From Brevinema andersonii (GTDB lineage: Bacteria > Spirochaetota > DYKD01): a DNA stretch of 40,318 bases. Position numbers and translations under genes: made by a program. How positions within the stretch are numbered: the first letter of the stretch is position 1; each line of letters opens with the position of its first letter. This document shows, in pieces, positions 1 through 40,318 of the stretch. Below the pieces are notes generated by a model that was not told the DNA's origin, did no database searches, and saw only the letters and a program-made list of their open reading frames with translations. The stretch covers positions 1 to 40,318 of the forward strand of contig DYKD01000026.1 in NCBI GenBank assembly GCA_020722765.1, written 5' to 3'.

Positions 1-6
1 TTTTTT

Positions 7-1587
7 TTACTCTGCTATGATGACGCGGTTGCGTCCTTCTTCTTTCGCTTGATAGAGCGCCATGTCACATTTTTTTATTAGTTCTTCTTTTGTAAGTTCC
101 CGTTTCCATGAGATGATTCCCATACTTGATGTCAGGCTAAATTCGGTTCCTCCGTCTGTAAATCCGTATGTCCCAATAAGATGTCTCAGCTTTTCTGCAA
201 TATTAAACGCATCGGTCATGCTCGTTTCAGGTAACAGAATGACGATCTCGTCGCCACCATAGCGGAATGCCAGGTCTGTCTTACGGATGGTTTCCTGGAC
301 AAGGGAGCTGACCTTCTTAATGACATAATCACCGACTTGGTGTCCATAATTGTCGTTGACATTTTTGAAATGGTCTATATCCATGAGGATGAGGGAGAAA
401 AGCTTGTTATATCTATAGGCCCTTCTGATTTCCTCTTCAAGCTTGATCTGGAAATACCTGTGGACATACAGTCCTGAAAGGCCGTCTGTTATGGCTAGTG
501 AATGCAGATAGGAATTTTTTATGGCCATTGTAATCTGGTTGGACAGGAAGCTCATCTCCTGCATGTCTGGTTCAATATGAGTATCCATCGTTTTTTCAAA
601 GATGATGCCCCCAAACAAAAGGTCAGCATCCCGCAATGGCAGGATGACCTTACCTGGATTCTCGTTTTCTACAAGATTGTCAAAATCATCCTCATAATAT
701 TCCTTATATCCCAGATCCATAAGTTCGTTTTGGGAACGTATGATTCTGCCAGTCAACCCATAGACAGGATAGAAAACAGTGTTTTGTCCGTCTTCACGGT
801 TTAGATAGATGATGATGTTCATGTCCATGTATTTTGTAGACAGAAGATCAAGCAGTGTCTTAAGCATGTTGTTGAAGTCAGATGTTGAATTGATAGCCAA
901 AGCGATTTCCCGGAAAAGTGACAGTTGTTCTACCTGTTTCTCAAGATTTTTTTTCTCTTCAAAGAATTCCTTTGCGGGATTCCTTTCCTCTTGCTTCATG
1001 GTTTTGTGAGGAATGGGAGGCTTAGACTTTTGGATTTTTGTTTTTTTGTTTTTTCTGGATAAAAGAGACATGATGATAAGAAAGAACGTCAGGATTCCCA
1101 GCGCAGAATGAAATATAAGAAGCCGTCTTTTTAAGGAATTTTCCAGGAAGACCATGACAAATCGGAATCTGTTTATCTGGACGGGTTTCAGGTAGAAAGT
1201 CCCATGCTCAGGATGTCTGATTGTCTTTTGAAAATCGATATGAAGGAATTCATCCGGATTCTGGAGTAATTTCTGCAAATAATAGTTGATGTCAGGTGAG
1301 GAGTAGAGATATTCCTTGATAGCGGGTGTTGAGACGTTTGCCACAAAGAGGGGTTTGTTCTCCATATCCAGGACGATCCCATAGACAAGGTCAGGAAAGC
1401 GTGCTTTGGAGATTTTCATATATTCTTGTGCTGAGGACATGTTGGTCATTGCAAGTGATGGTATAAATCGTTGTTCCATGTCGATTATGCTCTTGTCAAT
1501 GGAATCGTGATAGTTGCTCTTGATCCAGTATGTTCCTGGGAAAAAAAGCACGCCTGCTGTCAAAAGCAATAATATGGTACGCTTCAT
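7..1587 (-). CDS. Membrane-bound diguanylate cyclase (periplasmic sensor, GAF, GGDEF)
   Basis: Makes cyclic-di-GMP from two GTP at the inner membrane. A first membrane segment (about residues 4-22) is followed by a periplasmic sensor region (23-153), a second membrane segment (about 156-176), a short basic linker, a GAF-like domain (about 222-360) and a GGDEF domain (about 365-526). The active-site loop reads GGDEI (444-448), an accepted variant of GGDEF. The upstream MDIDHFKNVND stretch supplies the metal and substrate residues. The inhibitory site RxxD is intact exactly five residues before the loop (R435, D438), so product feedback is expected. The start is supported by AGGAG a few bases upstream. 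It is transcribed away from the DedA gene. The ligand of the sensor region is not recognisable. The family call is secure. Confidence 0.93.
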   Translation of the reverse strand: MKRTILLLLTAGVLFFPGTYWIKSNYHDSIDKSIIDMEQRFIPSLAMTNMSSAQEYMKISKARFPDLVYGIVLDMENKPLFVANVSTPAIKEYLYSSPDINYYLQKLLQNPDEFLHIDFQKTIRHPEHGTFYLKPVQINRFRFVMVFLENSLKRRLLIFHSALGILTFFLIIMSLLSRKNKKTKIQKSKPPIPHKTMKQEERNPAKEFFEEKKNLEKQVEQLSLFREIALAINSTSDFNNMLKTLLDLLSTKYMDMNIIIYLNREDGQNTVFYPVYGLTGRIIRSQNELMDLGYKEYYEDDFDNLVENENPGKVILPLRDADLLFGGIIFEKTMDTHIEPDMQEMSFLSNQITMAIKNSYLHSLAITDGLSGLYVHRYFQIKLEEEIRRAYRYNKLFSLILMDIDHFKNVNDNYGHQVGDYVIKKVSSLVQETIRKTDLAFRYGGDEIVILLPETSMTDAFNIAEKLRHLIGTYGFTDGGTEFSLTSSMGIISWKRELTKEELIKKCDMALYQAKEEGRNRVIIAE

Positions 1588-1607
1588 TGAGTCTCCTGCT
1601 TTTCTAG

Positions 1608-1618
1608 ATTATATTATA
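1608..1618 (-). promoter_or_regulatory. Candidate -10 region of the diguanylate cyclase gene
   Basis: Read on the minus strand this stretch contains two overlapping perfect TATAAT hexamers (1608-1613 and 1613-1618), about 20-30 bases upstream of the start codon. No good -35 lies at the usual spacing, so the promoter may be activator-dependent or the match fortuitous. Confidence 0.35.
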
Positions 1619-1665
1619 TATCGGTATTTCATGAAAAACTGATAGTGACTATTTTAATCCTTTTT

Positions 1666-1694
1666 TTGATAAAAGGGATTGCTGGAGCTATATT
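1666..1694 (+). promoter_or_regulatory. Sigma-70 type promoter of the DedA / radical SAM operon
   Basis: TTGATA at 1666-1671, a 17-base spacer, and TATATT at 1689-1694. The predicted transcript starts near 1701 and leaves a leader of about 45 bases with AGGAG at 1736-1740. The TATATT -10 recurs in several other promoters of this window. Confidence 0.6.
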
Positions 1695-1745
1695 ACGTGT
1701 CAGTTAAAAATCGTATTGTAAAAATATCCTACATCAGGAGACGTC

Positions 1746-2366
1746 ATGATGGAAATGATTCACAGTTTCATTTCTTGGTATATGGGGCATATCAATTATT
1801 ATACGGTCTGTCTTTTAATGACTATTGAAAGTTCGTTTTTGCCTTTCCCTTCCGAGGTGATCGTCCCTCCTGCAGCATGGAAAGTAGCGCAAGGAGAGTT
1901 AAGCATGATTGGTGTTTTAGGCGCCTCCACCTTAGGTGCTATTTTTGGCGCCCTAATCAATTATTTCCTCGCTTTTTCCCTCGGTCGTGTCATCATCTAT
2001 AAGCTTGCTGATACGCGGTTGGCCCATGTTTTTCTAATCAACAGGGAGGGAGTTGAAAAAGCTGAGGATTTTTTCAGAAAGAATGGAGCCATATCCACAT
2101 TCATTGGAAGGCTTGTTCCTGCTATCCGTCAGCTTATCAGTATCCCTGCAGGACTTGCAAAAATGGATTTGAAGGTTTTCCTCCTTTATACAACACTGGG
2201 AGCATTGATTTGGAACATGATTCTGGCAGCTTTGGGTTATTACCTTTATTCAAAAAAAGATGTTCTTGACCAGTATTATGAGATTTTATCCCTGATTTTT
2301 GCCATCCTTGGAGTATTATTAGTAGCCTATTTTGTATTTCAGGGATTACGAAACAAGAAAAAGTAG
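1746..2366 (+). CDS. DedA-family membrane protein (SNARE-associated / VTT domain)
   Basis: A 206-residue polytopic inner-membrane protein. DedA proteins are proton-driven transporters; several members recycle undecaprenyl phosphate or flip phospholipids. Family signatures are visible: the early re-entrant loop SFLPFPSEVIVPPAAW (about residues 29-44) and the later GRLVPAIRQ...IPAG segment (about 117-133) with the conserved Arg-Pro-Arg pattern. A hydrophobic C-terminal helix ends in a basic tail. AGGAG stands 5 bases before the first ATG and 8 before the second (1749), so either could be used. It is the first gene of an operon with the radical SAM gene, 18 bases downstream. The exact substrate cannot be told from sequence. 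Confidence 0.9.
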   Translation: MMEMIHSFISWYMGHINYYTVCLLMTIESSFLPFPSEVIVPPAAWKVAQGELSMIGVLGASTLGAIFGALINYFLAFSLGRVIIYKLADTRLAHVFLINREGVEKAEDFFRKNGAISTFIGRLVPAIRQLISIPAGLAKMDLKVFLLYTTLGALIWNMILAALGYYLYSKKDVLDQYYEILSLIFAILGVLLVAYFVFQGLRNKKK

Positions 2367-2384
2367 TCATGGTGTTTATAGAAA

Positions 2385-3680
2385 ATGAAAAAGACTGAAA
2401 AATTGCCTTTGCTTGTTGTAAGTGATGCAAAAGGGAATGTTTTTGAAGTGCCAGAACTACTAATGCTTGGTTCTTCCTGTGGTAAGGTCGTCTTGCCAGA
2501 CAAAAAAGATATTATGCCGCTTCCTTTTGGAAGCAATTTGTATATGTTGCCTGGTCGTCATCCTGTAGGTTATGATCCAAAGACAGGAAAAAATGTTGTC
2601 CTGAAAAAATATAAGGGGCAGCCTGTTTTTGCAGCTTGTGCATTTATGGCCCCGGCACATCTGCAGATTTTGACAGCACATTATGTTGAAAAAAAGGACG
2701 CGCCTCGTTTGCCACTTTATAGTTATACTGCAGTTGGCTGGCAGGCTGATGGGTTTGTTGTCCCTGCAATACGGATTGACAAGGATGACAGGCAGGATCT
2801 TTGTAATGTGGATCATGAAAAAATCAGAATTAACTCTGAAAAAACGATAAAACGCTATCCTGCCAACAGGCTGGTGCATCATCTTATCAGTAATTGTGTT
2901 TTTAGGTATGGGTGCCCTGCGGCACGAAATTTTGCAATGCAAAGATGGGAAGCTCCTATTCCTACAAGTATGTCGTGCAATGCTTCATGCCTTGGCTGTA
3001 TATCAAAACAGCGTGATGGATTCGGTTTCCCAGCTTCTCATGACAGGATTTCTTTTGTCCCCTCACCTGAAGAGATCGCTGAGTATACGGTTGAACATCT
3101 GGAACATGCGGAAAATCCTGTTGTCAGTTTCGGGCAAGGCTGTGAGGGAGAGCCTCTGATGAATGCTGATGTCCTGGTCAAAGCAGTGAGACTGATTCGG
3201 AAACAGACATCCAAGGGAATTGTCAATCTGAACACTAATGCAAGCAAGCCGGAATCCATTGCTCGCTTGTGTGATGCAGGACTGGATAGTATAAGAGTTT
3301 CACTTAGCTCTGCACGTAAGAAATGGTATGAAGCTTACTATAGGCCAAGAGGATACATATTTGAGGATGTTGTCGAGTCCATGCGTGTTGCACGAAAGAA
3401 AAAAATTTGGATGTCAGTCAACTATTTCGTGCTTCCCGGCTTCATAGATCTTCCAGCAGAAATCAATGCGTTTTCAAAGATCCATGAGGAAGTTCATTTT
3501 GATATGGTTCAGACGCGGAATCTGAATATCGATCCTGTATGGTATATATCACGACTTGGGTTAGATAAGGCAGAAGAGCAACCTTTGGGAATCAGGAAAT
3601 GGGTTGAAGCGTTACGGGCTCTTAAGCCTGTGTTGAAGTTGGGATATTATAATCCACCAATCAGTACCATGAAGAAATGA
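2385..3680 (+). CDS. Radical SAM protein of unknown substrate
   Basis: A 431-residue enzyme with a canonical radical SAM cluster motif CxxxCxxC (C198, C202, C205), placed unusually far from the N-terminus after about 190 residues of a separate, mainly beta-looking domain. A GEP motif for SAM binding follows at 255-257 (GQGCEGEPL), then a TIM-barrel-like region with conserved NLNTNAS and SLSSAR strands. There is no extra C-terminal Cys-rich SPASM-like domain; the few remaining cysteines are scattered. It begins 18 bases after the DedA gene and probably shares its promoter. No strong ribosome binding site is visible before the ATG. The domain order resembles conserved but uncharacterised radical SAM proteins; I do not recognise the reaction. 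Confidence 0.85.
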   Translation: MKKTEKLPLLVVSDAKGNVFEVPELLMLGSSCGKVVLPDKKDIMPLPFGSNLYMLPGRHPVGYDPKTGKNVVLKKYKGQPVFAACAFMAPAHLQILTAHYVEKKDAPRLPLYSYTAVGWQADGFVVPAIRIDKDDRQDLCNVDHEKIRINSEKTIKRYPANRLVHHLISNCVFRYGCPAARNFAMQRWEAPIPTSMSCNASCLGCISKQRDGFGFPASHDRISFVPSPEEIAEYTVEHLEHAENPVVSFGQGCEGEPLMNADVLVKAVRLIRKQTSKGIVNLNTNASKPESIARLCDAGLDSIRVSLSSARKKWYEAYYRPRGYIFEDVVESMRVARKKKIWMSVNYFVLPGFIDLPAEINAFSKIHEEVHFDMVQTRNLNIDPVWYISRLGLDKAEEQPLGIRKWVEALRALKPVLKLGYYNPPISTMKK

Positions 3681-3689
3681 GGGTGTGAA

Positions 3690-4640
3690 TCAATATGTCC
3701 TTGGCTCTCCTATTTCATCCAGAAACATGTCCATATAACGTTCATCAGATGCTGAGACATGCGGTGTCATGATGAGCTTTTTTGTTTTCCACAGGGGGGA
3801 GTCGGCGGGAAGTGGTTCGGTTTCAAACACGTCAAGATAAGCACCTGCAATGATATTTTCCGTCAAAGCTTTCATCAATGCAGATTCATCAATACAGGTT
3901 CCTCTTCCGACATTGTAAAAAAAGGCAGAGGGGTTCATTCTCGAAAAATGTGGCATAGAAATGATTTTTTTATTTTCAGGACTTCCGGGAAGTATCGAAA
4001 TTACATGGTCTGCTTCTGGAAGTGCAGACATTAAGTCAGACATGGGAATCAGTCGTTTCAAGGATGGATGGGGATTTGTGAGATCTGGATTCCTTTTTAC
4101 ACCTGTGATTATGCAGCCGAATGGATGAAGAATATCAGCGATATGACGGCCTATAGAACCAAAACCAATGATTAGGATTTTTTGTCCTTCCAAAAGGATA
4201 GGCGAAACAGGAAAGTCCCTGTTCCATATGGCTTTTTTTTGGTTTTCAATATTGAAAGATAGGCGTCTATTAAAAAGCAGTAGCATAGCAAGCAATGTCT
4301 GGGCAATGATTTTTCCATGAAAATGACCGTAGGAGATTATTACCTTGTTGTTTGGATCTTCTTCTACCCAGTCGTGACCTGCGGAAGGGGTGTAAATTGT
4401 TTTCAAACAGAGGGCTTGGCTGTACCATTCTTTCTTGAAAGCCCAGCAGAGGACTGTTTCGGCAGAGGGGAGCATTTCCATGAAGTGCTCTAAGGATTTT
4501 GAAAAGAGAATTTGATATCCTGGAAATAAGGACTGGAGTTTGAGATGATGCTTTTCCTGCAGTGAATATTCTTTGGTTTTGTGGAAAAGATTTACGAGAA
4601 GGATTTTTTTATCGGAATCATTCTTTTTTAAGTTCTTCAT
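3690..4640 (-). CDS. D-isomer-specific 2-hydroxyacid dehydrogenase
   Basis: A 316-residue NAD-dependent oxidoreductase that reduces a 2-keto acid or oxidises a D-2-hydroxyacid. The Rossmann fold carries GFGSIG (159-164). The catalytic triad of the family is in place: R246 in NVGRGT, E275 in FETEPL, and H294 in MTPHVSA. The substrate is not predictable: phosphoglycerate, glyoxylate and D-lactate enzymes all share these motifs. The N-terminal catalytic half is divergent. The gene overlaps the 3' end of plsC by 23 bases and is the last gene of the gltX operon, ending 9 bases from the convergent radical SAM gene. The ribosome binding site is weak, consistent with translational coupling to plsC. 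Confidence 0.88.
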   Translation of the reverse strand: MKNLKKNDSDKKILLVNLFHKTKEYSLQEKHHLKLQSLFPGYQILFSKSLEHFMEMLPSAETVLCWAFKKEWYSQALCLKTIYTPSAGHDWVEEDPNNKVIISYGHFHGKIIAQTLLAMLLLFNRRLSFNIENQKKAIWNRDFPVSPILLEGQKILIIGFGSIGRHIADILHPFGCIITGVKRNPDLTNPHPSLKRLIPMSDLMSALPEADHVISILPGSPENKKIISMPHFSRMNPSAFFYNVGRGTCIDESALMKALTENIIAGAYLDVFETEPLPADSPLWKTKKLIMTPHVSASDERYMDMFLDEIGEPRTY

Positions 4641-5331
4641 AGTTTTTTAAGAACCAGTCATGGATACGTTCCATTGAATTTTCCTGTCTGATATCCTCAA
4701 GTGTCAGTCTTTTTCCAATGATGACTTTGACTGTCTTTCCCGAATCGACTTTCAGGGATTTTTTCTGTATGATTGTAGCTGTACCGCGGGTGACGACAGG
4801 GATAACATCACAGCCTGCATCAAGGGCGAGTTTGATGAATCCTCGTTTGAACGATCCTATGGCATCATTTGTCTGGCGAGTTCCTTCAGGAAATACGAGA
4901 AGACTTCTTTTTTTCAAGACTTTGGCGGCATGTTCCATGTCCCTGTACGCTTTTCTGGGACTGTTACGGTCTATGCTGAGTCCTCCTGTTGCAATGAGAT
5001 GGAAATTGAGGAAGGGAACCTTGAAGAGTTCTTTTTTTGCAATGAAAGAAAGGGGAAAGGGGAAAAGGGCATACATGACCAGAATGTCAAGAAGGCTTTG
5101 ATGGTTTGATATGATAAGAAGCGGTTTTGAAATACCCTTTGTCAGTCCTTCCTCGTCACGTAATACTGAAATGTTTGAACTGAAAAGACGAAAAAAGAAC
5201 TTGCATTCTCGTAAAAGGAAAAAGGTAACAGATTTCCTGTTACCGAAAGTGACGAGCCAGATGAATAAGTTCCAGAAGGAGACCAGGCAGAAGAACAATG
5301 TTCCTATGATCTGTATAAAAGAGGTATTCAT
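4618..5331 (-). CDS. plsC: 1-acyl-sn-glycerol-3-phosphate acyltransferase (PlsC family)
   Basis: Transfers an acyl chain to lysophosphatidate to make phosphatidate, the second acylation of membrane lipid synthesis. Two hydrophobic stretches lie in the first 30 residues. Acyltransferase block I is NHQSLLD (76-82) with catalytic His77 and Asp82, and block III is FPEGTR (147-152). A later VIPVVTRGTA segment matches block IV. Length (237 residues) is normal. It starts only 2 bases after the stop of the giant coiled-coil gene and overlaps the dehydrogenase start, so it is in the gltX operon. A lysophospholipid acyltransferase with other specificity is possible, but PlsC is the simplest reading. 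Confidence 0.88.
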   Translation of the reverse strand: MNTSFIQIIGTLFFCLVSFWNLFIWLVTFGNRKSVTFFLLRECKFFFRLFSSNISVLRDEEGLTKGISKPLLIISNHQSLLDILVMYALFPFPLSFIAKKELFKVPFLNFHLIATGGLSIDRNSPRKAYRDMEHAAKVLKKRSLLVFPEGTRQTNDAIGSFKRGFIKLALDAGCDVIPVVTRGTATIIQKKSLKVDSGKTVKVIIGKRLTLEDIRQENSMERIHDWFLKNYEELKKE

Positions 5332-5333
5332 TC

Positions 5334-8300
5334 TTAATCCTTGATGATATCCTTGACTTCGGAGAGTGGAAGTTTCAGCATACGGGCGATGTCCTCTGCG
5401 CTCATGCCTTGATTATACAATTTTATGACTCGGGTTTCGTTTTGTGAATCAAAATTGGACTGAAAGGGGGTGTTATGTGAGTTTTTTTCCTGTACCTCTT
5501 TGACAATTTTTGCGCGGGCATTACGGGTTTCCTGGACAGTGCTGGAAATTTGTTCCAATAGATTTTCAAGAATTTTGATTTTCTCATTGGCATCGCTCAG
5601 GAAACTTTCAAGTTCCCCCTGGGTCTTGTTTGCCCAGTTGCGCAAAGTGTCGAGCCTGTTGGCCTGCTTGTCAAGATAGTCAAGGTTGGGTTTGATGTCA
5701 TCAACCCGTTCCGCCAGTTGCTTGAACTGCTCTTCTGCAGCGCCCAGCTCAAGTTGCCGTTTTGATATGAGGTCTATCTTGTCCTCAAGCTTGACAGATT
5801 TGTCTTCAAACTTGCTCACTTTGCTAGAAAAGGTGTCCATTGATTTGTCAAGCTTGTTGTATGTGGAAGAGATATCGTTTAGGATGTTCATGTATCTGTT
5901 CATCTCTTCCTCTTTTTCCGAGAAAGTAATTGTTTGTGTATTCACTTTTTGGACGAGATCGTCAAGCTCACGGAATCGTTCGCTAAGCTCATTAATACGG
6001 TCTTTCTCTTTTTTGAATGTGCTGATTTTAAGATCCAGTTCCTTGATCATGGAATAGATTTCCTTCACCTTCTCATCCACTTGGTCCACTTTCTTCCGTT
6101 CAGCTGTGATTTTGTCAATTTCATCCTGTAAGGCCAGACCACGTTTATCAAGCTTTTCCACTTGCGCTTCAAAATTGTCAAAATGTTTCTTTTTGTCTTT
6201 TAGTGTTTTCATGTACTCGCCGAATTTTTTGATGTCTTCATTGAGCTGTGTTTTCATCTTGTTCGCATTTTCAAACAGTTTGGTTTGTGTCAGGAAATAA
6301 TCCATCTGTTTCTGGACGTCTGAAATCTTGCTTTGAAGCTGTTCAATCTTGTCTATCTCTTCAGCGATCATTTTGGATGATTGTGTCTGGTAATTCTCTT
6401 TCATGTTGTCATAATCTGTTTTCAAGGAATCAAGGAACTCCCTCACCTGTTCGGATGTGGCTTTTTCTGTGATTTTCAGGCTTGATGTGAATTCCTTTAT
6501 CTTGTTTGCAACCTGGTTGTTGAAAGCAGAAACATAACTTTTCAAAGAGGATTCAAAGTTCTTTTCAAGGTCGTCGGCTTTCCGTGTCAAGTCATTGCTT
6601 TTTTCTTCCAGCCCTGCAAGCCTGCTTTCTGTTGTAGTCAGGAAGCCAGTGAGTTCGCCTTTGGCAGAATCCCGCATGCTTTTGATTTCATCATGCAGTT
6701 TACCCACACGTTCCTGCATCCGTTTCCGGGCTTCTCCAATGATCCTGTCTAGGGATTCGTCTGCACCTTTTAGCTTGTTGTCGATTTCCAGTTGGTATTT
6801 TTTTAGCTTGTCAGTAGTCCCTAGGATGAATTCCTGTGTTGATTTTTCTGTCTTTTCCCGGAGTTTGCTGGATGTCTGTTCCAATGATTCGATCAATAAT
6901 GTATATTGGTTTTTGGCTCCAGCCTCGTGTTTTTTGATGAGTTCCTTGATCTTGTCTATGTTAGTATTCATTTTCTCTATTTCGGATTTTGCGCGTTCAG
7001 AGTTTTTTTTATCCCGTTCTGTGATTTTCTGTTCGTAAGAATCCATCTTTTGTGTAAGCTTGTCTTCAACAGCCTGGTATTTTTCTTGCATTTTCTGGAG
7101 GAAGTCGTTTTCGGACAATCCCATCCTTTCATCAAACTGTTTCAAGGAGAGATGGACCTGGTTTAATTTTTCACGTGTCTCTTTCAGCAGGTCGTTTTCG
7201 GTTTTCCTGCTGCTCTCCAATGTAGAGTCCATGTGTTTTTTAAAAGTGGTAATATCTGCGGCTATTTCATGGCTGACTTTGTCTTCAAAATCAGAGAACT
7301 GCTTTTCTACAATCTGCAGTTTTTCCTTGTATTCCTTGTCCAGATTTTCAATCCTGTCACGTATGTTCTGGAGGAGCTGGTTCTCAATATTTGTAAATTT
7401 TGAAGCTACATTGTTTACTTCTGTCTGGACAAGACGTATTTTCTTTGTCATGCCATGGATGATTTTGTCGTAGTCTTCCTTCATTCTGGATTCTGCGCTG
7501 AGAGCCGTCTCATTCAGAATGGCTACATTTTTCTGGAGCGCTTCATCCATGTTTTCAAGTTTCAGGTCAGTAGCCTGTCTGATAGCTGCGTCTATAGATT
7601 CCTTAATCTGATTTTCTGTATTAGAAAGAAGTTCTGTAACTGAGCTGGATCTGCGGTCAAATTCGGCCAGTCTCTCCCTGAAGAGGGATTCAACGGTTTT
7701 TCGGTCTTCTGTGTATTTTTCAATGAGACTGTTCATGTTTTCAGTATAGAGAAAGACTTTGTCATCCAGTTTTTTCTGTGAAGCCTCGTGTTCGTTTTTC
7801 GTCATTTCCAGGGATTTTTTCTCGATCTCTGCTAGTCGTATTGTGGTAGAGGTGATGGCTTTTCCGATTTCCTGCTCTACTGATTTTCCTGCGTTTTCAA
7901 CCGTGTTCAAGGTTGTTTTTGCTTTTTTGTTGAACTCATCCATCTTTTCAATGACTGCCTTTTCAAGAAGCCTGTTGTCATCCTTGTATTTCTCAAGGAT
8001 TCCATTGATGCTTTCAGTGAACAGGGCTATGCGTTCTTCCAATTTCTTTTGGGACATCTCGAAACCGGCACGTGTCATTTCATTTGTCTTTTTCTCTATT
8101 TCAGAAAACTTGGCGATTGATGACTTGACTGCCTGTTCCACTCCCTTATCGACTGTTTTTTCGACGCCTTCTGCCACTACCATCGCTGTCTTGACTTTCT
8201 GGTTGAACTCATCCAGCTTGTCATTGATTGTCTTTTCAACTGTTTTCTTGTCTTCCTTGTACTTGTTGAGAAGTTCGTTCAGTTTTGCTGTGAATGTATT

Positions 8301-9407
8301 GATTTTCTCTTCTATGCTCTTTAGTACTGTGGATTCTTTTTCTTTCAGATCTTTCTGCATTGCAGACATGCCTGAATGGAATTCTGCAAGGGTTTGTTTT
8401 TTTATCTGTTCCATTTCGGATTTGACATTGTGAACGGCCTGTTTTGAATCATCAGCCAAAATCTTTATCTCGTCAACATGTTTTTCAGCGTCTGTGCCAA
8501 AATCTATGGTCATCTTCTGCATGATCTGGTGCAGCTCTTTGACTTTTTCAAGGTTCTCCCTCTGGGCTTCTGCCATAGCTGTCGTGAAAAGTGATTTTGT
8601 GTCCTCTATCTTTTTTTCAAGCTGTGAAGTGCTGTCCTTGAAACTTTCCAGCATCATGTTCTTGTTTGTCAGATGCGTCACTTCTATGTTTTTGACTGTC
8701 TCATTGAGTTGATGGACTTTGGAAATTGACTCCTTAAGGGCCTCATCTGTTTTGGAATTGATTTCCTGTGTCATCTTTTGCAGTCTCTGCAGGTTCTCTT
8801 TCTCAGAAAAAGAGAAGGTTTCTTTCATCCTTTTTATGATGGCCATAAGCGTGATATTCTCTGCGCTTACTTTCTCAGAAAGTTTTTTTTCTGTCAGTTG
8901 AACCTGGTTCTTGAGACTTTCGATTTTTACATGGAAACTTTCATTGACTAGCTGTTCCTTTTCCTTGAATGAATCCAGGGTCTTCTCAAGCTGCTTGCCA
9001 AGAAGCTTTGCATGCTCTTCTATGTCAACCACCTGCTGTGCGGTTTTTCTGACCTGTTCCATGCCTTTGTTCACATTGCCGACTTCCAGAAGAAGTGCGC
9101 TCACATTCGCTTCAGTTTCATGGATGATGCTTTCAGCATTTCTGATCTTTTGTTCCTTTTCTACAAGGATTTCAAGCTTGGATACCAAAGTCTTATTGAG
9201 TGTTTCAGTCCGGTTTATCAGTTCATTGAGAGTGGCTTCCTGGACGTTTACTTTTTCTGTCCATGACTTTTCATACTCTTCTAGTCTTCCCACCACACGC
9301 TCGACATATTGTTTTACTTTGTTCAGTTTGAAACTTGACTTGTCCAATCTTCGGAAAATGAACAGTATGAAGAGGACTATGAGAATGGTGATAATGGATG
9401 AACTCAA
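5334..9407 (-). CDS. Giant membrane-anchored coiled-coil protein (SpiroCoCo-like)
   Basis: A 1357-residue protein. A single membrane segment (about residues 4-17, followed by RRLDKSS) anchors the N-terminus. Almost everything to about residue 1310 is heptad-rich, charged coiled coil dominated by Glu, Lys, Asn and Gln. Near-repeated blocks occur around residues 380-570, for example KTVEKTINDKLDEFN followed by related copies. The last 35 residues read like a small HTH (VIKLYNQGMSAEDIARMLKL), similar to Sigma-70 region 4-like ends found on other filament proteins. This arrangement matches SpiroCoCo family proteins, annotated widely in spirochaetes and of unknown function; a cytoskeletal or cell-shape role is inference. 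Its ATG overlaps the gltX stop (ATGA, 9404-9407), so it is translationally coupled to a tRNA synthetase, and plsC follows after 2 bases. Confidence 0.88.
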   Translation of the reverse strand: MSSSIITILIVLFILFIFRRLDKSSFKLNKVKQYVERVVGRLEEYEKSWTEKVNVQEATLNELINRTETLNKTLVSKLEILVEKEQKIRNAESIIHETEANVSALLLEVGNVNKGMEQVRKTAQQVVDIEEHAKLLGKQLEKTLDSFKEKEQLVNESFHVKIESLKNQVQLTEKKLSEKVSAENITLMAIIKRMKETFSFSEKENLQRLQKMTQEINSKTDEALKESISKVHQLNETVKNIEVTHLTNKNMMLESFKDSTSQLEKKIEDTKSLFTTAMAEAQRENLEKVKELHQIMQKMTIDFGTDAEKHVDEIKILADDSKQAVHNVKSEMEQIKKQTLAEFHSGMSAMQKDLKEKESTVLKSIEEKINTFTAKLNELLNKYKEDKKTVEKTINDKLDEFNQKVKTAMVVAEGVEKTVDKGVEQAVKSSIAKFSEIEKKTNEMTRAGFEMSQKKLEERIALFTESINGILEKYKDDNRLLEKAVIEKMDEFNKKAKTTLNTVENAGKSVEQEIGKAITSTTIRLAEIEKKSLEMTKNEHEASQKKLDDKVFLYTENMNSLIEKYTEDRKTVESLFRERLAEFDRRSSSVTELLSNTENQIKESIDAAIRQATDLKLENMDEALQKNVAILNETALSAESRMKEDYDKIIHGMTKKIRLVQTEVNNVASKFTNIENQLLQNIRDRIENLDKEYKEKLQIVEKQFSDFEDKVSHEIAADITTFKKHMDSTLESSRKTENDLLKETREKLNQVHLSLKQFDERMGLSENDFLQKMQEKYQAVEDKLTQKMDSYEQKITERDKKNSERAKSEIEKMNTNIDKIKELIKKHEAGAKNQYTLLIESLEQTSSKLREKTEKSTQEFILGTTDKLKKYQLEIDNKLKGADESLDRIIGEARKRMQERVGKLHDEIKSMRDSAKGELTGFLTTTESRLAGLEEKSNDLTRKADDLEKNFESSLKSYVSAFNNQVANKIKEFTSSLKITEKATSEQVREFLDSLKTDYDNMKENYQTQSSKMIAEEIDKIEQLQSKISDVQKQMDYFLTQTKLFENANKMKTQLNEDIKKFGEYMKTLKDKKKHFDNFEAQVEKLDKRGLALQDEIDKITAERKKVDQVDEKVKEIYSMIKELDLKISTFKKEKDRINELSERFRELDDLVQKVNTQTITFSEKEEEMNRYMNILNDISSTYNKLDKSMDTFSSKVSKFEDKSVKLEDKIDLISKRQLELGAAEEQFKQLAERVDDIKPNLDYLDKQANRLDTLRNWANKTQGELESFLSDANEKIKILENLLEQISSTVQETRNARAKIVKEVQEKNSHNTPFQSNFDSQNETRVIKLYNQGMSAEDIARMLKLPLSEVKDIIKD

Positions 9408-10879
9408 CTGAGACCCTCTTTTTCAAGGATGGCGCGTAGCCGTAGGATCGTTTTTTCTTTTCCATACAAGGTGATGATGGTTACAAGATCGGGACTAACA
9501 GCGTTTCCAACCAGGGCAACACGGACTGCCTGCATGGCTTTTTTCGTGTTGAGGTTTTTTTCCACAATGATTTTTTTGAAAAGATTTTCAACTGAAGAAA
9601 GGTCGAATACGGATAGTCCCTCAATCCCTGAAATGAGGGACTGGAAAAAGTCTTTTATGAAATCAGCCTTGATGAATTTGTCGTAGGCCGCCTGGTCATA
9701 CGTCAGGGTGTCTTTGAAGAGGAAGTGGGTGTGCTCGACAATCTGTGAGAGAAGTTTCAGCCTGTCACCTGCAAGGAGAATCGCTTTTATAACGAAATCT
9801 TTTTTGGCATAGTATTCCTCTTTTGTGAGCAGACCTGATTTAATGAAAAAATCCTTGCAATGTTCGAATTTTTCCTCAGGGGTTAGGAATTTGATGTATT
9901 CAGCGTTGATCCATAGGAGTTTTTGTTGGTTGAATACGGCAGGGCTTTTGCTGGTCTTTTCCATTGAGAATTTTTGAATGAGATCGGCTTTCCTGAAAAT
10001 CTCCTGGCTGTCATCATAGGACCATCCCAGGCGAGCGAGGAAGTTGAGGAGGGCTTCAGGAAGATATCCGTCGTCCCGATATTGCTGGACTGCTGTAGCC
10101 CCGTGCCGTTTGGAAAGCCGTGAACCGTCAGAACCGAGTATCATGGGCAGATGACCAAAAGAAGGAATGGCCAATCCTAAAGCCCTGTAGATGAGAATCT
10201 GCCGTGGAGTGTTTGAGATGTGATCATCACCACGTATGATGTGGGTTATTTTCATGAGCGCATCATCTATTGTTACAGCATAATTATATACAGGCATACC
10301 ATCTGGACGGACAATGATGAAATCATCAAACTGGTTAATGCTGAAATCGATGGTGCCATGAACCATGTCTTCGAATGAGAGTGGCGCTGAAGAAATGTCT
10401 GTTTTCAATCTGACAGAAAAAGGAAGTCCTTTGGATATTTTTCCCTGAATTTCAGATTCAGAAAGGTTCAGGCATTGGCGGTCATAGAAGTATTGTTTTT
10501 TTGAGTTTTCAGCAGCCTGACGTTTGGCGTCTAATTCCTCTTTAGAACAGAAACATCTGTAAGCTTTCCCTTCTGAAATGAGTTTTTTTGTGCAGTCATC
10601 ATATATGGATTTCCGTTGGGACTGGTAGTAGGGTCCATAAGGTCCTTCTTTCCCAGGTCCTTCGTCCCAATCCATTCCAAGCCAGCGGAAGCCTTCCAAA
10701 ATGGCATCGATGGATTCCTGGGTTGAACGTTCTTTGTCCGTATCTTCTATTCGGAGGATAAACTTCCCGTTATGCTTTTTTGCCAGAAGCCAGTTGAAAA
10801 GCGCAGTCCTGACACCACCAATGTGAAGAAATCCGGACGGGCTAGGCGCAAATCTGAATCTAGGGTTTTCAAAGTTCAT
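9404..10879 (-). CDS. gltX: Glutamate--tRNA ligase
   Basis: Charges tRNA-Glu with glutamate in the cytoplasm. Class I synthetase signatures are clear: FAPSPSGFLHIGG near the N-terminus (HIGH-type motif HIGG, 19-22), LRIEDTD (42-48), the GDDHISNT region (217-224) and the KMSKS-type loop LSKRHG (255-260). At 491 residues it has the normal bacterial GluRS length with a helical anticodon-binding C-terminal half. It may be discriminating or non-discriminating; no gatCAB is in the window to settle this. It is first in a four-gene operon with a near-perfect promoter and about 20 bases of leader containing AAGGA. Confidence 0.97.
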   Translation of the reverse strand: MNFENPRFRFAPSPSGFLHIGGVRTALFNWLLAKKHNGKFILRIEDTDKERSTQESIDAILEGFRWLGMDWDEGPGKEGPYGPYYQSQRKSIYDDCTKKLISEGKAYRCFCSKEELDAKRQAAENSKKQYFYDRQCLNLSESEIQGKISKGLPFSVRLKTDISSAPLSFEDMVHGTIDFSINQFDDFIIVRPDGMPVYNYAVTIDDALMKITHIIRGDDHISNTPRQILIYRALGLAIPSFGHLPMILGSDGSRLSKRHGATAVQQYRDDGYLPEALLNFLARLGWSYDDSQEIFRKADLIQKFSMEKTSKSPAVFNQQKLLWINAEYIKFLTPEEKFEHCKDFFIKSGLLTKEEYYAKKDFVIKAILLAGDRLKLLSQIVEHTHFLFKDTLTYDQAAYDKFIKADFIKDFFQSLISGIEGLSVFDLSSVENLFKKIIVEKNLNTKKAMQAVRVALVGNAVSPDLVTIITLYGKEKTILRLRAILEKEGLS

Positions 10880-10905
10880 ATACTATCCGCTTTCCTTGAT
10901 GTATT

Positions 10906-10934
10906 ATTGTATAAAAAAGAAGGGGACTTGTCAA
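10906..10934 (-). promoter_or_regulatory. Promoter of the gltX operon
   Basis: On the minus strand: TTGACA (10934-10929), exactly 17 bases, TACAAT (10911-10906). Predicted start of transcription is near 10899, about 20 bases before the gltX ATG. A perfect -35 with five of six -10 positions makes this one of the best promoters in the window. Confidence 0.7.
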
Positions 10935-11033
10935 ATTATAAGAATCTTGTTCCTAGAATGTCTTTAAAGTCAATGAGGATTTGATAACTATGGTTATTGA
11001 CAGTTATTGTTGCTTTAACGTCGGGTTTGTTGC

Positions 11034-11498
11034 CTATATTTTTAAACGTGTAAAAGCATTCGTGTCATAACTGAAGAATGATGTTTCTTTGAAACTATTG
11101 TCTGTAAATTTTTTTTGCATTTTTTTCAGCGCATGCCGTGCCTTTTTCAACTGCCATTTTTCGATTCCATCCACTCTTAAAATGTCCCCTGCGAGAAGCG
11201 TTTCCCCGCTTAGCTCGACATCCTCAATGACTTTGTAAAAATATTGGCCTATTTTCCTAAAAGAGGCATTATTGTCAATTTCTTGTTTGGAAATGTTATT
11301 GATCAGTCCCAATAATTTTTGGTCCTGGTTGAAATGGGCGCCCCATGAAAAAACAGGATAGATAATCCCCATCTCCAAGGGATAGGTTTTGGCCCTTTTA
11401 AGGAGTTCTTGAATGAAAAAATCCAGTCCTGATTCAGATAAGGAGCGGAGTGCGGCTGGAGTGATGAAAACAACAGGAACAATGGAAAAATCATCCAA
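11034..11498 (-). CDS. Small hypothetical secreted protein, probably frameshifted at its 5' end
   Basis: As read, a 154-residue ORF with only a TTG start (11498) and no convincing ribosome binding site; an in-frame stop lies 15 bases further upstream. The body is mixed alpha/beta with a lysine-rich helical end. In the neighbouring frame an ATG at 11509, preceded by AGG at 7 bases, opens a good signal peptide (MFTIWMIFPLFLLFSSLQ with a PHSA cleavage site) that then runs off. One extra T in the T6 run at 11416-11421 would join the two frames into a 158-residue secreted protein. I see no known family. It could be an exported protein with a one-base deletion, a phase-variable gene, or a sequencing error. 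Confidence 0.55.
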   Translation of the reverse strand: MDDFSIVPVVFITPAALRSLSESGLDFFIQELLKRAKTYPLEMGIIYPVFSWGAHFNQDQKLLGLINNISKQEIDNNASFRKIGQYFYKVIEDVELSGETLLAGDILRVDGIEKWQLKKARHALKKMQKKFTDNSFKETSFFSYDTNAFTRLKI

Positions 11499-11688
11499 AT
11501 GGTGAACATGTTTTTACCTGGAATGACTCTACGATTCCAGTATTGAAAAGAATGATGAAAAAGCTTGAAAGCGACAGGAATATGGAGGCTTATAAGACCT
11601 ATTGTCCGAACCTGGTAGAACTGGATAAATAGCAAGTCAAATATGAACCGTTTTAAGTTTTATTTATTGTGGAAAAAAGCAGGTTAAA

Positions 11689-12885
11689 TCAGAAATAGAA
11701 AGCCAGACTTGTTTGGAAGGCAAACCCGCTCATGTCCACATCAAGCTGTTTGGGCAATCCAGGAAGATGCCATATGGGATTCAAGTCGAGTTCTGTCTGC
11801 CTATAGTCATATCCAGCCCTAGTGGAGATGGCAGCTCTGGGAGTTAGAAATAATTCAAATCCACAGACAAACCTTGCACCCAAAAAATTGTAATTATCAA
11901 GAACTGGTCCAAATTCATTCAGACCAAAACCATTTCCATTGCTTGGATAGAAAAGTCCCGAATAATCCAGAAGATGAAAAAGACAACCAGCACCTGCAAA
12001 GAGATTGAGTCTACGTGTAGGATTTATATTTGCGTAAAGCATAATGGGAATGGATATGCCATCTGCCACTATTCTAAACGGTGCGGAATTTGTTTTGTTT
12101 CCCGCTAATCCTATAGGTACTTCCCATCTTTGGTTTGGTATGGCCCATACTTGAGCTGTTACTAAATCTATTCCTATTCCAAGCATGAGATTTCGTGTAA
12201 ACCTATAGCGAACTTCTGCTCCAACAGGATAAGCGAAACCAGTCTCATTCCAACCACTGAAATTAGCAATAGGATTGAAAACCGCATAATCTCCGCTTGT
12301 TGTACATCCGAACATATTGATAGCAATCCCTACACCCATCTCTTGTACATAAGCCATGTTGAGGACTGCCTGCGCTGTTTCAACCGCATCCTCTTTTTTG
12401 AATGATACAGTATCCGTCAGGACAGCACCGGTCTCTACATCAATGAGGTTGAGGACAAGCTGGATTGAACCGCCCAATTCTGAAACAGTTCCTGTCAGGA
12501 TGAGGTCTGCATTCATGATAAGCCCAATTTTGGATGCTGAGGTTGGATCTGTAAGTCCTGTCATTTGTAGCTGTTGTTCTTTTACAATCTTTTCCAGGTC
12601 ATTCCTTTCAACAAGAGCGAAAACTGTTGAACGGGAAATTTCTGTTGCCACAAGTCCGCGTACAGTTTCACCTAGTGAGTTTTTTTTCACAGTAGGTGTG
12701 AGTTCTTTGAATTCTGCGATGGCGACATTTTTTCTTGAAAGCAGATCCTTGCCTGCCTTGTAGTCTGCAGCAAGTTTGAGTACAGATTGGGAGATTTCTT
12801 TCCTAATTTTGATGTTTTGGGCTGCTAAAGTTGAAAAAGAGAAGAACAATACGGATGTCAGAACGATTCCTGTTATTTGTTTCAT
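11689..12885 (-). CDS. CsgG/FlgO-like domain fused to an outer-membrane beta-barrel-like domain
   Basis: A 398-residue exported protein. The signal peptide is MKQITGIVLTSVLFFSFSTLAA with cleavage about residue 22. Residues about 45-190 look like a CsgG/FlgO-type domain: NVAIAEFKEL, then TEISRSTVFALVERNDL and ADLILTGTVSEL. The remaining 200 residues alternate polar and aromatic positions, carry Gly-rich turns and end in FYF, as outer-membrane barrels do (terminal Phe). I chose the ATG at 12885 over an upstream ATG 33 bases away because AGGTG lies 6 bases before it and the signal peptide starts there. It is a single-gene unit with its own promoter. The role, perhaps an envelope assembly or sensing protein, is inferred. 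Confidence 0.75.
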   Translation of the reverse strand: MKQITGIVLTSVLFFSFSTLAAQNIKIRKEISQSVLKLAADYKAGKDLLSRKNVAIAEFKELTPTVKKNSLGETVRGLVATEISRSTVFALVERNDLEKIVKEQQLQMTGLTDPTSASKIGLIMNADLILTGTVSELGGSIQLVLNLIDVETGAVLTDTVSFKKEDAVETAQAVLNMAYVQEMGVGIAINMFGCTTSGDYAVFNPIANFSGWNETGFAYPVGAEVRYRFTRNLMLGIGIDLVTAQVWAIPNQRWEVPIGLAGNKTNSAPFRIVADGISIPIMLYANINPTRRLNLFAGAGCLFHLLDYSGLFYPSNGNGFGLNEFGPVLDNYNFLGARFVCGFELFLTPRAAISTRAGYDYRQTELDLNPIWHLPGLPKQLDVDMSGFAFQTSLAFYF

Positions 12886-12918
12886 ATAGCACCTGTAAAT
12901 ATGAGATTTTGATTTCAA

Positions 12919-12947
12919 AATATATTCATTTCCCCTGAAATTGTCAA
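12919..12947 (-). promoter_or_regulatory. Promoter of the CsgG-barrel gene
   Basis: Minus strand TTGACA (12947-12942), 17-base spacer, TATATT (12924-12919). This predicts a leader of about 27 bases before the ATG at 12885. Confidence 0.68.
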
Positions 12948-12982
12948 TTAAAGTAGATTTTTTGCAGCAAAAATGATAGCTG

Positions 12983-13005
12983 AAAAAAGGATTGATTGTC
13001 CTTTT
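12983..13005 (-). terminator. Intrinsic terminator after the PhoH-TPR operon
   Basis: On the minus strand, overlapping the TAA stop of the TPR gene, AAAAGGA and TCCTTTT form a 7-bp stem around a 7-base loop and run into two further T residues. It is short and low in GC, but placed precisely at the gene end. Confidence 0.5.
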
Positions 13006-14395
13006 ATGAATGAGGCTCGTCTATGGACTTTTGTCCGTTATGAAACCTGTTCTCATAGGCACGCAACATCTTGACGAATTGGCCTCTTCCCATTAGCTTG
13101 ATGGGTTTGTCAAAAATGAACTTTGTAGCGCTGGGTGCGAAGCCTGAGGGTGCAAAAAGGTATCCAGCATGGAGCTCTTCCCGTTTCATCTGTGCATCAA
13201 ACTCTTTCATGATATTTTCTGTCACTGGCGCACCAAACCTCACAAACCAGACAAGTGCCTTCTTACTTCGTCCTTTCACTTCTTCAACAACCCTGAATAC
13301 CACTTTCTCTTTTGTTTCCTGTTTCATGTTCAGGACATGGAATCCCATCGTTTCTAGAACAAAAAGGCTGGTCTTCTCAAACTCGCCTGCAGGTGCAATA
13401 ATGAAGTCCTGAATCCTGTCCTTGCCCAAGCGGGAATTGGATGTGATTTTTGCTGAGACATCCCTGTATTCTGGCGCGACTGTCTGGATTTCACGCCACT
13501 GGTCCAAAGCGGATTGGAAGTCCTTATCGTCAAAATATCTTTCAGCAAGCTGATAGCGTGCTTCAACAATGAACGATGCTGGTAAAATCCTGGAATAGTA
13601 GAAGGAAGCATCCCATTCCATCACAATTCGTTCAAGCAGTTCTATGGCGTTTTTGTTCATTTCCTTGCGTCTGTAGCAGGAAGACATGTTGAACATGGCA
13701 CGCATGCGCAGATCTTTGTCAATACGGGCCACATCGAAACTCTTTATGGCTTTGTCAAGCTCGTTTTTTTGCATATAGGCTTCACCAAGATGAAAATGCG
13801 CTCTGGTATATTTTTTGTCATAACCGACAGCTGACTCAAGATCTGTAATGGCTCCATCTTTATCTGAAAGTTTCAGTTTGATGAGAGCAAGATCTGTCAA
13901 GGCAGGCGCATAATTGGGCTGTATCTGAAGTACCTTGTTGATAAATCCTTTCGCTTTTTCAATATTATTTGCAAGAAGGCACACATGTCCAAGAAGATAA
14001 AGAGTTGTCTGGTTCCACCGGATCTTGTGCTCTTCCACCAAGAGGGGAAGGACATCTTCAGCTTTGCCGACTTTTTCATAAAGATCCACAATCTTTACAA
14101 GGACGTCCTCGCGTTGCACAAGTGGAACATACATCCGGTTTTTTGTGATGATCTTCAGTTCAACAATCGCATATTCCAAATTGACTTCATGTTCATATAC
14201 CTGGGCCATAAGCCAGTGATAAAGGGGATTCCTGTTGTTCCTGTTCAGTTTTTGTTTCAGGATCCTGCTTGCTTCTTCAAGCCGGCCTTCATCTATGAGC
14301 AAGCTGATTTTTCCCAGATCAGTCTCTTTTCGAGTAGAAGCAAGGATGATATAAAAAACCAAAATCACAAGTAACATGATAAGTAGCCAGGTCAT
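13004..14395 (-). CDS. Membrane-anchored TPR protein with a restriction-endonuclease-like C-terminal domain
   Basis: 463 residues. An N-terminal membrane anchor (about 3-20) leads to a run of tetratricopeptide helices from about 28 to 320, with typical pairs such as YAPALTDLALIKLKLSDKDG and THAHFHLGEAY-type repeats. The arrangement resembles LapB/YciM. Residues about 335-450 form a separate alpha/beta domain (FEKTSLFVLETMGF, then KALVWFVRFGAPV and HAGYLFAPSGFAPSATKF) that looks like an Mrr-type nuclease fold. I do not see a full D-x(n)-ExK site, so it may be inactive. The ribosome binding site is AGGAGG. The start lies 11 bases after the PhoH stop, so the two are one operon. Function unknown; a membrane scaffold is likely. 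Confidence 0.75.
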   Translation of the reverse strand: MTWLLIMLLVILVFYIILASTRKETDLGKISLLIDEGRLEEASRILKQKLNRNNRNPLYHWLMAQVYEHEVNLEYAIVELKIITKNRMYVPLVQREDVLVKIVDLYEKVGKAEDVLPLLVEEHKIRWNQTTLYLLGHVCLLANNIEKAKGFINKVLQIQPNYAPALTDLALIKLKLSDKDGAITDLESAVGYDKKYTRAHFHLGEAYMQKNELDKAIKSFDVARIDKDLRMRAMFNMSSCYRRKEMNKNAIELLERIVMEWDASFYYSRILPASFIVEARYQLAERYFDDKDFQSALDQWREIQTVAPEYRDVSAKITSNSRLGKDRIQDFIIAPAGEFEKTSLFVLETMGFHVLNMKQETKEKVVFRVVEEVKGRSKKALVWFVRFGAPVTENIMKEFDAQMKREELHAGYLFAPSGFAPSATKFIFDKPIKLMGRGQFVKMLRAYENRFHNGQKSIDEPHS

Positions 14396-14406
14396 ATTTC
14401 CCCTCC

Positions 14407-15732
14407 TTATAGGAGTTTCGCTGCCAGTGATGCAAGAGTGCTTCGTTCACTCTTGACAAGTCTCACGTTTCCATATATCTCCTGTCCCTTGAATTTTTCA
14501 ATAAGGTAGGAAAGTCCGTTGCTGTCACTGTCCAGATATGGGTTGTCAATCTGTTCCGGGTCTCCTGCCAGGATGATTTTGCTCTTTTCACCGACACGGG
14601 AGACAATTGTCTTCACCTCGTGTGGTGTCAGGTTTTGCGCTTCATCAATGATGACATACTGTTGAGGAATGGAACGGCCACGGATGTATGTGATAGCGCC
14701 GAGTTCAACAAGATTAGAATCCACAAGATAGTTCAGTTCCTCTTTTACGTCCTTCATGGTTGTTTCCGTACGTCCTGAATTCTGTGTCAGTAGAAAATAG
14801 ATATTGTCAAAGATTGGTTCCATCCATGCGCTGAGTTTTTCTTCCTTCGAACCAGGAAGATATCCGATATCCTTGCCCAAAGGCATGATGGGGCGAGCCA
14901 CAAGTATTTTCTTGTAAGCCCTATCATCCAGTGTCTTTTTCAAAGCCGCTGCAACAGCAAGAAGCGTCTTTCCCGTTCCGGCTTTCCCCAAAAGCGTTAC
15001 AAGGGAGATGGAGTCATCAAGTAAAAGGTCGAATGCGAAACGCTGTTCAACATTGAGAGCCCGGATTCCCCAGATGTCTTCTCCTTGATAGGACAGTGGA
15101 AGGACCACTCCCGCTTTTTTATGAACTCTGCCAATGGCGGACTTGTTTTCGTCAGAGTCAGATTTGAGAACAATGAAAGAATTTTCAATAATATCTGGAA
15201 TGTTTAGCTCCTCAAGCGTAAGGGATTTTTCCTGATAGAATTGATCAATGATTTCAGAGGGGACAGGAAGTTCAAAGCTGCCTGAATAGAGGTCGTCATA
15301 CTTTACTTTCTCTTTTTCATAATCCTGGACTTCCAATCCCAGTATACATCCTTTGATTCTGCTGTTTAGGTCTTTGGATACAAAAATCACTGTTTCACCC
15401 TTATTTTTGAGATAAAGGCATGTCTGAAGGATGATATTGTCGTTTTTCCCTTGTGTGAATCCTGCAGGAATGTCTTCCACATGGTTGTATTCTATGCGCA
15501 AAGATCCTTTTCCGATTTTGACTTCCTTGTTTAGTTTCTGGTTCATGAAGATGCGATCCATCTTTCTTGTAACAGATCTGGCGTTGTACCCTTTCTCATC
15601 CCTGTAGTTCTTGAGGTTGTCCAATTCCTCAATGACAGTCATAGGGATTACTACTTTGTTGTCTGCAAACGAGAAAATCGCATCATTGTCATGGATAAGT
15701 ACGTTTGTGTCAAGAACAAAGGTTTTGACCAT
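14407..15732 (-). CDS. PIN domain - PhoH ATPase fusion
   Basis: 441 residues combining an RNase-like PIN domain (about 3-135; KTFVLDTNVLIHD with the first acidic residues) and a PhoH helicase-like ATPase (about 215-441). The ATPase shows Walker A GKAGTGKT, Walker B VIIDEAQNL and the sensor segment ILAGDPEQID. PIN-PhoH proteins of this size (YlaK, PhoH2) act as RNA helicase-RNases, and several are linked to stress or RNA turnover. The start is set by AGGAGG four bases upstream. The gene has a strong promoter and leads the operon with the TPR protein. There is no toxin-antitoxin partner beside it, so the housekeeping type is likelier than the PhoAT type. Confidence 0.92.
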   Translation of the reverse strand: MVKTFVLDTNVLIHDNDAIFSFADNKVVIPMTVIEELDNLKNYRDEKGYNARSVTRKMDRIFMNQKLNKEVKIGKGSLRIEYNHVEDIPAGFTQGKNDNIILQTCLYLKNKGETVIFVSKDLNSRIKGCILGLEVQDYEKEKVKYDDLYSGSFELPVPSEIIDQFYQEKSLTLEELNIPDIIENSFIVLKSDSDENKSAIGRVHKKAGVVLPLSYQGEDIWGIRALNVEQRFAFDLLLDDSISLVTLLGKAGTGKTLLAVAAALKKTLDDRAYKKILVARPIMPLGKDIGYLPGSKEEKLSAWMEPIFDNIYFLLTQNSGRTETTMKDVKEELNYLVDSNLVELGAITYIRGRSIPQQYVIIDEAQNLTPHEVKTIVSRVGEKSKIILAGDPEQIDNPYLDSDSNGLSYLIEKFKGQEIYGNVRLVKSERSTLASLAAKLL

Positions 15733-15760
15733 TGAACCTCCTGTTTTTTATCATGTTGAT

Positions 15761-15789
15761 ATTATATCAGAAGAAGCGGATTTTGACAA
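15761..15789 (-). promoter_or_regulatory. Promoter of the PIN-PhoH / TPR operon
   Basis: Minus strand TTGTCA (15789-15784), 17-base spacer, perfect TATAAT (15766-15761). Leader about 22 bases with AGGAGG. Confidence 0.68.
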
Positions 15790-15813
15790 TAATTTGTTTT
15801 CCTGAAATATCTG

Positions 15814-16722
15814 TTATTCGCTGTTTTTGTAGCGCAATACACCGTCCTGGATCTGCTTGTCTGAAAGCTTGAATTTCTCTTTTAAGAAGGCTGTTCCATC
15901 CTCTATTCTGATACCAATGGCCAAAGAATGAAACATGAATTCACGGGATTTGTCATATTTTTTGACTTTATAATATGCCAAGGATACGTGGTAATAATAG
16001 TCTGGACCGAAAAGAAGGATATCTTCCTGTTCGCTTTCAGTAAGGTTTGAGAAGGTTGTTGTTGAAGTGAAGAGGGGTCTGTTTGTCACAACAGTAAATG
16101 CGATGATGTGGCTTGGAATTCCTGTATTTGTGCCTTCCTCAACAGCCTGGATCCACCATCGATGCCTTCCCAGACTGAATGTTTGAACGGTGTTTGTCCC
16201 GGTTATGATGTTGGTTGTGTCATCTGCTACGAACTTGTATGTAAGGGGCGGAAACTCGCTTGGCACTGCAGTCCATGTGAATTGGACAATCCTGTTGGTG
16301 GTTGAGAAATTGTTTTCAGGTGCAATCAGTTCAGGTGTGCCTGGTGGATTCCGCTTTGTCACAACGATTGTTGTGTTTGTTTCAATGTTGTCCTTTGTAT
16401 TTGTTGTGGATGTGATTCGGATGTTGGTTAAGGCAGGAGGCTGGTCTTCAATATTTGTTAATGATGCTACAATGACATTTGTGAGTATAGGAGGGATGTT
16501 TGTCTGTATTGGAGGTATAGGCTTGATCGGTTTTTGTCTTTTTTTGAAAGATAGGGAGCGGATTGCATGATAGAGAAGGTTGATGCCTTCTATGGCACCA
16601 AGGACAATTCCTCCATAAATAACAATAGAGGCGGGAGTGCTTAAAGAGGCTGCATATGTCGTCCTGGTCATTGGCGAGTAAAGTGTTGCCAGGATGCTTG
16701 TCATGATGATCAGTTTTTTCAT
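15814..16722 (-). CDS. Exported Thr/Asn-rich protein with an Ig/FN3-like segment
   Basis: 302 residues, no recognised family. A signal peptide (MKKLIIMTSILATLYSPM, possible cleavage near TTYAA) is followed by a second hydrophobic stretch (about 30-50) that may be a membrane segment. A low-complexity region (about 65-130) is unusually rich in Pro, Thr, Asn and Ile. A beta-rich stretch (about 131-215: FTWTAVPSEFPPLTYKF, then HRWWIQAVEE) resembles a fibronectin type III or Ig-like fold. The last 70 residues are helical and TPR-like (YYYHVSLAYYKVKKYDKS). Its ATG overlaps the PHP gene stop (ATGA), so the two are translated together. An envelope or periplasmic role is inferred from the export signal only. 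Confidence 0.6.
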   Translation of the reverse strand: MKKLIIMTSILATLYSPMTRTTYAASLSTPASIVIYGGIVLGAIEGINLLYHAIRSLSFKKRQKPIKPIPPIQTNIPPILTNVIVASLTNIEDQPPALTNIRITSTTNTKDNIETNTTIVVTKRNPPGTPELIAPENNFSTTNRIVQFTWTAVPSEFPPLTYKFVADDTTNIITGTNTVQTFSLGRHRWWIQAVEEGTNTGIPSHIIAFTVVTNRPLFTSTTTFSNLTESEQEDILLFGPDYYYHVSLAYYKVKKYDKSREFMFHSLAIGIRIEDGTAFLKEKFKLSDKQIQDGVLRYKNSE

Positions 16723-17561
16723 TTTTTCAGGAATTGGAAATTTGCCGTAAAATTTTCCTCTGTGAGACCAGCGCTTCCCATTTCGATATCGGGTTTGTTG
16801 ATGCCATGGAAATCCGAACCGCCAGACATGAGCAGACCGTATTTTTTGGCCATGTCCATAAGTTTTTTCTTCTGTTGCTCGTTAAAACGCGGATAATACA
16901 CCTCGAGTCCTTTTAGTCCGTTCTCTCTGCACTCATGGAAGACATCATCCTGGAGTTCCTGTGCCACAAGAGCCAGATGTGCGAGTACAGGCACGCCCTT
17001 CCATTTCAATATTTTTTTTACGATTTCCGTATGATGGTATTTTTTGTATTCTGCATAAATGGACTGGCCTTTCTTGAGATATTTATGAAAAGCCTCGTAG
17101 ATGTCTTTCACATATCCTTTTTTTTCAAGGATTGCGGCTATGTGTGGTCTGCCAAGAGTGCCGTTATTGGCGGACAGAAGCACTTCTTCAAAAGTGACAT
17201 CCAGACCATGTTTCTGCGCGCGAATGCACATTTCCTGTACAGCGTCATATCGTTTTGACTGTTCTTCCTTCATGAATGCCCATAGCTCTTCCTGTTTCAA
17301 GTCCAGATCATAAGCCAGTATATGTACATTGCTATATTGGGTTGAAAATTCTATGCCATGCACAAAAAAAATTCCTCTTTCCTGTGCGTAGAGTTTTATC
17401 TCTGGTATGTCTTTGCCAATAATATCGTGGTCAGTGATCGATATGCCTTTAAGCCCTAATGAGGCCGCCATATCAATCAGTTCCCGGTAGTTGGATGTTC
17501 CGTCCGACAGCACGCTATGGATATGCATGTCGTACTTGATGATTGCTTTTTTGTGGTGCAC
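16719..17561 (-). CDS. PHP-domain phosphoesterase (TrpH/YciV-like)
   Basis: A 280-residue metal-dependent phosphoesterase. The PHP motifs are all visible: DMHIHSVLSDG (H13, H15, D20), ITDHD (D44, H45), HGIEFST, GRPHIA, VLAHLAL and the closing SGGSDFHG. Members of this branch hydrolyse 3',5'-bisphosphorylated nucleotides or act as the 5'-end-trimming RNase AM; other PHP enzymes are histidinol phosphatases, but those lack this layout. I take the GTG start at 17561 with AGGA just upstream; an ATG at 17528 would remove the residues before the first metal His and has no ribosome binding site. It is coupled to the downstream exported protein by an ATGA overlap. Confidence 0.87.
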   Translation of the reverse strand: MHHKKAIIKYDMHIHSVLSDGTSNYRELIDMAASLGLKGISITDHDIIGKDIPEIKLYAQERGIFFVHGIEFSTQYSNVHILAYDLDLKQEELWAFMKEEQSKRYDAVQEMCIRAQKHGLDVTFEEVLLSANNGTLGRPHIAAILEKKGYVKDIYEAFHKYLKKGQSIYAEYKKYHHTEIVKKILKWKGVPVLAHLALVAQELQDDVFHECRENGLKGLEVYYPRFNEQQKKKLMDMAKKYGLLMSGGSDFHGINKPDIEMGSAGLTEENFTANFQFLKK

Positions 17562-17587
17562 CAGTCCTGCTCTTGAATTAGTGATAT

Positions 17588-17616
17588 AAATTAAGGAATT
17601 ATATCAAGAAAGTCAA
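17588..17616 (-). promoter_or_regulatory. Candidate promoter of the PHP operon
   Basis: Minus strand TTGACT (17616-17611), 17 bases, TAATTT (17593-17588). It gives a leader of about 20 bases before the GTG start. The -10 is weak but identical to the one proposed at 34107-34112; a TATAAT (17602-17597) lies within the spacer without a -35 of its own. Confidence 0.4.
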
Positions 17617-17648
17617 TTCTGAAAAACTTATTTGTTTGTCATGAGTTG

Positions 17649-18059
17649 TCATTCACCCATAACTTTTATGATCAGCCTTTTCCTGCGTTGACCGTCGAAT
17701 TCAGCGTAATAAATTTGTTGCCAAGGACCAAGATCCAAGACGCCTTTTGTGACGGGCACAATGACTTCATGGCCGATGAGCAGGCTTTTCAAATGCGCAT
17801 CCCCGTTTGTTTCGCCTGTCCTGTGGTGCCGGTAATCTGCGAATGGGGCCAGTTTTTCAGTCCAGTCCATAATGTCCTGGATCAATCCGCTTTCAGCGTC
17901 ATTGACATAGACTCCTGCAGTGATGTGCATGGCAGATACAAGCACCATCCCTTCTTGTATGCCGCTTTCCTGAACGACCCGTGCGACTTCTTCGGTGATC
18001 AGCAGGTATTCTTTGCGTTTTTTTGTGTTGAACCAGAGATATTCCGTTTTGGATCTCAT
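17649..18059 (-). CDS. YjbQ family (UPF0047) protein
   Basis: 136 residues from the ATG. Conserved family segments are clear: [18 protein letters not shown], then [19 protein letters not shown] and [14 protein letters not shown] (with RRKR after it). YjbQ proteins have a weak thiamine-phosphate synthase activity in E. coli and form a compact trimer with conserved His and Asp residues; the true physiological role is unsettled. I prefer the ATG at 18059, with AGGTG 6 bases upstream, over a GTG 9 bases earlier. It follows the HD-GYP gene by 12 bases, so it is the third gene of the cyclic-di-GMP operon. Confidence 0.92.
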
Positions 18060-18071
18060 TTTTGACACCTA

Positions 18072-19778
18072 TCATTCTGAAGGAGGATTGATGGCAGCCA
18101 TAAGAAAGGCATGATCCTCTTCTGTGAGGTTTAGGAATCTCAGACCATAAGAGAACGTCTTATCACTGATGGTCTTTTTCCATGCAACAAGTCCGGATAT
18201 TTTTTTGAAGGACTTTTTTGAAAATTCAAATGTGATGTTTATCCTGTCTCCTCTCACGAGTTTGAAGGCGGATATGAACTGCAGGCCTCCTGCTGAAATG
18301 TTCTCTATCATTCCATTGATGTTGATGTTTGTATCGCGGACTGTGAGTTCCAGCGGAATGGATGTCGGCATCCTGTAAAATTCCCTTTCATCAAAGATGA
18401 ACCGTTCATATCGTGGATCGAAAATCTCGATGGATTCGACATCGATGATCTCTTTGACAGTAAGGTTCGATTTTGTAAGGTCAATAAAACTGATAATCTT
18501 GCATTCTTTGAGATCCGGAGTGTATGTCACTTTGACGATTGGTTTTTTAAGGTCATTTCGGTTCGATCGGATTACAAGGCCAACGCTGCCATCGGACAGC
18601 ATGAGCCACGAACCTACAGGATAGAGGGAGGCTGCCTTGCAGAACGCAAAAATGACATCATCATCGAACTTGATTCTCTCTTTCTGGAGTATTTCAAGAA
18701 GGGCTTTTTGTGGATGCAGATACCTTTCAAAAGGATTCCGTGTAGTGCGAAGATCATAATAATTGGCAAAGGAGAGAACCAAAGAATATTTTGTGAAAAG
18801 GCGTTTTTCTATCCCGTCAGGGTAGCCTGAACCGTCAGTACGTTCGTGATGCTGGAGAACAGCCTTTCGGATGTCATAATCCATATTGGTCATGGAGAGG
18901 AAGCTGAACGTGCGGCTGGGATGGAGCTGTATTTTTGAAAAGTCCTTTGCTGTGATGACAGTCCTTTCAGAAATGTCCGGAAAGACATCAACCAGGCCAA
19001 CATCGTGCAGCACTCCTGCAATGCCAAGTTTGATGAGCTCTTCCCTGCTGAAAATTTTTGCATTGCAGATTTTCAGTTTCTTGAAATCGCCTATGACTTC
19101 AGGTCGTTTGAGCTGTTCGTCCATGATTTTTGACATCTCAATGGCTATGGCCAATGACAGAAGGCAGGTGTTGACTGCGTGCTTTACGATAAGGTGGGCG
19201 CCTTTCCGTATGATTCCTATGAGAAGAAAGGAGGCTTCCCGTTTGGGACCTGTCAGATCAATGAGGTTGCTTACAATCTCCGTAAGACGTGTGGAGTTCA
19301 CTTTTTTCTCAACAAGGATCTTCTTGATCTCTTTTTCCATGTCACGGATGGAATCTTCAATGTTACGGTTGATTTCTTTTATGGAAACACGCACTCCACT
19401 TTCAATTTTGATGATGTCTTCCTGGGATTGTTTGACATGCTTGAGAATCACGTCCTTTTCGACATCGCCAGTCTCGATTTCTTGGTCCTCGTTCGAAGGG
19501 CTGTCAGATCTCAATGTTCCTTTGTCACGTCCAAAAAGGTTGTCTATACGGTCAGAAATCTCTCTTCCTAGTGCTTTTGATTTTTCAGCTCTGAGTTTTC
19601 CATCGTTTTCAGCGTCTAATACTGCAACTTGTTCTATTCCCACTGCTTTAAGCATTTCAATCTTCGTAGCATCGAGAAGGACACCTTCTTTGAGGACTTC
19701 TGTGAAATCAGGAATGTTTTCCATGAGAATCATGCCAGGAACAAGGTCTTTGACCGATTTGTCAATGATCTTATCCAT
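18072..19778 (-). CDS. HD-GYP cyclic-di-GMP phosphodiesterase with C-terminal PilZ domain
   Basis: 568 residues, no membrane segment. The N-terminal 60 residues match the small domain that often precedes HD-GYP. A long helical linker (about 110-180) leads to the HD-GYP domain (about 185-420) with HD at 258-259 and the signature HHERTDGSGYP at 310-320, so phosphodiesterase activity is expected. Residues about 455-560 are a PilZ domain with both binding motifs intact: RxxxR at 465-469 and NxSxxG at 493-498. The enzyme should thus both degrade and sense cyclic-di-GMP. AAGGAG precedes the start. It lies 47 bases after the degenerate GGDEF gene and 12 before YjbQ. Confidence 0.92.
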   Translation of the reverse strand: MDKIIDKSVKDLVPGMILMENIPDFTEVLKEGVLLDATKIEMLKAVGIEQVAVLDAENDGKLRAEKSKALGREISDRIDNLFGRDKGTLRSDSPSNEDQEIETGDVEKDVILKHVKQSQEDIIKIESGVRVSIKEINRNIEDSIRDMEKEIKKILVEKKVNSTRLTEIVSNLIDLTGPKREASFLLIGIIRKGAHLIVKHAVNTCLLSLAIAIEMSKIMDEQLKRPEVIGDFKKLKICNAKIFSREELIKLGIAGVLHDVGLVDVFPDISERTVITAKDFSKIQLHPSRTFSFLSMTNMDYDIRKAVLQHHERTDGSGYPDGIEKRLFTKYSLVLSFANYYDLRTTRNPFERYLHPQKALLEILQKERIKFDDDVIFAFCKAASLYPVGSWLMLSDGSVGLVIRSNRNDLKKPIVKVTYTPDLKECKIISFIDLTKSNLTVKEIIDVESIEIFDPRYERFIFDEREFYRMPTSIPLELTVRDTNININGMIENISAGGLQFISAFKLVRGDRINITFEFSKKSFKKISGLVAWKKTISDKTFSYGLRFLNLTEEDHAFLMAAINPPSE

Positions 19779-19825
19779 AAATTATCTCCTTGGGAGAGGA
19801 GTTGATCAAGAATATCATCTGTAGC

Positions 19826-20614
19826 CTAGAAAATGACCTTGTTCTCTCCCATCATGCGCGCTTTTTGGAAATTTTTATCCAAGGTAGAAAGCAATGTTTC
19901 CACGTCTGCTCCGTCTTCTGGAAAAGAACTAAGACCCACAGCAATACAGATTTTTTCTCCTGAAACCTCTTGTACTGACTGGAGCCGTTTGAAAATCCTG
20001 GCAACCGCAAGGTTGGCACTTGCTTTTTTCGTATTAGGAAGGAGGCAGATGAATTCCTTCTCATTGTTAATCGATATCACATCGACATTGCGAAGGACAG
20101 TATGGATATTCGAACTTGTTTTTTTCTGGAGAACTTCGAAATCCTTCTTGTTCTGGACTGCAATTCTCATAAGGGCAAAAGGAAGATGATAGCGTGATGA
20201 TCTGATAAATTCCTTGTCAAGAATTGTCCGAAAATGCTTATATATGACAGCTCCAGTCTCTGGATCTGTGATGATAGACTTGTAGACATCAATCGCCTGT
20301 TCATAAGTCTGGTCTCCAGCGTTGATAGTATCCAACTCTTTGAGTTTATCTATGAAACTGACGGAAAAGCTCTTGTTGTCTGAGACCACAAAAAGGAGAA
20401 AAAGAACGAAAAGAATGGAGGAAAAAAGGATGGCACAACCTAAAAGGAAAGGTGCTTGTGTTGCAAGAAACATGCCTTGAAACGCATCCGATTTTTCCAT
20501 GATACCCAGTTTAGAGGCGATTGACTTGATGTTGATCAGCTGAATGAAGAGGATTGTCGTCATGGCAAAGAAGAAAGTGATGAAAGTAAGCAGGAACAGT
20601 CGAAATCGTTTCAT
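19826..20614 (-). CDS. Membrane protein with a degenerate GGDEF domain (likely c-di-GMP receptor)
   Basis: 262 residues. Two membrane segments (about 6-28 and 53-77) flank a short periplasmic loop; the rest is a GGDEF-type fold (about 112-262). The catalytic loop is NEKEF (184-188) in place of GGDEF, and the metal Asp of the first motif is missing (MRIAVQNKKDF), so it cannot be an active cyclase. The inhibitory site is kept: R175 and D178, five residues before the loop. Proteins of this kind can bind cyclic-di-GMP through that site. It leads the operon with HD-GYP-PilZ and YjbQ. GGGAG at 7 bases supports the start. Confidence 0.8.
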   Translation of the reverse strand: MKRFRLFLLTFITFFFAMTTILFIQLINIKSIASKLGIMEKSDAFQGMFLATQAPFLLGCAILFSSILFVLFLLFVVSDNKSFSVSFIDKLKELDTINAGDQTYEQAIDVYKSIITDPETGAVIYKHFRTILDKEFIRSSRYHLPFALMRIAVQNKKDFEVLQKKTSSNIHTVLRNVDVISINNEKEFICLLPNTKKASANLAVARIFKRLQSVQEVSGEKICIAVGLSSFPEDGADVETLLSTLDKNFQKARMMGENKVIF

Positions 20615-20651
20615 GTAAGGACTCCCTTAATTCTTTGATCAACCCAGATGT

Positions 20652-20680
20652 AATATAACCAAACAGACTGATATTGTCAA
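20652..20680 (-). promoter_or_regulatory. Promoter of the cyclic-di-GMP operon
   Basis: Minus strand TTGACA (20680-20675), 17-base spacer, TATATT (20657-20652). Predicted leader about 30 bases. It sits just past the aroF stop codon. Confidence 0.68.
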
Positions 20681-20708
20681 CTAAAATGTACTTTTCATCA
20701 GATGTCAG

Positions 20709-21770
20709 CTAAAGAGTCTTTCTGATAGCATTGCTTTTCTCAACGATCATTTTTAAAACTGAAGGGATAACAGTCTGTTGTCCGTCGCTTGCAGCGTTTT
20801 CCGGGTCATAGTGGACTTCAACAATAAGACCGTCTGCTCCAGCAGCGATTGCTGAAAGGGAGATGTCCATGACCATATCCCTGTATCCAATGGCATGGCT
20901 AGGATCGAAAATGATAGGAAGATTTGACTCTTTTTTAAGGATTGGTATGGATGCGAGATCAGGAGTGTAACGCTGGAATTTGGCTTCTTCAAATGTCCTG
21001 ATTCCACGGAGGCAAAGGATGACATCGGGATTTCCATTTGCAACAATATACTCAGCGGCGAGGAGAAATTCAGTGATTGTCGCTGCTTCCCCTCTTTTCA
21101 GAAGCACAGGAATTTTTCGTTTTCCTGATTCAATGGCCAAGTCTTGAAGGAATCCGTAAGCTTTCATGTTCCGAGCACCCACCTGGATGATGTCAGCATA
21201 ATTGAGGACATTTTCCAGGACATCTGCTTCCTCGAATTCGTTGTTACGAAGGAGATGTCTGTGTGTCCCTGTAGCTTCAGTCACAATGGGAAGGCCTGTC
21301 AGTTTTTTTGCAGAAAGCATGTATTCCAGACCTTTCACTCCCAATCCTTGATAAGCATAGGGGGAAGTGCGTGGCTTATAGGCACCACCACGCAGGAACT
21401 GTGCTCCTGCCTCTTTTGATTCTACAGCAATCCTTTCAATCTGATTTTTTGATTCAATAGAACAGGGACCAGCCATAAAAGCAAGGGTGTTGCCACCAAT
21501 TTTGTGGTTTCCCACAGTAATAACCCTTCGATTCGGGTTGAATTCCCGGCTTACACGTTTGTAAGGTCTTGATATCCTGATGACTTCAAGGACGTCTTCG
21601 ATTTCATTAAAAACGTTTGGGTCTATGCCTGATGTGTCTCCCACAATGCCTATGACATCAATGCTTTCCTTGCCGTGGATGATTTCAGGTGTACAATTGA
21701 ATTTTTTGATTCGTTCAAGGATTTTTTCCGCGTTTTTCTCTGATGCATGGCTTTTCATACGAATAATCAT
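20709..21770 (-). CDS. aroF: 3-deoxy-7-phosphoheptulonate synthase (AroA-I-beta type)
   Basis: Condenses phosphoenolpyruvate and erythrose 4-phosphate into DAHP, the first step of the shikimate pathway. An N-terminal ferredoxin-like regulatory domain (about 1-70; MIIRMKSHASEKNAEKILER) precedes the TIM barrel. The barrel shows MAGPCSIES, RGGAYKPRTSPYAYQGLG, LLKRGEAATITEF, LCLRGIRTF and FDPSHAIGYRD, all typical of the Thermotoga-like type, whose N-terminal domain mediates inhibition by tyrosine or phenylalanine. 353 residues is the normal length. GGAG at 7 bases supports the ATG. No other aromatic genes are nearby. Confidence 0.95.
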   Translation of the reverse strand: MIIRMKSHASEKNAEKILERIKKFNCTPEIIHGKESIDVIGIVGDTSGIDPNVFNEIEDVLEVIRISRPYKRVSREFNPNRRVITVGNHKIGGNTLAFMAGPCSIESKNQIERIAVESKEAGAQFLRGGAYKPRTSPYAYQGLGVKGLEYMLSAKKLTGLPIVTEATGTHRHLLRNNEFEEADVLENVLNYADIIQVGARNMKAYGFLQDLAIESGKRKIPVLLKRGEAATITEFLLAAEYIVANGNPDVILCLRGIRTFEEAKFQRYTPDLASIPILKKESNLPIIFDPSHAIGYRDMVMDISLSAIAAGADGLIVEVHYDPENAASDGQQTVIPSVLKMIVEKSNAIRKTL

Positions 21771-21918
21771 GATTTGACTCCGTATTTTGGTTTAGAATAA
21801 GAAGACAAGATAATAGGGATATCCAAAAAAATCAAATATAAGATTAAAAGACAAGACAGGGGGAAACCTGACAATGCAGATGAGGGTTGCATCCTCATGA
21901 TAAAATGTAGAGGGTGTG

Positions 21919-23328
21919 CTATCTGAACAGCCGGAAGAAAGATACCAGAACATTTGTACCTTTTCCAAGTACGCTTTTTATTGAAATGGTTCCACCATGC
22001 AGTTCGATAATTATTTTTGCCAATGAAAGACCGATTCCGTACCCTTTATCACCGTGCCGGGATTGGTCAACCCGGTAAAACCGCTCATAGACCCTGTCAA
22101 GTTCGCTATCGGGAATACCAATGCCAGTATCGGAAATAAGACATTCAATCTTGTCATCCTTTTCAGATACATTGATAGAAATTGATCCGTGTTCCGTATA
22201 TTTGACTGCATTGTCCAGAAGATTCGAGAAGGCTATGGAGAGCAAATCCTTGTCGCAATGAAGTATAACTTGTTTTTCACAAATAACAGAAAATTTGATC
22301 TTTTTCAAATTGAGGGTGGGAGTAAAGCACGCTCCGATCTCCTTGAAAAATTCTTTCAAATCACAATCAACCTTGTTTAACACCCTCCGTCGTTCATCAA
22401 GTTGTGAGAGAAGCAACAGGACTCGGATGAGTGATTCCATCCGACGGGCTGTTTCCTGGGCATCCGTCAGATGCTTACGGCCTCCGGGTTTTAACCTGTT
22501 TTCCAGGGATTCCAAGGAGAGCCGCAAAATAGAAAGAGGCGTGCGTAATTCATGGGAAATATTGGAAATAAACTGGCGCTGGATGAGGAAGGTATTCTCC
22601 AACCTTTCGAATAACCCATTGAGAGCTGTCTGAAGCTGTCCAAGTTCGTCATTTTTATTGGCAATGATGATGCGTTCGGACAACTTTTCTCCACCGATGC
22701 GGTTGATATGGGCTGTTGTTTCAATTAAAGGCCGAAGAACATACCTCGTAAACATCTGTCCTACGAATATAAAGATAAGGATAAACACGCCTATTCCAAT
22801 AAGAGTGAATTCAAACAATCTGCGTAGGTCTTTGCGCATGAGGTCTGTTGGCATGGCAGAAATGATCAGGTATTTTTTCCCGTTTTCAAGGATAACATAC
22901 TTCACCTTGACTCGTAAATGGATCAAAGAATTAGGCTCCGTTTCATAATAGCGGAAAGTTTTAACGGAAGGCTGGGCAACGGTGTCAAAAAAAGGTTTGT
23001 TTAAATCACGAGAATCCAAGTCAATTGGGAAAAGTTTCGCCCGTTGGGAAATGAAGATCCGCTGGTTATTTTCTGAATAAATCTCCAGCCAATAATCGTT
23101 CAGTGTTTCACGCATCATCTCATCCATTTGAGCACCTGATGACGGAAGCGGGAATTCATTTTGGGTATCAATCATCTCTTTGGTTGTACTGGTGATGAAG
23201 TCCAAACTTTTATTGATGGAATCCGAAAGTACTGCGGCTGTCTGAAGATAATAGAGTCCTGCGAACAGAAAAAGGATGCAGCCACTGATGAGGGTGAAAA
23301 ACAGGGTAAAGCGACGTCCAATCTTCAT
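21919..23328 (-). CDS. Sensor histidine kinase (HAMP, HisKA, HATPase)
   Basis: 469 residues. Membrane segments at about 8-30 and 173-194 enclose a periplasmic sensor of about 140 residues with no recognised ligand domain. A HAMP linker (about 195-245) follows. The phosphoacceptor His is H259 in SNISHELRTPLS. The ATPase has SNLLDNAVKY (N box), DTGIGIP (G1) and GYGIGLSLAK (G2). Its start overlaps the stop of the OmpR-type regulator by ATGA, so the pair is co-translated. The divergent neighbour at 24212 is the natural candidate target of this system. Confidence 0.95.
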   Translation of the reverse strand: MKIGRRFTLFFTLISGCILFLFAGLYYLQTAAVLSDSINKSLDFITSTTKEMIDTQNEFPLPSSGAQMDEMMRETLNDYWLEIYSENNQRIFISQRAKLFPIDLDSRDLNKPFFDTVAQPSVKTFRYYETEPNSLIHLRVKVKYVILENGKKYLIISAMPTDLMRKDLRRLFEFTLIGIGVFILIFIFVGQMFTRYVLRPLIETTAHINRIGGEKLSERIIIANKNDELGQLQTALNGLFERLENTFLIQRQFISNISHELRTPLSILRLSLESLENRLKPGGRKHLTDAQETARRMESLIRVLLLLSQLDERRRVLNKVDCDLKEFFKEIGACFTPTLNLKKIKFSVICEKQVILHCDKDLLSIAFSNLLDNAVKYTEHGSISINVSEKDDKIECLISDTGIGIPDSELDRVYERFYRVDQSRHGDKGYGIGLSLAKIIIELHGGTISIKSVLGKGTNVLVSFFRLFR

Positions 23329-24011
23329 TTTTTTACTGGATCAGAAAGCATGAACCCGACTCCACGTTTTGTCGTGATCAGCGGCCTGCGTTGTCCGACA
23401 TTGATTTTCTTCCGGAGGTTTTTTACATGCACATCGATAAAATTCGAAAAATCAAAAAGGTCGATGGATTCACCCCAAACATGCTCGCCTAGGACATTTC
23501 TGCTTACGACTGAATTCTTGTTATATGCCAAAAATTCCAGCAGTTCATACTCCTTGGCCGTAAGAGGGATATTCCGTTTACCCCTCATTACTTCTTTCGT
23601 CCTGGTATTGATCAGGAGGTCATCTATGTGGATTTCATTCGAGTGCAAATCGTTTTTTCGACGCAAAAGAGTACGGACACGTGCTATCAGCTCAGCGGAA
23701 GCGAATGGCTTTGTGAGATAATCATCCGCACCTATATCCAACGCTTCCACTTTGTCCTCGGTCTGACTTTTGGCGGAAAGAATCAAGATGGGTGTGTTGA
23801 TACCTTCCTTACGGAGGGTTTTCAGGATGGTCATTCCATCCATCCCTGGGAGCATGAGATCCAATATGACAAGATCGTATGTATCCCCGCTTGCCCGGTC
23901 ATAACCGTCTTCCCCGTCATACGAGAGATCTACTGAGTAGTCCGCCTTTTTCAATATTTGCTTCATTTGATCTGCAAGCTTATGGTTGTCTTCAACAATC
24001 AGTATACGCAT
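23325..24011 (-). CDS. OmpR-family response regulator
   Basis: 228 residues from ATG 24011. Receiver domain at 1-115 with acidic pocket ED (8-9), phosphoacceptor D51 in VILDLMLPG, and a KPF motif. The winged-helix DNA-binding domain (about 130-225) ends in TTKRGVGFML. An in-frame TTG nine codons upstream exists, but the family almost always begins at MRILIVEDN. There is no ribosome binding site at a useful distance; instead a -10-like TAATAT lies five bases before the ATG, which suggests a leaderless mRNA. It is followed without a gap by its kinase. Confidence 0.94.
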   Translation of the reverse strand: MRILIVEDNHKLADQMKQILKKADYSVDLSYDGEDGYDRASGDTYDLVILDLMLPGMDGMTILKTLRKEGINTPILILSAKSQTEDKVEALDIGADDYLTKPFASAELIARVRTLLRRKNDLHSNEIHIDDLLINTRTKEVMRGKRNIPLTAKEYELLEFLAYNKNSVVSRNVLGEHVWGESIDLFDFSNFIDVHVKNLRKKINVGQRRPLITTKRGVGFMLSDPVKK

Positions 24012-24016
24012 GATAA

Positions 24017-24045
24017 ATATTAGCCTTTTTACGAACAAAATTCAA
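24017..24045 (-). promoter_or_regulatory. Candidate promoter for the response regulator gene (leaderless)
   Basis: Minus strand TTGAAT (24045-24040), 17 bases, TAATAT (24022-24017), with the ATG beginning six bases after the -10. The hexamers are imperfect, but the spacing is the same as in the strong promoters and the transcript would begin at or next to the start codon. Confidence 0.4.
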
Positions 24046-24111
24046 GATGTATTTATTTATTTTTTGAGGTTTGGATTTATTCATAGATCCTTCATACTGG
24101 GGGAAGTACAC

Positions 24112-24140
24112 TTGGCAAGATACATTTCAAATCAGATAAT
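24112..24140 (+). promoter_or_regulatory. Candidate promoter of the secreted OB-like protein gene
   Basis: TTGGCA (24112-24117), 17 bases, GATAAT (24135-24140), five of six consensus positions in each box. It leaves a leader of about 65 bases. It lies in the 200-base divergent region shared with the two-component genes, so the regulator could act here. Confidence 0.48.
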
Positions 24141-24211
24141 CGATGTGTCTAAGGAGGTTGTCTTTCATTTAAATCGTCAATCATAAATAATCCGAATATC
24201 AGGAGAAAAAA

Positions 24212-24640
24212 ATGAAATCGAAAAAATTAAAAACTGCATTATTTATTGTGGGCTTGGCCCTGATTTTTATTGCATCGACTAGCTATTCTGCATTCGCCTC
24301 CAAAAAAACATTTTCGAAAAAAGGCGATTTTACAGTAGTGAACTGCGATACCTCGAAAATGTTGCTGACCGTGAAAGATAAAAACGGCAAAGAAGAAACG
24401 TTCATCGTCTTGAAGACCACGGAAATAACGAAAGATGTTCCCGATCAGGAAGAGAAGAACGAAGAAAAGAAGGATGAAAAGCATGGAAAAGATGAAAGTA
24501 TGAAGATGGAACTTGGCGATTTGGTTACTGGAGAGACTGTCGAAATCAAATTTCATATCATAGATGGCAGAAAAACGGCTCTCAAAATAGATCTTGAGAA
24601 TGAGGAAGACGAAAAAGATGAACAGAAAAAAGATAAATGA
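24212..24640 (+). CDS. Small secreted OB-like protein with a charged Glu/Lys region
   Basis: 142 residues. Signal peptide about 1-30 (hydrophobic LFIVGLALIFIASTSYSAFA). The mature protein has a beta-rich pattern seen in DUF5666/OB-like periplasmic proteins (FTVVNCDTSKMLLTVKD, then LGDLVTGETVEIKF). It is split by a very charged insert (about 80-97, Glu and Lys) and ends in a Glu/Lys/Asp tail. AGGAG precedes the start by 6-7 bases and an intrinsic terminator follows. Divergent to the regulator/kinase pair, so it is probably their target gene. Function unknown; the charged blocks could bind cations, which is inference. Confidence 0.75.
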   Translation: MKSKKLKTALFIVGLALIFIASTSYSAFASKKTFSKKGDFTVVNCDTSKMLLTVKDKNGKEETFIVLKTTEITKDVPDQEEKNEEKKDEKHGKDESMKMELGDLVTGETVEIKFHIIDGRKTALKIDLENEEDEKDEQKKDK

Positions 24641-24670
24641 AGTTTAAGTTCCAATAGGATTTGAATCAAT

Positions 24671-24710
24671 AACTCAAAGATGGTCAATCGATCATCTTTG
24701 GGTTGTTTTT
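24671..24710 (+). terminator. Intrinsic terminator of the secreted OB-like gene
   Basis: A 12-bp stem (24671-24682 with 24693-24704, one G-T pair), a 10-base loop, then G and five T residues. It closes the single-gene unit before the efflux operon. Confidence 0.78.
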
Positions 24711-25028
24711 GAAAAAATGTTGCTGAACGACATGGTCTCATTTTAAAACATACAGTCAGATTTGAATGAAGAAGTTAAAGTTGGATATAACACGCAAAAT
24801 GGTGGCATATAAAGTAACATTTATGAGTGCGCAGAGCGAATTTTATACTGGTCAGATAGTGAAAATCCATCCAGAGAAAAATTAAGCCGACACCTCTGAA
24901 CCAAATTCTGCACCTATTGGGGCAACCTGCCATCTTGAATCCCTTGTTTTTAGACAAAATGGCGAGGGTAGGTGAGTCCCGCGGAATCTGAGACTATTGC
25001 ACGGTATCAAAAGGAAAGTAAGGCAGCT
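24711..25028. other. Non-coding stretch before the efflux operon
   Basis: About 320 bases without a convincing gene. A possible promoter (TTGAAT 24762-24767, 18 bases, TATAAC 24786-24791) would give a leader of about 230 bases, long for this window. Part of the leader (about 24873-24993) is an open frame of some 41 codons without a start codon, ending at a TGA, which may be a gene remnant. I looked for guanidine, cobalamin, TPP and similar riboswitch cores and found none. Sequence texture changes sharply into the AT-rich tolC gene. Confidence 0.35.
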
Positions 25029-26237
25029 ATGAGTTCAACTCGACAAAAAATTATTTTCTTAACATTTCTTTTTTTCGCTGTCTCTTTATATGGTAACCAA
25101 TTGGATTATTATATCAACGCAGCACTCAAAAATAATTTTTTGTTAAAGTCATCATATTATGATACAATAGAGAAAAATGACAATTACAAATTCATCAACT
25201 CTCAAAAATTTCCTCAAATAAACATTTCACCAGAAATAGACTCCATTAATTATAAAAATGATAATCATTTAAATTCCTCTGTGAATTTAATTTTATCGCT
25301 TGACTTGTCAAAGGTTTTTTCCGATTACTCAAAAAGTGATTTTTATCTAAAAAAGAAATCAGAACTTGAACAGCAGTATGTTAAGCAACAAATCGTATTT
25401 AATATAAAAAAGATTTATTTTGAACTTTTTATAAAGGATCAAGAGAGGAAAACTGTAGAAGAATCAATTTCTTACATAAGCAATCATTTAGAAACGCTAA
25501 GAAATCTGTCAAGATATGGAGTGGAAAACTATAAACTTAATTTATTCCGGGTTCAAACCGAAAAAGCAAATATTGCAATCCAATTAAATGACTTAGAAAG
25601 CAGAATTACGATTTTAAAATCAGATTTAGCGGGTTTAACAGGTGTTGAAATCACAAATATTGGTTTTTCAATTCCGTCAGAATATTCTAATTTTGCAATA
25701 GCAGAAAAAAAAGAGAAGTTTTTATCACTCAAAATTTTAGAGTTTCAGAAGAAAGCGATAGAATCTACGGTCCATACGGAAAAATTATATTGGCTTCCTG
25801 ATATATTTATTAACACCGGATATAATATGGATAATGACTCAACAGGTCCCGGAAATTATTATGAAATCAAAGCGGGTGTGAATACCGCTATTTTAAATTT
25901 CGGTGTAGAAGCAAATAAAATCAAGGCACTTCAAAACAAGAAAAAAAAGATTGATTGCTTATTGAATGAAACAGCAAGAGAGATTGAATTAAAATATGAA
26001 ACCTTAAAACAGGATATAATGAATGGCCACAATAATTATGAGATTGTGCAAAATGCTGAAAAAATAGCTTTAAATTCTTTGGAGTTGGCAACACAGGAAT
26101 ATAAACAGGGCATGGTCAATGAGATGGATCTCCTTGATATATATCGGAAATTGATTGAAATTCAATTCTCTAAAAATGAACAATTACTTCAATATTTAAA
26201 AAAAGTTGCTGAGTTGGAATTGATAATAGGAGAATAG
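25029..26237 (+). CDS. TolC-family outer-membrane efflux protein (BesC-like)
   Basis: 402 residues. Outer-membrane channel of a tripartite efflux pump. Signal peptide MSSTRQKIIFLTFLFFAVSLYG, then two long helical repeats with the usual pattern of TolC proteins, such as LNLFRVQTEKANIAIQLND and the second-half counterpart LATQEYKQGMVNEMDLLDIY, where the family motif is clear. I chose the ATG at 25029, because the upstream GTG-initiated extension has no sense as a signal peptide. The coding sequence is visibly more AT-rich than its neighbours, with many AAA, ATT and TTA codons. Next gene 4 bases downstream. The order channel-adaptor-RND is the same as besC-besA-besB of Borrelia. Confidence 0.88.
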   Translation: MSSTRQKIIFLTFLFFAVSLYGNQLDYYINAALKNNFLLKSSYYDTIEKNDNYKFINSQKFPQINISPEIDSINYKNDNHLNSSVNLILSLDLSKVFSDYSKSDFYLKKKSELEQQYVKQQIVFNIKKIYFELFIKDQERKTVEESISYISNHLETLRNLSRYGVENYKLNLFRVQTEKANIAIQLNDLESRITILKSDLAGLTGVEITNIGFSIPSEYSNFAIAEKKEKFLSLKILEFQKKAIESTVHTEKLYWLPDIFINTGYNMDNDSTGPGNYYEIKAGVNTAILNFGVEANKIKALQNKKKKIDCLLNETAREIELKYETLKQDIMNGHNNYEIVQNAEKIALNSLELATQEYKQGMVNEMDLLDIYRKLIEIQFSKNEQLLQYLKKVAELELIIGE

Positions 26238-26241
26238 ATTT

Positions 26242-27135
26242 ATGAAAAAACAGGCTTTTTTTGCCCTCATAATGATTTTATTTTTTACAGGATGTACAAA
26301 TATCAAGGAAAAGGAAACAAAATCAGGAATAGAAGTTGAGACAACGCAAGTTGCTATGCGGGTTTTAGAGGATCAAGTTCAAGCAATAGGTGAGGTGAAA
26401 TCCGAAAAAGAGGTTTTACTCTCATCACAGTTTGCCGGTCGAGTGGTTTTGCTTAATGTCCTACCAGGGGATAGTGTCAAAGCGGGTGGTTTAGTAGCAA
26501 GAATAAGGTCAAAAGAAGCAGATGCTGTTTCTCCAAGCCTAAAAAGCGAATTTTCAGATATTTCCATTGTTGCCCCTATCTCAGGCAGTGTAGTTGAAAG
26601 ATATGTTTCAGAAGGTAATGTAATACCACAAGGACAGCCGATTGTTAAGATTATTGCAAAAGGGCGATTGTATTTATTGCTGGATGTTTCACCCGAATTT
26701 TATGAAAAGATCAAAAAGGGTGACCGGGTTGCATTTAACTACGATTCGAGTAACTACACTGGTCGGGTCGAGGCTAAAAGTGCTGCCGTTGATTCTCTGT
26801 CAGGGACACTAAAAGTAAGGGTGAACATAGAAGACTGTGGGATTCTTCCCGGTGTCTTCGTGAATGCTTCTATAATAACCGAACACAAATTCTGCACCGC
26901 AGTTCCAAGGGATGCTGTCTTAACCAGAGATAACAGTCAGTTTGTTTTTGTAGTTGAGAACTCGGTAGCCCGGATGCGGTATGTAAAAGTCGGAATCTTA
27001 ACGGATAAATTCGCGGAGATCCTGGATGGGGTCAAATCCGGAGAAAGTGTGGTAACTTTAGGAAACTACGAACTGGAAGATGGAGCTTACGTGGAAAACA
27101 TATCAAGTCTTACCAATGTTGACGGCGCAGAATAA
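26242..27135 (+). CDS. RND efflux periplasmic adaptor, lipoprotein, without the alpha-hairpin (BesA-like)
   Basis: 297 residues. Lipoprotein signal with lipobox FFTGC (Cys about 18). The lipoyl halves are joined by only some 15 residues (KEADAVSPSLKSEFSD) instead of the long helical hairpin of AcrA, followed by the barrel domain (SPEFYEKIKKGDRVAF) and the membrane-proximal domain (VPRDAVLTRDNSQFVFVV). The spirochaete adaptor BesA of Borrelia is known to lack the hairpin, and this looks like the same class. It links the TolC protein to the RND pump and is inserted between their genes. AGGAG-type site 8 bases before the start. Confidence 0.87.
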   Translation: MKKQAFFALIMILFFTGCTNIKEKETKSGIEVETTQVAMRVLEDQVQAIGEVKSEKEVLLSSQFAGRVVLLNVLPGDSVKAGGLVARIRSKEADAVSPSLKSEFSDISIVAPISGSVVERYVSEGNVIPQGQPIVKIIAKGRLYLLLDVSPEFYEKIKKGDRVAFNYDSSNYTGRVEAKSAAVDSLSGTLKVRVNIEDCGILPGVFVNASIITEHKFCTAVPRDAVLTRDNSQFVFVVENSVARMRYVKVGILTDKFAEILDGVKSGESVVTLGNYELEDGAYVENISSLTNVDGAE

Positions 27136-27149
27136 AAGAGGAATAGAAA

Positions 27150-30100
27150 ATGGAAAAGTTAATCCGAAAAATCATTGCAAACAGGACGCCGATTATTTTC
27201 ATTGTATTCATTTTATTTGCTGCCGGTGTTTTTTCGCTGTTTAAAATGTCCAAGTCCGTTTTTCCAGAAGTTATTTTCCCGCAAATTGTTATTAAGATAA
27301 ACAGTGGCTATGCTCCGCTGGAAAATATGGAAATGAATATCGTGAAGAAAATGGAAGACAGTATGCAGACCGTAGCGGGGCTGAAGTATATGACATCCAA
27401 AATCAGAAGGGGTTCAGCGGAGGTAAATCTGACTTTTGACTGGGGCGTGAATGTTGATCAAGCATATCAATCAGTTCTTACTAAGGCGAGCGAAGTTAAG
27501 TCCGTTTTACCGGCTGATTCGCTGATGATGATTAGAAAAATGACGACGAGTACTTATCCTTTTTCGGGATACAGCTTATATTCTGATACATATTCCCTGG
27601 TCGAATTGAGAGATATAGCCGAACACACGATTAAGCCTCAAATTGAAAGTCTGGATGGAATTGACATGGTAGAGGTTATAGGCGGAGTTTGCCCGGAATA
27701 CGAAGTTATAATCAAGCCGGAAAAACTCATGCAGTATCACATAACTTCGGCAAATGTGATTGATGCCGTCAGAAATGCAAACAGGATTGATTTTTTGGGC
27801 TCGATTACGCAGGAATACAGATTCTTGCTTACTGTCGCGGATTATCGTTTGAACGGGAAAAGGGACATTGAGGATATTCTAATAAAGCGGCGTCAGGGTC
27901 AGCCAGTTTACCTAAAGCAGGTGGCACAAGTGTTGGAATCCGTGAGCAGGCAAGTGAGCATTACTTCAACGGACGGGCATTCCGCCGTTTTGTTCAATAT
28001 AATCATGCATCCAAACGCAGATGTCGTCAGGGTTTCAAAACTTGTAGGACAAAAGATGAATCATATAAGGCAGCATCTGCCTAAGGGTATGAAAATTTCC
28101 AAATGGTATGACCTCGCCGATTTTGTTAAAAAAGCACTGAATAGTATTATGATAAATATTTTATCCGGCATTTTAATAATATCCGTTGTTGTTCTTATTT
28201 TTCTGAGAAGTGCTAGGTCGTCTATCCCCATCATTATTGCAATGCCTCTGACCATAGCGGTTTCTTTCCTCCTGATGAAGGTTTTCGGTCTCTCGCTGAA
28301 TGTGATGACGCTTGGAGGACTGACCGCTGCCCTCGGTCTTCTGGTTGACGATGTAAGTATTATTGTCGAGAATATTATACGCCATAGAGAAACGGGGGAA
28401 GAAGAGACAAATGCTGTAATTAGCGGGTCGGCGGAAATTATTCCGGCTTCTATTTTCGGTACGATTACTACAATAATCGTATTCTTGCCTATGACTATGC
28501 TTAATGGTGTCCATGGTTTTTTCTTTAAACCTTTTTTTTCCGTTGCGACTATAGCGTTAAGCCTTTCACTTTTACTGAGCATATTTGTAACCCCACTTCT
28601 CGTGTCCTATATCCAGCGTCATCGTGGAGGACGAAAGGTTTTTCATCCCGAAGGGAAGATACCTGAAATTTACAAGAAGGTGCTCACGTTTTCCCTGAAG
28701 CGTTCGGGCTTTGTAACTTTTTTAAGTGGGGTTATTGTCTGTGCTGCTATTATCATATCTTTTCATGTCTCCACTCAGTATTTACCCGTATGGGACGAAG
28801 GCACTTTTATTATGGATATAGATACGAAGCCGGGCACTTCTTTGGCAGAAATGGATCGAGTGGTCCGAGGTGTTGAAAAAGTTATAAAAAGTATTCCTGA
28901 GATAAGAACATATACGAGGAGCACAGGCGATGATGAAGTTAGGCCGAATGAAGCCCATTTTTATCTGCGTCCGCAAAATTTGCCGGGAAAAAGTCGTCTT
29001 TCAACATTTAAAATTATGGATAAACTTGAAAAGAGGCTGAGCGATAATTTCCCCTATCTGAATATAGATCTTCACCAGATTCTTCCGGATCGGTTTAATA
29101 ACTTGATAGGACATGACAATACGATAACCCTGGAGTTATATGGTGATAATGCAGATAGCCTAGATACCGCTAAAAAGTTGGTTACTCGCGCTGTAGAAAG
29201 CCTACCCGCGGTAAAAGCTGTAAAAGGAAAGCATGTTGACAAACAACCGGAAATTTTCATTTCTTATAATAAAGTAAAACTCGCCAAAATGGGACTTGAC
29301 GAATCAGACGTATCTGGGCAGGTGGAAACCGCTCTGCATGGGACAGTCGCTACGCATATAGTGAGTGGTGTAAAAAATGAAAATGTCAGGATTGTTTATC
29401 CCGCGCGTTACGGGAAATTTATTGACGATATAAAGCAAATACCGGTTTTTAGCGCTACCGGTGCTGTTTTCCCGCTGATGAGCGTGGCGACGGTCTCTAT
29501 TAAAAATGTGAGAGAAATGGTTTTCCATAAAAATGGTATGCCAGTCATTTACATGGATGTAAAAACAAAGAATGCTGACCTTCGGGGAAATGTGCGGAAA
29601 ATACAGGGCGCATTAGATAAAGTCAGCCTGCCTGCCGGGTTCTCTGTTCAATTGGGTGGTGACTGGGCCAGGCAACTGTCCGCCTTTGGGGAACTTATGG
29701 TTATTCTGAGCTTGGCTGCGCTGTTTATTTTCGCGATCCTTCTATTGGAATTTAAAAATTATCGTATTGCTTCAATAATTTTTTTTGGGACGCTGTTTTC
29801 TTTATCGTTTATCGTTTTTGGACTGGTTATAACGAACACTTCTTTTAATGTGTCCACTTTTATGGGCTTTATTACTTCCATGGGTATTGCAGTAAATAAC
29901 GGAATCCTGATTATGGATTTTGCAGAAAAATATAAAAGCAGGAACTTAGATGCTGAAAAACGTATTGTGATGGCAGGGTTAGTGAGGATAAGGCCGATAT
30001 TGATTACATCAATCACTACGATAGGTGGTTTTTTGCCTATGGCGATGAGTTTGGGTGGTGGTGGCGAGATGCTTCAGCCCTTTGCTGTAGCGGTTATAAG

Positions 30101-30188
30101 CGGGCTTTTGGGTTCAATATTCTTTTCGCTTATCGTTATTCCAACTCTTTATTATCGTTTTGAGAGACAGGAGATAAAAAATGGATAG
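27150..30188 (+). CDS. RND-family efflux transporter permease (BesB-like)
   Basis: 1012 residues. Inner-membrane proton-driven pump of the tripartite complex. Twelve membrane helices in the usual 1+5, 1+5 arrangement, with two large periplasmic loops (about 35-330 and 550-840). TM4 carries the paired acids of the proton relay, D400 and D401 in LLVDDVSIIVENI. The sequence is close to the HAE1/MdtB branch, not the heavy-metal CzcA branch, but the substrate cannot be predicted. GAGG about 10 bases before the ATG. Third gene of the operon, 14 bases after the adaptor. Confidence 0.95.
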   Translation: MEKLIRKIIANRTPIIFIVFILFAAGVFSLFKMSKSVFPEVIFPQIVIKINSGYAPLENMEMNIVKKMEDSMQTVAGLKYMTSKIRRGSAEVNLTFDWGVNVDQAYQSVLTKASEVKSVLPADSLMMIRKMTTSTYPFSGYSLYSDTYSLVELRDIAEHTIKPQIESLDGIDMVEVIGGVCPEYEVIIKPEKLMQYHITSANVIDAVRNANRIDFLGSITQEYRFLLTVADYRLNGKRDIEDILIKRRQGQPVYLKQVAQVLESVSRQVSITSTDGHSAVLFNIIMHPNADVVRVSKLVGQKMNHIRQHLPKGMKISKWYDLADFVKKALNSIMINILSGILIISVVVLIFLRSARSSIPIIIAMPLTIAVSFLLMKVFGLSLNVMTLGGLTAALGLLVDDVSIIVENIIRHRETGEEETNAVISGSAEIIPASIFGTITTIIVFLPMTMLNGVHGFFFKPFFSVATIALSLSLLLSIFVTPLLVSYIQRHRGGRKVFHPEGKIPEIYKKVLTFSLKRSGFVTFLSGVIVCAAIIISFHVSTQYLPVWDEGTFIMDIDTKPGTSLAEMDRVVRGVEKVIKSIPEIRTYTRSTGDDEVRPNEAHFYLRPQNLPGKSRLSTFKIMDKLEKRLSDNFPYLNIDLHQILPDRFNNLIGHDNTITLELYGDNADSLDTAKKLVTRAVESLPAVKAVKGKHVDKQPEIFISYNKVKLAKMGLDESDVSGQVETALHGTVATHIVSGVKNENVRIVYPARYGKFIDDIKQIPVFSATGAVFPLMSVATVSIKNVREMVFHKNGMPVIYMDVKTKNADLRGNVRKIQGALDKVSLPAGFSVQLGGDWARQLSAFGELMVILSLAALFIFAILLLEFKNYRIASIIFFGTLFSLSFIVFGLVITNTSFNVSTFMGFITSMGIAVNNGILIMDFAEKYKSRNLDAEKRIVMAGLVRIRPILITSITTIGGFLPMAMSLGGGGEMLQPFAVAVISGLLGSIFFSLIVIPTLYYRFERQEIKNG

Positions 30189-30372
30189 ATGGGGAAAATG
30201 GGATAAAAATCAATTTGCATCCTGGAAATGTTCTTCCCATAGCACTTGGAGAACCAATATTGATTGTTTTTTATTCCTGATTCCCGGCTTTATAAGAAAA
30301 TCAAACTGGGATTACATGAACTGCGAAAGACACGTTCATTTGATTGCTAATTCAATACCATGTTTATTATAA
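30181..30372 (+). CDS. Short hypothetical ORF at the end of the efflux operon, possibly a gene remnant
   Basis: 63 residues, overlapping the RND stop by 8 bases. A perfect AGGAG is 6-7 bases before the ATG, as if a fourth operon gene begins here. The protein is short and has no recognised domain: a Trp-rich start (MDRWGKW), a small hydrophobic stretch (DCFLFLIPGFI) and several Cys residues. A one-base deletion in the A5 run after GAT would switch to another open frame (INLHPGNVLPIALGEP) that stops soon after. Either a small protein, or the broken start of a lost gene. Confidence 0.3.
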   Translation: MDRWGKWDKNQFASWKCSSHSTWRTNIDCFLFLIPGFIRKSNWDYMNCERHVHLIANSIPCLL

Positions 30373-30403
30373 AGGTGTAGCGAATTGTGAAATGAATCCA
30401 AAT

Positions 30404-30432
30404 TTGACAAAGCCCCTGATTCATGTTATATT
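30404..30432 (+). promoter_or_regulatory. Promoter of the tRNA-Ser - IVP - tRNA-Ser unit
   Basis: TTGACA (30404-30409), 17 bases, TATATT (30427-30432). Transcription would begin near 30439 and cover both tRNA genes and the ORF between them up to the terminator at 31179. Confidence 0.68.
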
Positions 30433-30469
30433 CCAACGGTTGACTGGTAACAGAAGATGTGGTCGATTT

Positions 30470-30646
30470 CCATCTTCTATCTACCATCAACTCTCCACCA
30501 TGGAGAGGTGGCCGAGTGGTTGATGGCGGCGGTCTTGAAAACCGTTGTGGGTTAATAGCCTACCGGGGGTTCGAATCCCTCCCTCTCCGAAGGGTAGAGA
30601 GTAAAGAGAAGAGAGTTGAGGGAGGAAGAAAAAAGATTGAAGATGG
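30470..30646. repeat. Nested inverted repeats bracketing tRNA-Ser(UGA)
   Basis: Two perfect 8-bp inverted pairs are nested around the first tRNA: CCATCTTC (30470-30477) with GAAGATGG (30639-30646), and CAACTCTC (30488-30495) with GAGAGTTG (30611-30618). In the RNA they could form a long-range stem that closes over the tRNA, a possible substrate for RNase III type processing. The left arm is pyrimidine-rich and the right arm purine-rich. Confidence 0.55.
30502..30589 (+). tRNA. tRNA-Ser(UGA)
   Basis: 88 bases. Acceptor stem GGAGAGG/CCTCTCC with discriminator G, D arm starting GCCGAGTGG, anticodon loop CTTGAAA with anticodon TGA, a long variable arm as in all tRNA-Ser, and T loop TTCGAAT. CCA is not encoded. 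Reads UCN serine codons. Confidence 0.95.
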
Positions 30647-31071
30647 TGCTTGTTGTTTAGTTTTGAGAAGCTCAAAATCTATCAGGATGCAATAAGATTA
30701 ATTGCAGAATTGAATGCTGTTGCGGACAGGTTTCCTGAGAAAGAACGATGGGGACTTGCGTCACAACTGCGGCGAGCTGCGGTTTCTGTAGCTTTGAATA
30801 TTGCGGAAGGAAGTGCAAGAACAAAAAAGGACAATATAAACTTCCTTCGATTCGCCAGAGGATCGGTTTTTGAGATTGTTGCCATATTGCAGGTTGTTAA
30901 GACTATGCAATATGTTGAAAATGACAGGTATCAGGAATTATATGACGCTTGTGAGGTTTTATCAAAGCAGATAAGTAGCTATACAAAGGTATTGACTGAT
31001 AAGAATAATGCTATTTGATAAGTTTTGGAAATGGTAGTGCATTGGAGTGTTCCGACTCTCCACCCTCTACC
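30593..31071. repeat. Terminal inverted repeat around the four-helix-bundle ORF
   Basis: GGTAGAGAGTAAAGAG (30593-30608) is an inverted match, 13 of 16 positions, to the segment ending CTCTACC (31065-31071, extended to about 31056). The left arm begins three bases after the first tRNA and the right arm ends 12 bases before the second. It brackets the ORF the way stems bracket intervening sequences of spirochaete 23S rRNA. Confidence 0.5.
30650..31018 (+). CDS. Four-helix-bundle protein (23S rRNA intervening-sequence protein family)
   Basis: 122 residues, helical. The family core is easily recognised: FEKLKIYQDAIRL, then FPEKERWGLASQLRRAAVSV and ALNIAEGSAR. These proteins were first found in intervening sequences of Leptospira 23S rRNA and are also widespread as free-standing genes; related proteins act as accessory factors of retroelements (Avd). 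Only TTG codons are available as start (30650 or 30653) and no strong ribosome binding site lies close; an ATG at 30643 is out of frame. The gene lies between two tRNA-Ser genes, with inverted repeats at its ends. Confidence 0.87.
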   Translation: MLFSFEKLKIYQDAIRLIAELNAVADRFPEKERWGLASQLRRAAVSVALNIAEGSARTKKDNINFLRFARGSVFEIVAILQVVKTMQYVENDRYQELYDACEVLSKQISSYTKVLTDKNNAI

Positions 31072-31082
31072 ATCCACTATAA

Positions 31083-31168
31083 GGAGAGGTAGCCTAATGG
31101 TAAGGCAGCGGCTTGCTAAGCCGTCGCTCTAGAAATAGGGCCTGCACGTTCGAGTCGTGTCCTCTCCG
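31083..31168 (+). tRNA. tRNA-Ser(GCU)
   Basis: 86 bases. Acceptor stem GGAGAGG/CCTCTCC, discriminator G, D arm TAGCCTAATGGTAAGGC, anticodon loop TTGCTAA with anticodon GCT, long variable arm, T loop TTCGAGT. CCA is not encoded. Reads AGC/AGU codons. Shares its acceptor stem with the UGA isoacceptor 494 bases upstream. Confidence 0.95.
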
Positions 31169-31178
31169 TATTTTTTAC

Positions 31179-31234
31179 TTAGGATCAGAATGAGTTGTAT
31201 TTAGGTACACCCCGTTCTGGTCCTAATCTGTTTT
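31179..31234 (+). terminator. Terminator of the tRNA-Ser unit
   Basis: A 14-bp stem (31179-31192 with 31213-31226) with two G-T pairs and a 20-base loop, followed by a T-rich stretch starting TCTGTTTT. It separates the RNA unit from the regulator gene. Confidence 0.6.
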
Positions 31235-31255
31235 CATCCCTTTTTCATATTCCAT

Positions 31256-31264
31256 TGGTACAAT
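31256..31264 (+). promoter_or_regulatory. Extended -10 promoter directly before the response regulator
   Basis: TG (31256-31257), one base, TACAAT (31259-31264), six bases before the ATG. There is no -35 at the usual spacing; extended -10 promoters do not need one. The transcript would start at or beside the A of the ATG, so the mRNA is probably leaderless. Confidence 0.42.
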
Positions 31265-31270
31265 TTGCCC

Positions 31271-31957
31271 ATGAGAATACTACTTGTTGAAGATGAGCTT
31301 TCTATAGCACGGAACCTGAAGGATGTCCTGGAAAAATCCGGTTATTCAGTCGCACTGTCGACAGACGGAGAGGATGGCCTTGACAAGGCCCTTTCTGAAG
31401 AATTCGACCTTCTTATTCTTGATATCATGCTTCCTAAGATGGATGGCCTTTCCCTCCTTAAAAAAATCAGAAAAGAGAAGAACAGAACGCCGGTACTCAT
31501 GCTTACAGCCCGTTCATCCATTGATGATAAAGTAAGGGGGTTGGACGAAGGTGCTGATGATTATCTTTCCAAACCTTTTGCAGTGCCAGAGCTGTTGGCC
31601 CGTATCCGGACTCTGCTTCGTAGGAAATCGGATGTTACTGAAGGATCTGATTTGAAAATTGCAAATTTCCGGATTGATGTCAAATCAAAGAAGGTTTTCA
31701 GGGGTAAGAAAGAGATCATACTCACTCCCAAGGAATTTTCCCTTATAGAGTTTCTTTTTTACAATAAGGATGTCGTAGTCACGCGTACTGCCATCGCAGA
31801 ACATGTATGGGGAGACAATTTCGATATTTTTACAATGAGCAATTTTGTCGATGTCCATGTAATGAACGTCAGAAAGAAAATCGACAAGGGTTTCCATCCG
31901 AAGCTTATCCATACGCGTCATGGACTTGGATATGTTCTTTCTGATAAAGAGCAATAA
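31271..31957 (+). CDS. OmpR-family response regulator
   Basis: 228 residues from ATG 31271; an in-frame TTG two codons earlier is less likely. Receiver domain with phosphoacceptor D51 (LILDIMLPK), acidic pair ED (8-9), Thr in MLTARS and KPF. Winged-helix output domain ending HTRHGLGYVL. Very similar in layout to the regulator at 23325 (both have MRIL(I/L)VED and D51), a paralogous pair. No ribosome binding site is visible before the start. The kinase begins 3 bases downstream. Confidence 0.94.
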   Translation: MRILLVEDELSIARNLKDVLEKSGYSVALSTDGEDGLDKALSEEFDLLILDIMLPKMDGLSLLKKIRKEKNRTPVLMLTARSSIDDKVRGLDEGADDYLSKPFAVPELLARIRTLLRRKSDVTEGSDLKIANFRIDVKSKKVFRGKKEIILTPKEFSLIEFLFYNKDVVVTRTAIAEHVWGDNFDIFTMSNFVDVHVMNVRKKIDKGFHPKLIHTRHGLGYVLSDKEQ

Positions 31958-31960
31958 CCT

Positions 31961-33391
31961 GTGAAAATCAGGACGCGCCTGACCCTTTTCTATACCATCA
32001 CATTCGCTTTCATAATGATTGTCTTCAGCGGTCTCATATATCTTGGAATGCGCATCATCCTTTTCAATGAGATTGATAACTCCCTTAACAGACATGCTGA
32101 TACGATTGCCCAATCCTATCCTGGTACGCTTTCCATTTTTCAGTCATTGGACTGGTCTGATAGGATCCCTGCACAATCCCTTCCCATGAGCATAGAGATA
32201 CTGAGTTCGAATGGTGAAGTCCTATACCGTTCTGAAGCTGCGAAAAGCATCAATCTCCATCTGATGTCATCTAGGATTAAGACTACTTTCAGATTTATGA
32301 ATTATAAGATTGAACAGATCAGGGAAGTGATCACTACCAAAGAGCCTGTTGATGGATCCAGGCATTTCCGCGTGCTTATGAAAAAATTTTATTACAAGGA
32401 TGCGTTTGTAGGTTGGATCCAGGTTGTCCAGCCTGTAGACCATATTGTCAGGCAATTGGGTGCTTTGAAAAGGGTTCTTTTTACTGCCCTTTTCATCTGT
32501 CTTATCATTGTTTCAGTTTCAGGATATATCCTTTCAAAAAGTTCTCTCAAGCCAATGCAGGCGATCATTGTCGCGGCAAACCGAATCAGTCACAGCAACC
32601 TTTCTGAACGGATCAAACCTCTGGAAAACAAGGACGAAATACAGGATCTGGCAGATACGTTGAACAGCCTTTTCGACAGGCTGGATAATGCGTTCCAATC
32701 ACAGAAACAGTTCATTTCTGATGCTGCGCATGAGTTAAGAACACCTCTTGCCATTCTTCGCACTGGGATCGAATCGGAAATCGGCAATAAGAATATTGAT
32801 ACGCATCTCCGTGACATGCTGCTTCAGAATCTGGACACTATTTCCAGGCTTTCCTCCCTTGTAGAAAAACTTCTCCTGCTTTCGCGTCTGGAAAATGCAA
32901 GGATTGAGGAACGCAGGATTCCTGCTGATATTGGTGAGATGCTTTCCAAAGCGGGTGAGGATATCGGGATGATGGCTGATGAGAAGGAGCAGGTTTTAGA
33001 AATCAGGAGTGAAGAGGGGCTTCTTGTAAATGCGGATGCTGACCTTCTTTATCAGGCTGTTTTCAATATTTTGACAAACGCAGTGAAGTACACGCCAGTA
33101 AACGGTAGAGTGAAGGCAGAAGCGAAAAAAATGAATGGCCATATCAAAATCGAGGTCTGTGACAACGGAATTGGAATCAACCAGAAAGACCTGAAACTTG
33201 TCTTTAACAGGTTTTATAGGGCAGACAGGTCAAGAGGGAAAGAGAAAGGGTATGGGTTGGGTCTGGCTATTACAAGGCAGATTATCCTTTTACATAAAGG
33301 AACAATTGATATTAACAGCGTTGAAGGTAAGGGAACCACGATTACGGTCTTGTTGCCAAAAATAGATACAAGGGGGGAAGTGACATCTTGA
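31961..33391 (+). CDS. Sensor histidine kinase (HAMP, HisKA, HATPase)
   Basis: 476 residues, GTG start three bases after the regulator stop. Membrane segments at about 8-30 and 172-192, periplasmic sensor in between (about 140 residues, no known fold recognised), HAMP linker, then the HisKA His H257 in SDAAHELRTPLA. ATPase boxes: FNILTNAVKYT, DNGIGI, and GYGLGLAITR. Partner of the preceding regulator. Target genes are not apparent; folE follows after 98 bases. Confidence 0.95.
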   Translation: MKIRTRLTLFYTITFAFIMIVFSGLIYLGMRIILFNEIDNSLNRHADTIAQSYPGTLSIFQSLDWSDRIPAQSLPMSIEILSSNGEVLYRSEAAKSINLHLMSSRIKTTFRFMNYKIEQIREVITTKEPVDGSRHFRVLMKKFYYKDAFVGWIQVVQPVDHIVRQLGALKRVLFTALFICLIIVSVSGYILSKSSLKPMQAIIVAANRISHSNLSERIKPLENKDEIQDLADTLNSLFDRLDNAFQSQKQFISDAAHELRTPLAILRTGIESEIGNKNIDTHLRDMLLQNLDTISRLSSLVEKLLLLSRLENARIEERRIPADIGEMLSKAGEDIGMMADEKEQVLEIRSEEGLLVNADADLLYQAVFNILTNAVKYTPVNGRVKAEAKKMNGHIKIEVCDNGIGINQKDLKLVFNRFYRADRSRGKEKGYGLGLAITRQIILLHKGTIDINSVEGKGTTITVLLPKIDTRGEVTS

Positions 33392-33489
33392 AAACGAAAA
33401 TAGTGTCTTTTCTATTAAAAAATTATTATATTTGGACTCATGCTTCCCTTGAGGCATAATTATCCCCAAGGTATTATAAGGAATTGAAC

Positions 33490-34047
33490 ATGAAAGAACT
33501 CATCAGGAATATGCTTGTTAAGATAGGAGAGGATCCTGATCGGGAAGGTTTGAAAAAGACACCTGCACGGGTGGAAGCTGCCTGGAAATTCATTACTCAA
33601 GGCTATTCCCAGAATGTTGATGATATCATCAACAATGCTGTTTTTACGGAAAACTATGACGAGATGGTGCTTGTCAAAGATATTGAGTTTTATTCCATGT
33701 GTGAACATCATATGCTGCCTTTTTATGGGAAAGCCCATGTGGCTTACATTCCAGACGGGAAAATCATTGGTCTTTCAAAAATCTCCCGTTTGACTGAAAT
33801 GTTTGCACGCAGGTTGCAGGTTCAGGAACGGCTTACGACCCAGATAGCTGAAGCTCTTTTCAACAAGCTGAAACCCAAAGGTGTTGCTGTTGTTTTGGAA
33901 GCGGTCCATATGTGCATGGTTATGCGGGGGACTGAAAAGAAGTTTTCCAAGGCTGTGACGAGCTGTCTAAAAGGGAGTTTTAAGACAGATGCACGGACAC
34001 GTGAGGAGTTTTTAAGGCTGATCGGTCTTTCGACCCTTCATTCCTGA
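33490..34047 (+). CDS. folE: GTP cyclohydrolase I
   Basis: 185 residues. Converts GTP to 7,8-dihydroneopterin triphosphate, the first step to folate and to queuosine-type products. All signatures are present: [22 protein letters not shown] with zinc ligands C71 and H74, [14 protein letters not shown], and HMCMVMRG with third ligand C142. AAGGA at 7-8 bases sets the ATG at 33490 (a TTG two codons earlier is not needed). A weak -10-like CATAAT with TTGGAC 17 bases upstream may be its promoter. No other folate genes are nearby. Confidence 0.96.
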
Positions 34048-34083
34048 TGATTGACCCTAAAGAATGAATTTTTTACCGTAAAC

Positions 34084-34112
34084 TTGACAAATCCCTTTGT
34101 TTTTGTTAATTT
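34084..34112 (+). promoter_or_regulatory. Candidate promoter of the 21-residue-repeat gene (leaderless)
   Basis: TTGACA (34084-34089), 17 bases, TAATTT (34107-34112), with the ATG eight bases further. There is no ribosome binding site between, so the mRNA would be leaderless or nearly so. Confidence 0.45.
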
Positions 34113-34120
34113 GATTTCCA

Positions 34121-35092
34121 ATGAAAAAGAACATTTTTTTTTCAAATTCTTTAATCAAGACTTACAAGCTCGTACGAAAAGATTTGGATAAGTTTCTCCA
34201 AAATTCCGGTTTTAAAGTAGGATTTGAGCTTCTCAAGGCTGATGCCTGTCCTTCGGAAAAAAAACACCAGAATGCCATGTTTGTGATAAGTGAAAAAGAC
34301 CTTAAAGACGCCTTTTACGCAAAAAAGAAGAATCTCGTAATATTTCGGAAATCATTAAAAGTGGAACGTCGGATAGGCCGGGTGTTCCTGCCACTTCCAA
34401 ACAAGACAACTGCTTCCAGAACAGCCCTTATTATCGCTACTTTTCTGGAAGATGTCCTGTATGCTTCCCTGTATGAGGACACTCTCAAATCTTTGACAGC
34501 TTTTGAAAGCTACGCTGACCTTTCCAGATCTGAACTTCTCAGCATGCGTCAGGTCTTAGAAGCTCAAGAAAAATTACAGGAATACAATCGCGCTGAACAT
34601 ATGCAAAAAGAGGACATCATTAAGGCGCATGAACGTGTGAGTGACTTAAGCAGGATTGAACGTCTTTCTTATGACAAGGTTCTCCAGGCATGGGAGATTT
34701 TTTCAGAACTCATCCGCAAGGAACTGATAGAATCGCGGAAGGAGTCTTCTGCGCTGGAAAGAGTCCTCGAACTGAGCAACAAGGAACGCAAGGACAATGA
34801 ACAGACTATAGACGCCATGGATAAAACGATAGAACTCAGCCGGAAAGAACGTATTGAATCGGAGAGTACATTTAAGGCTGAAGAGAACGTGATGGAATTC
34901 AACAGGGTTGTAAATATCGATGATAACAGTTTCTTGGACAATGTCTCTGAGTCCGAGCTTCAGGCTATCCTGAAAAATGAGGCTGTCTGGAATAGTCTGG
35001 CAGAAACAGACCAGCAAGCATTGATTTCCATTATTAAGGCGCTATTTAAGATTTTATTGAAACGCAAGCATTCCAGTGGCTTGAACAGCTAA
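34121..35092 (+). CDS. Hypothetical protein with seven 21-residue tandem coiled-coil repeats
   Basis: 323 residues, no recognised family. An N-terminal domain (1-122) of mixed structure, with FEDVLYASLYED-like helices near its end, leads into seven tandem units of exactly 21 residues (123-269). In all seven, position 5 is Ala, position 7 is Glu or Asp and position 11 is Glu or Asp; position 14 is Arg in six and position 16 is Glu in six. Typical unit: KAHERVSDLSRIERL. Twenty-one is three heptads, so this should be one continuous amphipathic helix or coiled coil. A C-terminal helical tail follows. There is no signal peptide. Co-directional with the CHAT operon 203 bases downstream; a link is possible but unproven. 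Confidence 0.7.
   Translation: MKKNIFFSNSLIKTYKLVRKDLDKFLQNSGFKVGFELLKADACPSEKKHQNAMFVISEKDLKDAFYAKKKNLVIFRKSLKVERRIGRVFLPLPNKTTASRTALIIATFLEDVLYASLYEDTLKSLTAFESYADLSRSELLSMRQVLEAQEKLQEYNRAEHMQKEDIIKAHERVSDLSRIERLSYDKVLQAWEIFSELIRKELIESRKESSALERVLELSNKERKDNEQTIDAMDKTIELSRKERIESESTFKAEENVMEFNRVVNIDDNSFLDNVSESELQAILKNEAVWNSLAETDQQALISIIKALFKILLKRKHSSGLNS
34487..34927 (+). repeat. Seven tandem 63-bp units encoding the 21-residue repeat
   Basis: Seven in-frame units of 63 bases encode residues 123-269 of the preceding gene. Protein positions are strongly kept while the DNA units differ considerably, so these are old repeats under protein-level selection and not a recent slippage array. Confidence 0.75.
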
Positions 35093-35295
35093 TTACGACT
35101 GGTCTTGTTTTGTTCATTTGAATACGGGGTATATCTGATGATATCTGTCTGTTTATATTTGCATCGGCATATTAATGTCCTAAGCATCTTCTGTTTCTTT
35201 CAGCGGTTCCCGAAAAACATGTTTTGTTTTTTGATCGTGGGACGTCCAGATATCCGAAAGCATTCCGTGATACAGGAAACAAATGGCGGTTTTTC

Positions 35296-36603
35296 ATGTC
35301 AATTCTGATTGTCTTAAGGGACTCTCCGCCTGATTTAAGACATTTTTATGTTGATAAGAAAACCATACCAGATATGCATGGACCTTTCTTTTTTTATTTT
35401 AAGGATTCAAACAAGATATATGGTCCTTCACAGGTTGTTAGTTCTGGTCGCATGAAATCAGTGACTTTTTTGAACAGAAGAGGAATTGTTGTATCGACTC
35501 CTTTTTACATAAATATACCTGGAGCAGGACATGTGCAGCTTTCCGAAATACAGTCACAGATGCTCCTGAATGAGTTGGAATATAATAACAGGTCACATTC
35601 AGGAATGGATGTTATTTTTCTGTCGTTTCAAAACCTTCAGATACATGTACGTCTTTTAAGGCAGTCTCCCCTGGTATCGGTTTCCGATTTTTCCTGGAAA
35701 ATCAATCTGAAAGAAATAAGGGATGCTTCTGCAAGGATTCATGCGGAACTAAAACAGATCTGTCGGGAGAAAGTTGAAGAGCTAAAACTGGAAAGGCTTC
35801 TCAGACTCCGTTCTTTTGGAAGGGACTTGTTTTCCTTGCTTTTCAAGGACGGATACTTCATAGATTATTTTTCTGGTTTGCGTAATGGCAATCTGGCAGT
35901 CCATCTTTCACCAGATCTTTTTTTCATCCCGTTTGAACATATGGCTATTAAGGAGCTTTTTTTATTGGAGTTCAGGATAACCCGTTTGTTGGATCATAAG
36001 CCTGGTTGGAAACTGGATTTGCAACCTGAAAGAAGAGGGATGCTTTTCATGTATGACAGGTCAGAGAAAGTTTTTGTGGGAGAATCCCAGAAACTTCTAG
36101 AACAATGGGGGGGAAGCGCGAGATTTGAGTCTTCTGCTGTGTCGATGCAGGCAACACCTGAATCAAGGTTAAAGGATCTTTATAAAAGAAGCAGATTCGT
36201 CCATTACATCGGTCATTCCACCATAAATAACAGCAGATATAAGTGGTTGAATGGGAAAAACAAACCTTTTTTACCAGCAGAAAGCCCTGCCCCAGAGTTC
36301 ATTTTTGCAGATTCCTGCCATGACCATTTCTATACAGGTTCGTTTCATAAGACTCTTTCCCTCTTTTTCAGGCAAGGATTGCGGTTTTGGATAAGCGGAA
36401 TGGCTGAAATCCGTGTTCATGGTGATTTTTTCCCCAGCCACTTCTATGAAAACCTTTTCCGTACAGGTTCTTTTGGACATGCTCTCCTACAGACCCGCAG
36501 ACAAATGGCAGATGCAGGGAAGTCTTCTTTTTTACAGTATATTTCCGCAGGAGACCAGAATTTTTCTTTTAGAAAGGAACTTTTTTTGAGAGGAAGTTGT
36601 TAA
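35296..36603 (+). CDS. CHAT-domain caspase-like protease
   Basis: 435 residues from ATG 35296; the upstream TTG extension has no support. The N-terminal 120 residues are beta-rich and unrecognised, a helical stretch (about 136-185) follows, and the CHAT domain covers about 195-430. Landmarks: NLAVHLSPDLFFIPFEHM (the usual strand before the PWE motif), catalytic His H307 in HYIGHST, and catalytic Cys C341 in FADSCHDH. CHAT proteases are caspase-clan Cys peptidases, often paired with TPRs; this one has none. It is joined without a gap to a sigma factor gene and then, by ATGA overlap, to an anti-sigma gene, so a cut of the anti-sigma protein is the obvious hypothesis. Both catalytic residues appear intact. 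Confidence 0.82.
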   Translation: MSILIVLRDSPPDLRHFYVDKKTIPDMHGPFFFYFKDSNKIYGPSQVVSSGRMKSVTFLNRRGIVVSTPFYINIPGAGHVQLSEIQSQMLLNELEYNNRSHSGMDVIFLSFQNLQIHVRLLRQSPLVSVSDFSWKINLKEIRDASARIHAELKQICREKVEELKLERLLRLRSFGRDLFSLLFKDGYFIDYFSGLRNGNLAVHLSPDLFFIPFEHMAIKELFLLEFRITRLLDHKPGWKLDLQPERRGMLFMYDRSEKVFVGESQKLLEQWGGSARFESSAVSMQATPESRLKDLYKRSRFVHYIGHSTINNSRYKWLNGKNKPFLPAESPAPEFIFADSCHDHFYTGSFHKTLSLFFRQGLRFWISGMAEIRVHGDFFPSHFYENLFRTGSFGHALLQTRRQMADAGKSSFLQYISAGDQNFSFRKELFLRGSC

Positions 36604-37542
36604 ATGGGAATGAAAGGAATCAGGCTGGATCTTGATGATCAGGCAATAAAATCTCTTATTGTGCAGTGGAAGTCAGAGCCTTCTGAAAAGAAGCTGATCC
36701 GAATCCGCGATATGCTTTCCAGCCTGATTTATGCCTATCCAGCCCGTGTTTTTAGCAGGTCTGAAGAAAGTTGTAGTGGTTTTTTCGAGTATGTTGCAGA
36801 ACGTCTTTCCAATATGCTTGATAAGTATGAACCGCAGGAGGCTCGTTTCACGACATGGTTTTTTATTGTCTTAAGGAACCACTATTTTAACTGGACAAAG
36901 AGCGAGAAGAGGCAGAACAGGATCAAGGAAATCCCCCTGAACATCCAAACGGATAATCCTGATGAAGAGATGGATCTGGGGGATTTCCAGCAACACAGGC
37001 ACTGGCATGAAAATATGGTTTCTGCAACAGTTGACCAGGAGGAGAAAAGGCTGATGATGATTCAACGTATCCTGAAGTCTTTGACTGCTCAACAGAAATT
37101 GGTTGTTTCCCTTTTGTTCTATCATCTGGATATTGAGGCTTTGCAATCTGTTTATAAAGGGAAACGAAAAATCATGGATGTATTCAAGGAATATAGCCGT
37201 ATCAACATGGATATGAAGGAAAAAAGAGATGCCCTTTCTGTGAAGATACGGATGTTGAGCGCTGAAATCACGGAGCTGCAATATAAGGAGAGATGTCTTT
37301 TGAACATCCTGCCAAAACCTGATGATCTTGAGGAAAAGCTTCAAACAATCAGGAAGGATTTAGCCAAAAAACGCAGGTTTCGGGAGGATCGGACAAGGGA
37401 TTTGACCACTCAAAATTTGAATATGCCTTATTCATGGGTGGGAGATGTGATCGGTCTGCCTGCTGTAAAAGTAAGGAAAACAATGGATAAGATCAGAAAG
37501 GTTTTCATGTTCCATTTTGAAAAAAACGAGGCACTGATATGA
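36604..37542 (+). CDS. ECF-like sigma factor with a coiled-coil insert in region 4
   Basis: 312 residues. Region 2 (about 35-105) ends in ARFTTWFFIVLRNHYFNW, the pattern of the -10-binding helix. Region 4 is split: its first half is LKSLTAQQKLVVSLLFYHL (158-175), then some 95 residues of charged helix and coiled coil (about 180-272), and then the recognition HTH YSWVGDVIGLPAVKVRKTMDK (277-296, the first residue not needed). The insert is unusual. The ATG follows the CHAT stop directly (AGGAAG-type site about 9 bases upstream), and its TGA overlaps the next ATG. Sigma identity is supported by the two zinc-finger anti-sigma-like protein next to it. Not similar to sigma-70 housekeeping. Confidence 0.75.
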   Translation: MGMKGIRLDLDDQAIKSLIVQWKSEPSEKKLIRIRDMLSSLIYAYPARVFSRSEESCSGFFEYVAERLSNMLDKYEPQEARFTTWFFIVLRNHYFNWTKSEKRQNRIKEIPLNIQTDNPDEEMDLGDFQQHRHWHENMVSATVDQEEKRLMMIQRILKSLTAQQKLVVSLLFYHLDIEALQSVYKGKRKIMDVFKEYSRINMDMKEKRDALSVKIRMLSAEITELQYKERCLLNILPKPDDLEEKLQTIRKDLAKKRRFREDRTRDLTTQNLNMPYSWVGDVIGLPAVKVRKTMDKIRKVFMFHFEKNEALI

Positions 37543-38279
37543 ATCATCTTAGTGTAAAAGTCATGTTGGATTGTCTGTTGGGAGAGACATTGCCAAAAGA
37601 GGCAAAACAACATTTGGAAACCTGTGCTGAATGTGGTCAGAAAATAGCCTCTCTACAGGAATCCATGAAAAAGGGGTTGGAAGAACAAGATTCCAAACCT
37701 TGCGTTACAGTTGATGCGAACCAGATAGCAGCCTATGTAGATCATCAGATGAGTTCTGCTGAAAAATCCAGATTTGAGAAACACCTCTTTTCCTGTTCCA
37801 CCTGTCTTGCAAGTGTACGTGACTTGATGTGTGATATGTCCGCATTCGGTCTGGAACCCTTGAAAGCAAAGAACATATTGCAAAAAAAAGTTGGGGCTGT
37901 GATTAGGGTTGTCAAAAAAGGACTGGATTTGGTAATGAACAACATGAGTAGGAAACCTGTCTTTGCCTATGCTGCAGCAGTGCGGGGAAGCCATCAGAAA
38001 AGCATTTTGCAGATGAAGTGGTCTTTGAAAAAAGGAAGCAAACAATATGAGGTTGTTTTAAAATATGTCGATGAGGGGGAGGCTGAATTGTTTATGAATT
38101 ACAGCTCTTCCAAACCTTGTAATGTGAGCATAAAACTGTTTAAGGATTCTCATGATATTGAGACAAAGATGTTTCATTTAGACAAGAAGAAAAAGGAATC
38201 CTGTTTTGGAGTCTTAAGCAAAGGGAAATATGTGTTAAAAGAGCAGGAAAGCGATTTGATGGGGTTTAGCTTGGAATAA
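37539..38279 (+). CDS. Soluble anti-sigma-like protein with two zinc-finger motifs
   Basis: 246 residues. Two HxxxCxxC motifs typical of zf-HC2 anti-sigma factors: H25-C29-C32 and H82-C86-C89 (HLETCAEC and HLFSCSTC), each after an amphipathic helix. There is no membrane segment, unlike most ECF anti-sigma factors, so the protein should be cytoplasmic. The C-terminal half is beta-rich (about 140-246) and unrecognised. Start overlaps the sigma stop by ATGA. It ends 4 bases from the convergent small CsgG-like gene. Proposed to hold the sigma factor in check and to be a substrate of the CHAT protease; this is inference. Confidence 0.78.
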   Translation: MNHLSVKVMLDCLLGETLPKEAKQHLETCAECGQKIASLQESMKKGLEEQDSKPCVTVDANQIAAYVDHQMSSAEKSRFEKHLFSCSTCLASVRDLMCDMSAFGLEPLKAKNILQKKVGAVIRVVKKGLDLVMNNMSRKPVFAYAAAVRGSHQKSILQMKWSLKKGSKQYEVVLKYVDEGEAELFMNYSSSKPCNVSIKLFKDSHDIETKMFHLDKKKKESCFGVLSKGKYVLKEQESDLMGFSLE

Positions 38280-38283
38280 GCGG

Positions 38284-38862
38284 TTATTTAAGTTTTGCCA
38301 AGGCTTTTCTTGCGGCTTTGTTAAAGGCAAGTTCCAAAGTATTATCGTTTCCAGTTCCTGTCCCAATATATTTGATAGTGCCGGTCTCGCTTTCTACGAT
38401 TTTCAATGAAATACCTGCAATATAACCTTTGACAGGTACTATCATGGCAATGAGCATTCCCGGTAGACCACCCAAGATGCATCCTGTGACAACACATGCT
38501 GTGCGAGGTCCTTTTTCCATGCCTTTTGTCATGCGAAGTTCAGAAATTGTTCCAATAACTATATATTTACAGCCTGCAACCTTCCCTAATTCTGTAGCTT
38601 GACTGGCATTTACAACGCCAGAAGCATTGAGGCTTTGTTCAGAAAGAAGCGCATCCAGACGGCTACGCTCAATCAGCGTGTATTCCCCTTTTTTCATTAG
38701 AAACATGGTAACCGAGTCGGAGGCAGTCTCTCCTGCTGTAGGAAACAAGGTTTGCTGTGAATTTTGGAAAGCCAGCACGCCTATTGTGTCATTTGCTATG
38801 ATAGTATTGATTGAAAAGACCAGTAAGTATATAAGTATGCAGGCTGATAATTTTAATTTCAT
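38284..38862 (-). CDS. Small exported CsgG/FlgO-like protein
   Basis: 192 residues. Signal peptide MKLKLSACILIYLLVFSIN with cleavage near IIA-ND. The mature part has the CsgG-type fold cues IGVLAFQNSQQ, MKKGEYTLIERSRLDALL, KYIVIGTISEL and a Gly-rich central hydrophobic stretch (CILGGLPGMLIAMIVPV), then AFNKAARKALAKL. GGAGG 5 bases before the ATG at 38862 decides against the ATG 12 bases earlier. Related in its core to the CsgG domain at 11689-12885, but with no barrel. Lipobox absent. Own promoter. Function unknown; envelope associated. Confidence 0.75.
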   Translation of the reverse strand: MKLKLSACILIYLLVFSINTIIANDTIGVLAFQNSQQTLFPTAGETASDSVTMFLMKKGEYTLIERSRLDALLSEQSLNASGVVNASQATELGKVAGCKYIVIGTISELRMTKGMEKGPRTACVVTGCILGGLPGMLIAMIVPVKGYIAGISLKIVESETGTIKYIGTGTGNDNTLELAFNKAARKALAKLK

Positions 38863-38883
38863 GAGTTCCTCCAAATAAAACGA

Positions 38884-38912
38884 AATATATCAATTTGAGT
38901 TGAAAAAGTCAA
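38884..38912 (-). promoter_or_regulatory. Promoter of the small CsgG-like gene
   Basis: Minus strand TTGACT (38912-38907), 17 bases, TATATT (38889-38884). Leader about 15-20 bases with GGAGG. The remaining 38913-39089 holds no gene I can support. Confidence 0.65.
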
Positions 38913-39089
38913 AAAAATGTTATGGGACATGTATTGAGTGGGTGATAAACAGCTTGCTTCTAAAGATCCATTGTTCCAAGGATCCTTTGACAGAAGGGGT
39001 TGAAATGGTTGAGTGTGTCATCTTTTGTCAAGCTAAATGTCGTTCATGCTGCTCTTGGATTGTTTTCCACTGAAGTATTTTTTTTTCAT

Positions 39090-40205
39090 TCAAAAACCCG
39101 ATATGGTGAAATACTCCCGCACTTTTCTAATTACATACTCCACCTGTTTGTCAGTCATCTCAGGGTAGATAGGGAGAGAGAGGATTTCCCGGGAACTCTG
39201 TTCAGAGGCAGGAAAAGATCCTTTCCCCAGTTTCAGGTAGGAGTAGGCAGGTTGGAGATGGAGCGGCAGAGGATAATGGATACCTGTCTGTATGCCGGCT
39301 TTGGTCAGATGCTCCTGTAGTTTGTCCCTTTCCGAAGCCGATGTCCTGATCACATAGAGATGATAGACGCTATAATGATCCTTGTCATCTAGGGGAACTT
39401 TTACGATATCCTTGAGCTTTTTAGAATATTGTTTTGCAATGGCTCTTCGTCTTTCTGTCCATTTTTTCAGATAAGGCAGTTTGGCATTGAGGATGGATGC
39501 CTGAAAAGCGTCGAGCCTATGGTTATACGCCTCAATAAGATGCTCATATTTCTTGATGCGTCCATGGTTGGCAAGCATTTTCACTTTGGCAACCAGTTTT
39601 TCATCATGGGAACAGACAGCGCCAGCATCACCATAAGCTCCGAGGTTTTTCCCAGGATAGAAACTGAAGCAGGCTGCGTGGCTATAATGACCGACAGGAT
39701 GTCCTTTATATTGGGAGAGGTGTGCCTGTGCCGCATCCTCAATCACAAAGAGTTTATGTTTGTCCGCTATTTTCCTGATAGTATCCATCTCAGCCATACG
39801 GCCGTGGAGGTGGACAACAATGACGGCTCTGCTCTTTTTTGTTATAGCTTTTTCAAGTTTTGAAGGATCCATGGTGAACGTGTCAGGATTGATATCACAG
39901 AATTTCACACGTGCTCCACATTCCGTAATGGCTTCTGAAGTGGCAATGAAAGTGTTGGGGACAGTAATCACGTCATCACCAGGACCTACACCAAGTGCTT
40001 TCAGAGCCAAGAAGAGGGCAGATGTGCCGGAGCTGCAACCAGCGCAGGCTTTGGCAGATTGGATTTTGGCAAAGTTCGCTTCGAAATCCTTGACAGGAGA
40101 CCCACCGATGAATTCAGCGCTATCGATGATTGTCTTCATGGCCTTGTCAATATCTTTCTTGATTGTTTGATACTGGGCTTTAAGGTCAGCAAAGGGGACT
40201 TTCAT
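39090..40205 (-). CDS. DegT/DnrJ/EryC1/StrS-family sugar aminotransferase
   Basis: 371 residues. PLP-dependent transamination of a nucleotide-linked keto sugar, as in cell-surface polysaccharide synthesis. Typical segments: VPFADLKAQY at the start, GCSSGTSALFLALKALG, VITVPNTFIATSEAI, IEDAAQAHLSQYKG with the PLP-contacting Asp, FSFYPGKNLGAYGDAGA with the Schiff-base Lys, and GIHYPLPLHLQPAY. The last is close to QdtB/FdtB/DesV-like 3-aminotransferases. Substrate cannot be fixed without neighbours. AAGGAG lies 9 bases before the ATG. Confidence 0.93.
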   Translation of the reverse strand: MKVPFADLKAQYQTIKKDIDKAMKTIIDSAEFIGGSPVKDFEANFAKIQSAKACAGCSSGTSALFLALKALGVGPGDDVITVPNTFIATSEAITECGARVKFCDINPDTFTMDPSKLEKAITKKSRAVIVVHLHGRMAEMDTIRKIADKHKLFVIEDAAQAHLSQYKGHPVGHYSHAACFSFYPGKNLGAYGDAGAVCSHDEKLVAKVKMLANHGRIKKYEHLIEAYNHRLDAFQASILNAKLPYLKKWTERRRAIAKQYSKKLKDIVKVPLDDKDHYSVYHLYVIRTSASERDKLQEHLTKAGIQTGIHYPLPLHLQPAYSYLKLGKGSFPASEQSSREILSLPIYPEMTDKQVEYVIRKVREYFTISGF

Positions 40206-40260
40206 TCAGTCAGACTCCTTTAGAAATGGCTACAATTTTATGATTCACTTTGTTTAATAG

Positions 40261-40289
40261 AATATAGGACTCTGGTTCTTTTTTGTCAA
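40261..40289 (-). promoter_or_regulatory. Promoter of the aminotransferase gene
   Basis: Minus strand TTGACA (40289-40284), 17 bases, TATATT (40266-40261). Leader about 50 bases. Confidence 0.68.
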
Positions 40290-40318
40290 ATCCTTCTCAT
40301 TTAAAGCAAGACAAAAAG

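Follow-up and report, generated by a model that had tools for sequence, protein, structure and literature searches.

The window, i.e., the whole 40,318-nucleotide stretch of Brevinema andersonii DNA (contig DYKD01000026.1) analysed here, contains a compact trio of genes encoding a CHAT cysteine peptidase, an ECF-like sigma factor and a soluble zinc anti-sigma factor. The genes and the features within them are as follows:

35296..36603, plus strand: CHAT cysteine peptidase gene, 435 aa, caspase/separase-like (clan CD), assigned from the Pfam CHAT matches of its family, the alignment and the fold of a homologue
35296..35535, plus strand: N-terminal DCD-like (PUA-superfamily-like) domain, about residues 1-80, tentatively a sensor
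36214..36216, plus strand: codon of the predicted catalytic His307, invariant in the aligned homologues
36316..36318, plus strand: codon of the predicted catalytic Cys341, invariant in the aligned homologues
36604..37542, plus strand: ECF-like sigma factor gene, 312 aa, assigned from TIGR02937, the Sigma70_r2/r4 matches of the family and a SigW match
~37129..37419, plus strand: coiled helical insertion splitting region 4, about residues 176-272, placed by the SigW alignment and alignment A6
37423..37512, plus strand: sigma region 4 helix-turn-helix, about residues 274-303, placed by alignment A6
37539..38279, plus strand: soluble zinc anti-sigma gene (ZAS/zf-HC2), 246 aa, with a C-terminal region of unknown fold
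37611..37634, plus strand: first HxxxCxxC motif, an extra copy absent from relatives (motif scan, alignment A5)
37782..37805, plus strand: second HxxxCxxC motif, the family-conserved copy, with H82, C86 and C89 invariant in alignment A5

The CHAT stop codon (TAA, 36601-36603) abuts the sigma ATG at 36604, and the sigma stop codon (TGA, 37540-37542) shares the bases ATGA with the anti-sigma ATG at 37539. The three open reading frames, spaced by 0 and -4 bases, do form the gapless operon that had been proposed in the initial annotation. Upstream of the trio lies a 323-aa open reading frame (34121-35092) made of repeated coiled units of about 20 residues and without a family match, and a CsgG/LpoB-like gene (38284-38874, minus strand; CsgG E 1.3e-14) is convergent with the trio.

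The window CHAT protein alone falls below all Pfam cut-offs, its best match being a C25 peptidase at E 0.09, so its family assignment rests on homologues and fold. Pfam CHAT (PF12770) matched 15 of the 17 full-length family members that were scanned, the best at 8.6e-14, and the profile of alignment A4 recovered the window gene at E 9.8e-119. Residues 307 and 341 of the product starting at ATG 35296 are His and Cys, the pair already noted in the initial annotation, and in the alignments both are unchanged in 14 mixed-type CHATs and in 17 full-length homologues. The active site looks competent and peptidase activity is predicted. A PDB profile search with the CHAT family matched SAVED-CHAT, separases, caspase and DdvA. 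For the fold we relied on an AlphaFold model of the CHAT homologue of genome G002 (pLDDT 88.8, pTM 0.87), which is about 17% identical to the window CHAT; this model matched separase (E 1.4e-11), Csx29 (E 2.5e-11, TM 0.53 on the query) and likewise SAVED-CHAT and DdvA, and it points to a caspase/separase fold for the CHAT protein. A model of the window CHAT itself, built from eight sequences, was too poor (pLDDT 54) and was excluded from the fold claim. No TPR was matched in the window CHAT or its homologues.

The N-terminal 120 residues of the CHAT protein were initially described as unrecognised; they instead include a domain that is conserved in homologues both linked and unlinked to the sigma factor and that we tentatively call DCD-like. 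The DCD matches come from homologues, the window copy being below detection, and the best of them (PF10539) scored 19.8 bits vs a cut-off of 27.8 and did not reach the threshold. Among 393 genomes, nine of the 11 best DCD matches fall exactly on a CHAT N-terminus; these nine represent two families and three genera, with seven of them from one genus. The N-terminus of the G002 model runs strand-helix-strand and then continues with more strands, which resembles the strand/helix pattern reported for EVE/DCD domains (PMC7641849). Among the EVE/DCD contexts described by Bell et al. CHAT is absent, as the word does not occur there (PMC7641849). One CHAT homologue matches Pfam EVE at 0.0015; an EVE identity of the N-terminus was rejected at an hhalign probability of only 1.6%, and DCD-like alone was retained.

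The window sigma factor passes NCBIfam TIGR02937 (48.0 bits vs a cut-off of 42.9). Sigma70_r2 is found in 10 of 10 family members and r4 in some, which agrees with the earlier sigma call in that regions 2 and 4 are both matched in the family. SigW aligns to positions 8-166 and 252-279 of the sigma profile with one SigW residue between the two blocks (profile position 166 pairs with SigW residue 156, and position 252 with residue 158). A coiled insertion of about 85-100 residues therefore interrupts region 4. At 312 aa the protein departs from the minimal ECF layout of regions 2 and 4 only (about 190 aa), and we term it ECF-like because the insertion sits inside region 4. The helix-turn-helix motif of its relatives reads SYxxIxxFLGxPxGTVSxGIxRxK (alignment A6). 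Sigma factors of this family, with their split region 4, are common across Spirochaetota whether CHAT is present or not.

The third protein passes Pfam zf-HC2 (39.4 bits vs a cut-off of 22.2), and the two HxxxCxxC motifs of the initial annotation were found again, beginning at residues 25 and 82. No membrane segment was detected in it, as no 19-residue stretch exceeds a Kyte-Doolittle mean of 0.85, and the earlier view of a soluble anti-sigma factor is upheld. A PDB search with the anti-sigma profile matched RsiW, another anti-sigma factor and DdvA, and Csx30 was not among these matches. From what is known of the family, the protein would be expected to bind the sigma factor.

The window genome is the sole member of its class among the genomes compared, and relatives were sought at phylum level; the window sigma as a single query retrieved no contigs, and an alignment-based query succeeded. 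The CHAT-sigma-anti-sigma order was found in seven further Spirochaetota genomes, which belong to three families other than that of the window genome (G011, G015, G002, G067, G038, G046 and G027), mostly with overlapping genes, although the G015 contig stops short of the anti-sigma position. In family f4 the trio is reordered as sigma, partner and CHAT, and the partner is without the zinc motif. Conservation of the trio in relatives, which had been put forward as a check on the locus, was therefore observed, in the same order in seven genomes and reordered in f4. Among the six other CHAT matches of the first phylum search, L011 is a true trio. L012-L015 were rejected because their CHAT is of a type that lacks the N-terminal domain, lies beside AMP-binding or pdxJ genes and has no sigma neighbours, and L010 was rejected with a frame interrupted by stops. 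L106, titled Candidatus Methylomirabilis, was also discounted as an example from beyond the phylum: it shares the gene order argF-CHAT-sigma-anti-sigma with G011 and is more likely a mis-binned Spirochaetota contig. In several families (L013, L015, L056, L062 and others), CHAT is followed by the gene of a small CxxCCG-containing protein (e.g., L015:6577-7281) that matches nothing in Pfam and may be an additional partner.

The sigma profile matches 175 of the 393 phylum genomes at E<=1e-4. At the co-occurrence thresholds (sigma E<=1e-11, CHAT E<=1e-12), the sigma factor is present in 111 genomes and CHAT in 83, and all 83 CHAT genomes are also sigma-positive. The Fisher P of ~3e-61 for this co-occurrence ignores shared ancestry, and counting by family is more appropriate: sigma is found in 24 families and CHAT in 16, all 16 nested within those with sigma. 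Under the strictest thresholds tried, eight of 78 CHAT genomes fell just under the sigma cut, with a weaker sigma match still present. Since the sigma factor occurs without CHAT and CHAT of this family was not found without the sigma factor, CHAT seems to rely on the sigma pathway. Many relatives retain sigma and partner without CHAT, so the pair is the older part, and CHAT either joined it later or was dropped from it. In CHAT-less lineages such as f14, f25, f33 and f34, sigma open frames of about 280-350 aa suggest that the region 4 insertion is present there too, so the insertion is not simply a protease target; the partner is similar in length where examined, and the anti-sigma factor is thus not visibly tailored to CHAT.

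Linkage of CHAT to the sigma gene was not seen in 11 of the 16 CHAT families. In the AT-rich family f9 (Brachyspira-like, a name inferred) and several others, CHAT lies elsewhere in the genome, and the unlinked f9 CHAT retains the same N-terminal domain. CHAT genes were found directly downstream of tsaB, argF or pdxJ with gaps of -59 to 133 bases, and in other genomes an AMP-binding enzyme gene precedes CHAT. The position close behind tsaB, argF or pdxJ is consistent with a latent enzyme that is steadily expressed and argues against a merely induced effector.

Neither cas genes nor a CRISPR array nor closely spaced direct repeats were found in the window, and Cas7-11 is absent from the window locus. 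The trio had been called CRISPR-free, which holds for the locus and the relatives tested but not for the genome, where Cas7-11 and type III loci are present elsewhere. This Cas7-11 (1629 aa, complete-looking, E ~1e-263 to solved Cas7-11; L137:127-5016, minus strand) is alone on the 5157-base contig C59 of matching GC, and further type III genes lie on contigs C42 and C25. The 14 relatives tested gave no full Cas7-11 match and one weak partial match, so the trio does not need Cas7-11. Contig C42 of the window genome also carries a second module, in which a TPR-CHAT gene (CHAT E 1.1e-22) is divergent from the genes of a sigma factor and a zf-HC2 protein, both similar to their window counterparts. 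The module and a type III CRISPR-like cluster encoding Cas1 and RAMP proteins stand about 9 kb apart on C42 (L004:5342-9351; L136:621-11157). The TPR-CHAT of the module was rejected as Csx29, since a PDB search at E<=0.01 gave no match and none of 281 genomes contained a close relative.

Several known systems share parts of this arrangement. In CalpL/CalpT/CalpS, a protease cuts the inhibitor and the sigma factor is freed; unlike in the trio, the protease is a Lon-SAVED protein, and the system is cyclic oligoadenylate-gated and CRISPR-linked. The trio sigma and ZAS domains match SigW and RsiW, but neither RsiW/SigW nor ChrR/RpoE includes a CHAT protein; RsiW is membrane-bound and ChrR responds to singlet oxygen. 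Type III-E CASP/Craspase (Cas7-11, Csx29, Csx30, CASP-sigma) likewise has a CHAT protein with a His/Cys dyad beside an ECF-like sigma factor and an inhibitor, and the CHAT fold of the window family, as seen in the G002 homologue model, matches Csx29. The trio locus is, in contrast, without Cas7-11, TPR, Csx30 or an array, its inhibitor is a zinc-finger protein, its CHAT N-terminus is tentatively DCD-like, and it is chromosomal and widely inherited. Cleavage of the sigma inhibitor Csx30 by Csx29 is a demonstrated precedent (PMC10028731). In Myxococcus xanthus, the DdvA/DdvS pathway brings together an ECF sigma factor with ZAS and CHAT domains (PDB 8rot/8rw5), and DdvA was matched by both the CHAT and the anti-sigma profiles. 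DdvA is an anti-sigma factor whose trigger is unknown (PMC4374960); it is a single transmembrane chain, whereas the CHAT and anti-sigma proteins of the trio are separate and soluble. The ECF54 group has conserved CHAT, subtilase or carboxypeptidase neighbours, and proteolytic control was proposed for it (PMC8999054). The trio resembles the described ECF54 group in that an ECF-like sigma factor has a CHAT neighbour; ECF54 is described as being without an anti-sigma factor (PMC8999054), which the trio includes. Literature searches found no published account of a CHAT-sigma-anti-sigma trio. Given the type III-E CASP, DdvA and ECF54-CHAT precedents, the trio is not a new category and represents a known logic in a new form.

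We favour, with moderate confidence, the reading that the trio is a cytoplasmic protease-gated transcription switch in which CHAT cuts the anti-sigma factor on a signal and frees the sigma factor. One CRISPR type is known to use a protease to release a sigma factor, and the trio probably represents a form of that switch that operates independently of CRISPR. The zinc anti-sigma factor would bind the sigma factor and block its activity, and the CHAT protease would be produced steadily and held latent. A cytoplasmic signal may be sensed by the DCD-like N-terminal domain of CHAT or by a partner; the activated CHAT would then cut the anti-sigma factor (or its complex), probably in the linker or the C-terminal region, and the freed sigma factor would transcribe its regulon. 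The gene layout, the family assignments, the unchanged dyad, the repeated linkage, the nested co-occurrence and the fold of the homologue are direct observations; sigma/anti-sigma binding, the cut and the protein that is cut, the signal and the regulon are inferred. The second module on C42 and the Csx29/Csx30 and DdvA precedents speak for the scheme. Counting against it are the CHAT-less lineages that retain the sigma factor with its insertion and, where examined, a partner of similar length, the 11 CHAT families in which linkage was not seen, the f4 partner that has no zinc motif, and the use of a homologue of about 17% identity for the fold.

The linkage of the genes and the nesting of CHAT within sigma-positive genomes would be predicted equally if CHAT were the effector, i.e., if the sigma/anti-sigma pair controlled production of a cell-killing or cell-remodelling protease and CHAT belonged to the regulon; we regard this as unlikely, because tsaB, argF or pdxJ directly upstream of CHAT suggests housekeeping transcription and CHAT stands before the sigma gene in the operon. 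That CHAT is a non-proteolytic sensor or scaffold, which binds the ZAS protein and releases the sigma factor by a conformational change as DdvA may, draws on the occurrence of ZAS and CHAT on one chain in DdvA, but a His/Cys dyad invariant over deep divergence is unexpected for a pure scaffold and makes this quite improbable. Similarly hard to credit is a CHAT that acts on the sigma factor, for example by cutting within the coiled insertion, or on some unrelated substrate, beside an anti-sigma factor that responds to redox through zinc release like ChrR or RsrA. Soluble ZAS anti-sigma factors commonly answer oxidative stress (PMC8999054), and the window protein has its additional HxxxCxxC motif; the persistence of the insertion in the four CHAT-less lineages named above speaks against cutting of the sigma factor.

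As far as we know, CHAT cleavage of sigma inhibitors has been demonstrated only within a CRISPR system. The conserved chromosomal trio, if it works as a protease-gated switch, would mean that a protease-sigma switch exists independently of CRISPR, and it would be a candidate source of the CASP module. More speculatively, and on balance doubtfully, there may be an old CRISPR-independent CHAT-sigma pathway of Spirochaetota in which the DCD/PUA-like domain reads nucleic acid, e.g., damaged or modified RNA or DNA, activates the protease and thereby releases the split-region-4 sigma factor, and type III-E CASP would be a CRISPR capture of such a pathway. The trio would also offer a simple three-gene system for testing signal, cut and regulon, and would give a first function to the CHAT family carried by 83 of the 393 sampled Spirochaetota genomes.
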